Shown here: positions 1 through 64,000 of the stretch, piece by piece
Layout of the letters: each line of letters begins with the position of its first letter
Numbering within the stretch: the first letter of the stretch is position 1
Assembly: GCA_003116855.1 (NCBI GenBank)
Contig: BEWT01000006.1
Span: 1-64,000 of the forward strand
Length of the DNA stretch: 64,000 bases
From: Desulfurococcaceae archaeon AG1
GTDB lineage: Archaea; Thermoproteota; Thermoprotei_A; Sulfolobales; AG1
Reading direction: 5' to 3'
Translations under genes and position numbers: made by a program
The notes under the pieces: generated by a model
What the model saw: the letters and a program-made list of their open reading frames with translations, nothing else
Databases searched by the model: none
What the model was told of the DNA's origin: nothing

Positions 1-2
1 TG

Positions 3-833
3 GGGGGGGGGTGGAGAGGAAATTCCAGATGGCTGGACAAGCTTATCGAGGAACATAGAATTATTAGGAGAGCCTCAAACGCATTACTACTCTCCACGGC
101 ATCGTCATACATGCTAAATGAAAAAGAACCTTTCGAGCAAGTGCTACCTCTGTATATAGAGTTTAAGGGTACGTTCATTCTGTATCACGATAAGAAGGAG
201 GAAGTTCTAGCTACACTAGCTGGGTTGCTGGGCTGTCCGAAGTATAGGTTGAACAAGGATCTAGAAGATCTTCATTTAAACGTTGAATATAGATTTAAGG
301 ATCTCATAGAAACACAAACCTATATCCCAGAGGACTGGTGGAGAGAACTCGTGTCAAGAGCAGCTATATATCATGAGGCTATGGAGGATCATATAGAGCA
401 TGAGGAGAAAGCAATAATACCAAAGATCCTAGATGTAGTACTAAAGACTGGGGTCAGTGATCAAAAGATCTCACAAGTTCTCGAGGGGATCGAAGCTAAT
501 CTGGGAGAAAGGTTTCACGAAAGGATGCTCAGACTGACTAACAAGATAGAGGAGAGACTCTCAAACACTCTTCCGAAAAGCGGTACAGTTATTATGGATA
601 TTACCGGCTTAAAACCCTATGAGGGGCGTATAGCGATAAAGGAAAAGATCCGTGAGATCAAGGATAAAAAGATATATAGACTGATCCTCATAAATAATTA
701 TTACAATCCTACCCTATTCTATCACGAGTTACTCAATACAGAACCATGTCTCGATCAAAACCATTTCCGAGCAAAGCAGCTATCAGAAAAAATATGGGTA
801 TCCATGATAACCTTTAAAGAGGGATGTAAATAG
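3..833 (+). CDS. Hemerythrin-like (HHE) plus DUF2249-like protein, 5' end missing
   Basis: The frame is open from the first bases of the window, so the start lies outside it; the ATG at 111 is internal. Residues encoded just upstream (LDKLIEEHRIIRRA) look like the first metal-binding helix of a hemerythrin/HHE four-helix bundle. A second histidine cluster, HEAMEDHIEHEE, is encoded around 380-415. The C-terminal ~75 residues, beginning near VIMDITGLKPYEGR, resemble the small DUF2249 fold and include a conserved-looking loop, INNYYNP. Hemerythrin-DUF2249 proteins are known from respiratory and NO/O2-related settings, which suits the terminal oxidase elsewhere in the window. Di-iron binding is inferred from family membership. 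The domain call is fairly firm; the physiological role is not. Confidence 0.65.
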   Translation, partial: GGGWRGNSRWLDKLIEEHRIIRRASNALLLSTASSYMLNEKEPFEQVLPLYIEFKGTFILYHDKKEEVLATLAGLLGCPKYRLNKDLEDLHLNVEYRFKDLIETQTYIPEDWWRELVSRAAIYHEAMEDHIEHEEKAIIPKILDVVLKTGVSDQKISQVLEGIEANLGERFHERMLRLTNKIEERLSNTLPKSGTVIMDITGLKPYEGRIAIKEKIREIKDKKIYRLILINNYYNPTLFYHELLNTEPCLDQNHFRAKQLSEKIWVSMITFKEGCK

Positions 834-903
834 CCTTCTAACAGCATTGTTGGGCATCTACTCCCTCTACTTAATATACTGCCGCTGAGAATAGCTGTTA
901 GGA

Positions 904-913
904 GATTTATAAA
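904..913 (+). promoter_or_regulatory. TATA box of tyrS
   Basis: An A/T-rich TATA-like element (TTTATAAAGG) lies about 55-60 bp before the tyrS ATG. A GGTGAT Shine-Dalgarno-like motif at 959-964 sits 4 nt before the ATG, so the mRNA probably has a short leader. Confidence 0.5.
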
Positions 914-967
914 GGGTATAAGTGTCGATGTAATAAGTGTTATTGACCCATAAGACTCGGTGATAAT

Positions 968-2047
968 ATGGGCGACCTGGAGAAGAGGCTCGAGCTCGCT
1001 ATGAGAGGCGCTGAAGAGGTAGTTACTGTTGATGAACTGAGAACCCTTATTGAGGGTGGGGGTGGGAAGGGCTATCTCGGCTTCGAGCCCTCAGGTCTGT
1101 TCCATATAGGCTGGCTCGTGTGGGCTTACAAGTTCAAAGAGCTGATAGAGGCTGGTTTTAAGATGAAGCTCCTTGCAGCTACGTGGCATGCGTGGATTAA
1201 TGATAAGCTTGGTGGTGATCTTGAGCTTATTAGGAGGGCTTCTAAACACGTAGCGGATGTTTTAGAAGCGATCGGGATAAGCAGATCTTCTTATGATCTA
1301 GTCTATGCTGAGGATCTAGTATCTGATCTAGAGTATTGGAACTTAATAATAAGGATCGCTAAGAGCTTCTCGCTTGCAAGGATCAGGAGGGCATTGACAA
1401 TAATGGGTAGGAGGGCTGAGGAGTCTGAATCAGACTTCTCAAAGCTCATATACCCGGTTATGCAGGTTGCCGATATATTCTACATGGATCTAGATCTAGC
1501 TCTCGGAGGGATAGATCAGAGGAAAGCCCATATGCTCGCCAGAGAAGCCGCTGAGAAGCTTAGAAAGAAAAAGATAGTCGCCATACATACCCCCCTACTA
1601 CCCTCACTGCTAGGGCCGGAGAAGATGGAGACCTCCCTCGAGAGGGACGAGCTATACTCCCAGATCAAGATGAGCAAGTCAAAGCCCGAGGGAGCTATAT
1701 TCGTATATGACAAGCCCGAAGAGATATACTCAAAGATCCGGAAGGCCTACTGCCCACCAAGGGAGATAGAGACCAACCCAATAATAGGGATAGCCAGGCA
1801 TATACTGCTAAGAGAAGGAGGAACAATAACCATAGAGAGAAAACCCGAGCATGGAGGCACAGTAGAGCTAACCATAGAAGAGCTGGAGAAGCTATATTCA
1901 GAGGGAAAGATACACCCCCTCGATCTCAAGAACGCTGTTGCTAAGGAGCTGATAAGAATCTTAGAGCCTGTGAGAAGATACTTCGAAAGCAATAGAGAAG
2001 CGCTAGAGACACTGGAAATCCTGAGAAGCTCTAGAATTACAAGATAA
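968..2047 (+). CDS. tyrS: Tyrosyl-tRNA synthetase
   Basis: Class I aminoacyl-tRNA synthetase that charges tRNA-Tyr in the cytoplasm. The N-terminal signature GYLGFEPSG followed by HIGW (the HIGH motif, near residue 46) and KMSKSKPEG (KMSKS loop, near residue 235) are both present. At 359 residues the protein has the compact archaeal/eukaryotic size without the bacterial S4 domain. The ATG is preceded by a good ribosome-binding site. The last ~110 bp matter for genome history: bases 1926-2005 occur again, base for base, at 3251-3330 downstream. The copy ends in a different, shorter C-terminus, so the present C-terminal tail may be an acquired one. Confidence 0.95.
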   Translation: MGDLEKRLELAMRGAEEVVTVDELRTLIEGGGGKGYLGFEPSGLFHIGWLVWAYKFKELIEAGFKMKLLAATWHAWINDKLGGDLELIRRASKHVADVLEAIGISRSSYDLVYAEDLVSDLEYWNLIIRIAKSFSLARIRRALTIMGRRAEESESDFSKLIYPVMQVADIFYMDLDLALGGIDQRKAHMLAREAAEKLRKKKIVAIHTPLLPSLLGPEKMETSLERDELYSQIKMSKSKPEGAIFVYDKPEEIYSKIRKAYCPPREIETNPIIGIARHILLREGGTITIERKPEHGGTVELTIEELEKLYSEGKIHPLDLKNAVAKELIRILEPVRRYFESNREALETLEILRSSRITR

Positions 2048-3250
2048 TAAATCCCCATAATCATAGCCCGTGGACAAGTATAATATCCCAATATAATTTC
2101 ACCTTATAATAGATCGTAGTATTAGATGTGCTTATAGAAGGCTAGCTAGGGATTAGGGAATAGAGTCTCTCGCAGTAAGGATGAGAAGGGATACAACCTC
2201 TACCACATGATCAAGCTCCTAGATCTTTTAAGCCAAAGAATCCTCGGAAGAGCCCTTATCCCAACTAAGAACATGTGAGAATTTGTCAAGATCTCTCGTA
2301 AAATATCTGAGATCGATAAGCCTTATCAAGAAGACTCGTGGGTAACTCACACCTACTAGTGAGGAGTATAAAACATAAACAAAGTGGAGAAAGAAGACTT
2401 TCACAAACCTGGTATCGAAGAGAACCGGAACCCTCACCCTAGGATCTGGTCTCTATATCTGCCTACGAAGAACTAGATCCAGCTAGATACAGGCTAAGGG
2501 GATTCCGAGTATAAGAGACAATAATAAAGGGACTATTTGAGAGCCCTAACTGACAATGGAGATAAAGAGTATGTTTGCTTGACACCACAGGAAAACCGAT
2601 ATAAACAAGCAGAACCGATTGGAGTTAAGATCCTCGGTCTATGTGGAAGCAATGGGGAACATAGTGGTAATAGCTAACGTATTAAGCACACCATATCTCA
2701 AGGCGTGGAAATCGTTATGGGAGGCTGCTACGCCCTTTTAGATGAGAGAAAGGTCGCCAAGGATCCTACCATGCTGATCCTTCTCTTTAACGCGTCTGAA
2801 CTGGCATATAGTGGCTAGTTTTATCACTCCACCTAGGGACTTAGAGACTGTTGAGACACCATACATATGCAAAACACACATCGTTAAGAACACAAAAATT
2901 AGTTTAGTATAGAAAGAATAATAGTAATTACAGCAGGTTTTTCCTTTTTGTTATATAATTTATGTTTTTTATTGTAGCCCTTATAGTGTAATCCTTTTTA
3001 ACCAGCTTGGGATATCTTCCATTGATCTCTGTCTTTGACTCAATATCCCCTCTATCCGGCTCGTCGCTTCCAACAATACCCGGCAGGGTTCTTTCCCTTA
3101 TAGCAGATGCCTTAAGATCTAGTTCGAAAAACACGACCACTCCGGCTATGCTCACGATAGCATTTTTATGCTGTATCGTAAAACCCCACCTTTGTATTAA
3201 TATAGTATTGTTATGCTATCAATTTATTTAAGCTTAACCATTTGATTGTT
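2048..3250. other. Non-coding region after tyrS
   Basis: I find no convincing intact gene here. Short open frames on both strands lack recognisable domains. Around 2650-2818 two overlapping plus-strand frames give protein-like text (MGNIVVIANVLSTPYLKAW, then LLDERKVAKDPTMLILLF in another frame), perhaps a frameshifted relic, but no family could be assigned. The stretch at 2880-2980 is very T-rich. Confidence 0.4.
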
Positions 3251-3330
3251 TCAAGAACGCTGTTGCTAAGGAGCTGATAAGAATCTTAGAGCCTGTGAGA
3301 AGATACTTCGAAAGCAATAGAGAAGCGCTA
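3251..3330 (+). repeat. Exact 80-bp copy of the 3' part of tyrS
   Basis: Bases 3251-3330 are identical to 1926-2005 inside tyrS; the match stops at both ends (C/T before, G/C after). The copy is in the coding sense. It would encode the same ~26 residues ending NREAL, followed by L-W-stop rather than the 13-residue tail of the intact gene. No start codon or upstream gene body precedes it. An identical segment this long without drift implies recent duplication, gene conversion, or a recombination scar. Confidence 0.95.
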
Positions 3331-3358
3331 CTCTGGTAAGTAAATTATTGTGAGGTTA

Positions 3359-3508
3359 TTAAACTGTGTGCCATGCATCAAAGCCATAGAGGTTCATAAA
3401 TCTCGTTATATGTGATGAAAGGTCTATGGCATCTTGTAACTCTAGGGCTCCCAAGATTTCCAGAGCGGTTCCATAACCACTAATTACTTCAAAACCAGCC
3501 TGGCTATA
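3359..3508 (-). pseudogene. Relic C-terminal fragment, possibly aldehyde:ferredoxin oxidoreductase family
   Basis: Reading leftward from about 3508 the frame encodes AGFEVISGYGTALEILGA, then LQDAIDLSSHITRFMNLYGF, then DAWHTV and a stop at 3359-3361. The spacing 'E-x6-GT-x-hydrophobic ... N/F-M-N-x-YG-F-D' recalls the region of AOR-family tungsten enzymes where a glutamate-containing 'EYE..xxLG' motif is followed by 'N..C...G.D'. Upstream the frame is broken by stops, and neither the cofactor-binding N-domain nor the cysteine ligands are present. The fragment is clearly protein-like, but the family call is tentative. Confidence 0.35.
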
Positions 3509-3675
3509 TCAACGGTCTTCAGTATTGTGGGCTTCTATCATCCCTTAACCCTTAACGCTCTTTTTCCAACTGTCCCTTCACCTATGCAAACCTGGGATCT
3601 CTGCGTCGGATGTTTCCTCGCCCTTCAGGCTAGGTAAAGCCACCGAGCCTGCTCTGAGTAGGAACAGCTTAAAAT

Positions 3676-3831
3676 CTATTCTCTGTACATAATATAAACG
3701 CCTAGAAGCATTGTGATACCTGCTAATAGCTGTATGAGGGAGAAGCTTTCTCTAAGAATTATGAATGCGAAAACCGCGCCGAAAAGCGAGGATGTTGAGA
3801 ATATAATCCCTGTTTTCATAGCGCCGTAGCC
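3676..3831 (-). pseudogene. C-terminal scrap of an EamA/DMT transporter
   Basis: Leftward from the transposon edge, the frame reads GYGAMKTGIIFSTSSLFGAV, then FAFIILRESFSLIQLLAGI, then TMLLGVYIMYRE and a stop at 3676-3678. This is the classic last two helices of an EamA (drug/metabolite transporter) protein, including the G-A-x-x-x-E-x-hydrophobic pattern. The matching N-terminus lies on the far side of the TnpB element (5481-5690). Together they cover only about 115 of the usual ~290 codons, so the middle has been lost as well as interrupted. Confidence 0.75.
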
Positions 3832-5480
3832 AGCTGTTTCGGATTTCATGAAAGTTTGTATGGATTGATATCGGTTATTGGTTAAGGAGAGGGGGCTTGC
3901 TGAGGCTTAGGGAGATATGGGGGCTGGGGATCGGCTGTGGTTTGGAGGTAGTTGGGAGGGTCGATACGTCTGTGGAGAGTAGTGGATAGAGATTTAGAGG
4001 AGATGTTAGGAAGATTATAGGTATTGCTAAACCAAGGATAGCCTGAGCAAGTGTTTGGGTCTAAGTAAGATCTATTGAGATGTAAAAGCCGAGCTAAGCC
4101 CTGTATTATGGGTTGGGAGTAACATTATATAAGGGGTTATTATTAATTGAGCAGAGACCATGGAAAACACGCTAAAGACTCGCGAGGTTGTTAGGACATA
4201 TAGTGTGCCAATAAATAATGAGAGGATTAGAGAGCTGATCACATGGTATTCTGAGATGCTCCAGAGAACAATAGAAAAAATATGGAGTAGCATTATATGG
4301 GAGTATAGATTCCCAGAGATAGTTAGAAAGAAGAAAGGGATCAAGGTAAAGATCGGGAGGAAGATCAGGGTTCCAAAAATACCTAGCGACAAGAACTTTA
4401 AGAAAAAACTCAGGGATTCCCTATTAACACAATGCCCCTATGCTAAACACTGGGTAGACGCTGTTATCAGAACAGCATACTCGATCATAAGCTCTTGGAG
4501 GAAGAGATATCTGAAAGGAAAGGCTAGAAAGACAATGCCTAGGATTAGGAGGAGGTTCGCTAGATGCAAAATAACGTTAATGAGAGTAGATTACGAGAGA
4601 AAAATAATAAGGGTAACGCTAAGGCCAGGGGAATATCTAGAGATCTCGTGGGCTAATAGATGGTTTATCAACAGGGTTAGGGGATGGAGCGTAGGAGAGA
4701 TCATTATAAAAGATGCTAGAGTTCTAATACCATTCAAGAAGAACGAGGTAGAGATAATAGAGGATCTTGTTGCTTGGGATTCTAACGAGCTCTCACTAGA
4801 TGGATACTCACCAAGCAAGGGCTTTATCAAAGTCGATCTGAGATATCTGCAGAGTATAAAGATAGTCTATGAGGGGAAGAAGGCAAAAGCACAGTCGCTC
4901 GGGAAGAGAGAGCTCTATGAGAAATACTCTAGGAGGGAGAGGAATAAGGAGAAGGACTTCATAAACAAGCTAGCTAAACAAATAACAATACTATTTCCAA
5001 AAGCAATACATATACTAGAGGATCTAGAGAAAGAGGATATGGTTAGAAAAGAAGAGGTTGAGAAAAATAGGAGGAAGAGGAACTCAAGAACACCATGGAA
5101 ACAAATACACAGAAAACTCTCGGAAAAAGCATTCATAGCAAAAATATCTCCCAAGAATACCTCTAGAACCTGCCCACAATGCGGGTATATAGTAAAGACC
5201 CAAGTGGGCAGGATATTCAAGTGTAAAAGATGTGGTTTCGAGCTAGATAGGCAGAAACTCGCATCCCTAAACATATATCTAAAATACACCAGGATGTGGG
5301 GGTTTCCCCACAGCTATGAGCCTGAGATATCCTATGAAGGGGAGCTGTGGGTCGGGGTCACCCTGAATGGGTGGAGGCCGATGATATGGGCTCCAATGAA
5401 AGGAGCCCTGAGGCCCATGAAGCCAAGGGAAGAGCGGTTGATATCACTCGATATCAACCGCAATGAAACCCAAACCCCTC
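3832..5480 (+). mobile_element. TnpB-only IS605/IS1341-type element
   Basis: Ends were placed by comparing three related copies in the window (this one; 35971-36318; 63495-63821 on the other strand). The left end begins near CAGCTGTTTCGGATTTCATG. The right end finishes near GAAACCCAAACCCCTC. The right end carries two perfect hairpins: a 7-bp stem (5388-5394 with 5402-5408) and an 11-bp stem with a 4-base loop (5435-5445 with 5450-5460). There is no TnpA (HUH transposase) gene, so movement would need one in trans. About 330 bp of unexplained sequence separates the left end from tnpB. The element interrupts a DMT transporter gene. Confidence 0.8.
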
Positions 5481-5491
5481 TGTCCCGGTAG
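4160..5491 (+). CDS. tnpB: RNA-guided endonuclease TnpB, IS605 family
   Basis: 443 residues with TnpB architecture: a basic N-terminal helical region, then a split RuvC nuclease. Candidate catalytic residues are the aspartate in VAWDSNE (near residue 216), the glutamate in ILEDLEKED (near 290), and the aspartate in FELDRQKLASLNI after the zinc ribbon. The ribbon has two CxxC pairs (TCPQCG and CKRCGF, residues 336-358). Beyond RuvC-III a ~70-residue tail is encoded by DNA that is also the transposon right end and probable guide-RNA scaffold. That tail is rich in W/P/M, as expected for RNA-constrained coding. The RuvC-I motif is atypical (no DxG), so activity is uncertain although the frame is intact. 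The ATG lies 40-50 bp after an ACATTATATAAGG TATA-like box. Confidence 0.85.
   Translation: MENTLKTREVVRTYSVPINNERIRELITWYSEMLQRTIEKIWSSIIWEYRFPEIVRKKKGIKVKIGRKIRVPKIPSDKNFKKKLRDSLLTQCPYAKHWVDAVIRTAYSIISSWRKRYLKGKARKTMPRIRRRFARCKITLMRVDYERKIIRVTLRPGEYLEISWANRWFINRVRGWSVGEIIIKDARVLIPFKKNEVEIIEDLVAWDSNELSLDGYSPSKGFIKVDLRYLQSIKIVYEGKKAKAQSLGKRELYEKYSRRERNKEKDFINKLAKQITILFPKAIHILEDLEKEDMVRKEEVEKNRRKRNSRTPWKQIHRKLSEKAFIAKISPKNTSRTCPQCGYIVKTQVGRIFKCKRCGFELDRQKLASLNIYLKYTRMWGFPHSYEPEISYEGELWVGVTLNGWRPMIWAPMKGALRPMKPREERLISLDINRNETQTPLSR
5388..5480 (+). ncRNA. Candidate TnpB guide-RNA (omega/reRNA) scaffold
   Basis: The 3' part of tnpB plus the right end forms strong hairpins at 5291-5312 (GTGGGG/CCCCAC), 5388-5408 and 5435-5460. 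The same sequence and hairpins persist in two miniature copies where the protein frame is destroyed, which points to selection on RNA or DNA structure. In known TnpB systems the guide RNA derives from exactly this region and its guide is the flanking DNA, here starting near 5481. Transcription is not shown; this is inference from family knowledge. Confidence 0.5.
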
Positions 5492-5690
5492 GTATTGCGA
5501 GGATTTTTAGGAGCCTGCTACTAAGCGGTGAGAGCCTGACCATTGATAAGAATAACCCTGCGAATACATATATAGCACCAGCAACTACCGTTGGGTGCAC
5601 GTCTGCCAGGACTATTTTATTCAGAGTAGCTCCAAGCCCAAAGAGAAGAGCTGACGAGATCGCAGCAACATATCCCCACCGATGAGCCAT
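5481..5690 (-). pseudogene. N-terminal scrap of an EamA/DMT transporter
   Basis: Reading leftward from the ATG at 5690: MAHRWGYVAAISSALLFGLG, then ATLNKIVLADVHPTVVAGAI, then YVFAGLFLSM, ending near LLKILAIPT at the transposon right end. This is a typical first EamA helix pair (A-x-x-x-G-x-x-x-x-K). The frame continues into transposon sequence and is then meaningless. Its partner fragment is at 3676-3831. Confidence 0.75.
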
Positions 5691-5770
5691 GTTTGTGAGG
5701 CCACCTCTTGTAATGCATCACAATACTAGTTTCTCGTGGCAACATAAGCATTCCGGTGGCTAGATACCCT

Positions 5771-5780
5771 TCTTATAAGG
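5771..5780 (+). promoter_or_regulatory. TATA box of lysA
   Basis: TCTTATAAGG lies about 70 bp before the ATG at 5847 but only ~20 bp before an in-frame TTG at 5796. The TTG would therefore lie at or upstream of the transcription start, which argues for the ATG. Confidence 0.5.
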
Positions 5781-5846
5781 ATTTGCCCTTAACTCTTGTC
5801 TTGTTATAGATATTTCTCGATATATGTTAGGAAGATTGGGATACAT

Positions 5847-7094
5847 ATGATCAGAATTGTTGGCTCACACCTCTATATCGGTGAATACCTTGCCGAAGAT
5901 CTTGCTGAGAGGTTTGGGACTCCTCTTTACGTGTATGATAAAGAGGTGATTGTAGAGAACTACCTAAGACTAGCTAGATCGATACCCTATGAGGATCTCG
6001 AGATCCTTTACTCATGTAAGGCTAACAATAACCCCGAGATTCTGGCGACACTACGGGATCTGGGGAGCGGTTTAGATGTTGTCTCTCCTTTCGAGGCTCT
6101 CTTGGGTATCAGGCTCGGCTTCCCCAGAGAGAAGATCCTCTTCACAGGCACAAGCGTTTCGGATGATGAGATGAAGTTTGTTAGAGGTGAGCTTGGCGTG
6201 ATGATCAATATTGATTCACTCTCCCAGCTTAAGAGATATGGGAGACTATTCCCCGGAACCGAGGTTTCTGTGAGGATAAACCCTGGCGTTGGTGCTGGTC
6301 ATCACGGCTATGCGGTAACCGGGGGCGTTACCAAGTTTGGTGTCTATTTGAACCAGATTGAGAAGATTAGGGATATAGCTAGGGAGTTTGGCTTAAGGAT
6401 CGTGGGGCTTCATATGCATATTGGCTCAGGGATACTTGATGCGAACGTATATAGAGAGACTCTAGACGTGCTACTAAGTGTTGCTAGAAGGTTCAGCGGT
6501 CTTGAGTTCATAGATATAGGCGGGGGTCTAGGGATACCGTATAAGCCTGGCGAGAAACCGATAGATCTAGATCAATTTGGCTCCATAGTATCAAAAGCTC
6601 TGAGAGATTTTAGCCAATCCCATGGACATGTTAAACTGAGGATAGAGCCTGGGAGATATATTGTTGGCAATGCCGGTGTTCTCCTAGTCAGGGTTGTGGA
6701 TATCAAAGAGGTTGAGATCAACAATTCCAGAAAGATCTTTGTGGGCGTTGATTCAGGTATGAATCACCTGATCAGACCAGCCCTCTATGGATCCTATCAT
6801 GAGGTGATACCAGCCTCTAAGGCTGACAAGCCCAAAGAGATCTTAGTCGATATCGTGGGCGACATATGTGAGAGCGGTGACATCCTAGCCCTCGAGAGAC
6901 CCATGCCAAGACTAGAGGAGGGAGATCTTCTAGCCATAATGGATGTAGGTGCATATGGCTACTCAATGAGCTCTAACTATAACCTCAGACCAAGACCCCC
7001 TGAGATCATGGTATTCAGAGATGAGGTAAAGCTTGTACGTAGGAGAGAAACGTTCGACGATCTTATCAGGCTGGTTACCAACCGCTCTATATGA
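5847..7094 (+). CDS. lysA: Diaminopimelate decarboxylase-like PLP enzyme
   Basis: Fold-III (alanine racemase-like) decarboxylase, 415 residues, predicted to convert meso-diaminopimelate to lysine. The PLP lysine is K58 in YSCKANNNP. The HMHIGSG motif, the phosphate-binding GGGLGIPY and the cross-subunit CESGD motif are all visible in order. The ATG start gives the usual LysA N-terminus and fits the TATA box; a longer frame from a TTG at 5796 is less likely. No other DAP-pathway gene lies nearby. Many crenarchaea make lysine by the LysW/alpha-aminoadipate route instead, so a related diamino-acid decarboxylase role remains possible. Confidence 0.85.
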   Translation: MIRIVGSHLYIGEYLAEDLAERFGTPLYVYDKEVIVENYLRLARSIPYEDLEILYSCKANNNPEILATLRDLGSGLDVVSPFEALLGIRLGFPREKILFTGTSVSDDEMKFVRGELGVMINIDSLSQLKRYGRLFPGTEVSVRINPGVGAGHHGYAVTGGVTKFGVYLNQIEKIRDIAREFGLRIVGLHMHIGSGILDANVYRETLDVLLSVARRFSGLEFIDIGGGLGIPYKPGEKPIDLDQFGSIVSKALRDFSQSHGHVKLRIEPGRYIVGNAGVLLVRVVDIKEVEINNSRKIFVGVDSGMNHLIRPALYGSYHEVIPASKADKPKEILVDIVGDICESGDILALERPMPRLEEGDLLAIMDVGAYGYSMSSNYNLRPRPPEIMVFRDEVKLVRRRETFDDLIRLVTNRSI

Positions 7095-7242
7095 CTATAT
7101 GTTCCTGCTAAACTGATTCATAGACAAAGAAAATATATTTAAGATCTATCAGCATTTATCGATCTAATACCAGGCTATGATGCAAGTATTTTTACCGTTA
7201 CTTCCCTCCTTAGCCTGTGTTTACACTAGTTATAGAGGCTCT

Positions 7243-8202
7243 TCACCCCTTAGCTGGTGTTTCAGCCTTGTTGAGTAAGGTGTTGAGTTCTTCCAGGCCT
7301 TTAGGTAGGTGTCTAGCTCCTAAACCTGTCGCTTTATAAGCTCCCATCATGTTCCCTAGCCTGGCTGCCTCTTCAAGGCTTTGTTGCTTAATTATGCCAT
7401 AGATAACGCCAGCGTCGAATGCGTCTCCGCATCCCGTTGTGTCAACAGCTTTGACTCTATATGCTGGCATGTTTATCAGCTTGCCTGAATAGCTGATCGT
7501 AGATCCTTTCTCGCCCCTCTTCACAAAGATCGCTTTCGGTTTGAGCATCTCATCAAGTTTCTTAATAGCTCTACCCAGATTGCGCTCGCCGCTCACACTT
7601 CTAAGCTCTTCCACGTTTAGGAATACGTATGAGACTTTTCTCCTTAATCCCTCGAGAATCCCTGGCTTTTCTCCACATATCTCGTGAAGATCCACCCCTA
7701 CCTCGACCCCTAGTCTATATGCTAGCTCCGCTGCTCCGATCATGGCTTTCTCCCCCCATGGGCTGTGGGCCAGATAGCCTGAGATGAACAGAAATTTCGA
7801 ACTCTTCATGGCCTCGGCTAGAGAGTCTAGGTCGACGTATTGCTCTTCACAAGCGCCTCTATAGCTGAAGAGGGTCCTGGAGCCGTCTGGCTCTACAAAG
7901 GCTACTGTTACTCCGGAGGGTTTGTCTCTAAAGATCTTGACGTGTCTCGAATCTATGCCCTCGTTTTCTAGATCCTCTAGTAGATAGCGGCCTATAGCAT
8001 CTCCACCTACTGCTGATACTAAGCATGTTTGAACCCCGAGCCTTGAGAGTGCTGTTGAGATGTTACCTCCTACTCCTCCGGGCGATATGAATGCTCTGCT
8101 TATCACGTGGGAGAGTCTGTCGATCTTTGTTTTTCTGTCTATGTAGAATAGTATGTCGAGTAGGAGATCCCCGATCACCACGACCTCGCAGGCTTTGTTC
8201 AA
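7243..8202 (-). CDS. PfkB/ribokinase-family sugar or nucleoside kinase
   Basis: 319 residues with both PfkB signatures: an N-terminal glycine-rich GGVGGNISTALSRLG (residues ~41-55) and the C-terminal DTTGCGDAFDAG with the catalytic aspartate near residue 261. It phosphorylates a hydroxymethyl group of a sugar or nucleoside using ATP, but the substrate cannot be read from the sequence. Its ATG overlaps the stop of the BtpA-family gene by 4 bp (8199-8202), so the two are co-translated. That pairing suggests a shared pathway for a sugar- or nucleoside-derived compound. Confidence 0.85.
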   Translation of the reverse strand: MNKACEVVVIGDLLLDILFYIDRKTKIDRLSHVISRAFISPGGVGGNISTALSRLGVQTCLVSAVGGDAIGRYLLEDLENEGIDSRHVKIFRDKPSGVTVAFVEPDGSRTLFSYRGACEEQYVDLDSLAEAMKSSKFLFISGYLAHSPWGEKAMIGAAELAYRLGVEVGVDLHEICGEKPGILEGLRRKVSYVFLNVEELRSVSGERNLGRAIKKLDEMLKPKAIFVKRGEKGSTISYSGKLINMPAYRVKAVDTTGCGDAFDAGVIYGIIKQQSLEEAARLGNMMGAYKATGLGARHLPKGLEELNTLLNKAETPAKG

Positions 8203-9059
8203 GAGCTTCTCAGCCTCTTTACAACGCTCATTAGCCTCCTAACCCTCTCCGGATCTACGGGGTTCTGGGCTATGCCGTTGATTTTGAAATAGGTACCAAC
8301 TATGGCTCCATCTGCGTATCTCAGCAGCTTCTCAGCATTGTCTGGGTTTAGACCGCTTCCTATTAGGACTGGCATGTCCCCTGCTATCTCTTTAGCTAGC
8401 TTTACATCCTCAACGCTTGGAGGGTCTCCTGTCATTTTTCCTGTCACGATCACTGCGTCGGCTAGGTAGAAATCGCTCCACATAATATGGGTTGCTAGAT
8501 CTATGCCTGGGAAGACCTTGCTGTGCTTCTTAACCACGTCTGCGAAGAACTTGATATCCTCTGCCATCAGGATCTTTCTAAGCCTGAATAGATTGGCTGC
8601 TACACCATGATCTATCTCGCCGGTATCCCAGACAGTTGCTCCTGTATATAGACAGACCCTGATGAACTTAGCACCAGCAGCTTTTGCTATGCCTAGAGCT
8701 GCTCTAGTACCGTTATGTATCACCGTAATGCCTACCGGTATGCTTACGCTTTTAACAACCTCTCTTGCAGCCACGGCTTGGGCTGCTATCTCCTCTGGCG
8801 GTGTTCTCTCCCAACCGCTATAGTATGGTAGATCCCACATATTCTCAACAATAACCCCGTCGACCTCGTTCTCCTCATATATCCTGGCTTCCCTCACGGC
8901 CCTCTCGATCACGGTATCCATGGGCCAGCCCTCATATGCTGGAGAGCCTGGTAGAGGGAGTAGGTGAACCATGCCTATTATAGCCTTATCAACCTTGAAG
9001 AGTTCTTTAATAGACCACATTCTCTTAGAATAGAACCTTCTAGCCCAGTCCTCAACCAT
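8199..9059 (-). CDS. BtpA/SgcQ-family TIM-barrel protein
   Basis: The family hallmark IIGMVHLLPLPGSPAY occurs near the N-terminus, followed by VDGVIVENMWDLPY and a C-terminal phosphate-site-like GSGLNPDNAEKLL plus GAIVGTYFK. BtpA was named for photosystem I stability in cyanobacteria, but the family is widespread in organisms without photosynthesis and is probably a TIM-barrel enzyme acting on a phosphorylated sugar or nucleoside. I chose the ATG at 9059; the frame stays open to TTG at 9095. A TATA-like TGTTTAAAAATCC lies at about 9134-9146. It is the first gene of a two-gene operon with the PfkB kinase. Confidence 0.85.
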   Translation of the reverse strand: MVEDWARRFYSKRMWSIKELFKVDKAIIGMVHLLPLPGSPAYEGWPMDTVIERAVREARIYEENEVDGVIVENMWDLPYYSGWERTPPEEIAAQAVAAREVVKSVSIPVGITVIHNGTRAALGIAKAAGAKFIRVCLYTGATVWDTGEIDHGVAANLFRLRKILMAEDIKFFADVVKKHSKVFPGIDLATHIMWSDFYLADAVIVTGKMTGDPPSVEDVKLAKEIAGDMPVLIGSGLNPDNAEKLLRYADGAIVGTYFKINGIAQNPVDPERVRRLMSVVKRLRSS

Positions 9060-9608
9060 AAGCTCGAGATCCCGCCGCCTCACAAGAAACACCAAGGATT
9101 AGATAGCATGGAGGAATAAAGACACAGAGACCAAGGATTTTTAAACACTATTAAGCGATATCGATTCAAACCTATGAATCCCCGCTCCAGAACCCCTATA
9201 GAAGCACTCCTAGGAAGAAAACCATTCCAAGGAACATAAACAACAATATATAGATCAGTAGACATGTCAGTCAACCAGTAAACCCAATAGACCATAGCCT
9301 GTAAAGCCTATCTATATACTGACAGCTTAGAGCAGGAACCCTTCTCCCCCTAACCCTCTACCCTAGCAAGCCAGTTGGTATTATAGATGCTATACCCAGC
9401 TGTTATTCAGAGATGCTATCTCCTTTTGTTACGGAGCATTAATTTTCGATCGTCTCTTAGAAAAAGACTCTGTGTCTCTTGATACCCGGCTATTCTATCT
9501 CTACCTTGCTTTCAATCAATATTGCTACCTATAGCTTAGGAAGCGTTTTTCTTTAAAACGATATATTCTTCTCTATCTTCCTGCCTATCTATAGGAGCTA
9601 TTGATGTT

Positions 9609-9984
9609 ATGAGGATCAACGACCCAGGAGATCGAATCTTGTTACTAAATACAACCCTAGCCAGCACCAATAGATTGAGGATAGCGAAACTCGCAATACC
9701 CACACACCAAACCCTATGTAAGGGGAAGAAGGCAACCATCCCAGCATACAGCCTTAAAGCCATGGTAAAGAGGCTCGGAAGTAAAGGCTTGATATTGAGA
9801 ATCGACTGCGGGGTATGAGTATTAAGTCATAGGAAACATTGAGACTCTTAAGAAGTTAAGAGAGGTCTTTGTAAAGTATCATAAAGGTCCTCGACCCATA
9901 ATAGATATGCCGAGGAAAGCGGGGTTTACGGAGATCAAAACCCTAGGGATCCATGGAACCCATATTGGAAGCGTGACCATATAA
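9609..9984 (+). pseudogene. Relic gene, C-terminus resembles a SAM methyltransferase
   Basis: A frame from 9609 encodes residues ending KRLGSKGLILRIDCGV. After a frame change, bases from 9829 encode IGNIETLKKLREVFVKYHKG, then PRPIIDMPRKAGFTEIKTLG, then IHGTHIGSVTI and a stop. 'L..KAGF.EIK.LG' is the usual C-terminal strand pair of class I methyltransferases, and 'KGLILRID' resembles the preceding strand. The SAM-binding glycine loop is absent, so at best this is a decayed fragment. Confidence 0.3.
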
Positions 9985-10079
9985 TAGCGATTCGAAGATC
10001 TACTCAGGCTTGTTACAGGTGAGATAAGGTCTTTTTGTGTCTCCAGATATCTGAAGCTATTATAGTGATAGCTATATCG

Positions 10080-10800
10080 TTTATACTATATTGATCGGGG
10101 TTTTCTATGCGGTTTTCTTGGTTGGCACTGATCCTTAGGGATCTTGTTGATCGCTGTGGGAATCGTGGATCGAGGGTTGATCTTTGTTGATCCGGATCTT
10201 TTGAAAGATCCCGTTGGATTTATGGTGTTGTTAACTGGCACTTAATAACACCTGGTTAATTTTAACCTCTCCCCGCTAGATCAAAAAGATCACGAGGACC
10301 TTGAGAGATCCAGAAAGATCCTGGGGATCTAGGATCTCCACCTACGGTGTAATAGAATATGCAGTATAAACCGTGGGTCATGGGTTGTGGTGATACGCTA
10401 AATCAACGATCACGGGATCAAGGGCTTAGAATGGCTATATATATTGATGCTATGATCTGGGATCTGTTTAATTGTGGTATTACTCGGGGGTTTGATCGCT
10501 ATGTGTGGTTTGATTGATCGATAATCCTGCTTAGGGATCGACCGGGTAGTGGCTTGGCAGGCTTTTCAATGGGGTTATCTATCTATGGGTGTCTTGGTAT
10601 ATTGACTAGTATACGATCATAGGGATCGATCTTGAGTGATACCGTCCATCAAAAGATCCATGATCATTAGCTCTCATCGGCTATATGTTTTGGAGCTAAG
10701 ATCCCGGGATCTTTCTAGGATCGTATTACTCTGAGATCATATATAATATTGTTTAAATAGTATATAAGGATCTGGTGTTCCTCACCGATGCATAGATCGG
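10080..10800. repeat. GATC-dense non-coding segment
   Basis: By eye I count about 33 GATC tetranucleotides in ~720 bp, roughly one per 22 bp, well above tyrS in this window (about one per 70-80 bp) and far above chance. They occur in varied contexts (GGATCT, AGATCC, TGATCG) and are not a simple tandem repeat. No gene overlaps. Confidence 0.7.
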
Positions 10801-10816
10801 TAAATCTACCGATGCA
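10757..10816 (+). other. TATA-like box with downstream hairpin and direct repeat
   Basis: TTTAAATAGTATATAAGG (10752-10769) resembles a promoter. About 25 bp later ACCGATGCA occurs twice (10784-10792 and 10808-10816), and ATCGGTA/TACCGAT forms a 7-bp stem with a 4-base loop (10796-10813). This could be a small RNA or a protein-binding site; nothing else supports either. Confidence 0.3.
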
Positions 10817-11460
10817 CCAATCAATCAACCACTCATTGGAATAATCTCCCCAACCCTAGCGCTAGCTACTTGGCATCTCTACCCACTGCTATCCGGTAGC
10901 TTGGTGTATGCTATTCATTAATTACACATAGAAAACGCCAATAACCATGATCTGGATATATTATAGCGACACTGAATCCCTGTGGAAGTAATTCTTAGAA
11001 TGGCAAAATTAGAGGTAGGGTAGCTAGTACCCAGATTGAGGTCTAGGCTTTATAGCTATTAGTATCAAACACTGGTTGACGGGATCTAGGATCCTTTCTC
11101 CTTATCTTTTTTCTCTTTTCTTCTTGTTTCTTCCTTACAAGTCCTACTAATATGCTTGAATCCTCCTTCACTTCTCCTTAGATATAGGTTTGTTAGAGAG
11201 GGCTCAACAATTCTCCTAGCCTCACTCCTGGCAAGATCACCCGTTCTCCTTGGCAATAACATCCTCACTAACAAGGAGCTTAACAAAAACTCCTGACTAA
11301 ATCTCAAAGCACCATCAGGATCCAAGATCTTTGATCATTAGCGCTAGCCCCAAGAACCTATTCTTGCCTCAATAGCTATGAATCTCTTTCTAAGTCGATA
11401 ACCAAAGCCGCTGACGATACTATGATCTATATTATATATTATTAGGTGCTGCTAGCTCTG

Positions 11461-11841
11461 CTAAACAAGCCTTAGCCATCCCTTCTTAATCATCAATGTC
11501 ACTATCCTCCAAAACCTTCTCTCAGTAACATGCCTAGGATCGAAGCCCTTCTCGCTGAGAAGCCTCAACGCCTCATCATAAAGATAATCCATAAGATCTC
11601 TGTTAATAACACCTCCAGTAACCTCGAGCACAGCGTGCTCAACATCCCTATTACTCGGGTATGGCTTCTTACCACCACGATGCCCTCTAGATCTTCCGCT
11701 ATTCTTTACAACCTCTCTCAATAGATCCTCAGGAATTTGGGAGAATACATCGCCGGTCAACCACTCACCAATAATATATACCAAGGAGCCAAATCTATGC
11801 TGATCCCGTGTAGTTTTTACTCTATGGTTGTTGAAAAACAT
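11461..11841 (-). CDS. Uncharacterised protein, possibly DNA-binding
   Basis: 126 residues from an ATG at 11841, divergent from the MscS gene with only 36 bp between the starts. The N-terminal half is basic (SGRSRGHRGGKKPYPSNRD). The C-terminal half is predicted to be helical and amphipathic, ending LMIKKGWLRLV, a layout that could be a winged helix. I recognise no family. Length, start codon, clean frame and gene-like composition support a real gene; function is unknown. Confidence 0.5.
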   Translation of the reverse strand: MFFNNHRVKTTRDQHRFGSLVYIIGEWLTGDVFSQIPEDLLREVVKNSGRSRGHRGGKKPYPSNRDVEHAVLEVTGGVINRDLMDYLYDEALRLLSEKGFDPRHVTERRFWRIVTLMIKKGWLRLV

Positions 11842-11877
11842 ATTAAGATCTATTCATCACTATGTTGGTGATATAGA

Positions 11878-12492
11878 TTGAAGGACAATGCCTCCATAAC
11901 CAGGGGGTTCAGGAACTCAGCCATATTGCTGGTGGTGTGGATAGCAATCTATCTAATAATAAGCGCATCGATCAACGGCTACCTCTTACCACTACTAAGC
12001 AGAGGAGGACTGGAGGTCGCACAATACGCACCCTATATAAACATAATCCTGGCACTAGCCTTTGGCTACATGATAGTAAGAGCACTAGCCAACACTATAT
12101 ACTGGTCCCTCAGGGCTAGGTACGAACATTCTCAAGCATCTGCTGTAAGGAGCGTTATGATTATAATAGGTATAGGCGCCCTCCTAGCAGGAATCGCTGG
12201 AGGAGTTGCCGGAGGAGCTGCTGGCGTAGCCCTCGGAGGCTTCCTAGGAATCGTGATCGGCTTCGCATCACAACAAGTCCTAGGCCAGGCTGTGGCAGGG
12301 CTCTTCCTACTACTAGCCAGACCCGTGTCGATAGGAGATAGAGTAACAATAGCAGGCGAGACAGGGGTTGTTGATGACATATCACCACTATTCATAAAAA
12401 TAAAGAAAGACGACGGGACATTAATGCTTATACCAAATAACATGGCCATAGGCGCAAAAATACAGATTATAAAGAGACATGAAGAAACCTAG
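11878..12492 (+). CDS. Minimal MscS-type mechanosensitive channel
   Basis: 204 residues from a TTG. There are two N-terminal membrane helices (about 12-34 and 50-72), then a glycine/alanine-rich pore helix (GIAGGVAGGAAGVALGG, near 104-120) continuing into GFASQQVLGQAVAGLFLLL. The MscS beta domain follows, with RPVSIGDRVTI and the IPNN motif. The protein stops right after the beta domain, so the C-terminal alpha/beta cage of E. coli MscS (286 residues) is missing. Expected role: release of solutes on hypo-osmotic shock across the archaeal membrane. The 3' end faces the mini-FdrA gene of the opposite operon 13 bp away. Confidence 0.85.
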   Translation: MKDNASITRGFRNSAILLVVWIAIYLIISASINGYLLPLLSRGGLEVAQYAPYINIILALAFGYMIVRALANTIYWSLRARYEHSQASAVRSVMIIIGIGALLAGIAGGVAGGAAGVALGGFLGIVIGFASQQVLGQAVAGLFLLLARPVSIGDRVTIAGETGVVDDISPLFIKIKKDDGTLMLIPNNMAIGAKIQIIKRHEET

Positions 12493-12505
12493 GGGTCCGG
12501 GTTCC

Positions 12506-12682
12506 TCACATGATCTTTGATAAGATCTCCTCGAGATCTTTCTCAAGCCTCTCCCTAGGCCTCCACGAAACATGTATAACCCTCACACCCTGCCTAGCAA
12601 GCTCCCTCGAGAAATGCTCAAGCCCAATGCTAACCAGCCTTGGCTTCCCCCTAAGCAGATCCAATGCCTTCTCAACACCCAT
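12506..12682 (-). CDS. Small FdrA-domain protein (58 residues)
   Basis: From an ATG at 12682 the frame gives MGVEKALDLLRGKPRLVSIG, then LEHFSRELARQGVRVIHVSW, then RPRERLEKDLEEILSKIM and a stop. The core 'IG(L/V)E.F...L..QG..V..V.WRP' is typical of the short 'FdrA domain' proteins encoded beside full-length FdrA in many anaerobes. It starts 3 nt after the stop of the large FdrA gene, so it is the last gene of that operon. It probably forms a small subunit or swivel piece of the FdrA complex; the exact role is not established. Confidence 0.8.
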   Translation of the reverse strand: MGVEKALDLLRGKPRLVSIGLEHFSRELARQGVRVIHVSWRPRERLEKDLEEILSKIM

Positions 12683-12684
12683 GC

Positions 12685-14298
12685 CTAAAACCCCCTGAGA
12701 AACTCCCTAGAGAATATGTCTATCAAACCAGTATCACTTCTCCTCAGAGAGATCATAGCAGCGGCGAGAGCCATGGTAGCGTTTGTTGGGAGGATTATAA
12801 CGCCGAGCTCTCTTAGAACCCTCTCCTGGGATGCTAGATCCTGGGGATCCTGATCCGTACCAACAACATGGGCTAGAAAAACAATCCTCCTACCATTTTC
12901 CCTAGCAATCTCCATAGCCCTCTTAATAGCATCCACATGAACCCCAGCAGGATCTCTATGGGCTCCATAGCCTAGGACAAAGTCAAGCATGATCACAGCT
13001 ACCTCAGGATCTCTTGCTTCATCAACGATTCTCTTAAGCCTAATACTAGGATCTATCATTGGGTGAGCCCTCCCCTCGGTGAACTCCTCACCCCCAAGAT
13101 CTATAACCGTGTTCCCATAGCTCTTCCAAGGATCCCGTAGCCTCAGATCATCCCTCAAGGGCGAGTTAGACCAAATGTCGCCAACAAACCTGCTGAGAAT
13201 AACCATAGCCTCATAGGCAAACGTGCCTCCAGTGAAGAGACCCCTAATATATCTCTGCTCCTCTCTAAGCCCTGCAATAGCATCCTCTATAGCTTTGAGG
13301 ATTTTACCATCAATACTAAGGATCTTTTGAGCCTCACTATATAGGCTTGGATCAGTGATCCTAGCAGCCTCAAGGACAGCTGCATGTAGGGTTCTCGTCT
13401 GAACGATCCTCTTGCTAGCCTCTGGATCTAGAGTCTCTATCTCCCCGCCAACAAGGCATGTCACATAGCTCTTCCTACCCCTCGACGCTATATAATCAAA
13501 GATCATACGCTGGATCTCCCTAGAAGGGGGTTTGGAGATTATAGTCACAATGGATGTCCCAGGATCATTCTCGAACACGTCGATCGAGAACAACGTCATA
13601 AGACCCCCCACCTCTCTGCTAAGATCCCTACCACCAACACCAATACCGTGTGAAACACCCAACCCGATCCTGTGGAGAAGAACACTCACCTCCTGAAGCC
13701 CTGTACCAGAAGCCGAGATCACCCCTACAGAGCCTCTCCTAACAGCATTGGCGAAAGCTATTGCAACACCACCAATTATAGAAGTCCCAGCCTCTGGACC
13801 CATTAGGAGGAGGCCCTTCTCGTAGGCGTATCTCTTCATAGCAACCTCATCCTCTATAGGCACATGGTCGCTGAATAGGTGCACATGAACCCCTCTCTCT
13901 AGGAGCTTCATAACAACCTCTCTAGCATATCTACCTGGGATCGAGACCAGGGCTAGGTTTATATCTCTGTTTATATTGAGAGCTAGATCTAGATCCTCAT
14001 ATACCTCTAGACCCCTAGCCCCGGGCTGTGTGAGCAGCTCTTCCACAAGCCTCGATATATGGTCTATATCGGCATTATCCCCAAGCTTGAGAGCAACGAT
14101 CAGATCGTTTTCTCCAGCGTCTTCACCCTCGCTTGTTAGAAATCCCTCTCTAAGCATTAGATCCTTGTTAAGCCTGGTACCCATGGCTATAAAGGCGTCT
14201 ATAACACCGCTAACCTTTCTCAGCTCCTCGCCAATGTGGAGTAAATATACGGAATCCCTGTAAAGACCCTTCTTAACAATATTAATAACTCTAGGCAT
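12685..14298 (-). CDS. FdrA-like protein (succinyl-CoA-ligase-fold carbamoyl/acyl transferase)
   Basis: 537 residues from ATG 14298; a longer frame from 14358 would overlap the upstream cyclase gene by 50 bp and is less likely. The N-domain shows a CoA-binding-like fold (SIPGRYAREVVMKLLERGV; LMGPEAGTSIIGG). SASGTGLQEVSVLLHRIGLG resembles the SucD 'S.SGTL..E' site. The C-domain carries IDLGGEEFTEGRAHPMIDP and LDFVLGYGAH. FdrA of E. coli works with YlbE/YlbF in anaerobic allantoin use (oxamate-carbamoyl chemistry). No DUF1116 (YlbE) partner is visible in this window. It lies between a cyclase-family hydrolase and a small FdrA protein, so a ureide- or carbamoyl-related pathway is likely but the substrate is unknown. 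Confidence 0.8.
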   Translation of the reverse strand: MPRVINIVKKGLYRDSVYLLHIGEELRKVSGVIDAFIAMGTRLNKDLMLREGFLTSEGEDAGENDLIVALKLGDNADIDHISRLVEELLTQPGARGLEVYEDLDLALNINRDINLALVSIPGRYAREVVMKLLERGVHVHLFSDHVPIEDEVAMKRYAYEKGLLLMGPEAGTSIIGGVAIAFANAVRRGSVGVISASGTGLQEVSVLLHRIGLGVSHGIGVGGRDLSREVGGLMTLFSIDVFENDPGTSIVTIISKPPSREIQRMIFDYIASRGRKSYVTCLVGGEIETLDPEASKRIVQTRTLHAAVLEAARITDPSLYSEAQKILSIDGKILKAIEDAIAGLREEQRYIRGLFTGGTFAYEAMVILSRFVGDIWSNSPLRDDLRLRDPWKSYGNTVIDLGGEEFTEGRAHPMIDPSIRLKRIVDEARDPEVAVIMLDFVLGYGAHRDPAGVHVDAIKRAMEIARENGRRIVFLAHVVGTDQDPQDLASQERVLRELGVIILPTNATMALAAAMISLRRSDTGLIDIFSREFLRGF

Positions 14299-14308
14299 GG
14301 CCCGTAAC

Positions 14309-15202
14309 CTAGTCTGAACAGACAGCAACAAGCCTGCAGAAAGAAGCCTCAGCACCAACGATCTTTACAGGGAAGCCTGCTATCAGACACCTCCTATTAG
14401 CAACCTTATCTATATCGCCACCAGCATTCTCAACATGCAGGATCCCTTTGGGGAATAGGTAGGTGTGCATAAGCTGGTAATTCTCCGGCCACGGCATAAC
14501 CTCGTCAACATCCCTCCCAAACTTCTTCTTAAACTCGTTCACAATATCCTGCCTGATCCTCCTGATCACGGTATTGAGAGGATGATCCTGGGATACAGCG
14601 TCAACAGCGGTCCACCTGATCTTATTCTTGATCAGCCAGTCGGCGAACTCCTTCATAGGGCCTGGGTGTTTCAACATATACCTCACGGGATTAGCCTCAG
14701 CCCTATACCAAGCATACCTATCATAACCAGTCCTTATAACGAGGATATCATAGGGTTTGAGGGAGAGGTTATATGATTTGAGCTTCCTCTCGATCATATC
14801 AGAAGTATAGATATCAAGATCGCTCACCTCATCACTTATATCAACTATAACACCCTCACCTATCCAGTATTCAACAGGGATCGATGCTATATCAAGCCCA
14901 GCAGTGTCAAAGTGAAGCGGGCCATCCATATGCGTCCCTATATGGAATGGTGTCTGAATATACTGAGCATTCACACCATGCTCCTGAACAGTCTTGATCC
15001 ACCTGATCTCGAAGGGGGGATATGTGGGGAAGGGCGGTGTATTAGGACCTAGAGGTTGTGAAAGATCATAGACCTTTGCCTTTGACCAATCAATAACATC
15101 GCTCCAGTTATAGAGAGGCTTCCCCTTAGCCCTTATCTCTGCCAAGAACTCCTCAAGAATATTACCTGGTCTCGGTTTCCACTCACCGAAATATATAGAC
15201 AT
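14309..15202 (-). CDS. Cyclase-family metal-dependent hydrolase
   Basis: 297 residues of the cyclase/kynurenine-formamidase fold. The metal motif FHIGTHMDGPLHF (HxGTHxDxPxH) lies near residues 97-109, and a second site region includes VDAVSQDHPLN. Family members hydrolyse amide or cyclic amide bonds (kynurenine formamidase, isatin hydrolase, relatives). It is the first gene of a leftward operon, 10 bp before the FdrA-like gene, so its product probably supplies or consumes the FdrA substrate. Start: ATG at 15202, 190 bp from the divergent tes gene. Confidence 0.85.
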   Translation of the reverse strand: MSIYFGEWKPRPGNILEEFLAEIRAKGKPLYNWSDVIDWSKAKVYDLSQPLGPNTPPFPTYPPFEIRWIKTVQEHGVNAQYIQTPFHIGTHMDGPLHFDTAGLDIASIPVEYWIGEGVIVDISDEVSDLDIYTSDMIERKLKSYNLSLKPYDILVIRTGYDRYAWYRAEANPVRYMLKHPGPMKEFADWLIKNKIRWTAVDAVSQDHPLNTVIRRIRQDIVNEFKKKFGRDVDEVMPWPENYQLMHTYLFPKGILHVENAGGDIDKVANRRCLIAGFPVKIVGAEASFCRLVAVCSD

Positions 15203-15341
15203 AATGAGAACCCGTGATGATTAAATCTAGATAGCTAATATATTGTTTCCCATATATTAAAGCTACCTCTCACGCGGTGCAATGATGCCTAGGAAACACC
15301 GCCTCTAAGATCCTATCTCAATGCTAAACTAATAGCCCTGG

Positions 15342-15356
15342 TTTATATTTATATAC
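15342..15356 (+). promoter_or_regulatory. TATA box of tes
   Basis: TTTATATTTATATAC lies about 40-50 bp before the ATG at 15394. An AAGGTG motif at 15380-15385 provides a ribosome-binding site 8 nt upstream of the start. Confidence 0.6.
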
Positions 15357-15393
15357 CCCATTAACGCATATAGTAGGATAAGGTGTTAATGAG

Positions 15394-17241
15394 ATGCCGA
15401 TCGAGAACCTATTCCAAGTGACCGGTTCGGCCATAAAAAATGAGGCTAGCACCCATCACAGGGCTGCTACAATGCAGCTAGCTAAAGCCCTTCCATCTCC
15501 TGGAAAGTTTGATCCCTTGACAGGCACTGTGAAAATCGCTGGGAGGGAGATAAAGGTAGGAGGACCTCTTCCAAGCCTGGCTGAGGGCGAGAAACTGGTA
15601 AGGGTTACCCAGAGCCTCTGCCCATACTGTCAGAGGCTGCTTCCAGCAGTGATCTATGAGAGGGATGATAAGATATATCTAAGGAAAATATGCCCTGACC
15701 ATGGTAGCATAGACGAGCTTTACTTCGGCAACTCATACCTATACTACAAGTTCCTCTCAAAAGGCGTTGATGGTAAGGGGGCTAGGTATACATATACTGT
15801 AGCAGACGCCCCGTGTCCCTATAGCTGTGGACTATGCTCAATGCATGTGAGCCATTCAGCGTTAACCAACCTTGTTATCACAAATAGATGCGATCTTGAC
15901 TGCTGGTACTGCTTCTTCTTCGCTGAGAAGGCAGGATATGTTTATGAACCAACAATAGATCAGATCAAGTTCATGGTATCGCAGCTAATGAAACAGGGCG
16001 TTGCCACAGTGATCCAGATAACAGGTGGAGAGCCCACAATAAGAGAAGATCTACCACAGATCGTTAGAGAACTGAGAGCAATGGGTGTAACCCACATACA
16101 GCTAAACACACACGGAATAACATTTGCAAAGCTCTTCCACAAAGACCCAGACCTAGCCGTAAAATATGCTAGAGAGCTTAGAGAGGCTGGCGTCAATACC
16201 ATATACATGAGCTTCGACGGCGTCACACCACAAACCAATCCTAAGAACCACTATGAGGTTCCATTCACATTCGAAGTCTTCAGAAAAGCTGGGATGACCA
16301 GCGTAGTGCTTGTCCCAGTAGCAATAAAGTCTGTCAACGACCACGTATTCGGCGATATAATAAGGTTTGCAGCGAAGAACATGGATATAGTGAGAGCCGT
16401 TAACTTCCAGCCCGTAAGCCTCACCGGAATGATGAAGAGGTTCGAAAGGGAGAGGTATAGAATAACCATAGCAGACGCAATAATAAAGATAGAGGAGCAG
16501 ACAAACGGGCAGATTGATAGAGACTCGTGGTTCCCAGTACCAGCCTGTGTACCTATATCAGAATTCGCAGAAGCCCTCTCAGGCAAGTTTAAGTTCGAAA
16601 TGACATGCCACCCGCACTGCGGTGCCGGAAGCTATGTCTATGTTGTTAGAAAAGGATCTTCTGCCTATGACTACGAGTTCATCCCGCTAAGCAAAATGAT
16701 CGATCTCGAAGGTTTCCTTGAATACCTCCACCAGAAGAGCGAGGAACTGAGAGAGGGTAGGAGCAAGATACTGACAGGCTTAGGTCTTGCATGGAATGCC
16801 GTGACCAAGTTCATAAACTGGGAGAACGTGCCAGGAGAGATAAAGAAGATGCTTCCAAAAATGATCGTAGATATATTTGTCAAGCAGAGCTACGAGGCTC
16901 TCGGCGAGTTCCACTACAAGTTCCTCTTCCTAGGCATGATGCACTTCATGGACCAGTATAACTACGATGTAGAAAGGGTAATGAGGTGCGACATACACTA
17001 CACAATGCCCGACGGAAGAGTAGTACCCTTCTGCGCCTTCAACGTCCTGCCAGATATCTATAGGGATTATGTGCAGAAGCAATACTCAATGAGCTTTGAG
17101 GAGTATGAGAAGAAATACGGTCCCGGCAGGATCGGCGAGGTTATGAAGTTCAGAAGAACAAGGGACTATCTAGAAATGGTTAAGAAGCACCCGATATACC
17201 TAAGCCACTATCAGGAGTTCTTAAAAACAGATAGAAAGTAG
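15394..17241 (+). CDS. tes: Radical SAM tetraether lipid synthase (Tes)
   Basis: 615 residues matching the MJ0619/Tes family, which joins phytanyl chains of archaeol lipids to make tetraether (GDGT) membranes. Order of features: an N-terminal Cys-rich domain (CPYCQR near residue 73, CPDHGS near 100), a second Cys group (CPYSCGLCSMH), and the radical SAM motif C166-x3-C170-x2-C173 (CDLDCWYC). ITGGEPTIRED follows, and later cysteines (CVPIS, CHPHCG, and a final MRCDIHY/CAFN region) probably bind auxiliary clusters. A strong upstream TATA box and a stand-alone position suggest its own transcription unit. Tetraether lipids fit a hyperthermophile. The family call is strong; activity is inferred. 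Confidence 0.85.
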   Translation: MPIENLFQVTGSAIKNEASTHHRAATMQLAKALPSPGKFDPLTGTVKIAGREIKVGGPLPSLAEGEKLVRVTQSLCPYCQRLLPAVIYERDDKIYLRKICPDHGSIDELYFGNSYLYYKFLSKGVDGKGARYTYTVADAPCPYSCGLCSMHVSHSALTNLVITNRCDLDCWYCFFFAEKAGYVYEPTIDQIKFMVSQLMKQGVATVIQITGGEPTIREDLPQIVRELRAMGVTHIQLNTHGITFAKLFHKDPDLAVKYARELREAGVNTIYMSFDGVTPQTNPKNHYEVPFTFEVFRKAGMTSVVLVPVAIKSVNDHVFGDIIRFAAKNMDIVRAVNFQPVSLTGMMKRFERERYRITIADAIIKIEEQTNGQIDRDSWFPVPACVPISEFAEALSGKFKFEMTCHPHCGAGSYVYVVRKGSSAYDYEFIPLSKMIDLEGFLEYLHQKSEELREGRSKILTGLGLAWNAVTKFINWENVPGEIKKMLPKMIVDIFVKQSYEALGEFHYKFLFLGMMHFMDQYNYDVERVMRCDIHYTMPDGRVVPFCAFNVLPDIYRDYVQKQYSMSFEEYEKKYGPGRIGEVMKFRRTRDYLEMVKKHPIYLSHYQEFLKTDRK

Positions 17242-17377
17242 CATAAAATAAACACCCATTTTACACCATTTTACCAGAATTATTATGGTTTTTTCCAAGA
17301 GAGTATTAGATTATTGGGAATGTTTATTGTAAAACCTTATATCCTCCAAGTCACAGCATATATGGTGCTCAGCGTTT

Positions 17378-18538
17378 GTGGAGGAATTCACGGTAACCCC
17401 CTGGGAGGTTAAGGGTAGGGTTGATTATGAGAAGCTGATAAAGATCTTTGGTACCGAGGCTATAACCAGAGATCTTCTAGAAAGGCTTGAGAGGCTCGCT
17501 GGAGGAGAGCTCCACGTCCTTCTGAGAAGAGGTGTTTTCTTCTCACACAGAGATTTCGATAAAATCCTAGACGATCTCGAGAAGGGCAAGGGCTTCTTCC
17601 TCTACACAGGAAGAGGACCCTCAGGGCCAATGCATATAGGGCATCTGATACCCTTCATACTTACCAAATGGTTCCAGGATAGATTCAGGGCTAATGTATA
17701 TATAATGATCACAGATGACGAGAAGTTTCTCGATGAGGAGAAGATGAGCCTTGAGGAGGCTAGACACTGGGCTTTTGAGAACACGCTCGATATAATAGCG
17801 GTCGGCTTCGACCCCGACAGGACATTCATATTCCACGATACAGAGTATATTGGTAAAATGTACCCCCTAGCTATAAAGATAGCCAAGAAGATAAACTATA
17901 ACCTGGTAAGGGCCGTCTTCGGCTTCACAGGATCCACGAATATAGGGTTGCTCTTCTACCCAGCCCTCCAGATAGTCCCAACGTTTTTCGAGAAAAAGAG
18001 ATGCTTGATCCCAGCAGCAATAGATCAGGATCCCTATTGGAGGATACAGAGAGACCTGGCAGAGTCATTTGGATACTACAAAGTCGCTGCCATACACTCA
18101 AAATTCCTTCCACCCCTAACAGGGTTCGAGGGAAAGATGAGCTCGTCAAAGCCGGAGACAGCTATATTCCTTACAGACGATCCTAAGACTGTGAGGACAA
18201 AGATCATGAAGTATGCCTTCTCAGGCGGGCAACCAACGATCGAGCTCCACAGAAAGCTCGGAGGCAATCCAGATATAGATATATCTTTCCAGTGGCTCAA
18301 AATGCTCTTCGAACCGGATGATAGGAGGCTTAAAGAGATAGAGGATAGCTATAGATCCGGAGCTATGCTTACAGGAGAGCTTAAAGAATATCTTATTGAT
18401 AAGATAAACAGATTCCTCGAAGAGCATAGAGAGAGGAGGGAAAAAGCTAGAGAGATGATCCATGTCTATATGCGGGAAGGAAAACTCGCCAGAGCCATGT
18501 GGGAGAGAGACCTGCTCGACACAAACACAGATCCTTAA
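17378..18538 (+). CDS. trpS: Tryptophanyl-tRNA synthetase
   Basis: 386 residues, class I synthetase. GRGPSGPMHIGHL carries a perfect HIGH motif near residue 88, and GKMSSSKPETAIFL carries KMSSS near 252, the archaeal/eukaryotic TrpRS form. The start is a GTG about 40 bp after a TATA-like ACCTTATATCC (17335-17345). The enzyme charges tRNA-Trp. It is followed 40 bp later by moaA, whose TATA-like sequence overlaps the trpS stop. Confidence 0.93.
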   Translation: MEEFTVTPWEVKGRVDYEKLIKIFGTEAITRDLLERLERLAGGELHVLLRRGVFFSHRDFDKILDDLEKGKGFFLYTGRGPSGPMHIGHLIPFILTKWFQDRFRANVYIMITDDEKFLDEEKMSLEEARHWAFENTLDIIAVGFDPDRTFIFHDTEYIGKMYPLAIKIAKKINYNLVRAVFGFTGSTNIGLLFYPALQIVPTFFEKKRCLIPAAIDQDPYWRIQRDLAESFGYYKVAAIHSKFLPPLTGFEGKMSSSKPETAIFLTDDPKTVRTKIMKYAFSGGQPTIELHRKLGGNPDIDISFQWLKMLFEPDDRRLKEIEDSYRSGAMLTGELKEYLIDKINRFLEEHRERREKAREMIHVYMREGKLARAMWERDLLDTNTDP

Positions 18539-18578
18539 TATATAAACTGTTTAGCAGAGATAATTTAGGTGCTGCTAG

Positions 18579-19751
18579 GTGATTTTAGAAAGTAGTAGCG
18601 ATTCCGACGGCCATATTATCGATAGATTTGGAAGACCATTCACGATAATGAGAATAAGCATAACCCATGACTGCAATTTCAAATGCTTCTTCTGCCACAT
18701 GGAGGGAGAGGACCCGTCATCGAAGAGCTACCTAACACCAGAGGAAATAGGAATGGTTGCAGAGGCAGCATCAAGACTAGGCGTTAGGAGGTTTAAGATA
18801 ACAGGGGGTGAGCCAACAATAAGAAGAGATCTGCCAGAGATAATAAAAGAGATCAAGGAGAAAGGCAGGGCTGAAGATATATCGATGACAACAAACGGGG
18901 TGCTTCTGAGAAACATGGCCACAAAGCTTAGAGAGGCCGGGCTGGATAGAGTTAATATAAGTCTCCACTCACTAGATCCGGAGAAGTTCTACCAGATCAC
19001 AGGAACAAAACTTATGGATAGAGTGCTCGAAGGAGTTGACGCCGCTATAAGTGCTGGTTTCAAGCAGATCAAGATCAACATGGTTATACTCAAAAACTTC
19101 AACGAAGACGATGTATGGAGATTAATAGACTTTGTGAGGGGGAAGAAAATAGTGCTACAACTCATAGAGCTCCACCCAGTGGGTGAGGGAAGAAAGATCT
19201 TCACGCGGTTCCACACATTCCTAGACGATGTTGAGGAGAAGCTCTCAAAGATCTCAAAGATGAGGATCCGGAAGGAGCTTCACAACAGACCAATATACTA
19301 CCTAGAAGGAGGAGGAGCTGTAGAGATAGTTAGGCCTGTGAAGAACCCCATATTCTGTGCAGCATGCACAAGAATAAGGCTCACTGCAGATGGCTATCTA
19401 AAACCATGTCTTGTTAGGAATGATAACCTAGTATCTATAAAGGAGATCCTTAGAATGGATATCGATAGAGAGAGGAAAATAGAGATGCTAATAGAAGCCC
19501 TGCTCATAGCCAACTCACGTAGAGAGCCCTCAGCATACTGGAGGATAGGTGAGGAGTTTGAGAGAGAAGTTCATAGATATCTTGGCAACGGAGCGTTAGC
19601 AGACGGAACCAGAAGGATAAGGATCTCTATTCCCAAGAAGCCCCAGCCAAACATAAGGTTTGTGGACATGCCGATACCGATCGCGCTAAATAGTACTGCT
19701 ACCGCTAGGGTTAATACTGGTTATAAGTATAAAATAGAGGATTTATTATAA
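18579..19751 (+). CDS. moaA: GTP 3',8-cyclase MoaA (molybdenum/tungsten cofactor)
   Basis: 390 residues. The N-terminal radical SAM motif CNFKCFFC (C32, C36, C39), ITGGEPTIRRDL and the C-terminal second cluster CAACTRIRLTADGYLKPC (from about residue 261) identify MoaA, which turns GTP into the first pterin precursor of the W/Mo cofactor. The protein is longer than typical MoaA (~330) and ends in a ~60-residue extension after the usual C-terminal region; the terminal GG used by classical MoaA is not visible. Starts with GTG. No other moa gene is nearby. Tungsten/Mo cofactor use agrees with the possible AOR relic at 3359-3508. Confidence 0.85.
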   Translation: MILESSSDSDGHIIDRFGRPFTIMRISITHDCNFKCFFCHMEGEDPSSKSYLTPEEIGMVAEAASRLGVRRFKITGGEPTIRRDLPEIIKEIKEKGRAEDISMTTNGVLLRNMATKLREAGLDRVNISLHSLDPEKFYQITGTKLMDRVLEGVDAAISAGFKQIKINMVILKNFNEDDVWRLIDFVRGKKIVLQLIELHPVGEGRKIFTRFHTFLDDVEEKLSKISKMRIRKELHNRPIYYLEGGGAVEIVRPVKNPIFCAACTRIRLTADGYLKPCLVRNDNLVSIKEILRMDIDRERKIEMLIEALLIANSRREPSAYWRIGEEFEREVHRYLGNGALADGTRRIRISIPKKPQPNIRFVDMPIPIALNSTATARVNTGYKYKIEDLL

Positions 19752-19786
19752 TAAAAATCGTACTTGTCCCATCATAGATACAGGGA

Positions 19787-21598
19787 TCACTTGGGTATTA
19801 GACCTACCATTGAAATTATCATCAACACTATTATCGCTATATGTGGCTTTAGCTCTTTATAGTCGCTAGAGTATGGTAGGATATTTGTTGTCCTATACGC
19901 CATATGGGATAGTCCTGCAAGGCTCAGCATTGTAATAGCTAGCGCAGATGCAACAGCACCGGCTTTGAACGGATTTATATATATAAGTGCGGCTATAGAT
20001 GATATGATCATTACTAGGTAGAAAGCACCCATGATAAACATCCACCCAGGTAGCTCCCTCTCAACCTCGGCTGTCCTCTTAACCTCCTCTAGGGCTTCTC
20101 TATCAGGGTCGGTAGCCATTGTTGCTCTATCAACCTTGATCTTTGGGATCATTGTTACCATGAGAACCCCTACAGCGCTCCCCAACACTCCTATGAATAT
20201 TGAGACAAGATTCTCATACCCCCCTCTAATTAAGAGGCTCTCCCAAGATCTTATCGCTAGAATCACGCCAGATAGTATTAGTAACAGAATCCCCATATAT
20301 GTAGCCACAAGCCCCCTGACCACATTGCTCCTCTTAATAACAATACCAGCATGTCTCTTAGATAGAAGATAAATCCCCACCACAACCACAATCATCGGTG
20401 GCAACATCACTTCAACCGCTTTATCAAGCCCAACAGGCTCTCCGGGTGTAAGAGCGCCCCATATGGTTGTCTGGATCAGGTAAACAACTATGAGAGCCCC
20501 TATAGCTGTGTGCACGGGTCTCCTCAGCGGGTGTCTCTCATCACTTCTATCGAGGAAAGGTACTAATAATAGGTAGAGTAGGGGTAGCGCGATCCCTACT
20601 ATGAATGGGAGTAGTATTGGGCTTTCCGGTATGGTTATGCTTATAATTCCTAGATTTATAACTATAGGGCTCTGTATAGATAGGAACACAAAGTCGGCTA
20701 CCTTGTAGAAGAAGAGGAAGAACCACGGTGGGTATGGCGGGTGTTCAGATATAGTACCCCTTGGAGGGCCTGGTAACGGTGATATGAGTGGATGTATGCT
20801 TCCTAGTGAGAGGGCTATTGATAGCAATGCTAGTAATAACCCCCATGTGAGGCCAGTCATATATAATATATAGAGGAGATTTGTGGGGAACCACGGAGCC
20901 AGGTCTTTTCTAGTCTGGCTTATTATAGAGAGAGAAGCCTTCCACCTGCTCTCCTTAGGATCTGCAGGAGGCCCATAAGCCTCGAATAACGCCATGTGTG
21001 CTACGAAGAGCAGCATGAGCAACGCCGCTGATATGATGTGAAAGGCGAGAACCCTTCTATATGTCTCTTCAACGTCTGTGCCGAAAAGTAGCGCTAATAT
21101 ATAGTTACCAAGGTCTGTTCCGAATACGCCTGTGACAACACCTTTACCAACGTTTATAGCGTCGTCAGCAGTTATATCGCCTACAAGTACATAGCCTAGA
21201 AAAGCTGTGTTGAGAGTCATAACACCTGCCAGAACACCTACTATCCAGAGGAGCTCTCTGGGCTTTTTATAGGCTGCTTTGAAGAAGTTTCTGAACAAAT
21301 GTATATATGCCGATAGTATCATTAGATGTGCAGCATATAGGTGGGAAGAACGGAGCAGCTGTCCATATGGCACTTCTTCTATAATCCTCATTACAGAGTT
21401 ATACGCATCTAGAGGGTTATACCATATTAATAGCATGAGTCCTGTTAAAACCAACCATGCAAAAGCCGAGGTTACGATAGCTCCTAGCCAAAAGTCAAGA
21501 CTGAAATGCGTATAGGGAACCCTCCTAAACGGGATATCCCTTAAATTAGCTCTATCAACGATCCAGTTCCATATCTTCTCAACAAAATTTGCACCCAT
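19787..21598 (-). CDS. Cytochrome b (bc1/b6-type) of the respiratory chain
   Basis: 603 residues. The four heme-ligand histidines are visible in two helices: SSHLYAAHLMILSAYIH (near residues 83-99) and LAFHIISAALLMLLFVAH (near 187-204). Quinol-site and many further membrane helices follow, to at least 12 in all. The long C-terminal part beyond a standard b6/subunit IV unit is characteristic of archaeal SoxC/SoxN-type proteins. I chose ATG 21598; the longer TTG start at 21628 would overlap the Rieske gene by 17 bp. It is co-transcribed after the Rieske protein. The pair forms the core of a quinol-oxidising complex in the cytoplasmic membrane. Confidence 0.85.
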   Translation of the reverse strand: MGANFVEKIWNWIVDRANLRDIPFRRVPYTHFSLDFWLGAIVTSAFAWLVLTGLMLLIWYNPLDAYNSVMRIIEEVPYGQLLRSSHLYAAHLMILSAYIHLFRNFFKAAYKKPRELLWIVGVLAGVMTLNTAFLGYVLVGDITADDAINVGKGVVTGVFGTDLGNYILALLFGTDVEETYRRVLAFHIISAALLMLLFVAHMALFEAYGPPADPKESRWKASLSIISQTRKDLAPWFPTNLLYILYMTGLTWGLLLALLSIALSLGSIHPLISPLPGPPRGTISEHPPYPPWFFLFFYKVADFVFLSIQSPIVINLGIISITIPESPILLPFIVGIALPLLYLLLVPFLDRSDERHPLRRPVHTAIGALIVVYLIQTTIWGALTPGEPVGLDKAVEVMLPPMIVVVVGIYLLSKRHAGIVIKRSNVVRGLVATYMGILLLILSGVILAIRSWESLLIRGGYENLVSIFIGVLGSAVGVLMVTMIPKIKVDRATMATDPDREALEEVKRTAEVERELPGWMFIMGAFYLVMIISSIAALIYINPFKAGAVASALAITMLSLAGLSHMAYRTTNILPYSSDYKELKPHIAIIVLMIISMVGLIPK

Positions 21599-21611
21599 AT
21601 TCCCACACCAC

Positions 21612-22415
21612 CTACGCGCTTCCACCAACTTCTTCAGGTGTATATATGGTCACACGATCTTTAACCACATCTCCACAGAGATTACACGTCTTACCAAATA
21701 TAGTTGGCCCCACAACCCCTACAGCATATAGATAATCAGTAGAGCTATCCCACTCAAGTATTATTGCTGGAAGAGGACGGAGGGCTGGGTCGAGAAGCAC
21801 GGCAGCACCTCTATAAGGATCATATACTGTTCCATGACAAGCACAGTGGAGAACACCGCCCCTCTGACCTATATCTGGGGGGTTTGTTCTAAACCTCGTT
21901 GGCTGTCCAGGGGGGTAGAACCTCAGCTGTGGGAATATGCAGCCTAGGTGCTGACATATTAGGCTATAAGCTACAATAGATCTATTTGGACCCACACCAC
22001 CTGGGAAAACATATTTAGCAACATTTGGAGGACCCTCAATAGGCTTCTCCTCACCCCCAACCGCTAGCGAGGGTACTTTGAGTGGATGCATTGTAACCAA
22101 GAGCTCTACGCTTTTAACCTCCACCGGGTTGCCGTTTCTATCGCCGAGGTTTATGAGGATATTCTGCGTATCTGTTAAGGGGTAGTAGAAGAGATAAGGC
22201 TTATTAACCGGGAGCTGTGAGGCCCTCACAGGCTCTCCGTTTGAAAATACAAGCAGGGATCGGGGGTATTCGGCTGCACCACTAAGAGCAGGCGGGGTAA
22301 CATACCTGATCGTGGGGATTATTAGAGAGCTGAAGGCGCCAGCTATGCCTGCTGCTGCCATGTATTTTATCACATCCCTCCGCCTAACGCCGCCCATTAT
22401 TTCCCCCTCTACCAT
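21612..22415 (-). CDS. Rieske iron-sulfur protein
   Basis: 267 residues. [2Fe-2S] ligands are in CQHLGC (near residue 156) and CACHGTVYDP (near 186), with an extra CNLCGD pair near the C-terminus. The N-terminus has a twin-arginine-like VRRRDVIKYMAAAG followed by one hydrophobic helix, so it is probably exported folded by Tat and kept as a membrane anchor with the cluster outside. The distance between the two Rieske boxes is long, as in archaeal SoxL/SoxF. First gene of a two-gene operon with cytochrome b; divergent from the membrane protein at 22579. Confidence 0.9.
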   Translation of the reverse strand: MVEGEIMGGVRRRDVIKYMAAAGIAGAFSSLIIPTIRYVTPPALSGAAEYPRSLLVFSNGEPVRASQLPVNKPYLFYYPLTDTQNILINLGDRNGNPVEVKSVELLVTMHPLKVPSLAVGGEEKPIEGPPNVAKYVFPGGVGPNRSIVAYSLICQHLGCIFPQLRFYPPGQPTRFRTNPPDIGQRGGVLHCACHGTVYDPYRGAAVLLDPALRPLPAIILEWDSSTDYLYAVGVVGPTIFGKTCNLCGDVVKDRVTIYTPEEVGGSA

Positions 22416-22578
22416 TTTCTAGAGGACTATTAAAGGAGCTATTCTTCAATAAGAGTGCCTAAACTAGTTACAGAAATATACATCTATATAAAAGAATATG
22501 AATTCTTATAATACATACGCTCGATCCGATCGCCTGAAAAGCCTTTAAGTAACACAACCTGACTCTCTTGGGATAGTT

Positions 22579-23055
22579 ATGAGAGAGATAGACATGGCTC
22601 TCTGTGTTCTTATAGGTATTGAGCTCTACGTGCTACAGATTTTAATAGGTCCTGGGTTATATAGCCCAATATTATCTATGGTATCCCTAGCACTCCTAGT
22701 AATACCAGTAGTAAGACTTGAGGGTACCGCTAGAGGTGTTGCTAGTGTTCTCGAGATCCTGTTGGGTCTAGAGATCATAGCCCTAGGCTTCCTAATCCCA
22801 GGTGCTTCCATTTATAGCATCCCCCTGGGTATAGGGATAATAACCATCATGGGGATCCTATTAATCGCACTCTCAAGAGAAGGAATACCTAGATGGATCT
22901 CATTAGCAACAATACCCATGATATACGTGCTAATGATAGTAATAGCTGAAGAACCTGTTGAGAGAGCCATTATTGTAGGCATGCTTGGAGCATTCCTAGC
23001 AGGAGGTTTTGTAGGCCTTACACTCACCAGAGAACCGGAGGAGATAGAGGTTTAA
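22579..23055 (+). CDS. Uncharacterised polytopic membrane protein
   Basis: 158 residues, almost entirely hydrophobic, with about five or six predicted membrane helices and a short acidic C-terminal tail (REPEEIEV). No family is recognised. It is divergent from the Rieske/cytochrome b operon with ~160 bp between, containing a TATA-like CCTTTAAGTAAC near 22540-22551. Proximity hints at a respiratory accessory role, but nothing in the sequence proves it. Confidence 0.7.
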   Translation: MREIDMALCVLIGIELYVLQILIGPGLYSPILSMVSLALLVIPVVRLEGTARGVASVLEILLGLEIIALGFLIPGASIYSIPLGIGIITIMGILLIALSREGIPRWISLATIPMIYVLMIVIAEEPVERAIIVGMLGAFLAGGFVGLTLTREPEEIEV

Positions 23056-23686
23056 GAACACATATACTATATCGCTACTATATCACTAAAAGCAATGAAA
23101 ACAACCCAACTAACGGGCTTATTGTCAACACACTCTTCGTTGATCTTTAAACACATACCGCGTCTCCCTCTATTAGCGGTTACATCTGCGTATATCTCTT
23201 TATTTATACGTTAACATCGTTTCGGATCATAGAACAAGACTCCCCGCATATATTTAAAGATAGAAGACCGTTCTCCAGACAGCTTAGAGCATTAGTTACA
23301 TTTCTACCAGGACTTCGGCTATGAAGACTCTGGTTATAAGCATTTATATAAAAGGAAAACAACCTCACACTCATAACCGCTAATGCTCTGTTCTTTCACA
23401 GACGCATTTGACGTTGCTTTTTGGTGACACGCTAACCCTTATATACGCACTGGAGCGTGATAGTAGCAACACTACAAATTACTGAAGAACGGCCTCCTAG
23501 TAGATAGGAGTTCCACCATGTTGGGCTAGTAGCGACTATAAACCCATAAGAGCGAGGAATCCTTAGGCTAGGTGGAAGCCCCTTAATATAAAAGGGAAAT
23601 ATAGAATACTACCAAATATCTAGAAACAAATAACAATCATTCAATCCCTATATCTTTCTTCAGGGTATTCTTCATAGGTGGTGTAG
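23056..23686. other. Non-coding gap with nested inverted repeats
   Basis: No gene seen. AGAGCATTAG at 23286-23295 is repeated inverted at 23380-23389. GACCGTTCT at 23266-23274 pairs with AGAACGGCC at 23486-23494 with one mismatch. Several TATA-like stretches lie in between (e.g. 23250-23258). Confidence 0.5.
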
Positions 23687-24832
23687 ATGGGCATGGTCCT
23701 GGATAGGCTGAAGCCTCTATCCGCTGGGCAAGAGGCTATGCTCTCAGCACTCAGGGATCCTGAGGCTGAGATTGTAGGCATATTTGGTCCTAGCGGCTCT
23801 GGTAAGAGTCTCTTTTCAATAGCATATGGCGTTGATTCGATCATCAACGGTAGGTTTAAGAGATTCCTTATCGTGAAGCCTCTGGTCAATGTAGTGAGCG
23901 GTGTTGGTATAGGCGTCGAGATTGGTAGAGAGGTGTTTGAGGGGCTTGTGCTTGATTATTTAAGGGATCTCGCGTCAACACTACAGATTGAGGGGGATTT
24001 AGAGGATCTGTTTAGGAGGAGATCTATACAGATCGTGGATCTTCACTACCTCAAGGGAAGAACCTTCGATGATTCGCTAGTATTTATAGACGATATCCAA
24101 AACATGCCTGCTGAAAGCGTTATAGAGATCCTGACAAGGGTTGGCAATAGAAGCAAGCTGATCGTCGCAGGTGATCCTGTGTTTCAGAGGCTAAAGAGGG
24201 TTGAGAGAGACTCATCAGCAATAATAAGAGAGATATTGCTTGGCGAAGAGAAGGCGAGAGTAGTGGATCTAGGGCTAGCCGATGTGGTGAGACCAGGGGC
24301 TAGGAGGGGGCTGAAGCTGTTTATGGAGCTGATATTGAGGAGCAGGAGTATGAGTGATGAGGAGAAGAGGGTAGCAAGCATAATACCCCACCACGCGCCG
24401 GATGCAGATATAGTGACCGTCTTTGACGTTACTAAGGCTAAAGAAACCTATGGTGTCAAAGGCGAAGGTGTACCTGACATATTGATCTTCACAAAAACAC
24501 CTGGAAGGCTTATAGGCAAGGGTGGAGAGAGGATCCAGAAGATCGAGAAGGAAATCGGGAAGAAGGTGAGAGGCGTAGAGCTCGTCCTTGACTTCAAAGA
24601 ATGGATAAGGTCTATACATCCAGTGACGTGGGTTTATAAACACGTTATTGGCGCCGATTTTGCAGGACCGAGACTTAGGATAAGGATCGATAGAGAGGCT
24701 GCAGGAGCCTTCATAGGACAGGGAGGATCCCACATAAGGTTCCTAGAATACATATTCGAAGGACTGCTAGGAATAGGTGTTGAGGTAGAGCAAGTAGAGG
24801 TCAAAACCGAAAGGGAGAAGAAGAGAAAGTGA
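23687..24832 (+). CDS. PhoH-like ATPase with two KH RNA-binding domains
   Basis: 381 residues. The N-terminal ATPase shows Walker A GPSGSGKS (near residue 35), the PhoH-typical V-K-P-L after strand 2, and Walker B LVFIDDIQN (near 130). It is followed by sensor-like VAGDP. The C-terminal third contains two GxxG KH loops: GRLIGKGGERIQ (near 272) and GAFIGQGGSHIR (near 342). The fusion suggests an RNA-associated ATPase or helicase. Starts with ATG after a GGTGGTGTAG region. The next gene begins ~45 bp later and may be co-transcribed. Confidence 0.85.
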   Translation: MGMVLDRLKPLSAGQEAMLSALRDPEAEIVGIFGPSGSGKSLFSIAYGVDSIINGRFKRFLIVKPLVNVVSGVGIGVEIGREVFEGLVLDYLRDLASTLQIEGDLEDLFRRRSIQIVDLHYLKGRTFDDSLVFIDDIQNMPAESVIEILTRVGNRSKLIVAGDPVFQRLKRVERDSSAIIREILLGEEKARVVDLGLADVVRPGARRGLKLFMELILRSRSMSDEEKRVASIIPHHAPDADIVTVFDVTKAKETYGVKGEGVPDILIFTKTPGRLIGKGGERIQKIEKEIGKKVRGVELVLDFKEWIRSIHPVTWVYKHVIGADFAGPRLRIRIDREAAGAFIGQGGSHIRFLEYIFEGLLGIGVEVEQVEVKTEREKKRK

Positions 24833-24877
24833 ATAATGAACGGCGAGAGAGAATCCCGATACTAGGAGAGTTGAACA

Positions 24878-26074
24878 ATGGAAATATACATAGATCGCGA
24901 ACCAGATCAAGCAAAGCTTGGAAGAAGCTGGTCAAAACTAAAGCTATGCTTCCTAGTAAACCCAGTAGCAGGGCTTGGAGGACCTCTAGGGCTTAAAGGT
25001 AGCGATAGTATAGATCCTGGCGAGGTTGCTAGAAGACTTGGGGCAGGAATGGTTTTACCATCTATCTCACGAGCCAGCAGGTTCTTATCAGAGCTGTTAT
25101 CCCTAGGCTTTGACGGATTAACAATATCTCCGGAGGGGATTATGGGTGGAGATCTCCTTCTCTCAATAGGCTACAGATATATAGAGCTGGTGAAGTTAGA
25201 GAAACCATATATAGATGGTATAAGCACTAGAGAACATACTATTGAATTTGTTAGAAACGCGGCTAAGCTTGGTTGCGAGGTGCTAGTATTTGTTGGTGGT
25301 GACGGGACTGCTAGGGATGTATACCACGCAATGCCCCTCGGATCACCATTTCCAGTCCTTGGGGTTCCAGCAGGGGTCAAAGTCTATAGCGGTGTATTTG
25401 CAACAGGACCTGAGAGTGCTGCCTATCTGATCAAGCTATACAGCGAGGGACTGGCTAGGATAGAGTATAGACCTGTTATAGATGCTGACGAGGATATGAT
25501 GAGACAAGGCTATCTAAAACTAGCCAGAGTAGGAGAACTACTAACACTAACATCCGGTGCGCTGACACAAGATTCTAAAGAGACAGGCTATGGTTATAGC
25601 GTTGAGGGTATAGCAGCATATCTCAGGGAAATTATAGATCCTCAGAGACTCTATCTACTCGGTCCAGGCAGAACCATTGCCGAGATAGCTAGGATCCTTG
25701 GGATCGCGAAAACCGTATTTGGGGTAGACGCTCTATATGGCTGGAGACTTGTGGGAACAGATCTAGACTCAGAATCTATAGAAAAGCTTATACAGATATA
25801 CGGAGACCCAGTTATAATAGTAACACCAATAGGCGGCACAGGGTTCCTCTTAGGCAGAGGGAACCAGCAGATAACCCCAGAGATAATAAGAAGAGCAGGC
25901 AAGAATAATATAATAATAGTAATGTCACCTGAGAAAGCTAACAGAATGAACACGTTGTTGGTAGACACAGGTGATAAAAAGCTAGACGAGGATCTCGAGG
26001 GATATTATAGAGCCATAGTAGGCTATAGAGAAGAGAAAGTCGTAAAGATCAAGGCTTCTTGGAAGACGGGATAA
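24878..26074 (+). CDS. AcoX/ATP-NAD-kinase-like protein
   Basis: 398 residues. NPVAGLGGPLGLKGSD near residue 28 and VGGDGTARDVYHA near 138 are the two glycine-rich motifs of the NAD-kinase/diacylglycerol-kinase fold in its AcoX branch. A third motif, IGGTGFLLGRGNQQITPE, near 315, is also typical. Members are annotated as ATP-NAD kinase-like proteins of unproven substrate. Good frame, ATG with a GGAGAG site just upstream (24867-24872). It is the gene before tRNA-Arg. Confidence 0.8.
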   Translation: MEIYIDREPDQAKLGRSWSKLKLCFLVNPVAGLGGPLGLKGSDSIDPGEVARRLGAGMVLPSISRASRFLSELLSLGFDGLTISPEGIMGGDLLLSIGYRYIELVKLEKPYIDGISTREHTIEFVRNAAKLGCEVLVFVGGDGTARDVYHAMPLGSPFPVLGVPAGVKVYSGVFATGPESAAYLIKLYSEGLARIEYRPVIDADEDMMRQGYLKLARVGELLTLTSGALTQDSKETGYGYSVEGIAAYLREIIDPQRLYLLGPGRTIAEIARILGIAKTVFGVDALYGWRLVGTDLDSESIEKLIQIYGDPVIIVTPIGGTGFLLGRGNQQITPEIIRRAGKNNIIIVMSPEKANRMNTLLVDTGDKKLDEDLEGYYRAIVGYREEKVVKIKASWKTG

Positions 26075-26125
26075 CGTCTAAAGGATCGGATAAAATATCC
26101 CTTAAAGACTCCTATAATAGGTATA

Positions 26126-26200
26126 GGGCCCGTAGCTCAGCCAGGACAGAGCACCGGCCTCCGGAGCCGGAGGACCCGGGTTCAAATCCCGGCGGGCCCG
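26126..26200 (+). tRNA. tRNA-Arg (anticodon CCG)
   Basis: A complete 75-nt cloverleaf: acceptor GGGCCCG/CGGGCCC with discriminator G, D-arm GCTC/GAGC, anticodon stem CCGGC/GCCGG with loop CTCCGGA (anticodon CCG), T-arm CCGGG-TTCAAAT-CCCGG. CCA is not encoded and no intron is seen. A TATA-like AAAATATCCCTTA lies upstream near 26091-26103. Confidence 0.95.
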
Positions 26201-26633
26201 TTTCTAGTAACTGTTAGCCTAAAGATTTCTAACATCATTAGCATCACTATACCGCTATCTCCTATAAAGCACAGGATCCCTGATACTCATAGCTCCCAAA
26301 CCTCTTCCAGGCTTGCTAAAGCCATAATAGATCTCACAGACCATAGCAATTGCGAGACATCACTATAAAGGCCTTTGAGAATCTCTAGAGACGACAAATA
26401 CGTAGGTTTGCTACTTATTTACATCATAAGACCCACTATGCCCCCTAACATAATCCAAACTCCCAAGCTAGCAATCCTCATATGAGTGGAAGGGCGAGTT
26501 TACCGTGTTCTACAGAGACACAATGGGATCTTCCACAACGTTTTACACTCATATTAAAATCACATGCTTCTAACCTTCTATAGCAAAAGCTAGGGAAGCC
26601 TAGAGTATGGATAATAGATCGTCAGGATATTGA
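26201..26633. other. Gap between the two tRNA genes
   Basis: About 430 bp with no open frame of note and no recognisable RNA motif. I see nothing in it beyond ordinary A/T-rich spacer. Confidence 0.5.
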
Positions 26634-26717
26634 CGCCGGGGGCGGGATTCGAACCCGCGCGGGGTTTCCCCCACCGGCTCTCAAGGCCGGCCCCTTAGAC
26701 CGCTCGGGCACCCCGGC
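26634..26717 (-). tRNA. tRNA-Ser (anticodon TGA)
   Basis: An 84-nt class II tRNA on the minus strand: acceptor GCCGGGG/CCCCGGC with discriminator G, anticodon stem CCGGC/GCCGG with loop CTTGAGA (anticodon TGA), a long variable arm GTGGGGGAAACCCCGC, and T-arm GCGGG-TTCGAAT-CCCGC. No intron, no encoded CCA. Confidence 0.95.
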
Positions 26718-27103
26718 ATCTGCCATCGATAATTACTCTCTGAGGGTATATGTTTTTTACCATATTCTGAGTTATACGAGATAAATTATAGACAGATACC
26801 CCCATAACCTATATTTCAGCTTATAAGCACTGTGTTTTAGTAGAACTACTAATTTAATACCAACCATTATAGACCCTCGTAAAGTCAGAAATAGCCGGCC
26901 GTAGCATTGTTGTGTTCTATGCTGTGGCTCCTTGACATCGCTTAAACTATATATCGGTGGCTGTAGATGTCTAGAGAATCTTTGCGATTGAGAATGGATT
27001 GTCATGTTGTATCTAAGGATCCATCGTTTTTTACTAATGATTTGTAAAACCTCCGGGATTTATTAATATACCCTTTAACTAGATTTATTATCGGGCGACC
27101 ACT
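26718..27103. other. Spacer before the two-TM protein
   Basis: About 385 bp without a gene. A TATA-like TTATTAATATACCC near 27059-27072 lies ~30-45 bp before the GTG at 27104 and is the likely promoter of that gene. Confidence 0.5.
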
Positions 27104-27397
27104 GTGCCTGAGAAGGATAAGCTTATTGGGGGCGGGTTGATGCTTATAAGCGCAGTTGTTCTGTTGGTGTATATATACGGGTTGTTTTTTAACGAAGCTC
27201 TAGGACAGTTGTTAATAAAGCTAACAGTATTTGTGGCTGTTGCTGGTGTTATGGGGATACTTGGATGGATAGGATATACTCTGGCTACAACTCCTCCCCC
27301 AAAGCCTTTAGAAGAGATTGAGAAGGAGATCGAGGAGGAGCTTAAGAAGCTGGAAGGCCAGAAAGGAGGGTCTGAGAAGAGTAGCGAGGCGAAATAG
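27104..27397 (+). CDS. Small two-helix membrane protein
   Basis: 97 residues from a GTG. There are two membrane helices (about 8-29 and 36-58), a hinge TLATTPPPKP, and a highly charged C-terminal helix EEIEKEIEEELKKLE that is probably a cytoplasmic coiled coil. The hinge-plus-helix arrangement looks conserved and crenarchaeal, but no function is known to me. A TATA box lies just upstream. A T-rich stretch between its stop and the convergent glutamate synthase gene could end both transcripts. Confidence 0.7.
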   Translation: MPEKDKLIGGGLMLISAVVLLVYIYGLFFNEALGQLLIKLTVFVAVAGVMGILGWIGYTLATTPPPKPLEEIEKEIEEELKKLEGQKGGSEKSSEAK

Positions 27398-27415
27398 CTA
27401 ATAATACTTTGTTTT

Positions 27416-29422
27416 TTACCTAGACCCCGCAATCTTTCTCGCAGTTATTACAGTATATTTATCGTTAAGTAGCTCGGTATAATCCCTCCCAAGATCCCTA
27501 CTATATTCCTCAATAACCGGGAGCAGTTCTTTAATCTCCTCTTCATATAGTTCTCTATACTCGTACCTCGGCATCCCTATCCTCTCCTCATATAACTTTC
27601 TAGCATATCTCATCACCTCCTCTGGTAGTTTATCTATCAGATCTATGTAGGACTGGTCCGCGAGATCCTCTAGATCCCTGCTCTTTATGTATCCCTCAAT
27701 AACCATGGCTTTAAGGAATCTGAGCATCTCAACCCTTGGTGGTTGGGGTCCTATTCTAGCTGGATATACCTTCCCCCTAATATATATTCTACCACCAACC
27801 ATTCCGGAGCCAACATAACTCCCAACAGGTTCGGATCTGTTATTTTTATTCAAGATAATAATTACCCCTCCAGCCATATATTCCCCAAGATAATCATCAA
27901 CCCTCCCACCTATCACTAGGTAAGGCCTCTTCTCCCTATACTCCCTCATCTGGATCCCAACCCTATTACCCGCATTTCCACCAACAAAGATCTTGCCGCC
28001 TTGAAGTGTTTGAGCTAGCACGTCTCTAGCATCGCCTGTGATGACAACCTTACCCCCATGCATAGTGTCTCCACAATCATCACCAACATTGCCATATACG
28101 TAGAAATAGTTCGCCTCGTTGAGATTCGCTAGACAATTGCCAACAACCCCGTAAAGCTCTATCCTAACGTTTTTTACCCCACGCCTTGGGAGACTTATAC
28201 CTATATATCTATGCCCCATAACATTAGCTATCCTAACGATATTCTTGGTAGACGCTACTCTCGCTATCTCGCTATCAAGACCCTTATAGTCGATATACCT
28301 AGCATCTATGTCAAAGCCTTCTGGGGTAAAGATAGGTGGTGGAGAGAAGCTCTCAAGCTCCTCTTCAGGCCTTCCATAGCTTATTATACCCTTCTTATAT
28401 GAGGCTATGAAGTAGTACCCAGGCTTGAGGGTCCAGACCCTAGCGTTTGGGCTCAGCTCTCTCACTTCGTTTTCTTCGCTAGCAGCATATATCCACTCTT
28501 GATCCTCTGCTAATATTACCGGTCTGAACTTAGATCTATCGGCTATCACGATCATATATAGATCATCGCCCGAGCTATAGCCTATAATTGCTGTAAATGG
28601 ACCGTCAAGCCTAGCATTCCTATATATGTAGTCAGTCGATGGGTCTAGTATATGGTGCTTTCTAGAAGGGTTAGCGAGAATCTTCACAGCATCCTCTACA
28701 TCGTAGCCCTCGCTTAAGAGCTGGTCAAAAAGCATAGCCACAACCTCGCTATCCGTACCAACAAAGCCTCCCCACCCCCTTGAGCTTAGGAACTCAACGT
28801 TAGCTCCAAAAGAACTTAGATCACCATTATGCACTATAGCTATATCGAATGTCGCGAACGGATGGGACCAGTAGGGATAATGCCCAGGCGAGTTTGTAGG
28901 CTGTCTAGTGTGGGCTAGCCACATATCACCCTCGATGTTATGGATACTATAGAGTTTTGCTATATCCTCTGGATAACCCACTCCTTTATATACGTCAACA
29001 GATCTCCCGGCACTATATACCTTACCAACCCTCTTGATCCATAGAAGTGTGTTAAGCTTCATAATAGCTTTCTTAAGAATAGTGGTGCTGCTAGCTTCAA
29101 CACCGAGCCTGTATGAGCATATATTGCTACTACATACCTCAACGTTGTGTGATACCACCTTTACACCATAGGCTGCGAGTTCTCTGAATACCTCCGCTAG
29201 CACATTAGGATCTTTTTCAACGAATACCTTAACATAGTATCTATGATTACTGCCAACACCGCTTTCCTCTAGGTTGAATACCGCGAAACCTGCTCCCTTA
29301 TCACTCCCCCTATATCTTACCCTCTCTATAGCCCTAACTACTTCCTCGCCCCTTATCTTCCGCGAGCCCTTCTTTCTAAGGATGCCTAGTATGCCACACC
29401 CAGAGGGTTCATACCTCATCAT
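27416..29422 (-). CDS. Glutamate synthase: amidotransferase plus GXGXG domains
   Basis: 668 residues. The N-terminal class II glutamine amidotransferase domain has its catalytic cysteine at C9 (CGILGI), preceded by eight residues that would need removal. [15 protein letters not shown] and [12 protein letters not shown] follow. The C-terminal half is the GltB GXGXG beta-helix, with repeats such as [28 protein letters not shown] and [14 protein letters not shown]. It overlaps the upstream FMN-domain gene by 4 bp. In most archaea these two domains are separate genes flanking or following the FMN domain; here they are one protein. Together with 29419-31566 it should yield glutamate from glutamine and 2-oxoglutarate. 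Confidence 0.85.
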
Positions 29423-31566
29423 AGCGAACCAGCCTGTTTAACCCTTATCCCTAGTGCTATGGGATCCTGCAACCCAACAGCTCTTAGTAGTTCTCTGTTA
29501 CCTGTTAGTGTTGATTGAAGGCTATAGACTCCTGAGGCTCCTGCTAAGAGCGATATTTCTTTCTTAATACCTGCTAATAGGTTGAATGCTTTTCTTTTAA
29601 GATTCTCCCTATTCCCACTCCCAATAGCTATCTCGAGGATCTTGTTTGATATGATAACACTATCTGCCCCAAGCATGATAAGCTTGACTATATCGCCGGG
29701 ATCTCTGATCCTTGAAGATTTTGCCAGTATATCGTATCTATACCTAATCCCGGCGTTCTTCAATATTGTGTCGAGCTCTGAAACCACTAGCTCTAGATCC
29801 TGATCCCCTAGATCCTCGTCGACGATGTATCCGAGGATCCCCTTTATCTCAACAATCCTTTGCAGAATCCTTGTTGATGATGGTATTCTTAGGTATTTAC
29901 CGATCCTTGGAAGATCATCCCACTCAACAACCCCTCCCCAGTCCCGGCTAATCGATATCTCCTCAAACCCCTCGTCAGCCTTATCTGTAAAGAGCCCTGT
30001 TCCAAGAGCTAGCGAAGCCCACTCAATAGCCCTTCTAGTCTCCCCCTCAGCATCGGTTATATCGAAGATCACTGGTGCAGATATATATAGCTTTCCCCCA
30101 GCTAGGTAGAAACCGGTTTCGATATCCTCTCTATAGGGGTCTATAGAGGGTCTTGTTACCTGTGCTCCATCTATCCTTAGCCAGTCAGCTATCCTGTATG
30201 GCTTCTCAACATCCGGAGGTCCTGTGCTCCCCATACCTATTATAACCGGGTCTCCTTTCGTTACGAGTTCGCCTAGGTAGGAGAGTCTCCTCCTACTCCA
30301 CAGCTCGCCAACACGATATTCAGGATCTGTCGCAAGACCCTCTATACCTAGAATCTCCAGTATACTTTTAGGGAGATCTTCACCAACTAACAGATCCCTC
30401 CTCCCCCTAAGCTCCCTAACACTCTTGAGACCCAGCAAGTCTAGGATGTTTGCAAGCTCCAGTGTAAAGCCTCTTATGAAGTTGACAAGACCTCTATACC
30501 CAAACTCTATGTCAAGCATCCTTGTCCCGTCTATCTTGTTTGTAAGCGCTGCTGGGCAGTTACCGACATGGCATTTATGTATCATTATACATCCCATGGC
30601 TATCAGAGCACCCGTGCCTATGCTGACAACATCAGCGCCAAGGGCTATCAGTTTTGCAGCATCCGTGGCGTTAGATACCCTGCCTCCGGCTATTATTACA
30701 AACCTATCTCTAAGCCCGTTCCTCTCAAGTATAGTGTTTGCCGATGCTACAGCAAGCTCTATAGGTATCCCCACATTATCCCTAACCATCAGTGGTGTCG
30801 CACCCGTACCAGCACCATGTCCATCTATTATCACACCATCAGCGCCCATCCTAGCTATCCCTGAGACTATGTATGGAGTGTAGTTCGTCGCAGCAACTTT
30901 CACATAGACGGGTTTCCCAGTAGCTTCTTTGAGAGCCTCGATCCTTTGACCGAGATCCTCTATTGAGTATATATCATGATGGGGAGCCGGTGATATCGCG
31001 TCAGAACCTATAGGTATCCTTCTCGTCAGCGATATAGGCTCTGTCACCTTTGAGCCCGGAAGATGCCCCCCTATACCCGGCTTTGCCCCCTGGCCTATCT
31101 TTATAACCACACCCAGCCCCTTCATGAGGACCGATATATCAACACCAAACCTAGCCGACGCCCACTGGATAAAGATCCTCTTGTACTTGGCAACCTCAGG
31201 ATGTAATCCTCCTTCTCCTGTACCTGCGAGCACTTCTGTTGCGTCGGCAGCCATAGCTATCGCTATATTGGGGTTACCGCTTAGTGCGCCATACGACATA
31301 TCGCCTAAGTATATGGGTGATGCCATATATATTCCCGAGATCTCTGTTGATGTATCGGCTACAGGATTCTCGTCAGGAAATAACCCGGCGTCTTCAAACC
31401 TAAATCTAACACGATCCAGTATTCTCATACTATTCTTTCTAGTAACGAACACCTTATAGGGCTTTCCGGTTGCAGCGAGTCTTCTTATATGATCTATTCT
31501 CTCGATATCCCAGAATTCGTCCCCTAACTGCCTTGGCACTGCCAGATACGATCTGACAATCACCAT
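29419..31566 (-). CDS. gltB: Glutamate synthase, FMN/Fe-S catalytic subunit
   Basis: 715 residues. FMN-domain motifs: [49 protein letters not shown]-like [13 protein letters not shown], and [12 protein letters not shown]. The Fe-S ligands lie in [16 protein letters not shown]. About 270 further residues after the catalytic core contain a second, barrel-like segment ([19 protein letters not shown]) that may be a degenerate repeat. I chose ATG 31566, because a TATA box (AGTATATAAGC, 31599-31609) places transcription initiation around 31575, at the alternative GTG. First gene of a two-gene operon. Confidence 0.85.
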
Positions 31567-31597
31567 ACTACACACTTAAATAAATCCGTCTTTTCAA

Positions 31598-31610
31598 GCT
31601 TATATACTTT
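31598..31610 (-). promoter_or_regulatory. TATA box of the glutamate synthase operon
   Basis: AAAGTATATAAGC on the minus strand is centred about 38 bp before the ATG at 31566, giving a very short leader. Confidence 0.6.
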
Positions 31611-32170
31611 TCTCAAGTTAATAGTTAAACTAAACCTATACATGTAAAAAAAGATTTTATACCCCATCATCGCTACCCCCGCCTCAGAGGTAAAATAATA
31701 AATATAATTTATACCCACACAGTTAAGCACAAGGGTAGGCTTATATTGTTGTCAACTATAAAGATCACGACGGAAACTGCCTCGTTATAGTGTAACAAGC
31801 GGGTAACCTTAGACTCTTGATCTTTGATATATTATGGTTTTAAGTTTATCGCTCTTGATCGTATTAATCATTCCGTGTAGATCCGTATCTCGCCCGCTTT
31901 TAAGCTAGATATAGCCGGTTCCTAATCCCACTTACCATACTTTACCCTCACTCTAAGCCACCTTCTTGTTTGGAACGAATATATTCTCCTAATTTTTAGA
32001 TAATATTTATAACCATAGAGTATGAGTAGTAGAGCGATACATCGGATCTTGAACCTTACACCATTGACCCTAATAGCCGGTTTTAGATAAAGAGATCTAT
32101 ACAGGCTAGGCAGAGACCCCCTAGGTAGGAAACACACCAAGGGATATCTTAAACATGTAAAGCCTCGGCT
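31611..32170. other. Non-coding gap between glutamate synthase and enolase
   Basis: About 560 bp, A/T-rich, no gene seen. The open minus-strand frame at 31922-32140 is arginine/tyrosine-rich without domain signals. Confidence 0.5.
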
Positions 32171-33451
32171 CTATCTTATCCTCATATATCTAGCCTCGCC
32201 ACCTAGGTAATGCTCTATCCGCAATATCTCATTATACTTCGATGTTCTCTCTCCTCTTGCTGGTGCCCCCATTTTTACTAGCTGTGTTTTAAGGCCGATT
32301 GCTATATGTGATATCGAGGTATCCTCAGTATCCCCGCTTCTATGGCTAGTTATAACAATGACCCCGGATCTCATAGCCTCTTGGGCAAAATCCATTGCTT
32401 CTGTGAATGTCCCTGCCTGGTTTATCTTCATTATAGCTCCCCCAACAGCTCCTGCCTCTATAGCTTTCCTCAGCCTCTCCTTGTTTGTTGAGAGCAGGTC
32501 GTCGCCCACTACTACAGTTTTCCCTAGCCTTTTCCTCAGATCTGAGAAACCCTCCAGATCGTTCTCTTCAAGGGGATCTTCTATCGATAATAATGGGTAT
32601 CTCGACGATAGATCTACGATCAGATCTATCATCTCGCCTTTGGAAAGGCGTTTATCGTCAACGATGTAGAAGCCATCCCTATAGATCTGGGACGCTGCTA
32701 TGTCGAGCGCGAGATATATATCATCCCCACAGCTATACCCACTCTTCGAGATGGCTTTCTCAAGCATGTCGAGAGCCTCATAGATACTCCTCATCGGGGG
32801 CGCGAAGCCTCCTTCATCACCAACATTTATACTGCTCTTTCCATACTTCTCCTTCAAAAGATCCTTGAGTGTTTTGTAAACCTCGACACCAGCTCTCAAA
32901 GCCTCTGAAAAGCTATCAAATCCTGTAGGGACTATCAGGAATTCCTGAAACGATAGCTCATTACCAGCATGGGCACCACCATTTATCAAGTTCATCATGG
33001 GCACGGGGATCTCTCTAGCCGATAGCCCGCCTATGTAAGCATATAAGGGCATGCCAGCAGTGTCAGCAGCTGCCTTGAGGTTGGCAAGGCTTACTGCTGT
33101 TGTTGCATTGCCGCCTAGTCTCGATTTATTCGGTGTTCCATCGATCTGTATGAGCTTTTGATCTATATCTCTCTGCATTCTAGAGTCAAGCCCTACTAGA
33201 GCTGGTGCCACATATCTCCTAATATTATCCACAGCCCTTAGCACAGATCTACCCTTATAGATCTTTGGATCCCCATCCCTCAGTTCATAAGCTTCAAAAG
33301 AGCTCCTAGAAGCCCCCGAAGGCGATATAGCCCTACCAATACCCTTCTTAGTCTTAACAATAGCCTCTACAGTAGGATCTCCTCTGGAGTCGAGAACCTG
33401 GATAGCATCTATATATTCAATTACATAGATATTTTCCAAATAACACACCAT
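32171..33451 (-). CDS. eno: Enolase (phosphopyruvate hydratase)
   Basis: 426 residues with full-length enolase architecture: VLDSRGDPTVEA near residue 19, the SGASRSSFEA loop, and NGGAHAGNELSFQEF near 156. Metal ligands sit in LALDIAASQ, SIEDPLEEND and VGDDLLSTN, the catalytic lysine in AIMKINQAG, and the C-terminal SHRSGDTED motif is present. It interconverts 2-phosphoglycerate and phosphoenolpyruvate in glycolysis/gluconeogenesis. The ATG at 33451 is about 24 bp from the centre of a TATA box, so the mRNA should be leaderless or nearly so. Confidence 0.95.
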   Translation of the reverse strand: MVCYLENIYVIEYIDAIQVLDSRGDPTVEAIVKTKKGIGRAISPSGASRSSFEAYELRDGDPKIYKGRSVLRAVDNIRRYVAPALVGLDSRMQRDIDQKLIQIDGTPNKSRLGGNATTAVSLANLKAAADTAGMPLYAYIGGLSAREIPVPMMNLINGGAHAGNELSFQEFLIVPTGFDSFSEALRAGVEVYKTLKDLLKEKYGKSSINVGDEGGFAPPMRSIYEALDMLEKAISKSGYSCGDDIYLALDIAASQIYRDGFYIVDDKRLSKGEMIDLIVDLSSRYPLLSIEDPLEENDLEGFSDLRKRLGKTVVVGDDLLSTNKERLRKAIEAGAVGGAIMKINQAGTFTEAMDFAQEAMRSGVIVITSHRSGDTEDTSISHIAIGLKTQLVKMGAPARGERTSKYNEILRIEHYLGGEARYMRIR

Positions 33452-33470
33452 CAGGATTATTCATGGCGGC

Positions 33471-33480
33471 TTTTTATACC
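33471..33480 (-). promoter_or_regulatory. TATA box of eno
   Basis: GGTATAAAAA on the minus strand, 20-29 bp before the enolase ATG. This spacing predicts transcription starting at the start codon. Confidence 0.6.
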
Positions 33481-34030
33481 CCACTGTCTAGGTTCTAGAA
33501 GATGAACAAACAAACTGTTCAAGGTTTATAACTGTCAATCCATTTAGTAACAGAAGATCTTCACATATTTATAGAGGCATTTCTCTTCGCAACTATTTTG
33601 GGAATTGCTGTAATCTTTGGAAACACCGTGTTTATCACCGTCATATATACGGGAGAGCTGATTCCTCACCAATGCGGAGAAATATTTATATTATAAAGAT
33701 CTTTATGGTTTTTAGCGATTAACCGATCTTCATGTCGCGCTAGATTGTGATAAAAGTAGCGCCCCAAGTCATCGGAAGAATAGTCTCCCAAGCTAGGGAT
33801 CGCTTAAACGGGCAAGGCGAAGATAAAGGCCTTGATAAAAGAGGCTATGAGATGAGAGATGCCGGGAACAACTAGTATCCTAGTATCAAAGGGTACTAAC
33901 TACTATAATGCCGAACACATGTGAGATGATCTTTATATTGGGTGACAATGGGGCTAGACAGTATATACTTTATGCGTATTGATCTTGAGTGAAAGAATAT
34001 TAGGCTTCAGATCATATCCTCTATAGGGAT
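33481..34030. other. Gap between eno and hsp20
   Basis: About 550 bp with no gene seen. Near 33885-33905 the repeated text TAGTATC/GGTACTA gives a weak stem. A TATA-like CTTTATATTGG lies at about 33930-33940. Confidence 0.4.
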
Positions 34031-34591
34031 ATGACTATGAGAAGGAGAAAATCTATATTTGATATATTTGATGAGCTGATTAGGGAGATAGATAGAGAGA
34101 TCCATGAGGAATTCATGGATCTCCAGAGGAGGTTCATGTCAGAAATAAGAGAGTTATCAGAAGAGGTTGAGAGACAGGGTTTCCCAAAACGATTCGTCTA
34201 TGGGTTTAGAATAACCATAGGCCCAGATGGTGTTCCAAGGGTTGAGAGGTTTGGAAACGTGAGAAGACAGCCTGTAAGAGAGGGTGCGCCGATTAGAGAG
34301 ATAGGCTACTCCGAGGAAGTGGAACCTCTTGTCGATATATACGAGGATGCCGACATGATAACAGTCGTTGCCGAAATGCCCGGAGTTGAGAAAGATAGGA
34401 TAAAGGTAAGGGCCGTTGATAGGAAACTCATCATAGAAGCTAAGAATGGCAAAAAATACTATAAAGAGGTAGAACTACCAGCAGAGGTAGATATGGATAG
34501 CGCCAAGGCCAGCTATAAGAACGGCGTCCTGGAGGTTAAGCTTAAAAAGCTGAAGAAAGAGGAAAAGGGTAAAGAAATACATATAGAATAA
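34031..34591 (+). CDS. Small heat-shock protein (Hsp20/alpha-crystallin)
   Basis: 186 residues. A long charged N-terminal arm (LIREIDREIHEEF) precedes an alpha-crystallin domain that runs from about residue 98 (EPLVDIYEDADMITVVAEMPGV) to 175. The domain includes the conserved A-x-x-x-N-G-V-L signature as ASYKNGVLEVKL. The C-terminal IxI-like tail is EIHIE. Acts as an ATP-independent holdase chaperone. The N-arm is longer than in the smallest archaeal Hsp20s (~140 residues). Confidence 0.9.
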   Translation: MTMRRRKSIFDIFDELIREIDREIHEEFMDLQRRFMSEIRELSEEVERQGFPKRFVYGFRITIGPDGVPRVERFGNVRRQPVREGAPIREIGYSEEVEPLVDIYEDADMITVVAEMPGVEKDRIKVRAVDRKLIIEAKNGKKYYKEVELPAEVDMDSAKASYKNGVLEVKLKKLKKEEKGKEIHIE

Positions 34592-34770
34592 ACTATTTTC
34601 TAGTAAATCGTTGTTTAATAGTGTTTTCTACCACTACATCCTCTCTACTTACAGGGTGCGTCAAACGCGGAATACTGATGAGAATCCATCCTAGATATAT
34701 AGATACTAAGAACAGAGCAGCACACAGCTAGAATCGGCTAGCCAAAACCGAGAAGCTCTGCTTATCGATG

Positions 34771-35697
34771 CTACACCAGAATTAGATGCTTTTCTGAGAA
34801 ACCATTAAAACCGTCGAGATCTAGTCTATATGCTGCTGCATATGCGTTATAATATGGTGCTCCTTTTCTGGAGAATATTGTTAGAACCCGTGCTCCATGG
34901 TTAAGCTTATACCCCTCCCACACAGCTTCGTGTCCTCTTACTATTATCTTTACACCGGTTTTCTTGATGAACTCGTTTGTTATAACATTACCCCAGAGGA
35001 ATCCTGCGCCCCTTGGTGATGGTATATAGTCTATGTCAGGATCCTCTGTAGGGTCGTTCCACAGGATCTCTTCCAACGTCCTCTCATCATGATCAGCGTC
35101 TAGAATGCATCTAAAATCAGACCAACAGCTTGTGGTTGATAGAACCGGTATTCCTCCGTGGAGAAACACTACTGTATCTCTATATATTGCAGCATATGGA
35201 AGCAGATCGAATATTTGTCTAGAAACCTTATATATCTCATCACCCTCACCACCATATATAGCTCTAAGGATCTCTGGATAATCATGGGGATATACGGGGA
35301 GAAAATCGGGGGGTTCGTGATTACCCCTGAGAGTTATTACATTCCCTCTATATCTTTTTTTAAGCAGCGCTATGAATAGCAATGTTTCAAGCTGCTTACT
35401 TCCCCTATCCACGTAATCCCCAAGGAATATTAGGAGCCCGTTGCTCTCAAGGATCTTCTCTATATTCACGTAGCTAAGCAGCTGGATCAAAGTATCCAGG
35501 TCGCCGTGTATGTCACCTATAACAACTGCTTCGCGGTGTCTCCGAGGCTCTATCTCAACTAAACCTCTAGGCCTGCTTCTCGCCACATGCTCTTCTTTCA
35601 ACAAATCTCTAAAGCTCATTAACACGACCATAACGTCTTCAGGCTTTCTTACAAGATCCATTACCTCTTTTTCCAGATTCTGTAGCATCTCCCGCAC
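34771..35697 (-). CDS. PPP-family serine/threonine protein phosphatase
   Basis: 308 residues with all three PPP signatures in order: GDIHGDLDTL (near 75), GDYVDRGSKQLE (near 109) and RGNHEPPDF (near 140). Later HGGIP and RGHEAVWEG metal histidines follow. This is a two-metal phosphoprotein phosphatase of the PP1/PP2A type found in crenarchaea. The start is taken as GTG 35697, since a TATA-like AACAAATATACC (about 35720-35731) predicts initiation near it; ATG 35688 is an alternative. An ~80-residue N-terminal region before the first motif is longer than in minimal archaeal PPPs. Confidence 0.88.
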   Translation of the reverse strand: MREMLQNLEKEVMDLVRKPEDVMVVLMSFRDLLKEEHVARSRPRGLVEIEPRRHREAVVIGDIHGDLDTLIQLLSYVNIEKILESNGLLIFLGDYVDRGSKQLETLLFIALLKKRYRGNVITLRGNHEPPDFLPVYPHDYPEILRAIYGGEGDEIYKVSRQIFDLLPYAAIYRDTVVFLHGGIPVLSTTSCWSDFRCILDADHDERTLEEILWNDPTEDPDIDYIPSPRGAGFLWGNVITNEFIKKTGVKIIVRGHEAVWEGYKLNHGARVLTIFSRKGAPYYNAYAAAYRLDLDGFNGFSEKHLILV

Positions 35698-35731
35698 CGT
35701 ATTATGGAGTGCCCCGAAGGTATATTTGTTT

Positions 35732-36742
35732 AGGGCTCAAGTTTCATGCAATTTGAACATACATAATACCAGCCTACTTCTCTATCAACCTATTCAAAAT
35801 ACCCAAAGCAACCTGATCTGCGATCCTTACACCTAACTTCCTGGTTTATCATCTTAGGAGAAATCGATAATAACTTGTCAACTTATATCATAGCTCTAAA
35901 CCCTCACGATTTTGTTCCCGCGTGTTTGTTAATATTTTTCCCAGCCCATGGATGCACTCCTAGCAGCAGAGCCGTAGCCAACCGTTTCTGGTTTCATGAT
36001 TGTTTATAGGGGTTGATATCGAATTTGTCTCTATAGAACATTATATAAGCTTTATTATTCTATGAGGATGCCGCTCAACAATGAGAGTAAAGATAGAGAC
36101 TCGAGGGGCAGGGTAAAAGTAAAGAGATCCAGAATGTGGGGGTTTCCCCACAGCAATGAACCAGAGCAATGCTATGAAGGGAAGCTGTGGGTAGGGGTCA
36201 CCTTGAATAGATAGGGGTCAAGGATATGGGCTCCGATGAAAGGAGCCCTGAGGCCGAGAAAGCCAAGTGAAGAGTGGTTGATATCAAGCAATATCAACAG
36301 CTATGAAGCCCGAACCTCATCTTTCTCCTCAAGTTAATGATTTACTGTGGGTTAACTATAATAGGATCCCCATTACCAAGAGATCATCGTCTAAAAGGCT
36401 TGGAACGTGTTCCCATTATTACTTAGAGAGCCGATATCGGAAACAATATAACAAAATGTAAGATCTCTGTACAAATATTCTCTAGAGCGTCAATAGGGAG
36501 ATAGCCTTTGTCTATGATTAATGATAAATATAATAAGTTTTCCATAAAGCTATAACGATCTCTATGGAACAGCTTTCTAAACATACCAGAATATATTATC
36601 AGTATCACCAAACGATATAGACCATCATGATGGGCATGTCGATAGAATTGCTCAGACCTCACACGGCTCTTCACGGGTCAGAACCGAAGTCGCTCATCAC
36701 CATAACATTATTATCCTGCCAGAATAAATTTAGAAACTAGGC
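35732..36742. other. Intergenic region holding a miniature transposon
   Basis: About 1 kb. Apart from the transposon-derived segment at 35971-36318 I see no gene; a minus-strand open frame at 36423-36674 lacks convincing protein character. Confidence 0.5.
35971..36318 (+). mobile_element. Miniature derivative of the TnpB element
   Basis: About 350 bp. The left end (GTTTC-GGTTTCATGA) and promoter-like part (GAACATTATATAAG) match the TnpB element near 3832-3860 and 4130. The right 190 bp (36131-36318) matches 5291-5480 closely, while most of tnpB is deleted. The remaining reading frame is interrupted (stop after VTLNR). Both right-end hairpins are preserved: GGGCTCC/GGAGCCC at 36228-36248 and GTTGATAT/ATATCAAC at 36277-36298. 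It shares the preceding ten bases GCCGTAGCCA with the full element, perhaps a target preference. Non-autonomous. Confidence 0.8.
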
Positions 36743-37621
36743 ATGATGAGAACCAAGCTCAGATGTGCTAGGTGTGACAAGAGCGCAGTGTATCTCGCAA
36801 GAGCGTCTGGGGAGCCTCTTTGCTTAAGATGCCTTGAGAAGAGCCTTGTGAAAAGTGTTAGGAGAGTTCTTGGGAGATATGCTAAGCTAGCCCCAGGTAC
36901 ACCTATCGTTGTGGTAGAACCTTTAATCGCTAAGCCGTGGCTTTGCTCCTCATATAAGATTCTATTGAAGGCTGTTAGGAGTCATAGAAATAGAATAGTC
37001 ATGGTGGGGTATGGGGGTGAATGTCCTGCCCACGATCACATAGATCGTGTTATACAGCTAGACAGGGAAGAGATCTTAGAGGCTTGTAGGCTTCATAACA
37101 ACCAACATGATAGAGCCGCTTGCCTCTATAGGGCTGAATACCTCTCAGGAACCATGGTGGCCGAGAAGCTGGGTATAAATACAGTACTTCTTATGAGGCC
37201 AAGAGATTTGTGCTCATTAATAGGGGTAGTTGGCATCATAGCAATGAGCCTATCCCTAGCCGTTGAATCACTCCCATTTAGGAGAACACACATAGGGATC
37301 CAGGTTATCAACCCTCTCTATGGGGTTGGCTCTCAAGATCTGATCGCACATGCTTTTTCCTTAAACCTCGTTAAAGAGGATCTCTCATGCGACCCTACAT
37401 TAGATCTCGAGGGACTCCCAGGCTATACCGATATACAGTCAATATATATGCACTCAAGCGAGATGATATATAGCTCGTCGGAGGCTGTTAGAGAGATCTT
37501 TGATAAAATGCCAGGATCCAGGTGTCCTCTATGCAGCACACCAACCGAGGAGGGTGGTTACTGCTATATATGTTCATCTCTCCTTCCTCTTCTTAAGAAG
37601 CTCCTTGATACTGCTAGATAG
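36743..37621 (+). CDS. TtuA/Ncs6-like protein lacking the PP-loop
   Basis: 292 residues. The N-terminus has the tRNA-thiolation-enzyme zinc finger (C8-x2-C11 ... C27-x2-C30) with the family wording 'CDKSAVY...SGEPLCLRC', followed by the usual VRRVLGRY helix. The ATP-binding SGGKDS that should follow is replaced by VVVEPLIAKPW. The C-terminal second zinc finger is present (CPLC near 264, CYIC near 276). The LNH-type helix and the GHxxDD motif also seem absent. I infer a catalytically dead paralogue of the TtuA/Ncs6 tRNA 2-thiouridine synthetase, perhaps a partner or decoy. The frame is intact, so it is maintained. Confidence 0.65.
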   Translation: MMRTKLRCARCDKSAVYLARASGEPLCLRCLEKSLVKSVRRVLGRYAKLAPGTPIVVVEPLIAKPWLCSSYKILLKAVRSHRNRIVMVGYGGECPAHDHIDRVIQLDREEILEACRLHNNQHDRAACLYRAEYLSGTMVAEKLGINTVLLMRPRDLCSLIGVVGIIAMSLSLAVESLPFRRTHIGIQVINPLYGVGSQDLIAHAFSLNLVKEDLSCDPTLDLEGLPGYTDIQSIYMHSSEMIYSSSEAVREIFDKMPGSRCPLCSTPTEEGGYCYICSSLLPLLKKLLDTAR

Positions 37622-37837
37622 GTTTATACATCCAGCACCCTTTTCCAATATATTTTTCTTTATCAGGGAATCGATAACCCTAAGAGGATCATTGATCCTG
37701 TGTATCAGCTTGAGCTCTTTCACAGCAAGTATCTCTCCCACAGAGAGATTCTTCCTGAAATACTCGAACACGATACGCTCCTCATGGTCCAGGCTCTCTA
37801 ATATTCTCTCCAACTCTGAAGACACAAATGCCCCCAC
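37574..37837 (-). CDS. Small putative winged-helix protein
   Basis: 87 residues from a GTG, convergent with and overlapping the 3' end of the TtuA-like gene by 48 bp. HEERIVFEYFRKNLSVGEIL followed by INDPLRVIDSLIKKNILEKG reads like a compact winged-helix fold with a recognition helix and wing. The C-terminus is basic (KELLKKRKER). No specific family recognised. It is divergent from the Lrp-type regulator at 37967. Confidence 0.55.
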   Translation of the reverse strand: MGAFVSSELERILESLDHEERIVFEYFRKNLSVGEILAVKELKLIHRINDPLRVIDSLIKKNILEKGAGCINLSSSIKELLKKRKER

Positions 37838-37966
37838 ACTAATATTAATGGATTGTGGTTATTTTATATGAGCCGGAGAACACGACGATAAGCTAAATGA
37901 TTCGAAAAACAATATTTAAAAGCTTATTAACAAAAATTCTTATTGATAGATAGTGGTGTGTAATAC

Positions 37967-38419
37967 ATGTCGGAAGTAGACGAAAAAGATCTAAAAATAT
38001 TGGAGGTCCTCCAAGAAGAGGGTGGCATAACATTCGTGGAGCTGGGGAAAAGGCTTAACATGAGCCCCTCAACAGCCTATATAAGGGTTAGAAGGCTCAG
38101 ACAGATGGGGCTTATAAAGAAAGTAGTATCAATAATAGATTACCAGAGACTAGGCTATAAGGTAAGAGCCTTCATATTTGTTAAAGTGGAGCCTAAGAAG
38201 CTTGAACAAGTTGCTAAAGAGCTATCAGAGATAGATAATGTACTACAGATCCAGGATATAACTGGAGAACCCTCCCTACTGGTACAGGTGATAGCTAGGG
38301 ATAACGAGCACCTAGCACAGATACTCGACCACATAGGCAAGATAGACGGGGTCTTGTCGACAAACACCATGATAGCTCTGAGGACTCTTAAGGAAAGCTA
38401 TAGGATAAAGCTAACGTGA
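37967..38419 (+). CDS. Lrp/AsnC-family transcription regulator
   Basis: 150 residues. The N-terminal helix-turn-helix (LKILEVLQEEGGITFVELGK, RLNMSPSTAYIRVRRLRQMG) is followed by the RAM/AsnC ligand-binding domain (VRAFIFVKVEPKKLEQVAKEL; ITGEPSLLVQVIARD). Such proteins form dimers or octamers and sense amino acids. A TATA box (ATATTTAAAAGC, 37912-37923) lies 45 bp before the ATG. Target genes cannot be read from the window. Confidence 0.9.
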   Translation: MSEVDEKDLKILEVLQEEGGITFVELGKRLNMSPSTAYIRVRRLRQMGLIKKVVSIIDYQRLGYKVRAFIFVKVEPKKLEQVAKELSEIDNVLQIQDITGEPSLLVQVIARDNEHLAQILDHIGKIDGVLSTNTMIALRTLKESYRIKLT

Positions 38420-38508
38420 TGCTAAGGCCTAAACCTTTTTAGCCTCTAGCCTCAAGATCCCGTTACCTGGATATCTCTGCTTAACGTTCTAAGCAGTTTT
38501 AAGCGAAC

Positions 38509-39051
38509 CTATCTAAACTCGAATTTTATCCTCTCATACCCTGGTGCGGTGTCGCCCCTGCTTCCTCTAATTATTATAACGTTATCTATGATAGTTACCT
38601 CTCCGCCCATTATAACCTCTATTATTCTCGAAGATTTCGGAAAAACCCAGTACGCTGAGTAATCGTACTCAAATACGTCGGGTTCATATCTATTCTCATA
38701 AACATTAACCCCCCTTCTAATCTCAGCATCAATAAGTATTAGGAACGCTATGAAGGGTCTACTCAGATCCCCTCTGAACCCTATATCGGTAAAGACCACC
38801 TCTGGCCTGGCCGGTAAGCCGTTAACTGTGGTCTCTTCCTCGTCTAGGTATTCCTGCATGTTGCCCGTCAACCTCTCGATCTCCTCCCTCTTTAGATCCT
38901 CGTTGCCCAGGATCTCTCTGTAATACCCCATGGGATCTATGTAATCGAAGATAAGGGTATACGCTATACCACTTCTAGATACGTTAAACACGGCTGTAGC
39001 ATATATAGGCTTAACCATTTTTGACGCTATCTCTAACTCCTCTTTACCCAT
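38509..39051 (-). CDS. Uncharacterised conserved-looking protein
   Basis: 180 residues from an ATG that overlaps the end of the Trm5-like gene by 19 bp, so it is the last gene of a three-gene leftward cluster (translin, Trm5-like, this). Aromatic- and acid-rich; the predicted fold is mixed alpha/beta with patches such as YSAYWVFPKSSRIIEVIMGG. I do not recognise a domain. Its tight coupling suggests RNA metabolism. Confidence 0.6.
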   Translation of the reverse strand: MGKEELEIASKMVKPIYATAVFNVSRSGIAYTLIFDYIDPMGYYREILGNEDLKREEIERLTGNMQEYLDEEETTVNGLPARPEVVFTDIGFRGDLSRPFIAFLILIDAEIRRGVNVYENRYEPDVFEYDYSAYWVFPKSSRIIEVIMGGEVTIIDNVIIIRGSRGDTAPGYERIKFEFR

Positions 39052-39890
39052 ACGTCAAGCACCACCTGGTATTTTCTTGGACCAACGCTGCGTACTATCC
39101 TTCTACCCTCTATGCTATATTTAGCCACATCTCTATTACTCTCGATCGCTTCTCTATATGTCTTCTCAACCTGTTCTAATGCCTCTAGCTTGTTTCTCGC
39201 CTTGGCAAATTCATATACATGTATATATCCCTCCCTATCTATAGCCCTTAACGCCTTTGGGAATGCTTTGAGGGCTAGCTCTGGAAGTGGTATTAAGACT
39301 CTCTGCACGTTATTACTATACCTATCTATTATCTCGAGCGCGTCGCCCTTAATAGGGATAACTATTCCCTGAACCTTGTTGAGCTCTATGTTCTCTAGCA
39401 TGAATCTATACGCGTCTTCGTTGATATCTATAGATATAACCCTAGCTGGTTTCGCGAACCTTGCTATTATTATTGAGAAGAGACCTGCGCCGGCGAACAT
39501 ATTGATTATATTCTCTCCCGGCTTAACGAGCCTGGCTATTCTTATATGTTCGTAGCTAAGCCTGGGCGATATATAGACTCTAGCTATATCTACTTTAAAT
39601 ACACACCCGTGTTCTCTATACAGAGTCTCGGTTCTCTTCTCGCCGGCTAGCCATTCAAGCCTTCTTAGCCTATAGCTCCCCTCAATGGGAGAAATGGCTG
39701 CCCACACTGATTTGAGCCACTTTAGTTTTTTGAGCATCTCTTCAGCAAGGATCCTTAGATCCTCTATTTCTATGCTAGGGGGTTTTCTTATAACAGCTAT
39801 GTCTCCCACAATATCGAGACTGCTCCACACGAGGTTAGCCTTCTCTTCTCCAAGGATCTCTTTCGCTATCTCTCTAACGAGTCTCACCAT
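39033..39890 (-). CDS. Trm5/TYW2-family tRNA methyltransferase
   Basis: 285 residues. Family markers: an N-terminal D1-like region (VGDIAVIRKPP), LSYEHIRIARLVKPGE, and SAM motif I NMFAGAGLFSIIIAR (near 130). The Asp of motif II is in ISIDINEDAYRFMLENIELN. The catalytic-site tetrapeptide usually written NLP(P) appears as IPLPELA. Trm5 makes m1G37 in tRNAs; TYW2/Taw2 acts in wyosine synthesis. The variation at NLP leaves the exact activity open. It lies 12 bp after the translin gene. Confidence 0.75.
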   Translation of the reverse strand: MVRLVREIAKEILGEEKANLVWSSLDIVGDIAVIRKPPSIEIEDLRILAEEMLKKLKWLKSVWAAISPIEGSYRLRRLEWLAGEKRTETLYREHGCVFKVDIARVYISPRLSYEHIRIARLVKPGENIINMFAGAGLFSIIIARFAKPARVISIDINEDAYRFMLENIELNKVQGIVIPIKGDALEIIDRYSNNVQRVLIPLPELALKAFPKALRAIDREGYIHVYEFAKARNKLEALEQVEKTYREAIESNRDVAKYSIEGRRIVRSVGPRKYQVVLDVWVKRS

Positions 39891-39902
39891 ACGGAAGCCC
39901 TT

Positions 39903-40565
39903 CTATTCAGGGATCCTTTTCTTCAGATCCTCCAACCTGTTTATAAGCTCTCTTTTCGTGATAGTCTCTGCTAACAGTACCTCCAGATCTTCTATAGATC
40001 TTCTCATAACATCAACCTTATGCCTGAACCCAGGTACTAGGGAGTCTGGGTAATCCAGATACTTAACCCAAGAATATATATCCTTCATTATCTTCACAAA
40101 AGCCTCCGCATCCTCTACCCTCCACTCAGCAATGAGGTTAACAGCATGCCTCTTAATCTCGCCCGTAAGATCTCCTATGGCTAGCAATCTCGCCTCTGGC
40201 GGCGCCTCTTCCATGCAATACCTGGCTAGAGAATCATCTACCTTTCCACCTATAACTGCTAAGAGATATATTGCCTCACAATATTCTATGAACGCCTGTA
40301 ACGGTAGCCCGTATCTTATGAGATCCTCCTCATCCTTAGAAACCTTCACCAAGTTCTCTATATGGGGGGTACAATTATTTATCTCGGCAACAGCTTTAGA
40401 AAGATCCATAGCGTTTAGATAAGTAACAGCCCTGCCCGAGCATCTTATCACCTCCCTAGACAGTCTGAAGATCTCCTCCCTAATCCTATCCCTTTTATCT
40501 ATCATTACTACCGCACGCTCGATCTCGGACTTTAGCCAGTTAGCAATGCTGGTAGTTTCGCCCAT
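39903..40565 (-). CDS. Translin-family nucleic-acid-binding protein
   Basis: 220 residues, all-helical. RDRIREEIFRLSREVIRCSG near the N-terminus and IGDLTGEIKRHAVN near residue 130 are typical of archaeal translin homologues. Eukaryotic translin and TRAX bind and cleave RNA/ssDNA; archaeal members form octamers and may be endoribonucleases. First gene of the cluster with a Trm5-like methyltransferase, which suggests a tRNA-related job. Confidence 0.8.
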   Translation of the reverse strand: MGETTSIANWLKSEIERAVVMIDKRDRIREEIFRLSREVIRCSGRAVTYLNAMDLSKAVAEINNCTPHIENLVKVSKDEEDLIRYGLPLQAFIEYCEAIYLLAVIGGKVDDSLARYCMEEAPPEARLLAIGDLTGEIKRHAVNLIAEWRVEDAEAFVKIMKDIYSWVKYLDYPDSLVPGFRHKVDVMRRSIEDLEVLLAETITKRELINRLEDLKKRIPE

Positions 40566-40846
40566 ACTCTCTCCTCTGGTAATATATAATGTATCCCTAA
40601 TCTATATGCTAGATGTTTCCAGTAATAGCATATCTATCCTTTACTACCTTCCTGCTAGATTGCCTAGCTATTTCTAAAGTTTATTGAAGACCTAATCTGT
40701 GGATCTAAACTTGAACCTTACTTGAGCCTTGTAGAAACAAAGGATCTTTTAGAGTCAGGGAACCATCTAAAACCCGTAGGGGATAGCCTAGGGGAACTCA
40801 ATATCTCTTAACACTAAATCAAATCTACATGATCATAATGCGAGCT

Positions 40847-42478
40847 TTAGCTTTGTTTAGATGTTTTTCTATAAACTATCCTACCCTCTATCATCGTGTA
40901 TAGGGGCTTTATTTCTAACAACTCCTTGGGATCCTTTACACTGAAGAGATCTCTATCCCAGATCACCAGATCTGCGAGTTTTCCAGGCTCTATGCTGCCT
41001 ATCAGATCCTCCATGCCTAGACACTTAGCAGCCTCTGAGGTGTATGTTGCGAGGGCTTGTTCGATACCGATCATCTCTCTCGGATTAACCTCAAGACCTT
41101 TGAAGCTCAGTCTCGATACTGCTGCATATAATCCATACCTTGGTGGGTAAGGGATCACGGGCGCGTCTGAACCGTTACACACAGTAAGCCCTTTCTCGAT
41201 CATGCTTTTTACAGGGAGTATCTTGTTATACATATCTTCGTCGAGGTTCTTGTAATAGGCTTCTGCTAGGAAGTATATGAAGCCGCTCTGGATCTCTGCA
41301 AAACCCCCTATCGATCTCAGCCTCTCTATATGATCCTCCCTCGGAAGCATGAAATGGATCACAGTATACCTACTCCCAGAGGCTCCATACTTTCTCACAG
41401 CCTGCTCATAAGCCGCTATAGTTTCCTCTATAGCTATATCCCCGATCGCGTGAACACTGACCATGTATCCCCTAGAGGATGCTTCAAGAACCATCTCCCT
41501 AAACTCGTTTATATCAAGCGTCGGTAAACCCTTATTCCCCGGAGAACCCTTATAATCCCTAGAGATCCAGGCTGTTTTTGTTGATAGAGCGCCATCCAGT
41601 ATCACCTTTATCCCAGGTACTCTAAGCCAGCTATCCTGGGTTTTCTCGATAAGTCTATAGCCTTCCTTCAGCTCCTCCATACTCTGTGCCCAATATAGAG
41701 CGACTATCCTCAGGATCTGGGCTCCTCTTCTCCTCACCTCCTGATAAGCCCTTATAATGTCTCCTGAATAGCCATAGGCTGTGGGATCCTTTACAGCTGT
41801 AACCCCTTCAGAAACCCACTCCCTCATAGCATATGTTATAGCCTCTACCCATTCATCCATGCTGGGCTTCGGGATAATCCTAGCCACAAGATCTATTGCT
41901 GGTTTTTCGGCAAGCACCCCTGTTGGTACGCCTCTCTCATCTCTCTCAATAACGCCTCCCACAGGATCTCTAGTCCTCTCGTTAATACCAGCAAGCTCTA
42001 GCGCCACGCTGTTTGCCACAGCCATATGCCCCGATGTATGCCATAGAAACACCGGGTGGTTTTCTGTTGCTTGGTCTAGATCCCATCTTGTTGGTGGTCT
42101 ACCCTCTGGATATAGTGCGTGGTTCCACCCCCTACCAAGGATCCACTCGCCTTTTTTTCTCTTATCCGCATATTCCTTAACAACCTCGACGAGCCTTTTA
42201 ATACTATCGACCTTAGGGTAGCTGAGATCAATATACCTAGTGCTATAAAGCCCCCACATTGCTAGATGTGCGTGGGTATCTATGAGCCCGGGTGTTATTG
42301 AGAGGGCCTTGGCTTCTATGACCTCTGTTCCAGATCCTATATATTTCTTTGCCCCTTCAACCGAACCGACATATATTATTCTTCCACTCTTGATCACAAC
42401 AGCCTCAGCAACACTCCTCCTAGCATCAAATGTATAGACCCTACCCCCTATGATTGCTAGGTCAGCATGTTCATACAT
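40847..42478 (-). CDS. YtcJ-like amidohydrolase
   Basis: 543 residues of the metal-dependent amidohydrolase_3 group. The N-terminal beta-sandwich (DLAIIGGRVYTFDAR) leads to the metal-binding PGLIDTHAHLAMWG (HxH near 66-68). The later histidine is in MVSVHAIGDIAIEE, the catalytic-type aspartate in VCNGSDAPVIPYPP, and the C-terminal sandwich in GKLADLVIWDRD. Substrate is unknown for most YtcJ proteins. I chose ATG 42478 over GTG 42490. It is divergent from the thioesterase gene, with ~55 bp between starts. Confidence 0.85.
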   Translation of the reverse strand: MYEHADLAIIGGRVYTFDARRSVAEAVVIKSGRIIYVGSVEGAKKYIGSGTEVIEAKALSITPGLIDTHAHLAMWGLYSTRYIDLSYPKVDSIKRLVEVVKEYADKRKKGEWILGRGWNHALYPEGRPPTRWDLDQATENHPVFLWHTSGHMAVANSVALELAGINERTRDPVGGVIERDERGVPTGVLAEKPAIDLVARIIPKPSMDEWVEAITYAMREWVSEGVTAVKDPTAYGYSGDIIRAYQEVRRRGAQILRIVALYWAQSMEELKEGYRLIEKTQDSWLRVPGIKVILDGALSTKTAWISRDYKGSPGNKGLPTLDINEFREMVLEASSRGYMVSVHAIGDIAIEETIAAYEQAVRKYGASGSRYTVIHFMLPREDHIERLRSIGGFAEIQSGFIYFLAEAYYKNLDEDMYNKILPVKSMIEKGLTVCNGSDAPVIPYPPRYGLYAAVSRLSFKGLEVNPREMIGIEQALATYTSEAAKCLGMEDLIGSIEPGKLADLVIWDRDLFSVKDPKELLEIKPLYTMIEGRIVYRKTSKQS

Positions 42479-42534
42479 ACCACATACCACCCAAGGAGAA
42501 ATCCCTCTTTTACCAATAAAAATAGGGATAATAT

Positions 42535-43551
42535 TTGTCCAGCAGATGTATAGGTGTTGAGGATACTTATAGTGAATATATAAGGGTTGTCTTTCCTAGG
42601 CACGCTAACCCGGCTGGTTTCCTTTACGGAGGATATATGCTTAATTGGATAGTAGATTCAGGCGTGATCAGTATCTTAAAAACAATAGGTAAGGAGGCAG
42701 TGCTTGGATATATGGATAATGTTTATTTCATAAACCCCGTGACTATCGGTAGCATGCTTATATACAGGTCATGGATTGCCAGAGCTGGAAAAAGCTCTCT
42801 CGATATATACACAGAGATCATTAGCTATTATAGAAAAACCAACGAGTACAAGATCGTTGCTGCAGCGAAATCTATCTATGTGTGTGTAGATCAGAACGGA
42901 AGGCCAGAGCCCCACGGGCTATGTATAGAGGGTAGAGAGAGCTGGGGGAAAAAGCTGATAGAATATATGGATAAGTGGCATGAAAAAGCGCTTGCCGCTA
43001 TTGAGAAGGCTAAGAGTAGTATGGGGGAAGCTAAGGGTAGGCTTCTAAGACACCATCTGAGAACTGTTAGGAGGGTTAGTAGTGAGGATACCATGACCTC
43101 GAATATGATGTATGCTGGGAGACTCATGCTTATGCTAGACGAGGCGGCAGGTATTATTGCAAGTCAATATGCAGGATCGGGTGTTGTGACAGCATCCGTT
43201 GATCAAATGATATTTACCAGCCCAATAAAGGTTGGCGACGTTATAGAGGTCAGTGCATCGCTTACACGAACATGGAGAACCTCAATGGAGATCGAGGTGA
43301 CTGTAAAGGGATACGAGGATTCAGATAACATAAAAACAAGATCCTACTTCACATTCGTCAAAATAGACGACCTAGGACGACCAGAACCCTTAAAACCATA
43401 CGAGCCAGTCACACCAGAAGAGGTTGAAGCATGGGTAGAAGCTGATTTTAGAAGAAAATCCAGGATCGAGGATCTTGAGAAAATATCAATATACAAAGGG
43501 CTCCCTATCAGCTATAACAGAGACTATAAATCTCCTTACCTAGTAGTGTAG
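42535..43551 (+). CDS. Double hot-dog acyl-CoA thioesterase
   Basis: 338 residues from a TTG. There are two hot-dog domains: the first carries HANPAGFLYGGYMLNWID-like wording with the catalytic-type asparagine/glycine segment. The second (from about residue 180) carries TSNMMYAGRLMLMLDEAAG with the acidic residue of this family, and FTSPIKVGDVIEV. The layout resembles ACOT7/BACH enzymes, which cleave acyl-CoA to free acid and CoA. In an archaeon without fatty-acid synthesis this may clear accidental acyl-CoA esters or serve isoprenoid or fatty-acid oxidation. Confidence 0.8.
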   Translation: MSSRCIGVEDTYSEYIRVVFPRHANPAGFLYGGYMLNWIVDSGVISILKTIGKEAVLGYMDNVYFINPVTIGSMLIYRSWIARAGKSSLDIYTEIISYYRKTNEYKIVAAAKSIYVCVDQNGRPEPHGLCIEGRESWGKKLIEYMDKWHEKALAAIEKAKSSMGEAKGRLLRHHLRTVRRVSSEDTMTSNMMYAGRLMLMLDEAAGIIASQYAGSGVVTASVDQMIFTSPIKVGDVIEVSASLTRTWRTSMEIEVTVKGYEDSDNIKTRSYFTFVKIDDLGRPEPLKPYEPVTPEEVEAWVEADFRRKSRIEDLEKISIYKGLPISYNRDYKSPYLVV

Positions 43552-43806
43552 CACGCAACCTTATGGTCTATTATCTAGACGTTTCTCGATACCAAACGCG
43601 ATTCAATAATAGCGGGAGTCTGTTAAGAGTCTCACCAAACACAGCTTGGAAAGCCTAACCCCTAACGATTATACCATAATAGAGGTAAGGGCTGTTCGTC
43701 CTAATCTATAGCGGCTGAAAAAATCCAGAGCTTTGCCGGAAAGCCATTATAAAGGTTTGCTAAATATCTAGGGTAATCTCGTCTAGGAATAAGTTAGGAC
43801 TATTTC

Positions 43807-44130
43807 TTATCTCTGCTGGCTTCTTATCATCTCTGCCTCTATATAGACATCCTGGGGAACTCTTATTCTCATGATCTGCCTCATAACCCTCTCATCAGCT
43901 GCTATGTCGACAAGCCTCTTGTGTATCCTCATCTCCCACTTCTCATAAACCTTAGTACCCTCGCCATGTGGTAGTCTTAGCAGTGGTACTACGAGCCTTT
44001 TTACAGGCAGCGGTACGGGTCCTCTAACCTCTACTCCGGCTTTTTTAGCGATCTCTACTATTTGGCCTGCTACATAGTCAACATTGGAGGAGCTTGTTCC
44101 CCAGATCCTTATCCTCACCCTCATGCTCAT
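43807..44130 (-). CDS. rpsJ: 30S ribosomal protein S10
   Basis: 107 residues, the archaeal/eukaryotic S10/S20e type. RIRIWGTSSSNVDYVAGQIV, the flexible loop RGPVPLPVKRLVVPLLRLPHGEGTKVYEKWEMRIHKR (seen as a continuous motif) and VPQDVYIEAEM are diagnostic. It follows the EF-1alpha gene by 27 bp, a classic archaeal arrangement, and is almost certainly co-transcribed with it. Confidence 0.97.
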   Translation of the reverse strand: MSMRVRIRIWGTSSSNVDYVAGQIVEIAKKAGVEVRGPVPLPVKRLVVPLLRLPHGEGTKVYEKWEMRIHKRLVDIAADERVMRQIMRIRVPQDVYIEAEMIRSQQR

Positions 44131-44157
44131 GGCGATGCCCAGCCGCCTTTACTGTTT

Positions 44158-45462
44158 TTACTTAATCTCTGCTGGTTTTACATCTATTATTGTACCTATC
44201 CCTATGGTTTTACCCATATCCCTCATAGCGAATCTTCCGAGCTGCGGTATCTCTGAGTATTTCTCAACGACAAGGGGCTTTATAGGCTTGAACCTTACTA
44301 TCGCTATATCGCCTGCCTTTATGAACTGCGGGTTCTTCTCAACCACCTGACCTGTCCTTGGATCCAGCTTTCCAACGATCTCAACTATTCTGCATGCCAC
44401 AGACGCTGTGTGTGCGTGGATCACTGGAGTGTATCCTACAGATATAGCCGATGGATGCCACAGCACAAATACCCTTGCCGTGAACTCATCGGCTACCGTA
44501 GGCTTGTTGGTTACATGGCCAACCACGTCCCCCCTCTTAACATCCTGCTTCGAGATGCCTCTCACGTTAAACCCTATATTATCTCCTGGCTCTGCTTTTT
44601 GTAAGGGTTGATAGTGCATCTCTATGCTTCTCACATCACCGCCCTTGTTTATAGGCATTATGACAACGTTATCACCAACCTTGAGGACTCCCGTCTCCAC
44701 CCTACCTATGAGGACAGTACCGACACCGCTTATTGAGAGAGCCTCTGATATAGGTATTCTTAGAGGCTTATCAATAGGCTTTGGCGGTACTTTGAATGTG
44801 TCAAGGGCTTCTAGAAGGGTTGGGCCCTTATACCACTTCATATTCTCGCTTCTAGTGACGAGGTTATCACCAAGCCATGCCGATACCGGGACGAATGGGA
44901 TCTCGTCTACTTTGTAACCAAGGCCTCTCATGATCTTCTTTAACCCTTCAACAACCTCCTTATACCTCTGTTCTGAGAATGGGGGTTCTGTGAGATCCAT
45001 CTTGTTTATAGCAACAACAACCTGATCTATACCCATGGTTTTCGCTAAGGTTATATGCTCCCTTGTCTGTCCCTCAGGGCTTACACCAGCCTCGTACTCA
45101 CCCTTCTTAGCAGAGACTACAAGTAGTGCTGCATCAGCCTGGCTAGCACCAGTGATCATGTTCTTAACGAAGTCTCTATGCCCGGGAGCATCTATTATAG
45201 TGAAATAATACTTATTAGTCTCGAACTTAACGAAGCTGGGCTGTATAGTTACTCCTCTATCTCTCTCCTCCTTCATCCTGTCCAGGAGCCATGCGAATTT
45301 CTCCGTCTCTTTACCCTTCTTCTTAGCCTCTTCCTCAACCTCTTTCTGCTGCTTCTCATCGATCTGCTTTAGCATAACTAGCAGATGACCCACTAGAGTG
45401 CTCTTACCATGATCCACATGACCCACTATCACCAGGTTTAGGTGAGGCTTCTGGCTCGACAT
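44158..45462 (-). CDS. tuf: Translation elongation factor 1-alpha
   Basis: 434 residues. G1 GHVDHGKST, G2 region RDRGVTIQ, G3 DAPGH, G4 NKMD and G5 SAW are all present. It delivers aminoacyl-tRNA to the ribosome. I chose ATG 45462 (MSSQKPHLN): a TATA box (CTTATAAGG, 45497-45505) lies directly at the longer start at 45495, which would thus be outside the transcript. Followed by rpsJ. Confidence 0.97.
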   Translation of the reverse strand: MSSQKPHLNLVIVGHVDHGKSTLVGHLLVMLKQIDEKQQKEVEEEAKKKGKETEKFAWLLDRMKEERDRGVTIQPSFVKFETNKYYFTIIDAPGHRDFVKNMITGASQADAALLVVSAKKGEYEAGVSPEGQTREHITLAKTMGIDQVVVAINKMDLTEPPFSEQRYKEVVEGLKKIMRGLGYKVDEIPFVPVSAWLGDNLVTRSENMKWYKGPTLLEALDTFKVPPKPIDKPLRIPISEALSISGVGTVLIGRVETGVLKVGDNVVIMPINKGGDVRSIEMHYQPLQKAEPGDNIGFNVRGISKQDVKRGDVVGHVTNKPTVADEFTARVFVLWHPSAISVGYTPVIHAHTASVACRIVEIVGKLDPRTGQVVEKNPQFIKAGDIAIVRFKPIKPLVVEKYSEIPQLGRFAMRDMGKTIGIGTIIDVKPAEIK

Positions 45463-45496
45463 CCTTTTAGCCCACCTACATATGGTTATCCACACA

Positions 45497-45505
45497 CCTT
45501 ATAAG
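45497..45505 (-). promoter_or_regulatory. TATA box of the tuf-rpsJ operon
   Basis: CTTATAAGG on the minus strand, about 35-43 bp before the EF-1alpha ATG at 45462. Confidence 0.6.
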
Positions 45506-45752
45506 TATGATTATGTTAGGCAAGCTACATGCCAAGAGGCCTAGCAAAATCCATTCGATATATAAAGACTTAACCTCATAGTTATAATCCGTAAAGAAAC
45601 GAATGCTACAGGATAGCAGATCTATACGAAACTATCAACCACAGCTCTGTTCTAAATACCAATACTAGATCGTACATTTATATCCTATGGTGTGTGTAAT
45701 AGAATGCATAGAGCATATTTACCTCATTATAAAATATATCAGTGGTGATTGT

Positions 45753-46094
45753 ATGGCTTCTCTCGAACTAATGAAAAAGACTGCCGAGATAGTAAATAGC
45801 GATCCGAAGCTTAAATCCCAAATGAAAGGCCCTCTCTACATTCAATTCCAGATCGAGGGAGAACCCCCATTCTACATGGAAATCGCTCCCGATGGGACTG
45901 TAAAGATCGTTGAGGGAAAGCATGGATCGCCAGCGGTCACATTAATAGCTAAAGATGAGGTGATGGTGGGGATAATAAAAGGAGAGCTAGATCCTGTGAG
46001 GGCTTATCTAAAAGGAGAGCTGAAGATCAATGGAGATATCTTTATAGCACAGAGAATAGGGTCGATATTATCACAGATCAAGGGACGCCTATAG
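45753..46094 (+). CDS. SCP2 sterol-carrier-like domain protein
   Basis: 113 residues forming a single SCP2 domain: YIQFQIEGEPPFYMEIAPDG, then VTLIAKDEVMVGIIKGELDP and AYLKGELKINGDIFIAQRI are the usual core. Such proteins bind lipids or acyl-CoA in a hydrophobic tunnel. The longer frame from 45687 begins only a few bases after a TATA box (ATTTATATCC, 45675-45684), so the ATG at 45753, preceded by a GGTGAT site, is favoured. Partner unknown. Confidence 0.8.
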   Translation: MASLELMKKTAEIVNSDPKLKSQMKGPLYIQFQIEGEPPFYMEIAPDGTVKIVEGKHGSPAVTLIAKDEVMVGIIKGELDPVRAYLKGELKINGDIFIAQRIGSILSQIKGRL

Positions 46095-46150
46095 ATTCTT
46101 GTGATCCTTCTCTTAGAACCAGCGATACATTTTTAAACCAGATAGCCACG

Positions 46151-47698
46151 TTATCGGATAGAGCTTATTAGAAACATCATACCAGATCTTACCAGGTATC
46201 TGAGCCTCTTTGACAGTAATATAGACACTACTATGTATAGAATGGCTGATACACCAACTCCGGGTAATATCTTTACTATATCCCTCCAGAAGCTACTTAT
46301 AATTATATCGCCTACACCGAGAAGCTTTAGCACATATGCTGACGGTAGTAGAGCCAAGAGGAACATCAGTATATCTACCCACGGGATCTCCAGCTTAATC
46401 TTACTAATAGCTAGCCTATAGACATAGAGTGTATATGGTATAACAGATACGAGATATGATAAGCTATAAGGGAGTACAAGGATGACGGGATCTCTCACCC
46501 CAGCAGAATAGATCATGGTCTGTGTTACAGCTGCCACTGAGACGCTTAGCACGAACCTCAGCATCTGGATAAGCGGTATCCTTCCTAAGGGGGTTCTTAT
46601 AACATCATAAATACTCCTCGAAGCTACATCAGCCCTCTCAGACCCCATCGCTATAGACTCAAATATAGCTGCATACCCAGCTATTAGCGCTTCTATCGAT
46701 GCTATGATGAGCAGTATATTACCGCTAGCATATGAGGGGTTAAAGAAAGTTATTGCCGGAATAGAGAGTAGCGAGAGGGTAGCTGCAAAGAATATCGATA
46801 CAAAGCTGTATAGTATGATCATATCTGCCGCATCCTGCTTGCTAGGATCCCTTAGCATTTTTGCGTATAAGCCGATGGTAAAAGATCCTGGGGATATGAT
46901 AAGCTTGGGCGTTGAAGAGACAGAGGCAAAAGCAGCTGGTAGGGTTGATGATGCTATTAAGCTCATTAAATACTTATCAAAGCTCGCGATAAACCCCGTT
47001 ATAGCGCTTGGTATACTCAACACAGATAATCTTAGCACATTAACAGCCTCTCTAAGGCTCTCCCCCAGATTTCTCCCAATATTTAGTATTGTCACCCTAA
47101 ACGTTCCAGCTTTTAAAAGGATCATTATGCTTGCTATTGTGAGAACTATGCCAGCAAAACCAGGCCCGGCTATGGCTCCCACGATCCCGGAGCCCATACC
47201 TATTATAAGGGTATAGGTTAGGATAACCCTTAATGTTTCAAACAAGAGCATGAGGTAACCATATTTCTCAGGTGCATAGAGAGTTATTAGGCCGGAAACA
47301 GGGGCCAGAGGTGTTGTAAGCATATAGAATATTATTATCAAAACCACGATTAGGAGCCCGTCATGTCTAGATCCCGCTAAAGGCATTACTATAAATATAT
47401 AGAGAGGTATTGATATCACTAAATATAATAAGCTTAGGATCATAGATGCTTTAGGCGATATAGAGATACCCAGTACATGCCTCCTCGAACTCCAGAAGCT
47501 CCATACGTTGTTAGGAGTATTTAATGCGTTAGCCGTGTTCAGAGCGACTGAGTATAAGCCATAGTCGTTGGGATCGAGTCTTCTTATGACTATAAGTGAG
47601 AATATTATCGAGGCTACGATCCTGTACATATTGGTTAGGAAGTTAACAAGAGCAGAGAGCCTAACCCTTATTCTCTGTCCAGCAAGACTGCCCTCCAC
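46151..47698 (-). CDS. Polysaccharide/lipid flippase (MATE/Wzx-like)
   Basis: 515 residues with about 12-14 membrane helices. The N-terminal wording (LTNMYRIVASIIFSLIVIRRLDPNDYGLYSVAL) is typical of Wzx-type polysaccharide biosynthesis proteins, which flip lipid-linked glycans, probably for surface protein glycosylation here. The start is a GTG at 47698. No glycosyltransferases are nearby. Divergent from thrC. Confidence 0.8.
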   Translation of the reverse strand: MEGSLAGQRIRVRLSALVNFLTNMYRIVASIIFSLIVIRRLDPNDYGLYSVALNTANALNTPNNVWSFWSSRRHVLGISISPKASMILSLLYLVISIPLYIFIVMPLAGSRHDGLLIVVLIIIFYMLTTPLAPVSGLITLYAPEKYGYLMLLFETLRVILTYTLIIGMGSGIVGAIAGPGFAGIVLTIASIMILLKAGTFRVTILNIGRNLGESLREAVNVLRLSVLSIPSAITGFIASFDKYLMSLIASSTLPAAFASVSSTPKLIISPGSFTIGLYAKMLRDPSKQDAADMIILYSFVSIFFAATLSLLSIPAITFFNPSYASGNILLIIASIEALIAGYAAIFESIAMGSERADVASRSIYDVIRTPLGRIPLIQMLRFVLSVSVAAVTQTMIYSAGVRDPVILVLPYSLSYLVSVIPYTLYVYRLAISKIKLEIPWVDILMFLLALLPSAYVLKLLGVGDIIISSFWRDIVKILPGVGVSAILYIVVSILLSKRLRYLVRSGMMFLISSIR

Positions 47699-47790
47699 AT
47701 CATCCCACTAAAGGAATGCCTAGCAATGCTTATAAGGAAGCTTCGATAAGCATCTACGGTGGTTACACTGGAAATCAGGGTTCGAAAAAC

Positions 47791-48948
47791 ATGCGGGGAC
47801 ATGACTATGAAGAGAGAATAACCATTAGATGCCTAGCCTGTGGCAAGGAGCAGGAACTAAGTCCAAGGCTTATGGTATGCAGCTATTGTGGCGGTCCTCT
47901 AGAGATAGAGCCCGATGTATCAAGAATCTCTATATCTGATTTCCTTAAGATCAGGAGTATGTGGAGATATAGACCTGTTCTACCCATGGGGGATTTTGTA
48001 GAACCTATAACGCTGGGTGAGGGGGCAACACCTCTCATAAGGCTCAGAAATATAGAAAGAATCCTTGGTATTAAAGAGCTATATGCCAAAATAGAGGGAG
48101 CCAATCCCACAGGTAGTTTCAAGGATAGGGGTATGAGTCTTGCGGTTAGTATTGCTAACAGCTATGGTTATCCAGAATTTATTGTTGCAAGCACTGGAAA
48201 TACTGCTGCTTCAGCCTCTGCATATGGGGCGAGGGCTGGTAAAAGGGTCACCGTAGTTCTTCCAAGAGGATATGTGGCTGACGGTAAGCTTTTCCAAAGC
48301 ATCCTCCATGGAGCGAGGATCCTCTATGTCGATGGATCTTTCGATGACGCTCTCTCCAAGGTTATCGATGATCTCTCTAGGAGTAGCACTCTTTACCCCC
48401 TCAACTCGATCAATCCATGGAGGCTTGAGGGTCAAAAAACCGTTGCATACGAGATCGCTGAAGACCTAAGAGAGCTTGATGCTATATTCCTCCCCGTAGG
48501 TAATGGAGGCAATATATATGCTGTGTATAAAGGGTTCGCTGAGGCTATCAAGATGGGTATCATGAACAGGATGCCAAGGATCTTTGGTGTCCAGGCCAAG
48601 GGGGCCTCGCCAATATATACAGGATGGAATCTTGGAGGTAGAGATTTAAAGCCCGTCAATAGACCTGAGACTATAGCCACTGCAATAAGGATAGGAAGGC
48701 CTGCAAACTGGCTAAAGGCTTTCAAAGCTGTTAGAGAGTCTAAGGGTTTCTTCCTAAGCGTTGATGATACCGATATACTAGCCTCCCAGAGAATGCTTGC
48801 TAAGCTAGAGGGAGTGGGATGTGAGCCCGCAAGCGCAGCTTCACTAGCAGGGCTTATAAAGCTGGTTGATGAAGGCATCATTGACAAGGATCAAAGAATA
48901 GTCATTATCCTAACTGGTCACTCCCTAAAAGATCCCATAGCAAGATAG
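47791..48948 (+). CDS. thrC: Threonine synthase
   Basis: 385 residues from ATG 47791. It has an N-terminal zinc ribbon (CLACGK, CSYCGG), then GEGATPLIRLRNIER and the PLP lysine in NPTGSFKDRGM. STGNTAASASAYGARAG and the phosphate-binding PVGNGGNIYAVYKG complete the fold. It converts O-phosphohomoserine to threonine. The frame extends up to 47716, but a TATA-like GCTTATAAGG (47728-47737) lies inside that extension and the longer start would leave just 17 bp to the divergent flippase. Confidence 0.9.
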   Translation: MRGHDYEERITIRCLACGKEQELSPRLMVCSYCGGPLEIEPDVSRISISDFLKIRSMWRYRPVLPMGDFVEPITLGEGATPLIRLRNIERILGIKELYAKIEGANPTGSFKDRGMSLAVSIANSYGYPEFIVASTGNTAASASAYGARAGKRVTVVLPRGYVADGKLFQSILHGARILYVDGSFDDALSKVIDDLSRSSTLYPLNSINPWRLEGQKTVAYEIAEDLRELDAIFLPVGNGGNIYAVYKGFAEAIKMGIMNRMPRIFGVQAKGASPIYTGWNLGGRDLKPVNRPETIATAIRIGRPANWLKAFKAVRESKGFFLSVDDTDILASQRMLAKLEGVGCEPASAASLAGLIKLVDEGIIDKDQRIVIILTGHSLKDPIAR

Positions 48949-48971
48949 AGAAGAAATATGGAAGATTAAGG

Positions 48972-49430
48972 CTAAGCCTTCTCAAGATCGTATCTCTTGA
49001 GGTAGTCTATATTCTGCTTCTCAGAAGGATCTATATCTGTAACTGATAGCCATGCCTCGATGATTTCCTTAGCAACCTCTTCAGAAACAAGCCTACCACT
49101 CATTACAAGGATATTGGCATCGTTCCAAAGCCTAGCCCCTCTAGCCGTCTGAGCATCATTACATAGAGCAGCCCTAACACCCCTTACCTTGTTAGCAGCT
49201 ATAGAGACCCCTGTTCCCGTATAACATACAAGAACACCCCAGTCAGCCCTTCCCTCAGCAACCATTCTACCAACCTCTATCCCCACATATGGCCATGGCT
49301 CGGGTTTGTTTGTTTTGAGCGAGCCTACCGGTATCACTTCAAAGCCTTTCTTTTTCAGATACTCAAAGGCAAACCTAGCCGCTGGATACAGATCATCAGA
49401 TCCTATAGCAACCCTGTTTCCTAGAGCCAT
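48972..49430 (-). CDS. rpiB: RpiB-type ribose-5-phosphate isomerase
   Basis: 152 residues of the RpiB/LacAB family, which interconverts ribulose- and ribose-5-phosphate. VAIGSDDLYPAARFAFEYLK at the N-terminus, VCYTGTGVSIAANKVRGVRA (active-site cysteine and phosphate loop) and LCNDAQTARGARLWNDANIL are characteristic. I chose ATG 49430, which yields the standard family length; the frame runs on to 49550 with no homologous content. Convergent with thrC. Confidence 0.85.
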   Translation of the reverse strand: MALGNRVAIGSDDLYPAARFAFEYLKKKGFEVIPVGSLKTNKPEPWPYVGIEVGRMVAEGRADWGVLVCYTGTGVSIAANKVRGVRAALCNDAQTARGARLWNDANILVMSGRLVSEEVAKEIIEAWLSVTDIDPSEKQNIDYLKRYDLEKA

Positions 49431-49976
49431 ATGCAACCACCTAGTACCAGTAGCAAGACGGAATTTATCGTTAAGCACCATAGCAGTATAGCTATATGAT
49501 CGTATCTTAGCCAATACAAACAATCTCATTAATAACCAACCAATACACAAACGCTTCTGTACATATACGTATCACACAAGGAGCTCAGAGGCCAAGGGGG
49601 ACAAGAACAAAATAGTTAGTATCTATATTATCTACCATAAAGCCCGAACCCCTATCGTTCTTGATAGCTGGTGTCCCAGCTATGTATAACAAATAATATA
49701 ACATCGATAACCGTGAAACAATATCCAGTGTTCAGGTAAATAACATAATAAATACTGAATTAACGAATTGTTTAAGTTAACTACCATAGTATCTGCTGCA
49801 ATCATGTATGATTTACATAATAGATAGGCTAGAATCAAGAAAACGTCAAGAAACTCTCGAAAGAGATATAGAAAGACATAGAATAAGCATTATTAAGTAT
49901 CGATAAATAGTCGGGTTAAAACTTTTATATGAGTCGGGATATTATCTATTGTGCTGCTGGCAACAGGGTGTTAATT
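49431..49976. other. Divergent spacer between rpiB and glmS
   Basis: About 545 bp with no gene seen. It carries the glmS TATA box at 49922-49931. The rest is plain A/T-rich DNA. Confidence 0.45.
49922..49931 (+). promoter_or_regulatory. TATA box of glmS
   Basis: CTTTTATATG lies ~50 bp before the GTG at 49977. It overlaps the alternative upstream start (49929), which is therefore unlikely to be used. A GGGTG site at 49966-49970 precedes the GTG. Confidence 0.6.
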
Positions 49977-51806
49977 GTGTGTGGCATAATAGGGGTATGT
50001 CAACGAGAGAAACTAGTTTTGGGAGAACCTATAGGCTCATTTCTTAAGAAAGCCTTACAGAGACTTGAATATAGGGGCTATGATTCTGTTGGCTTTGCCG
50101 TAATAGACAAAGACAGGAGGATAACGCTGAGAAAGAAGAAGGGGAAGCTTGCAGAGATCGAGAATATACTGGGCTTTGACGCCTTTGATGGTGTTGTAGG
50201 GATTGCCCATACAAGATGGGCAACACATGGAGAGCCTAGCGATAGAAATGCCCATCCCCATATAGATTGTAATGGATGTGTCGTTGTAATCCATAACGGG
50301 ACGCTCCAGAATTACCAAGAGCTTAAAGAGCTATTGATCTCGAGAGGACATCTCCTAAGGAGTGATACCGATACAGAGCTTATAGCCCACATAATTGAGG
50401 AGAAGATCAGAGAAGGGTTAACACCTCTAGAAGCTCTTCGAGAAACCGTGAAGACTATAAAAGGCGCCTATGCTTTCCTAGCATATATATGTAAAGAGCC
50501 TGACAAGATATTCTTTGCAAAGAACGTATCACCTATAGTCATAGGGCTTGGCAACGGCTTCAACATGATCGCAAGCGATATACCAGCTATGATAAGCCAT
50601 ACAAAAAGGGTAATAGTTGTTGAGGACGGCGAGATGGGATATATATCGCCTGATACGATCTACATAGAGAAGGATAATAACACGCCCATAGATCCCATGT
50701 CAAGGGTTATAACAGTTGACTGGACTCCTGAGATGATCGATAAGGGTGGCTATCCCCACTATATGGCTAAGGAGATCTATGAGCAACCCATAGCGATACG
50801 CTCAACACTCGCTGGCTTGCCGGATCAGATCACAGACGAGATTCTAAGAATCCTCCTCAGAGCTAGGAGAATCTACATAGCCGGGGCTGGAACCTCCTAC
50901 CACGCCGCTATGGTTATAGATTTCATGATGAGAAACATCGTGGATCTGGACTCAAGATCCTTCATATCGAGCGAGTATCTCTCAACACTAAGATCTCTTG
51001 ACGATAACGACGTGTTCATAGCCGTCTCTCAAAGCGGGGAAACAATAGATACCCTTATGGCGATGAGAAGAGCTAAAAGCATGAATGCTAAAGTAATAGC
51101 TGTAACAAACGTGCTTGGAAGCACCATTGCTAGAGAGGCTGATTACAAGATATATATGAGGGCCGGACCTGAGATAGGTGTTGCGGCTACCAAAACGTTT
51201 GCTACAGAGGTTATTACAGGAGCATATATCGTTGAGAAGTTATGCCTAGTAAGAGGTATAGAGTGCTCTCAACTCTCAAAAGAGATCAGGATCTCTCCAA
51301 GCATAACAGAGCTTATTATTAATAAGTATTTCAAAGAGATGGAGAGCTTATCAAAGATCCTGAAGGAAGCCCGAAATATGTATTTTCTCGGAAGAGGCTC
51401 CACACTACCAATTTCATACGAGGGCGCATTGAAGGTTAAAGAGATATCATACATCCATGCAGAGGCATACCCGGCAGGCGAGAGCAAACATGGACCTATA
51501 GCGCTGGTCGAACCCGGCTTTCCTGTGGTCTTCACAATATTCGATGATGAGTATGGTGAGCTTATAATCAATAATATTGAGGAGATGAAGGCCAGAGGCG
51601 CATATACAATTATAGCAGCCTCTGAGAACCTAGAGAGACAGCTAAAGTTAGCGAACAAGCCAATAGCCCTACCAACTATGAGAACACCAGTCGCTTCGGC
51701 TCCATATGTAGCGATCCACCAGATGCTAGCATATAACCTTGCCGTAAGTAGGGGATACGATCCCGATAAACCGAGAAACCTAGCTAAAACAGTAACAGTA
51801 GAGTAA
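49977..51806 (+). CDS. glmS: Glutamine--fructose-6-phosphate aminotransferase
   Basis: 609 residues. Starting at GTG 49977 puts the catalytic cysteine at position 2 (M-C-GIIGV), which must become the free N-terminus of the class II amidotransferase domain; this settles the start against the longer frame at 49929. HTRWATHGEPSDRNAHPH and the two SIS domains (AGAGTSYHAA, SQSGETIDTL, GRGSTLPISYEGALKVKEIS) follow, with the terminal AKTVTVE motif. It makes glucosamine-6-phosphate for amino-sugar and surface glycan synthesis. Stand-alone gene. Confidence 0.95.
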   Translation: MCGIIGVCQREKLVLGEPIGSFLKKALQRLEYRGYDSVGFAVIDKDRRITLRKKKGKLAEIENILGFDAFDGVVGIAHTRWATHGEPSDRNAHPHIDCNGCVVVIHNGTLQNYQELKELLISRGHLLRSDTDTELIAHIIEEKIREGLTPLEALRETVKTIKGAYAFLAYICKEPDKIFFAKNVSPIVIGLGNGFNMIASDIPAMISHTKRVIVVEDGEMGYISPDTIYIEKDNNTPIDPMSRVITVDWTPEMIDKGGYPHYMAKEIYEQPIAIRSTLAGLPDQITDEILRILLRARRIYIAGAGTSYHAAMVIDFMMRNIVDLDSRSFISSEYLSTLRSLDDNDVFIAVSQSGETIDTLMAMRRAKSMNAKVIAVTNVLGSTIAREADYKIYMRAGPEIGVAATKTFATEVITGAYIVEKLCLVRGIECSQLSKEIRISPSITELIINKYFKEMESLSKILKEARNMYFLGRGSTLPISYEGALKVKEISYIHAEAYPAGESKHGPIALVEPGFPVVFTIFDDEYGELIINNIEEMKARGAYTIIAASENLERQLKLANKPIALPTMRTPVASAPYVAIHQMLAYNLAVSRGYDPDKPRNLAKTVTVE

Positions 51807-51894
51807 AAATACCTCCTGCAAATATCAAAAAGAGAACAGTCATCTCACAATGCCTAAGTGTAGATGCGTGAAAAGTTATGGCAAACCTAAAGCC

Positions 51895-52785
51895 TCAAGC
51901 CTTCCTATGATCTATTATTTGTGAAAGTATATTGGCAACATCAACCGGGGTTGCGGCAACCCTTATCCCAGCAGCCTCTAGCGCCTTGATCTTTGTTTCT
52001 GCATCGCCTCTCCCCATACTTATTATAGCCCCAGCATGCCCCATTCTTTTACCCGGCGGTGCTGTTCTCCCAGCTATATAGGCTACCATTGGTTTTACCA
52101 TACCCTTCTCCTTTATATATTGTGCTAGCCTCTCTTCAGCGTCTCCTCCGATCTCTCCTACAACAACGATCGCCTTGGTCTCAGGATCCTTGTTAAACAT
52201 CTCAACAACCTCTATGAAGTCAAGCCCAACAACAGGATCCCCGCCTATACCGACTACAGTGCTCTGCCCCATGCCTGCTTTGGATAGGGCTTCAGAGATC
52301 TCATAGGTTAGCGTACCACTCCTAGAAACAATACCAACGCTTCCCGGCGAGAAGGATCTTGCGGGCATTATACCCACCTTAACCCTCTCTCCGGGAGATA
52401 TAACTCCAGGGCAGTTGGGTCCAACAACAATGACTCCTTTGGATCTAGCGTATGATATCATCTTCATCTCATCATGAAGAGGAATACCCTCAGTAATTAC
52501 AACGATAGTCTTTATCCCAGCATCTATAGCCTCATAAAAAGCATCCGGAGCATAGGGTGCTGGGACAAAAAGTATCGATGTATTTATCTCAGGATGCATC
52601 CTAACAGCTCGTTCAACAGTATTATATACAGGCACACCATTAACGCTAGAACCACCCTTACCAGGTGTAACACCAGCCACTACTTTAGTCCCATAAGCCA
52701 TCATGCTTGCAGTATGGTAGCTTCCCTCCCTACCAGTTATACCCTGAACAAGGACGCGTGTGCTCCGATCAACTATTATTGCCAA
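51895..52785 (-). CDS. sucD: Succinyl-CoA synthetase alpha subunit
   Basis: 296 residues. [37 protein letters not shown] and the phosphohistidine motif GHAGAII are all present. Paired with SucC it converts succinyl-CoA to succinate with ATP/ADP (citric-acid or dicarboxylate cycle). I place the start at TTG 52785, giving the standard N-terminus ([13 protein letters not shown] after the first residues). The ATG at 52806 is only 12 bp from a strong TATA box and would lie before the transcript start. The beta subunit gene is not adjacent or in the window. Confidence 0.9.
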
Positions 52786-52817
52786 GAGGCTTCTCCACAA
52801 TAACATTTAATATGAGA

Positions 52818-52829
52818 TTTAAATTTAAA
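52818..52829 (-). promoter_or_regulatory. TATA box of sucD
   Basis: TTTAAATTTAAA (perfectly palindromic) is centred ~38 bp upstream of TTG 52785, consistent with a very short leader. Confidence 0.55.
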
Positions 52830-53153
52830 ATGGATATAGCATCCATAGCAGAAGTACTAACAGATATCATAGGCTAGTCAGCGGTTTTAGATGCTAAAAT
52901 TACTACTAGCTATACATATATTCGTTCCTGGCTATTTTTATACCCCTTCATATTTAGAGACCTCGCCCAACCTAAGGGATCTAGCTTTCCTTATGGGTTC
53001 ACGATCTGCCTCTAGTCAAACAGTATAGAAGCCCCCAACCGCTAGGAATATTTCCAGGATGCTTGGAGCAACATCCCAGCACGACCCAAATGGGTTAATC
53101 GAAAACAACCCGTCTCCAAAAACAATAGAAAAGTCTATAATATCCTATAGGCA
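52830..53153. other. Spacer between sucD and the methyltransferase gene
   Basis: About 320 bp with no gene or repeat seen. Confidence 0.45.
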
Positions 53154-53888
53154 TCAGTAAGAGAGCAGTCCATAGAATGCCTTGAAGGTACCGAAGTCAT
53201 TGGTTCTCAGGATCTCTATCCCATGTGCCTTGAATAGAGAGATATAATCGCTAGTTCTAATAGCGTGAACCGCGAGCAGGCGGCTAAAGATCCTACCCTT
53301 AATGCTATCTGTAGTGGCTACCGCAACCCTTACATTGCCTCCTTTCCTTAGTATCCTTGATATCTCAGATATAACTTTAGCTTTATCTCTAAAGATATGT
53401 ATTACCAAACTTGATACATAATGATCTATAGTATCGTTAGCTATAGGGATCCTATCTATAGAGGCTCTTAAAAACACCGCTTCTTTGGTCTTGCGAGAGG
53501 CTGTTTTAAGCATGGGTAGGGATATATCGATCCCTATTAAGGAACCTCTATATTGTTTCCTCTCAAGTAGTGATAATAGGGATCCTGTACCGCAGCCTGC
53601 GTCTACCAGGATCCCTTCGGATAGATTCTCGGTTAACTCTTCATAGAATCTATCAAGAGAACCTCTTCCACTAAGCCTCCAACCAATCCGAGACCATGGA
53701 TCGTATAGTCTAGGGAATCTCTCGAAAAGCCCTACCCATCCTTGATCGCCACCTAAGAAGTCGATGATCCTTTCATCGATAATGCTATACTTAGCACCAC
53801 ATTGTATACATACAATATAGCCCTGCTCCTTTCTGAGCTTTGAGGAGCATTTGGGGCATTGTAGTATGGGCAATACACTCTCTATCAT
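53154..53888 (-). CDS. SAM-dependent methyltransferase with N-terminal zinc ribbon
   Basis: 244 residues. A Trm112-like zinc ribbon (CPKCSSKL ... CIQCGAKYSI, residues 11-35) precedes a class I methyltransferase core (VDAGCGTGSLLSLLE near 95, GIDISLPML near 120). The C-terminal GGNVRVAVAT strand completes it. Similar proteins methylate quinones, lipids or small molecules; the substrate is unknown. 39 bp after the Lon-like gene and probably co-transcribed. Confidence 0.8.
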   Translation of the reverse strand: MIESVLPILQCPKCSSKLRKEQGYIVCIQCGAKYSIIDERIIDFLGGDQGWVGLFERFPRLYDPWSRIGWRLSGRGSLDRFYEELTENLSEGILVDAGCGTGSLLSLLERKQYRGSLIGIDISLPMLKTASRKTKEAVFLRASIDRIPIANDTIDHYVSSLVIHIFRDKAKVISEISRILRKGGNVRVAVATTDSIKGRIFSRLLAVHAIRTSDYISLFKAHGIEILRTNDFGTFKAFYGLLSY

Positions 53889-53927
53889 AGATGACAGTCT
53901 CCTGATTTAGTAATGTAACTATTGCTT

Positions 53928-55931
53928 TTAGCCCTGACCCAAGCTGTGATGTTTTCTACGAACATAGATATAGGTAGCTATGGAGAGCAGTATTACTATG
54001 ATTGCTATAAGCATGATTGTGCTTAGCGTGGGTAAAACCTCCCCGGATCTGCTTATCTGTACTGTTTGTGTACCCGGCAACACAGTATTTGTAGTAGTTT
54101 CTACTATTGCTGGGCTTGCCGGTGTCTCGTTGATTGCCGCTTCACCTGCACTACTCAACACAGCCACCTGAGATCCTTGTGCAAGGAGCTTAGCTATTCT
54201 AAGGATTAACAATGACTGCTCATATAGAGATAAAGCCTGAGTTATCTGTCCCCTCTCTAGCAGATAGTCGCCCATCTGCGCATAGAGCCTCGCAGATACA
54301 GGAGATCCTGATCCAAGATCTGCTAAAATCCTTCTAACCTCTCCCCTCACTATTTCTCCAAGCTTTGTCATATTGATCGAGAAAATATTGTGTATCGTAA
54401 TCGTTGTGTTCAGGATCACTTCAGCTGACAACGATATTGCCGCTAGATAATCGCCACTACCTAAGAGAGATGCGGCATGTGATGCTACTACTTCTAGCTC
54501 CTGCTGCGCAGCATTTTGATACCCTATGGAACTTAAAAGAGATTCTAAATATGCTAGCGATGTCTCAGCATAGCTATATATCCATGATGCTAACTTACCA
54601 ACATTATCCCTGGACACTTCATCTGTACCTGGCAACACTGCCAGCTGGAGCCATACGTCTATGCTTTTCAGCCTTGCCTCTGCATAGGATGCATAGTATA
54701 TAGAACCTATAATATCACCGTTATTAATAGAGGCGATGGAGCTGTTGAGATTCTTCCAAGCATCGTATAACCTTCCATAGACTTCGGGGAGTATATAGAC
54801 TTCACTAACCCTATAGAAGCTCTTAGCAGTATACTGGCTTAACAAACTTCTATAGGCGTCCACAAGGTTTTTAACTTGTGATATATAGTCTCTAGCATAT
54901 GTAACTGGATCCTGGGAGCTGTAGGCATTAGCGAGGTTTTGAGCAAACCTTGCTATGTAGTACGAGGTGAAGAGGCTTGAGAGGGCTGGGTAGTAAAGCC
55001 CCCTGTTATAAAGATCCCGTGACTCGTTGTTATACCTAGTGGAATATGTGATCAGGCTATTAATGTTGGAAACAATCTTCTGATCCTTTATCAAACTCGC
55101 TTGACGTAACGTGCTTGAAACAATAGTGCTCAGCAATGCTGATAGATTTCCATATGCACTGCTAAGGATCCTCTCTTCGGAAGCTGTTAAGAAAGGCTCT
55201 TTTGCCGCCTCTATGGGTTTATATGCCCCATTTGTGAACATGTATAGAAGATCCTCAGCGGTGGCTACTTCAACAACCCTAGCCCCGTATTTACTCACAA
55301 GCTCATTTACATTGATAGTAACAGTTGTAGGTCTTATAATCGATACTGGTCCTATGCTCTGTCTAACATATCTCACCTCTGTATAGTTTGACTGGCCCCA
55401 TGGAACTAGGATCACTTTAAACCCGTCAGAAGCAGCTGCAATAGCCTTTTCAGGTACTCCCCCTACTGGTCCTATTAAACCATCTGGTAGTATCATGCCT
55501 GTGGCGGCTACAAAGGGGTCTAGGCTCGTGTTGGTTAGTGCTGCATATATTGCTGCAACCATCGCAGATCCAGCTGAGGGTCCTCCTACTATTGGCGAGC
55601 TAGACTTTATTGATACTAAATAGTCATACTTGAAGGGATCCTTGCCAGCTAGGTAAGAGGCTATCAGCACAGCGGCTCTAGCAGATGCTTGTAGATCTAT
55701 ATCGCTGAGGGGTTCCGTCGATACATATACAATACCGCTTCCAGGTTTCAGAATCTTTACATCGATCCATGTAACTATACCTACATAGCTCCCATCATCA
55801 AGCATCGATACAGCTAGCGCAGGAACCCTGGAATAGCCGACTATCTCGACCACGTTACCGCCGGCTTGTAGAGCAGCTGTTAGTATTATTAGCAAGACAA
55901 GGATATGTGGAGCGAGTTTAAAAAGTCTCAT
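53928..55931 (-). CDS. Secreted, membrane-anchored Lon-like (S16) protease
   Basis: 667 residues. The N-terminal signal-peptide-like helix (LAPHILVLLIILTAALQ, residues 6-22) is followed directly by an S16 Lon protease domain with the catalytic Ser-Lys dyad in GGPSAGSAM (S119) and GGVPEKAIAA (K162). No AAA+ domain is present. A long helical, Asn/Ser-rich stalk (residues ~240-620) and a C-terminal membrane helix (STIMLIAIIVILLSIATYIYV) with a KRxH-like cytoplasmic tail suggest the protease faces the cell exterior, tethered at its C-terminus. Proteolysis without ATP and surface localisation are inference; possible targets are S-layer or other envelope proteins. Confidence 0.8.
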   Translation of the reverse strand: MRLFKLAPHILVLLIILTAALQAGGNVVEIVGYSRVPALAVSMLDDGSYVGIVTWIDVKILKPGSGIVYVSTEPLSDIDLQASARAAVLIASYLAGKDPFKYDYLVSIKSSSPIVGGPSAGSAMVAAIYAALTNTSLDPFVAATGMILPDGLIGPVGGVPEKAIAAASDGFKVILVPWGQSNYTEVRYVRQSIGPVSIIRPTTVTINVNELVSKYGARVVEVATAEDLLYMFTNGAYKPIEAAKEPFLTASEERILSSAYGNLSALLSTIVSSTLRQASLIKDQKIVSNINSLITYSTRYNNESRDLYNRGLYYPALSSLFTSYYIARFAQNLANAYSSQDPVTYARDYISQVKNLVDAYRSLLSQYTAKSFYRVSEVYILPEVYGRLYDAWKNLNSSIASINNGDIIGSIYYASYAEARLKSIDVWLQLAVLPGTDEVSRDNVGKLASWIYSYAETSLAYLESLLSSIGYQNAAQQELEVVASHAASLLGSGDYLAAISLSAEVILNTTITIHNIFSINMTKLGEIVRGEVRRILADLGSGSPVSARLYAQMGDYLLERGQITQALSLYEQSLLILRIAKLLAQGSQVAVLSSAGEAAINETPASPAIVETTTNTVLPGTQTVQISRSGEVLPTLSTIMLIAIIVILLSIATYIYVRRKHHSLGQG

Positions 55932-56007
55932 TTAACCACTCTCACAACTTCCTCACGTATAGAGGGTATTAAGTGTTATCAATACATCTTGTTACTAGCT
56001 GGGATCC

Positions 56008-56376
56008 TCATAAGACCTCAATATTATTGCATACGGCCTTAATGCTGTTGAGCAGCTCTTCCGAGGCTTCTTTGTATATGAACACAACATCCTCATTCCT
56101 ACAGCTATCCGTGATCTTCTTAATAGCCTTATCGATATTATCTAATGCGTAGAGATAGACCGTTACGTCAAAGTTCTTTGATAGAGAATCTCTAACAGTT
56201 TCCGCCCACTCCCTTATACTCTCCCCCCTAGTGATCAGGTATATTGATAACGTTCCAAGTCTTCCATATCTAACTCTAGCAAGAACCTTTCCTAACAACC
56301 CTGGATCTTTTCTTAACTCCTGAAGATCTATTAGAAGCAATGCTCCCAAGATAGCACCATTATAATAGCTAGTCAT
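56008..56376 (-). CDS. Uncharacterised small protein
   Basis: 122 residues. The N-terminus (YNGAILGALLLIDLQELR) is mildly hydrophobic, then alternating strand/helix patterns such as GTLSIYLITRGESIREWAE and DVVFIYKEASEELL suggest a small Rossmann-like fold. I recognise no family. It is divergent from the CedB-like ATPase and upstream of the Lon-like gene on the same strand, 76 bp apart. Confidence 0.5.
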   Translation of the reverse strand: MTSYYNGAILGALLLIDLQELRKDPGLLGKVLARVRYGRLGTLSIYLITRGESIREWAETVRDSLSKNFDVTVYLYALDNIDKAIKKITDSCRNEDVVFIYKEASEELLNSIKAVCNNIEVL

Positions 56377-56648
56377 AAGGATATAAGCTGTGGAAACATA
56401 CCATATGAGATCAGTAGACTATGCATTTATCAACCTAGGAATGATTAATATAAATGGATGATATATATAGGGAAAACATCAAAGGATCCGCAGTTATCTC
56501 TACAGCCCAGGCTTAGTATTATTTATATTAAACATAAAGGAGATCTATTGTCTGAGAGCGCTATTACAAAGGATCATGCACAAACATTTGAAGACCTCAC
56601 GATCAATAATGCCCCCATGACCTTGTCAAGCCCCGGTGGGGGAGGCTG

Positions 56649-58340
56649 TTGGCGTTTGTAAAAGGTCGGGAATTGATTGCCTATGTCTTCCTGTTATCCC
56701 TGACGCTCACCTACTCACCTATATTGCCTTTGCTTCGTCTCGACATTTTTGGCTATATAGCTGCTCTATTACTCTTACTAGCGTCACTAGCAGCGATCCT
56801 ATATATAAGTATCTCCCGCTTTCCACTAGATCTAGTGATTCTAACTGCTCCAGCAGCACTGTTGGGGGCTATGGCGAGTTATAACATTACATATAAGCTA
56901 GTTGCGAGAAGCTTTATGCCCGACGCTGTTCTCCCCATAGCGATAGGATCTATGGTATATATAGTGCTGATGGCAGCAAGAATAGCACTTAAAAAAAGAC
57001 AGGTAGCGCTATCAGATGCAAATAAACCCACAGAGATCCTGAGAAGGATCTTTGGAAGCCTGAGTAGAAGGCTTGACGCTATCCTGGTCTCTCTAGGGGT
57101 TTCACTGATAATTATATCTGCTATAGATATGACACTTGTCCTCACACGTGTGGTGAGGGATCCCGTATATCTATATAACCCGCTTATAATAGCAGGATCT
57201 ATAGTATCGAGCATGATGATCGATAGGATTACTCCTACCAAAATAATTATGCCGACCGCCTCTTGGGCGTCTGCTATTCTTCTCTACAGCAGTATAAGAT
57301 CTAAGGCTGCCGTAGGACTATTAAAAGAGGGCCGCAGGACCATAAAGATACACGGCCTGGTGTCAAGCAATGGCGATGTTGAACTACCCCTTGACACTAG
57401 ATCCTCACCACATATTATCATTAGTGGAAGCACGGGGAGTGGGAAAACAACGCTATGCAGGATCCTTGCTAAGTCGCTTAGAGAGGAGGGGGTAGGAGTG
57501 ATCGTGATAGACTATCACGGTGAATATACAAGCCTTGAGGGATACTTGATCCTTGATGCTGCTGATACATCGCCCCAGATAATACCATATCCGCCGGAAG
57601 AACCTAGGGTTCTTGAGCTTGTTGACAGTATTGGAAGAATCTTTAGGCTTGGGGCGTTACAGGTTTCAATGTTAACAACAATCGCTCAAGAGACTGTGAG
57701 GAGGGGTGGCAGGAGCTTTAACGATCTCTTAAGAGTGGCGGAAGATATGCTCTCCAAGGCCGAAGATCCCCAGACGAGGGATATAATAGCAAGTCTATTA
57801 CCATACCTAAGGATCCTTGCTACACATATTAGAGGAAAACCAATAGATCTTGAGAAGATGCTCTCAAGCGGTGTAAAGCACATTGTGTTTGATATGAGCA
57901 CTGTAGGATCTGACTATGCATCGATGATCTATGCTGAGTATGTTTTGAAACAAATATGGAGATATAAAGTCAAGGGAGGGCAGAGAAGAGAAATAGATCT
58001 GGTGATCATTATAGATGAGGTTCACAACATCCTCAGGGGATCTTCTGAAGAATTCTTGTCAAGGATCTTTAGAGAAAGCAGGAAGTATGGGTTATCACTA
58101 GTAATATCCACCCAGCAGTTTGAGAAACTATCACAAGTTATAGTAAATAATACAGATAACTTCTTCTTCCTAAGACACACAGACCCCAGAGTAGTGGATA
58201 AAATATCACTATTAATAGAAGGAAGAAGCGGGAGAGGGGATATAGCAAGTATAATAAGATCTCTCAAACCACTTGAGGGAGTCTTGTATATTGCAAGAAG
58301 CGGACTGATACTCAAAGTGAGCATCAATGCTGATAGGTAG
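56649..58340 (+). CDS. Membrane-anchored HerA/VirB4-type ATPase, CedB-like
   Basis: 563 residues from a TTG. About seven N-terminal membrane helices (residues ~10-235) precede a HerA-FtsK/VirB4 ATPase core: Walker A SGSTGSGKTTLCR (near 258), VIDYHGEY, Walker B IIIDEVHNIL (near 455) and the HerA-type STQQFEKLS sensor. Polytopic HerA-like ATPases are rare outside crenarchaea, where CedB drives DNA import together with CedA/CedA1/CedA2. CedA-like membrane partners are not seen nearby, so the assignment is by architecture only. A weak small frame lies just upstream (56458-56661). Confidence 0.65.
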   Translation: MAFVKGRELIAYVFLLSLTLTYSPILPLLRLDIFGYIAALLLLLASLAAILYISISRFPLDLVILTAPAALLGAMASYNITYKLVARSFMPDAVLPIAIGSMVYIVLMAARIALKKRQVALSDANKPTEILRRIFGSLSRRLDAILVSLGVSLIIISAIDMTLVLTRVVRDPVYLYNPLIIAGSIVSSMMIDRITPTKIIMPTASWASAILLYSSIRSKAAVGLLKEGRRTIKIHGLVSSNGDVELPLDTRSSPHIIISGSTGSGKTTLCRILAKSLREEGVGVIVIDYHGEYTSLEGYLILDAADTSPQIIPYPPEEPRVLELVDSIGRIFRLGALQVSMLTTIAQETVRRGGRSFNDLLRVAEDMLSKAEDPQTRDIIASLLPYLRILATHIRGKPIDLEKMLSSGVKHIVFDMSTVGSDYASMIYAEYVLKQIWRYKVKGGQRREIDLVIIIDEVHNILRGSSEEFLSRIFRESRKYGLSLVISTQQFEKLSQVIVNNTDNFFFLRHTDPRVVDKISLLIEGRSGRGDIASIIRSLKPLEGVLYIARSGLILKVSINADR

Positions 58341-58411
58341 CAGTCATCCGCACGCTTCTAAAGTCCCTTCTCTGTCTTATCTAGCAATACCTCTTGAACG
58401 CTTATATATGG

Positions 58412-59404
58412 ATGGATAATCCATATATACCTCCTAACACTATTTCCCTGGTGAGGGCTCTGGTTAAAAGAATTGTGACCACAGAACCGGCTTCGACAGA
58501 GACAATCGCCTATCTAGATGGAGGCGTTGATAGAATAGCTGGGGTTAGTGACAAATGTGACTATCCGTATGAAGTTATGGTAAAGCCTAAGGTGGTTAGA
58601 ACATTACTTAAGATAGACGAGAACCTATCCTCCGAGGAGATCGATAGGATCTATAGGGAGTATGTTAGAAGCGGTAAGCCCCTCTACGAGATCGACTGGG
58701 ATTTGATAGAAGATATAGATCCCGATCTAATTGTTGGACAAACACTATGCAGCGTTTGCGCCTTTCCACTACTCTCTCCCCTCGGCTCGAGTATTAATGC
58801 CAAGATGCCCGCCATGGTTATTAAGCATGCACAGCGCTTTAAAAGCCTCAGACCAAGGATGATCGCTACATATAGCCCCAAAACATTCTTAGGAATAGCT
58901 AGAGAGGCCCTTGCAATCTCAAGGATGATTGGTAGAGAGGAAAAGGGGCTGAGGATGCTTTGGGAGTTCCAGAGAGCTCTTGAAGAGCTGAGAGGTCTCG
59001 GCAATAATTCCAAAACACTCTTGATTGAATGGCTAAAACCTCTACATATTGGGGGCTTATGGGTTAGCGATCTTATAGAGGCCTCGGGTTCAAGAAGTAT
59101 CTTAAGGGCTGGCGAGGAGGGAAGACCCGTTGAGTGGGAGTTGGTGAAGGAATTCAACCCAGATTTGATCCTAATCTCCCCATGCGGTCTTAATATAGAG
59201 AGGACAGTGCATGAGATAGATCTTATTACCAAAATGCCTGGGTGGAGCGAGCTCAATGCTGTTAGAAGTAAGAGGGTATATGTGGTGGACTCAGCCTATG
59301 TATCTAGACCGGGTCCGAGGGTGATTAGATTGGCTAAGCTCCTGGTAGATCTATATACTGGTAGTGATTTCGAGAAGGAGGTGGCTATAAGTATATATGA
59401 TTAG
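58412..59404 (+). CDS. BtuF-like cobalamin/metal-binding protein without signal peptide
   Basis: 330 residues. The helical-backbone substrate-binding fold of class III ABC transport proteins is visible: RIVTTEPASTETIAYLDGGVDRIAGVSDKCDYPYE followed by a NFA-like DPDLIVGQTLCSVC loop. The C-domain has VWVSDLIEASGS-like wording and a final AVRSKRVYVVD. There is no signal peptide or lipobox, and the start is uncertain: a TATA-like CTTATATA (58400-58407) suggests a later start, e.g. GTG 58451. A cytoplasmic cobalamin-binding role is possible. Follows the CedB-like gene by ~70 bp. Confidence 0.7.
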   Translation: MDNPYIPPNTISLVRALVKRIVTTEPASTETIAYLDGGVDRIAGVSDKCDYPYEVMVKPKVVRTLLKIDENLSSEEIDRIYREYVRSGKPLYEIDWDLIEDIDPDLIVGQTLCSVCAFPLLSPLGSSINAKMPAMVIKHAQRFKSLRPRMIATYSPKTFLGIAREALAISRMIGREEKGLRMLWEFQRALEELRGLGNNSKTLLIEWLKPLHIGGLWVSDLIEASGSRSILRAGEEGRPVEWELVKEFNPDLILISPCGLNIERTVHEIDLITKMPGWSELNAVRSKRVYVVDSAYVSRPGPRVIRLAKLLVDLYTGSDFEKEVAISIYD

Positions 59405-59457
59405 CTATGGGAAATAAAGGGTTAGAATTGGTTAGTTAAAAATGTTTAAAACTTATT

Positions 59458-61110
59458 TTAGCCGAAAGGCTTTAGCCCTTCAGGGGTTATGCATAGAACT
59501 GGCGAGAGTCCTCTGCTCAGTATTTCGAACAATGGTAAGGAATATGCTATTACTATGAGCACTATAGCTATTAATACCCAGATACCGATCCTATCATATA
59601 TTGTTGCTTTCTCATAACCATTACCATTTCTCAGGAGAGATGCTCCGTCCAGCTGGGCTACGCGCTTTCCAATAAGTGGTGTTAAAGTTACATTTGATAT
59701 GAAGAGCACGCCAGAGATCCAGAACACGATCCCACCGATCATGCCGATAAAGAGCAAGGGATCCCAGATACTTGGTGCTAACCCACCATACGAGGAATCA
59801 TAGGTTCTTCTAGGAGCTCCATATATACCTGCGATGTGGTATGCTATGGAGAATATCATCATACCTATAAACCATAGGTATGGCTGGATCCTAGCCATAC
59901 CCATGCTCGCGATACTCCTCCCAAACATGACTGGTAGTAAGAGGTATGAGAGCGCTATAAAGGTAAGTGTAACAGCACCGCCTACGGTGGTATGGAAGTG
60001 ACCAACGACCCATGTCGTGTTATGCACAACATTGTTGAGATTGAGGCTTGCGTTAACCATGCCTCCGAAGCCTCCAACTCCTAGGAGGATAAACGCTAAT
60101 ACCATGCCTGAGAACACCGGATCTCTCCATGGGAGCTTAGCTATCCATCCGAAAAGCCCGTCACCTCCTCTTAAAGCACCTGCATTGGCAAGGGTCATAA
60201 CTATATTGAAGGCTGTTAGGAAGCTACCCAGAGCTACTGCATAGGTTAGCACTGTGTGGAGCATTTTGAAGGAAATACTCAGCCCGGGATCTACAAATTG
60301 GTGATGAAGACCTACAGGTGTTGATGCTAATATGAAGATCACGAATGCCAGCTTAGCAGCTTTAGGCGAGTAGAGCTCTGTATTAAGGATTCTGGGTAGA
60401 ACAGCATACCACGCTGTTATTGCTGGGACAAGCCAGAAGTATACAAGCGGGTGTCCAAAGTACCAGAATAGGGTTCTATCGAGAAGAACGTCGACTCTTT
60501 TTCCGAAGAGAGACATCGGTATAAGATCATATATCACCTCTATAGCTAGCCCTGGGGTTGCCTCAAGCCATATGATGAGTGTTGCCAGAACACCGAAGGT
60601 CCCGAGTGGTATTGCGGCACCCTTATTCTCCTTCCTCCACCTTATAAACACGTCGAAAACCGCTGCAGCAAAGATCCAGGAGCCTATGATTACAAGAGCC
60701 AACCCGATATAGAATGCTGGGTGGGCCAGGAGCGGTGGGTAGAATGTGTAGAGAACAGCACCCATAGTTGGCTGACCTATTAATAGACCACCTACTATTG
60801 GATACGCTGCTACTACAGAGCCTATGATTGCTAGCACCGCTGCCAAGGCTAGAAGGGATCTCCTAAACGGTTTTCCAAGCTCGCTTGATATCACAAACAC
60901 AGCTAACCCTAGTATGAAGAAGGCTGTCCATAGTATCGCTATAAACACTCCGTGCCCCGTTAATACAGCATAGTATTGTGGCTCGTCGACAAGCTTTGGA
61001 GCTCCTGGGGTTCTGCTGACTAGCTGTAAAAGTCCGAAGAGGCCTCCAATTGCTAGGAGTATATATGAGAATGCAATGGAGATCTTTATAAATGTTCTCT
61101 CACTTATCAA
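59458..61110 (-). CDS. Heme-copper oxidase subunit I (B/ba3-type)
   Basis: 550 residues, at least 12 membrane helices. Heme ligand helix VLTGHGVFIAILW, the CuB/Tyr-type helix FWYFGHPLVYFWL, the metal pair LHHQFVDPG and the final heme pair VVGHFHTTVGG are present. The overall wording resembles ba3 oxidases rather than A-type enzymes. Start: TTG 61110, chosen because the 12-nt sequence AGGAGGTGATCC, exactly complementary to the 16S rRNA 3' tail, sits with its AGGAGG core 8 nt upstream. The GTG at 61119 overlapping the subunit II stop is the alternative. It reduces O2 to water in the membrane. Confidence 0.9.
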   Translation of the reverse strand: MISERTFIKISIAFSYILLAIGGLFGLLQLVSRTPGAPKLVDEPQYYAVLTGHGVFIAILWTAFFILGLAVFVISSELGKPFRRSLLALAAVLAIIGSVVAAYPIVGGLLIGQPTMGAVLYTFYPPLLAHPAFYIGLALVIIGSWIFAAAVFDVFIRWRKENKGAAIPLGTFGVLATLIIWLEATPGLAIEVIYDLIPMSLFGKRVDVLLDRTLFWYFGHPLVYFWLVPAITAWYAVLPRILNTELYSPKAAKLAFVIFILASTPVGLHHQFVDPGLSISFKMLHTVLTYAVALGSFLTAFNIVMTLANAGALRGGDGLFGWIAKLPWRDPVFSGMVLAFILLGVGGFGGMVNASLNLNNVVHNTTWVVGHFHTTVGGAVTLTFIALSYLLLPVMFGRSIASMGMARIQPYLWFIGMMIFSIAYHIAGIYGAPRRTYDSSYGGLAPSIWDPLLFIGMIGGIVFWISGVLFISNVTLTPLIGKRVAQLDGASLLRNGNGYEKATIYDRIGIWVLIAIVLIVIAYSLPLFEILSRGLSPVLCITPEGLKPFG

Positions 61111-61112
61111 GA

Positions 61113-61124
61113 GGATCACCTCCT
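61113..61124 (-). promoter_or_regulatory. Full-length Shine-Dalgarno before oxidase subunit I
   Basis: AGGAGGTGATCC on the minus strand is a complete 12-nt complement of the conserved 16S rRNA 3' end. The AGGAGG core ends 8 nt before TTG 61110. It overlaps the 3' end and stop codon of subunit II, so re-initiation or coupled translation is likely. Confidence 0.75.
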
Positions 61125-61577
61125 TATAACGATCTCCATGTACATGGCTGAGTGGGCTATCCCACAATACTCATTACATATCGCTAGCATGGTTCCATTG
61201 ACGCTTTGATGGGGCTTCCACACAATAGTAGTTATATATCCTGGAAGTACCATAGCGTTAACGTTTGTACCCACAATCTGGAAACCATGGATTACATCTA
61301 TGCTATAGATCCTTATCACAACCTCTTTAGGATTATAGAGCTCCACCTTCGAAGGCCTAAAGCCCCACTGATATGCTATTATATCTACCTGATACCTACC
61401 ACCCCCAAGATCTTTCACGCCGGGTTGGAAAAGCCCTGGAGCCTTCTCAGGTGGGAGCACTATTGCCTCGCTAGCAACACCATATCCTGTTCTCAAAGCA
61501 TAAGCTATAGATCCTAGGAGGATCACCAGCACAATCAAAACCGAAACTAGCCAGACCTTCTCCCTCCGATCGACCAT
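61116..61577 (-). CDS. Heme-copper oxidase subunit II (CuA)
   Basis: 153 residues. One N-terminal membrane helix (about 9-29) and a cupredoxin domain with the CuA ligands H (VIHGF) and C-x3-C-x3-H-x2-M as CNEYCGIAHSAM near the C-terminus. The short length fits ba3-type oxidases. The ATG at 61577 is 4 nt after the stop of the small IIa gene. The CuA domain should be extracytoplasmic. Confidence 0.9.
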   Translation of the reverse strand: MVDRREKVWLVSVLIVLVILLGSIAYALRTGYGVASEAIVLPPEKAPGLFQPGVKDLGGGRYQVDIIAYQWGFRPSKVELYNPKEVVIRIYSIDVIHGFQIVGTNVNAMVLPGYITTIVWKPHQSVNGTMLAICNEYCGIAHSAMYMEIVIRR

Positions 61578-61581
61578 ACCA

Positions 61582-61713
61582 TCACCCCACAGGACCCCTG
61601 CTCACCAATACTGCATATACAGCAAACCACACTGCCACAAGTATTGCTAGGAATGTATAGAGCAGAATAAACGCTCCCCTATATACTCTCCCTGTAGGTT
61701 CTTTCTTAGTCAC
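61582..61713 (-). CDS. Heme-copper oxidase subunit IIa
   Basis: 43 residues from a GTG: VTKKEPTGRVYRG, then one membrane helix (AFILLYTFLAILVAVWFAVY), then AVLVSRGPVG and a stop. Length, single helix and the pattern 'K-x-G-x-x-x ... VYAVxxxRG' match subunit IIa of Thermus ba3 oxidase, which packs beside subunits I and II. It is the first gene of the oxidase operon, 4 nt before subunit II; an AAGGGGG site lies just upstream of the GTG. Confidence 0.75.
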   Translation of the reverse strand: MTKKEPTGRVYRGAFILLYTFLAILVAVWFAVYAVLVSRGPVG

Positions 61714-62103
61714 TCTAACCCCCTTAGCTTCACATGCGGGGTTCCCTAATAAGGCAGTATGCTAACAGTGTTAGCATTGCATATGAGGATCGGTTACAGG
61801 AGTTCTGAGCCATGTAGTCTTTGATGAGTATGCATTCTCTTAAGCCTATTACGTTTGTGACTTGATATTTATTTTTGCTTTTATTTATATCTAAAGGCTT
61901 CTATCTAGCCCGCAGGAGGAAGCTTTTTTCCTGCGGATTCGTAGCTTGCCATGAGTCAAGCAGCCGGGCTCCTATCTATTATATGCTCTGAATAAATCAC
62001 GCCCATAGTAAAGCTGAACCGAAGAAACTCAAAAGTCTATGTATCCAATATTTAGGCTTAAAACCTTATTTAAATTTATATAGAGGCATATAGATCTATA
62101 AGG
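61714..62103. other. Divergent spacer between the oxidase operon and HTH_10 gene
   Basis: About 390 bp without a gene. It carries TATA-like sequences (TTTATTTATAT at 61880-61890; TTTAAATTTATATAG at 62068-62082 for the regulator) and a strong hairpin at 61910-61936. Confidence 0.5.
61910..61936 (+). other. Strong hairpin in the oxidase/regulator spacer
   Basis: CCGCAGGAGGAA pairs with TTTTTCCTGCGG over 12 bp (two G-U pairs if transcribed rightward) with a 3-nt loop (GCT). A TATA-like box begins ~25-30 bp upstream on the plus strand. It may be an operator, the 5' end of a small RNA, or a terminator for a leftward transcript. Confidence 0.5.
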
Positions 62104-62745
62104 ATGAATAGCAACCCTTATAACTTCCCTGTACTTCATAGATCGGGCCTCGCATTGTACGTTTTAGAGGTGGTTTATGCGATCCCATGTCCATGGAGAT
62201 CTTTAATTAACGGTGAGGTTAGGATCTTAAGCTGTAGACCTTGGGGGGAAAAAGGCTCTAGCGTGTTGCTAAAACTCAAGGGCTCTATAGATCAGGAGAA
62301 AATCGCAGGAAAAAACTTACATATAACCTCTATGTATAGATTGAGAGATGGACAATCGCTTGTTATTCTCAGAACCAATTCATGCCCATGCAGAATCTCT
62401 GGCCTCAATGAAATGCACATAATATCATCAAGAATAGATGCCGGTATCATCAAGGTGAGGATGATCTGCGAGAATAAGAGCGAGGCCAAAAACCTACTTT
62501 CAAGGATGAGGGCCTCAGGGATTCGTATCATTAGTGCTAAGCTGAGAACTATCAGAGAGGAAGATATACTCACCCCAAGACAGGAAGAGGCACTAATACT
62601 GGGCTTTATTAAAGGGTATTTTGATAATCCAAGAAGAATAGATCTAGGCGCTCTGAGCAAAGAGCTAGGAGTATCAAAGCCGACCGCCTATTCGATGATC
62701 AAGAGAGCTATTAGGAAACTGATCAGACAAACATTATATATATGA
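62104..62745 (+). CDS. HTH_10 (bacterio-opsin-activator-type) regulator
   Basis: 213 residues. The C-terminal HTH_10 domain is LTPRQEEALILGFIKGYFDNPRRIDLGALSKELGVSKPTAYSMIKRAIRKL-like, with the 'LTxRQ ... YFDxPR ... LA..LGVS' signature (residues ~155-210). The N-terminal ~140 residues include cysteines in AIPCPWRS, LSCRPWGE and NSCPCRIS, so metal or redox sensing is possible. The ATG is ~25 bp after a TATA box (62068-62082), so the mRNA is probably leaderless. Divergent from the oxidase operon; it may regulate it. Confidence 0.8.
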   Translation: MNSNPYNFPVLHRSGLALYVLEVVYAIPCPWRSLINGEVRILSCRPWGEKGSSVLLKLKGSIDQEKIAGKNLHITSMYRLRDGQSLVILRTNSCPCRISGLNEMHIISSRIDAGIIKVRMICENKSEAKNLLSRMRASGIRIISAKLRTIREEDILTPRQEEALILGFIKGYFDNPRRIDLGALSKELGVSKPTAYSMIKRAIRKLIRQTLYI

Positions 62746-64000
62746 ATTATATATTACAATTTCAGTCAAATCTCACAATATATTTAAGATCTTCACAAAA
62801 TTTCCTAAAATTTTCGTAAACAATAAAGAGAAGCTCTATATATAGTTATCCACACCCAATACTTTTACTATCAACACATCCACAAAATCGATTCACAGAC
62901 CCATAAAGTATATGCTAACCAAATAAAAGACACGTCAATAGTTTATAAACAACCAGCCTTCCCCATTTCTTTAACATCTACCCTAGATGGTGGTACTAGC
63001 AATGCCGTTGCTCCCTTTCAATTCTATAATATAATTAGATCGACACTGAGGAGTAATGGTTAGCTTTTGGCCCAACAGCATTGGGGATTCCATCTAGGTT
63101 CAAGAGATCATCCATGGATGGATTATAGCATTACACCATCTCATTCAGAACAAATATGAAGACTAACCCATAATCGAAACCATCTCGACCAAGAATTATA
63201 AATACCTCTTTATTAATATCAAAAAGAAAACAGCCCAAATATATAGCAACAATCTAACGACAAGAGCCGCAACTGAGACTCTGGGCTATATGATCCTTGG
63301 GGATAAAGATCCCAGCAGATCGAGAAGAGATCCTAACGATAACTAGCAAAACACCAAAAGGTATCGAGAAACAAATAAAAATAGTAACATAATACTCTAT
63401 TATGGATGACAAAGGCGTGTGATGAGGCCTGTGCACACAGAGTGGTGATGAATTTTCTCCATTCTGAATAATTAATATATGTCTAGCTGTATATGGAGTT
63501 CGGGTTTCATAACTATTGTTTTTGTTTACTAACTGTTCTTCAACCGGCTTCAATGCTCTCAGGACTCCTTCTATTGGAGCCCATATCCTTGGGCTCCACT
63601 AACCTAGGGCGACCCCTGTTCATATTCCCTTTATATAATACACCTGCCTTATTGCTATGGGAAAACTCCTCACCCCAATGTTAACCTCGCTTGCTCGGAT
63701 CTTTATCTACACCTACATCGTGAGCTGGCATGCTTACAAATACTCTAAAGCTTAGGATAATGTAGAACTACGATAACTTAATATCAGCCCTTATAAACCT
63801 TCACGAAATCCGAAACAGCTGATTATAGCTATAATATTTCGTGATACAAGGATCGGATCTGTGGTGGTTATCATCTCACATTTGTCATAGCTTTGTACAT
63901 TTTTTATAATGATTCGTGACCAGTACTGGGGTTACCATGATGAGCATATAAAATATTTTTGGGATTAATTATTTGGTGGGCCCATGTTTCCTGGAGCAGG
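62746..64000. other. Non-coding right end of the window
   Basis: About 1.25 kb without a recognisable gene. It contains the miniature transposon at 63495-63821. On the minus strand the last bases could encode a tail PAPGNMGPPNN followed by a stop near 63966, possibly the end of a gene beyond the window; this is too short to judge. Confidence 0.45.
63495..63821 (-). mobile_element. Second miniature derivative of the TnpB element
   Basis: About 330 bp, minus strand. The left end (AGCTGTTTCGGATTTC, 63803-63821) matches the TnpB element almost exactly. ACATTAT..TAAGCTTTA is shared with the copy at 35971. The right part shares GAGTTTTCCCCATAGCAAT-like text, GGGTCGCC, GATATGGGCTCC and GAAACCCGAACTC with the other copies. 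The 7-bp hairpin is kept with one G-U change (63562-63568 with 63576-63582); the outer hairpin is degenerate. Older and more diverged than the other miniature copy. Confidence 0.7.

Follow-up and report, generated by a model that had tools for sequence, protein, structure and literature searches.

An AllFGH-type locus in two places in an archaeon, with a separately encoded AllF tail and a probable link to nucleobase use

Oxidative degradation of pyrimidines proceeds through uracil dehydrogenase, an AtzD-type barbiturase and ureidomalonase, the last acting by hydrolysis to urea. The AllFGH complex of Escherichia coli has measured oxamic transcarbamylase activity, interconverting oxalurate and phosphate with oxamate and carbamoyl phosphate, and the carbamate kinase AllK uses carbamoyl phosphate to make ATP (PMC11326118). 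Genes for AllFGHK have also been reported in nitrifying archaea and interpreted as serving oxalurate use (PMC12625717). A further described system, the reductive uric-acid pathway, combines a molybdenum (Mo) hydroxylase, a carbamoyltransferase and a carbamate kinase, with YgeW making the carbamoyl phosphate (PMC12507026).

The window analysed here is a 64,000-nucleotide stretch of Desulfurococcaceae archaeon AG1, on contig C6 of an archaeal genome of 28 contigs (2.0 Mb, 94.8% complete). It carries three genes that the original prediction read as a reduced, archaeal carbamoyl-transfer operon. We consider it fairly probable that the window holds one half of an AllFGH-type locus lying in two places, which would produce carbamoyl phosphate and ATP from the ring-opened product of a nucleobase.

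The window genes and their partners on a second contig

As predicted, the three reading frames are intact, tightly spaced and all on the minus strand, and their coordinates are those first proposed. They are listed here with their two neighbours:

14309-15202, minus strand: cyclase-family (PF04199) metal-dependent hydrolase, 297 residues (PF04199, E = 4.8e-34)
12685-14298, minus strand: AllF/FdrA body, 537 residues, ATG start (NF004760, E = 1.4e-126, profile positions 4-492 of 555)
12506-12682, minus strand: AllF tail, a separate gene for 58 residues (NF004760 positions 503-554)
11878-12492, plus strand: mechanosensitive-channel gene, neighbour of the three-gene set
15394-17241, plus strand: radical SAM protein gene, neighbour of the three-gene set

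Because the cyclase and AllF genes are separated by only 10 nt, and AllF and the 58-residue reading frame by 2 nt, the three are likely to form an operon. An alternative TTG start for AllF at 14358 would run into the cyclase gene and is not needed. The FdrA-type protein of the original prediction is real: its body scores 423 bits against NF004760, slightly below the model cut-off of 433, and is 35% identical to E. coli AllF over 519 residues, and the family profile matches the E. coli FdrA crystal chain 3dmy (E = 7.4e-102). Elsewhere in the window, a MoaA-type molybdenum cofactor synthesis gene (18579-19751) lies 3.4 kb from the cyclase gene on the opposite strand, which may be a coincidence.

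Apart from the cyclase gene, no PF04199 gene was found in the genome. Cyclases linked to AllF constitute one family; those of archaea, Clostridia and Chloroflexota share 43–77% identity with the window protein. Invariant in a 40-member alignment are H87, G89, T90, H91, D93, H97, D201, D206, H207, H246, H256 and E258, including the metal-site motif HxGTHxDxxxH, which 59 of 60 linked cyclases keep. The top structural matches of an AlphaFold2 model (pLDDT 87.9) are isatin hydrolases (Z 22.9, 229 residues aligned, 3.5 Å), with other cyclases such as kynurenine formamidase close to it as well (Z 20–21). The enzyme is thus predicted, from its modelled fold, to be an isatin-hydrolase-like hydrolase that opens the ring of a cyclic amide or imide.

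The system had been described as lacking its DUF1116 partner, with the cyclic-amide hydrolase in that place. This lack holds for the window only. A genome-wide search for DUF1116, YlbF and carbamate kinase, as suggested with the prediction, found AllG, AllH and a carbamate kinase on contig C13, in a locus (L003) that corresponds to C13:72000-90000:

C13:80481-81140 (L003:8134-9426), minus strand: AllG, DUF1116 (PF06545, E = 5.5e-92)
C13:79270-79581 (L003:7181-7954), minus strand: AllH, DUF2877 (PF11392, E = 1.3e-16; 62 bits, above the cut-off of 25)
C13:77936-78859 (L003:5919-6866), plus strand: carbamate kinase (E = 2.8e-107)
L003:9423-13139, minus strand: small, medium and large subunits of a xanthine-dehydrogenase-like Mo hydroxylase, next to AllG

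Profile matches therefore place all three oxamic transcarbamylase subunits, AllF, AllG and AllH, in this genome; with the carbamate kinase, they are 35%, 44%, 29% and 40% identical to E. coli AllF, AllG, AllH and AllK, respectively. The kinase scores 358.2 bits against TIGR00746 (cut-off 358.25) and lies above the cut-off for NF009007. It is followed in the locus by AllH, AllG and the Mo hydroxylase subunits; beyond these come two ABC transporters, of which one includes a binding protein of the BMP type, and a CoA-transferase of family III. The system is accordingly not a reduced one, and the cyclase is an addition to AllG, not its replacement. Nor do the partners lie in an adjacent operon with allantoin genes, the outcome that would have made this the ordinary system; they occupy a different contig, and an allantoin operon was not seen. 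The proposal that ATP could be gained via carbamoyl phosphate is favoured, at the level of sequence, by the carbamate kinase gene adjoining AllH and AllG. In the only genus-mate, cyclase-AllF-tail lie on one contig and Mo hydroxylase-AllG-AllH on another, the AllFGH locus being in two places in both genomes.

The window genome has four genes for Mo-hydroxylase large subunits (C13:83945-84661, C4:153057-153803, C2:71511-72239 and C13:18819-19550), and just the first of these is linked to AllG. The best PDB match of the Mo hydroxylase is 4-hydroxybenzoyl-CoA reductase, but sequence scans of this kind cannot name substrates.

The AllF tail as a separate gene

The 58-residue product had been taken for a second, mini FdrA, a reading that we reject. 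It covers only positions 503-554 of the FdrA profile NF004760, the part absent from the large reading frame, and aligns with the C-terminus of E. coli AllF, of which the window AllF body lacks the C-terminal ~50 residues. A profile built from relatives of the small reading frame and the E. coli C-terminus matches the C-terminal part of 3dmy (E = 1.1e-22); Pfam gave no match for the 58-residue product. Since these matches complement those of the AllF body (profile positions 4-492), the small gene is, by profile comparison, the C-terminal segment of the window AllF encoded apart. A structural model of the tail had low global confidence (pTM 0.42) and was left out of the fold search.

A frameshift or sequencing error could in principle have split one fused fdrA gene, and the window has features of this kind: the tail starts 2 nt past the AllF stop in a different frame, and a GGGGGTTTT run occurs shortly before that stop. 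Against an artefact, the tail is separate in nine of nine same-order genomes with a long AllF, through junctions that vary from overlap of the AllF stop to a 2-nt gap, another frame, or the same frame past more than one stop; it is also separate in 60 of the 80 named loci, spread over archaea, Clostridia and other groups. Recurrence in nine genomes with differing junctions excludes sequencing error, and we regard an artefact as extremely improbable. The E. coli-type architecture, with body and tail in one polypeptide, is absent from the window and from all same-order relatives with a long AllF. The split is a difference of architecture, not a loss.

The 80 named loci were gathered with an archaeal AllF alignment from 84,980 species genomes. 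The tail is its own short reading frame in 60 of them, shares one with AllG in 12, lies in a longer reading frame in two and is fused to AllF, as in E. coli, in one. The bacterial counts come from the 80 loci nearest to the archaeal query, and fused AllF and allantoin-type operons may be under-represented in them. No tail was found in five of the 80, at least two of which are cut by contig ends. A maximum-likelihood tree of AllF, rooted at the midpoint, was built by a quick method and has several long branches. In it, every row of a 38-row group that is almost wholly archaeal has the separate tail, as do most other rows, and this form is likely, as judged from sequence, to be the ancestral state. 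As the tail can stand alone or share a reading frame with either AllF or AllG, we infer that it lies between AllF and AllG.

In most of the collected homologues, then, the enzyme known from E. coli with three subunits has a fourth part encoded by its own gene. This free-standing part is the commonest form in these loci and seems new: in open-access journal papers, we found no mention of a split AllF.

Recurrence of the cluster and its neighbourhood

Among 40 genomes of the same order, AllG is present in eight of the nine with a long AllF and in none of the 31 without (Fisher p about 1e-7, counting genomes as independent despite their kinship). The ninth genome is 87% complete and its contig ends nearby. 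AllG occurs in 19 of 300 genomes of the phylum. A strong carbamate kinase match is found in 17 of the 31 same-order genomes without a long AllF as well, and its presence alone says little because the enzyme is common in the order. Viral contigs that were scanned held no relatives.

The gene set recurs in many genomes, archaeal and bacterial, and chance is excluded. It is not an archaeal version, as had been supposed, because the same cluster is found in Clostridia and Chloroflexota. At one locus (L042), AllG, AllH, cyclase, AllF, tail, ThiS and Mo hydroxylase form a single cluster, and another (L041), also a single cluster, additionally has an NCS2 permease and carbamate kinase. A typical clostridial order, all on one strand, is MoM-MoS-MoL-NCS2-PucR-AllH-AllF-tail-AllG-cyclase (L081, L097, L098). 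In the 43 named loci that extend over 15 kb or more, the neighbours include AllG (43), AllH (38), cyclase (31), the Mo hydroxylase large subunit MoL (30), NCS2 permease (20) and carbamate kinase (11), mainly within 5 kb and mainly on the same strand (23 of 36 for MoL).

Further neighbours bear on uptake, regulation and product handling. BMP nucleoside-type ABC transporters recur near the clusters, and the NCS2 permease tested is closest to xanthine permease, more xanthine-like than uracil-like. The purine-catabolism regulator PucR is found in 24 loci, in Clostridia, where YqeB/YqeC/MocA-like genes also occur. A family III CoA-transferase related to the acetyl-CoA:oxalate CoA-transferase YfdE is present in 15–16 loci, a nitrilase-type C-N hydrolase in seven, and an amidase, a methylmalonyl-CoA decarboxylase alpha-like subunit and a Na+-pumping decarboxylase beta subunit in six each. 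The Na+-pumping decarboxylase of some relatives is not general, since OAD_beta is absent from the window genome.

Other features of these neighbourhoods deserve mention. A conserved protein of ~250 residues (L044:5719-6471 and relatives, 16 loci) is encoded beside AllG or the cyclase gene in archaea and in Chloroflexota; in the latter, a thiolase and an OB-fold protein follow. It appears GNAT-like by eye; no Pfam family scored above cut-off and sequence searches gave no convincing PDB relative. The cultured Lutispora saccharofermentans carries two separate AllF-tail-AllG-cyclase clusters on one contig (L087, L120), with a Mo hydroxylase in just one of them within the stretch examined; these could serve two substrates.

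Substrate, alternatives and known systems

We propose that the AllF body and tail from the window would assemble with AllG and AllH from C13. The Mo hydroxylase encoded beside AllG would oxidise an imported nucleobase, and the cyclase would open the oxidised ring to an N-carbamoyl amide. Phosphorolysis by AllF, tail, AllG and AllH would then release a simple amide acid together with carbamoyl phosphate, from which the carbamate kinase encoded beside AllH would yield ATP, CO2 and NH3. Counting against this scheme are the division of the locus between two places in the window genome and its genus-mate, the four Mo-hydroxylase large-subunit genes, and the frequency of carbamate kinase in the order. 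The cluster offers the uptake, hydroxylation and ring-opening genes to feed AllFGH from a nucleobase, and it probably makes ATP from nucleobases. The carbamoyl-transfer system suggested for this archaeon is thus borne out by AllFGH orthologues and carbamate kinase, without full-length allantoin-pathway genes in the 80 loci, and the different substrate suggested for it is probable given the linked Mo hydroxylase, cyclase and nucleobase transporters.

One alternative is the ordinary oxalurate system, in which AllFGH would act exactly as its E. coli counterpart does and split oxalurate into oxamate and carbamoyl phosphate; the oxalurate would come from allantoin or, as proposed for nitrifiers, from other organisms. 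Orthology to E. coli AllFGHK (35%, 44%, 29% and 40% identity), the interpretation given to allFGHK in nitrifiers (PMC12625717) and the YfdE-related CoA-transferase in 15 loci all speak for it. Yet neither the 80 named loci nor the own-phylum loci contain a full-length match to E. coli AllB, AllC, AllD or AllE; the sole hit is a truncated amidohydrolase, 29% identical, where the contig of L070 ends. Just one of the 80 has an oxalyl-CoA decarboxylase homologue, and the window genome has no allantoinase above cut-off (best 104 of 358 bits). This reading would also leave the linked Mo hydroxylase and cyclase unexplained, and we consider it unlikely.

A purine route, with the Mo hydroxylase acting on hypoxanthine, xanthine or urate and the cyclase opening a purine-derived ring, would account for the xanthine-type permease, the XdhA-like large subunit, PucR and the clostridial YqeB/YqeC/MocA-like genes. 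It would parallel the reductive uric-acid pathway, which likewise joins a Mo hydroxylase, a carbamoyltransferase and a carbamate kinase (PMC12507026). Searches of the 80 loci are at odds with it: SsnA, YgfK, YgeX and YgeY gave no blastp match at 1e-10, and HyuA just the partial 29% match. Moreover, we know of no purine intermediate that a cyclase-family enzyme opens to an N-carbamoyl amide in one step. This route, too, seems to us unlikely.

For the nucleobase reading that we favour, the most economical substrate would be ureidomalonate, formed from uracil via barbiturate, because ureidomalonate (N-carbamoyl malonamate) equals oxalurate plus one CH2. The Mo hydroxylase would convert uracil or thymine to barbiturate or methylbarbiturate, the cyclase would open barbiturate to ureidomalonate, and phosphorolysis would release malonamate and carbamoyl phosphate. 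Linked amidases or nitrilase, CoA-transferases and decarboxylases of the malonate or methylmalonyl-CoA type may handle malonamate and malonate. The strongest individual hint of malonate as the final product is a malonate decarboxylase alpha subunit (L131:1263-2891; TIGR01110, 735 bits). Its gene lies immediately ahead of a Mo hydroxylase-AllH-AllF-tail-AllG-cyclase cluster (L131:3029-14789). Three findings run counter: malonate decarboxylase occurs at this one locus only, the CoA-transferases resemble oxalate CoA-transferases about equally well, and the permease tested looks more xanthine-like than uracil-like. PF09663 (AtzD-type barbiturase) has no match in the window genome or in any control genome. 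We put forward only tentatively, as a single joint reading, that a widespread anaerobic, energy-conserving pyrimidine pathway uses a four-part AllF-body/AllF-tail/AllG/AllH enzyme and carbamate kinase to make ATP, in which the free tail would be an original fourth subunit and the fused E. coli form a derived one.

In the literature covered, AllFGH was not found linked to a cyclase-family enzyme, barbiturate or ureidomalonate, and the widespread Mo-hydroxylase/cyclase/AllFGH/carbamate-kinase cluster seems new. AllFGH is thereby placed in a nucleobase-linked cluster of anaerobic and thermophilic microbes of which we found no description, and the route from nucleobases through carbamoyl phosphate to ATP would be a little-known one that can be tested.

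Relative to E. coli AllFGH and AllK (PMC11326118), orthologues of all subunits and of the carbamate kinase are present and the phosphorolytic, carbamoyl-transfer chemistry is presumed to be shared, whereas the AllF body and tail come from separate genes and the locus lies in two places. The allantoinase, AllC, AllD and AllE of the E. coli anaerobic allantoin pathway have no full-length match in the 80 and own-phylum loci, with Mo hydroxylase, cyclase and nucleobase transporters linked instead. The reductive uric-acid pathway (XdhD, YgfK, SsnA, HyuA, YgeW, YqeA, YgeY and YgeX; PMC12507026) has a similar working scheme of Mo hydroxylase, ring opening, carbamoyl phosphate and carbamate kinase, but the transcarbamylase here is of the unrelated AllFGH kind, and SsnA, YgfK, YgeX and YgeY are missing from the clusters. 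The window cyclase shares its modelled fold (Z 22.9 to isatin hydrolase) and metal motif HxGTHxDxxxH with the isatin hydrolase/kynurenine formamidase branch of PF04199; it is about 20% identical to isatin hydrolase over the structural alignment and belongs to its own conserved family tied to AllF. With the oxidative pyrimidine pathway, the proposed route would have its first two steps in common, uracil hydroxylation and barbiturate opening; a cyclase-family enzyme would take the place of the AtzD-type barbiturase as ring opener, and the route would end in phosphorolysis, giving carbamoyl phosphate, where the known pathway ends in hydrolysis to urea.
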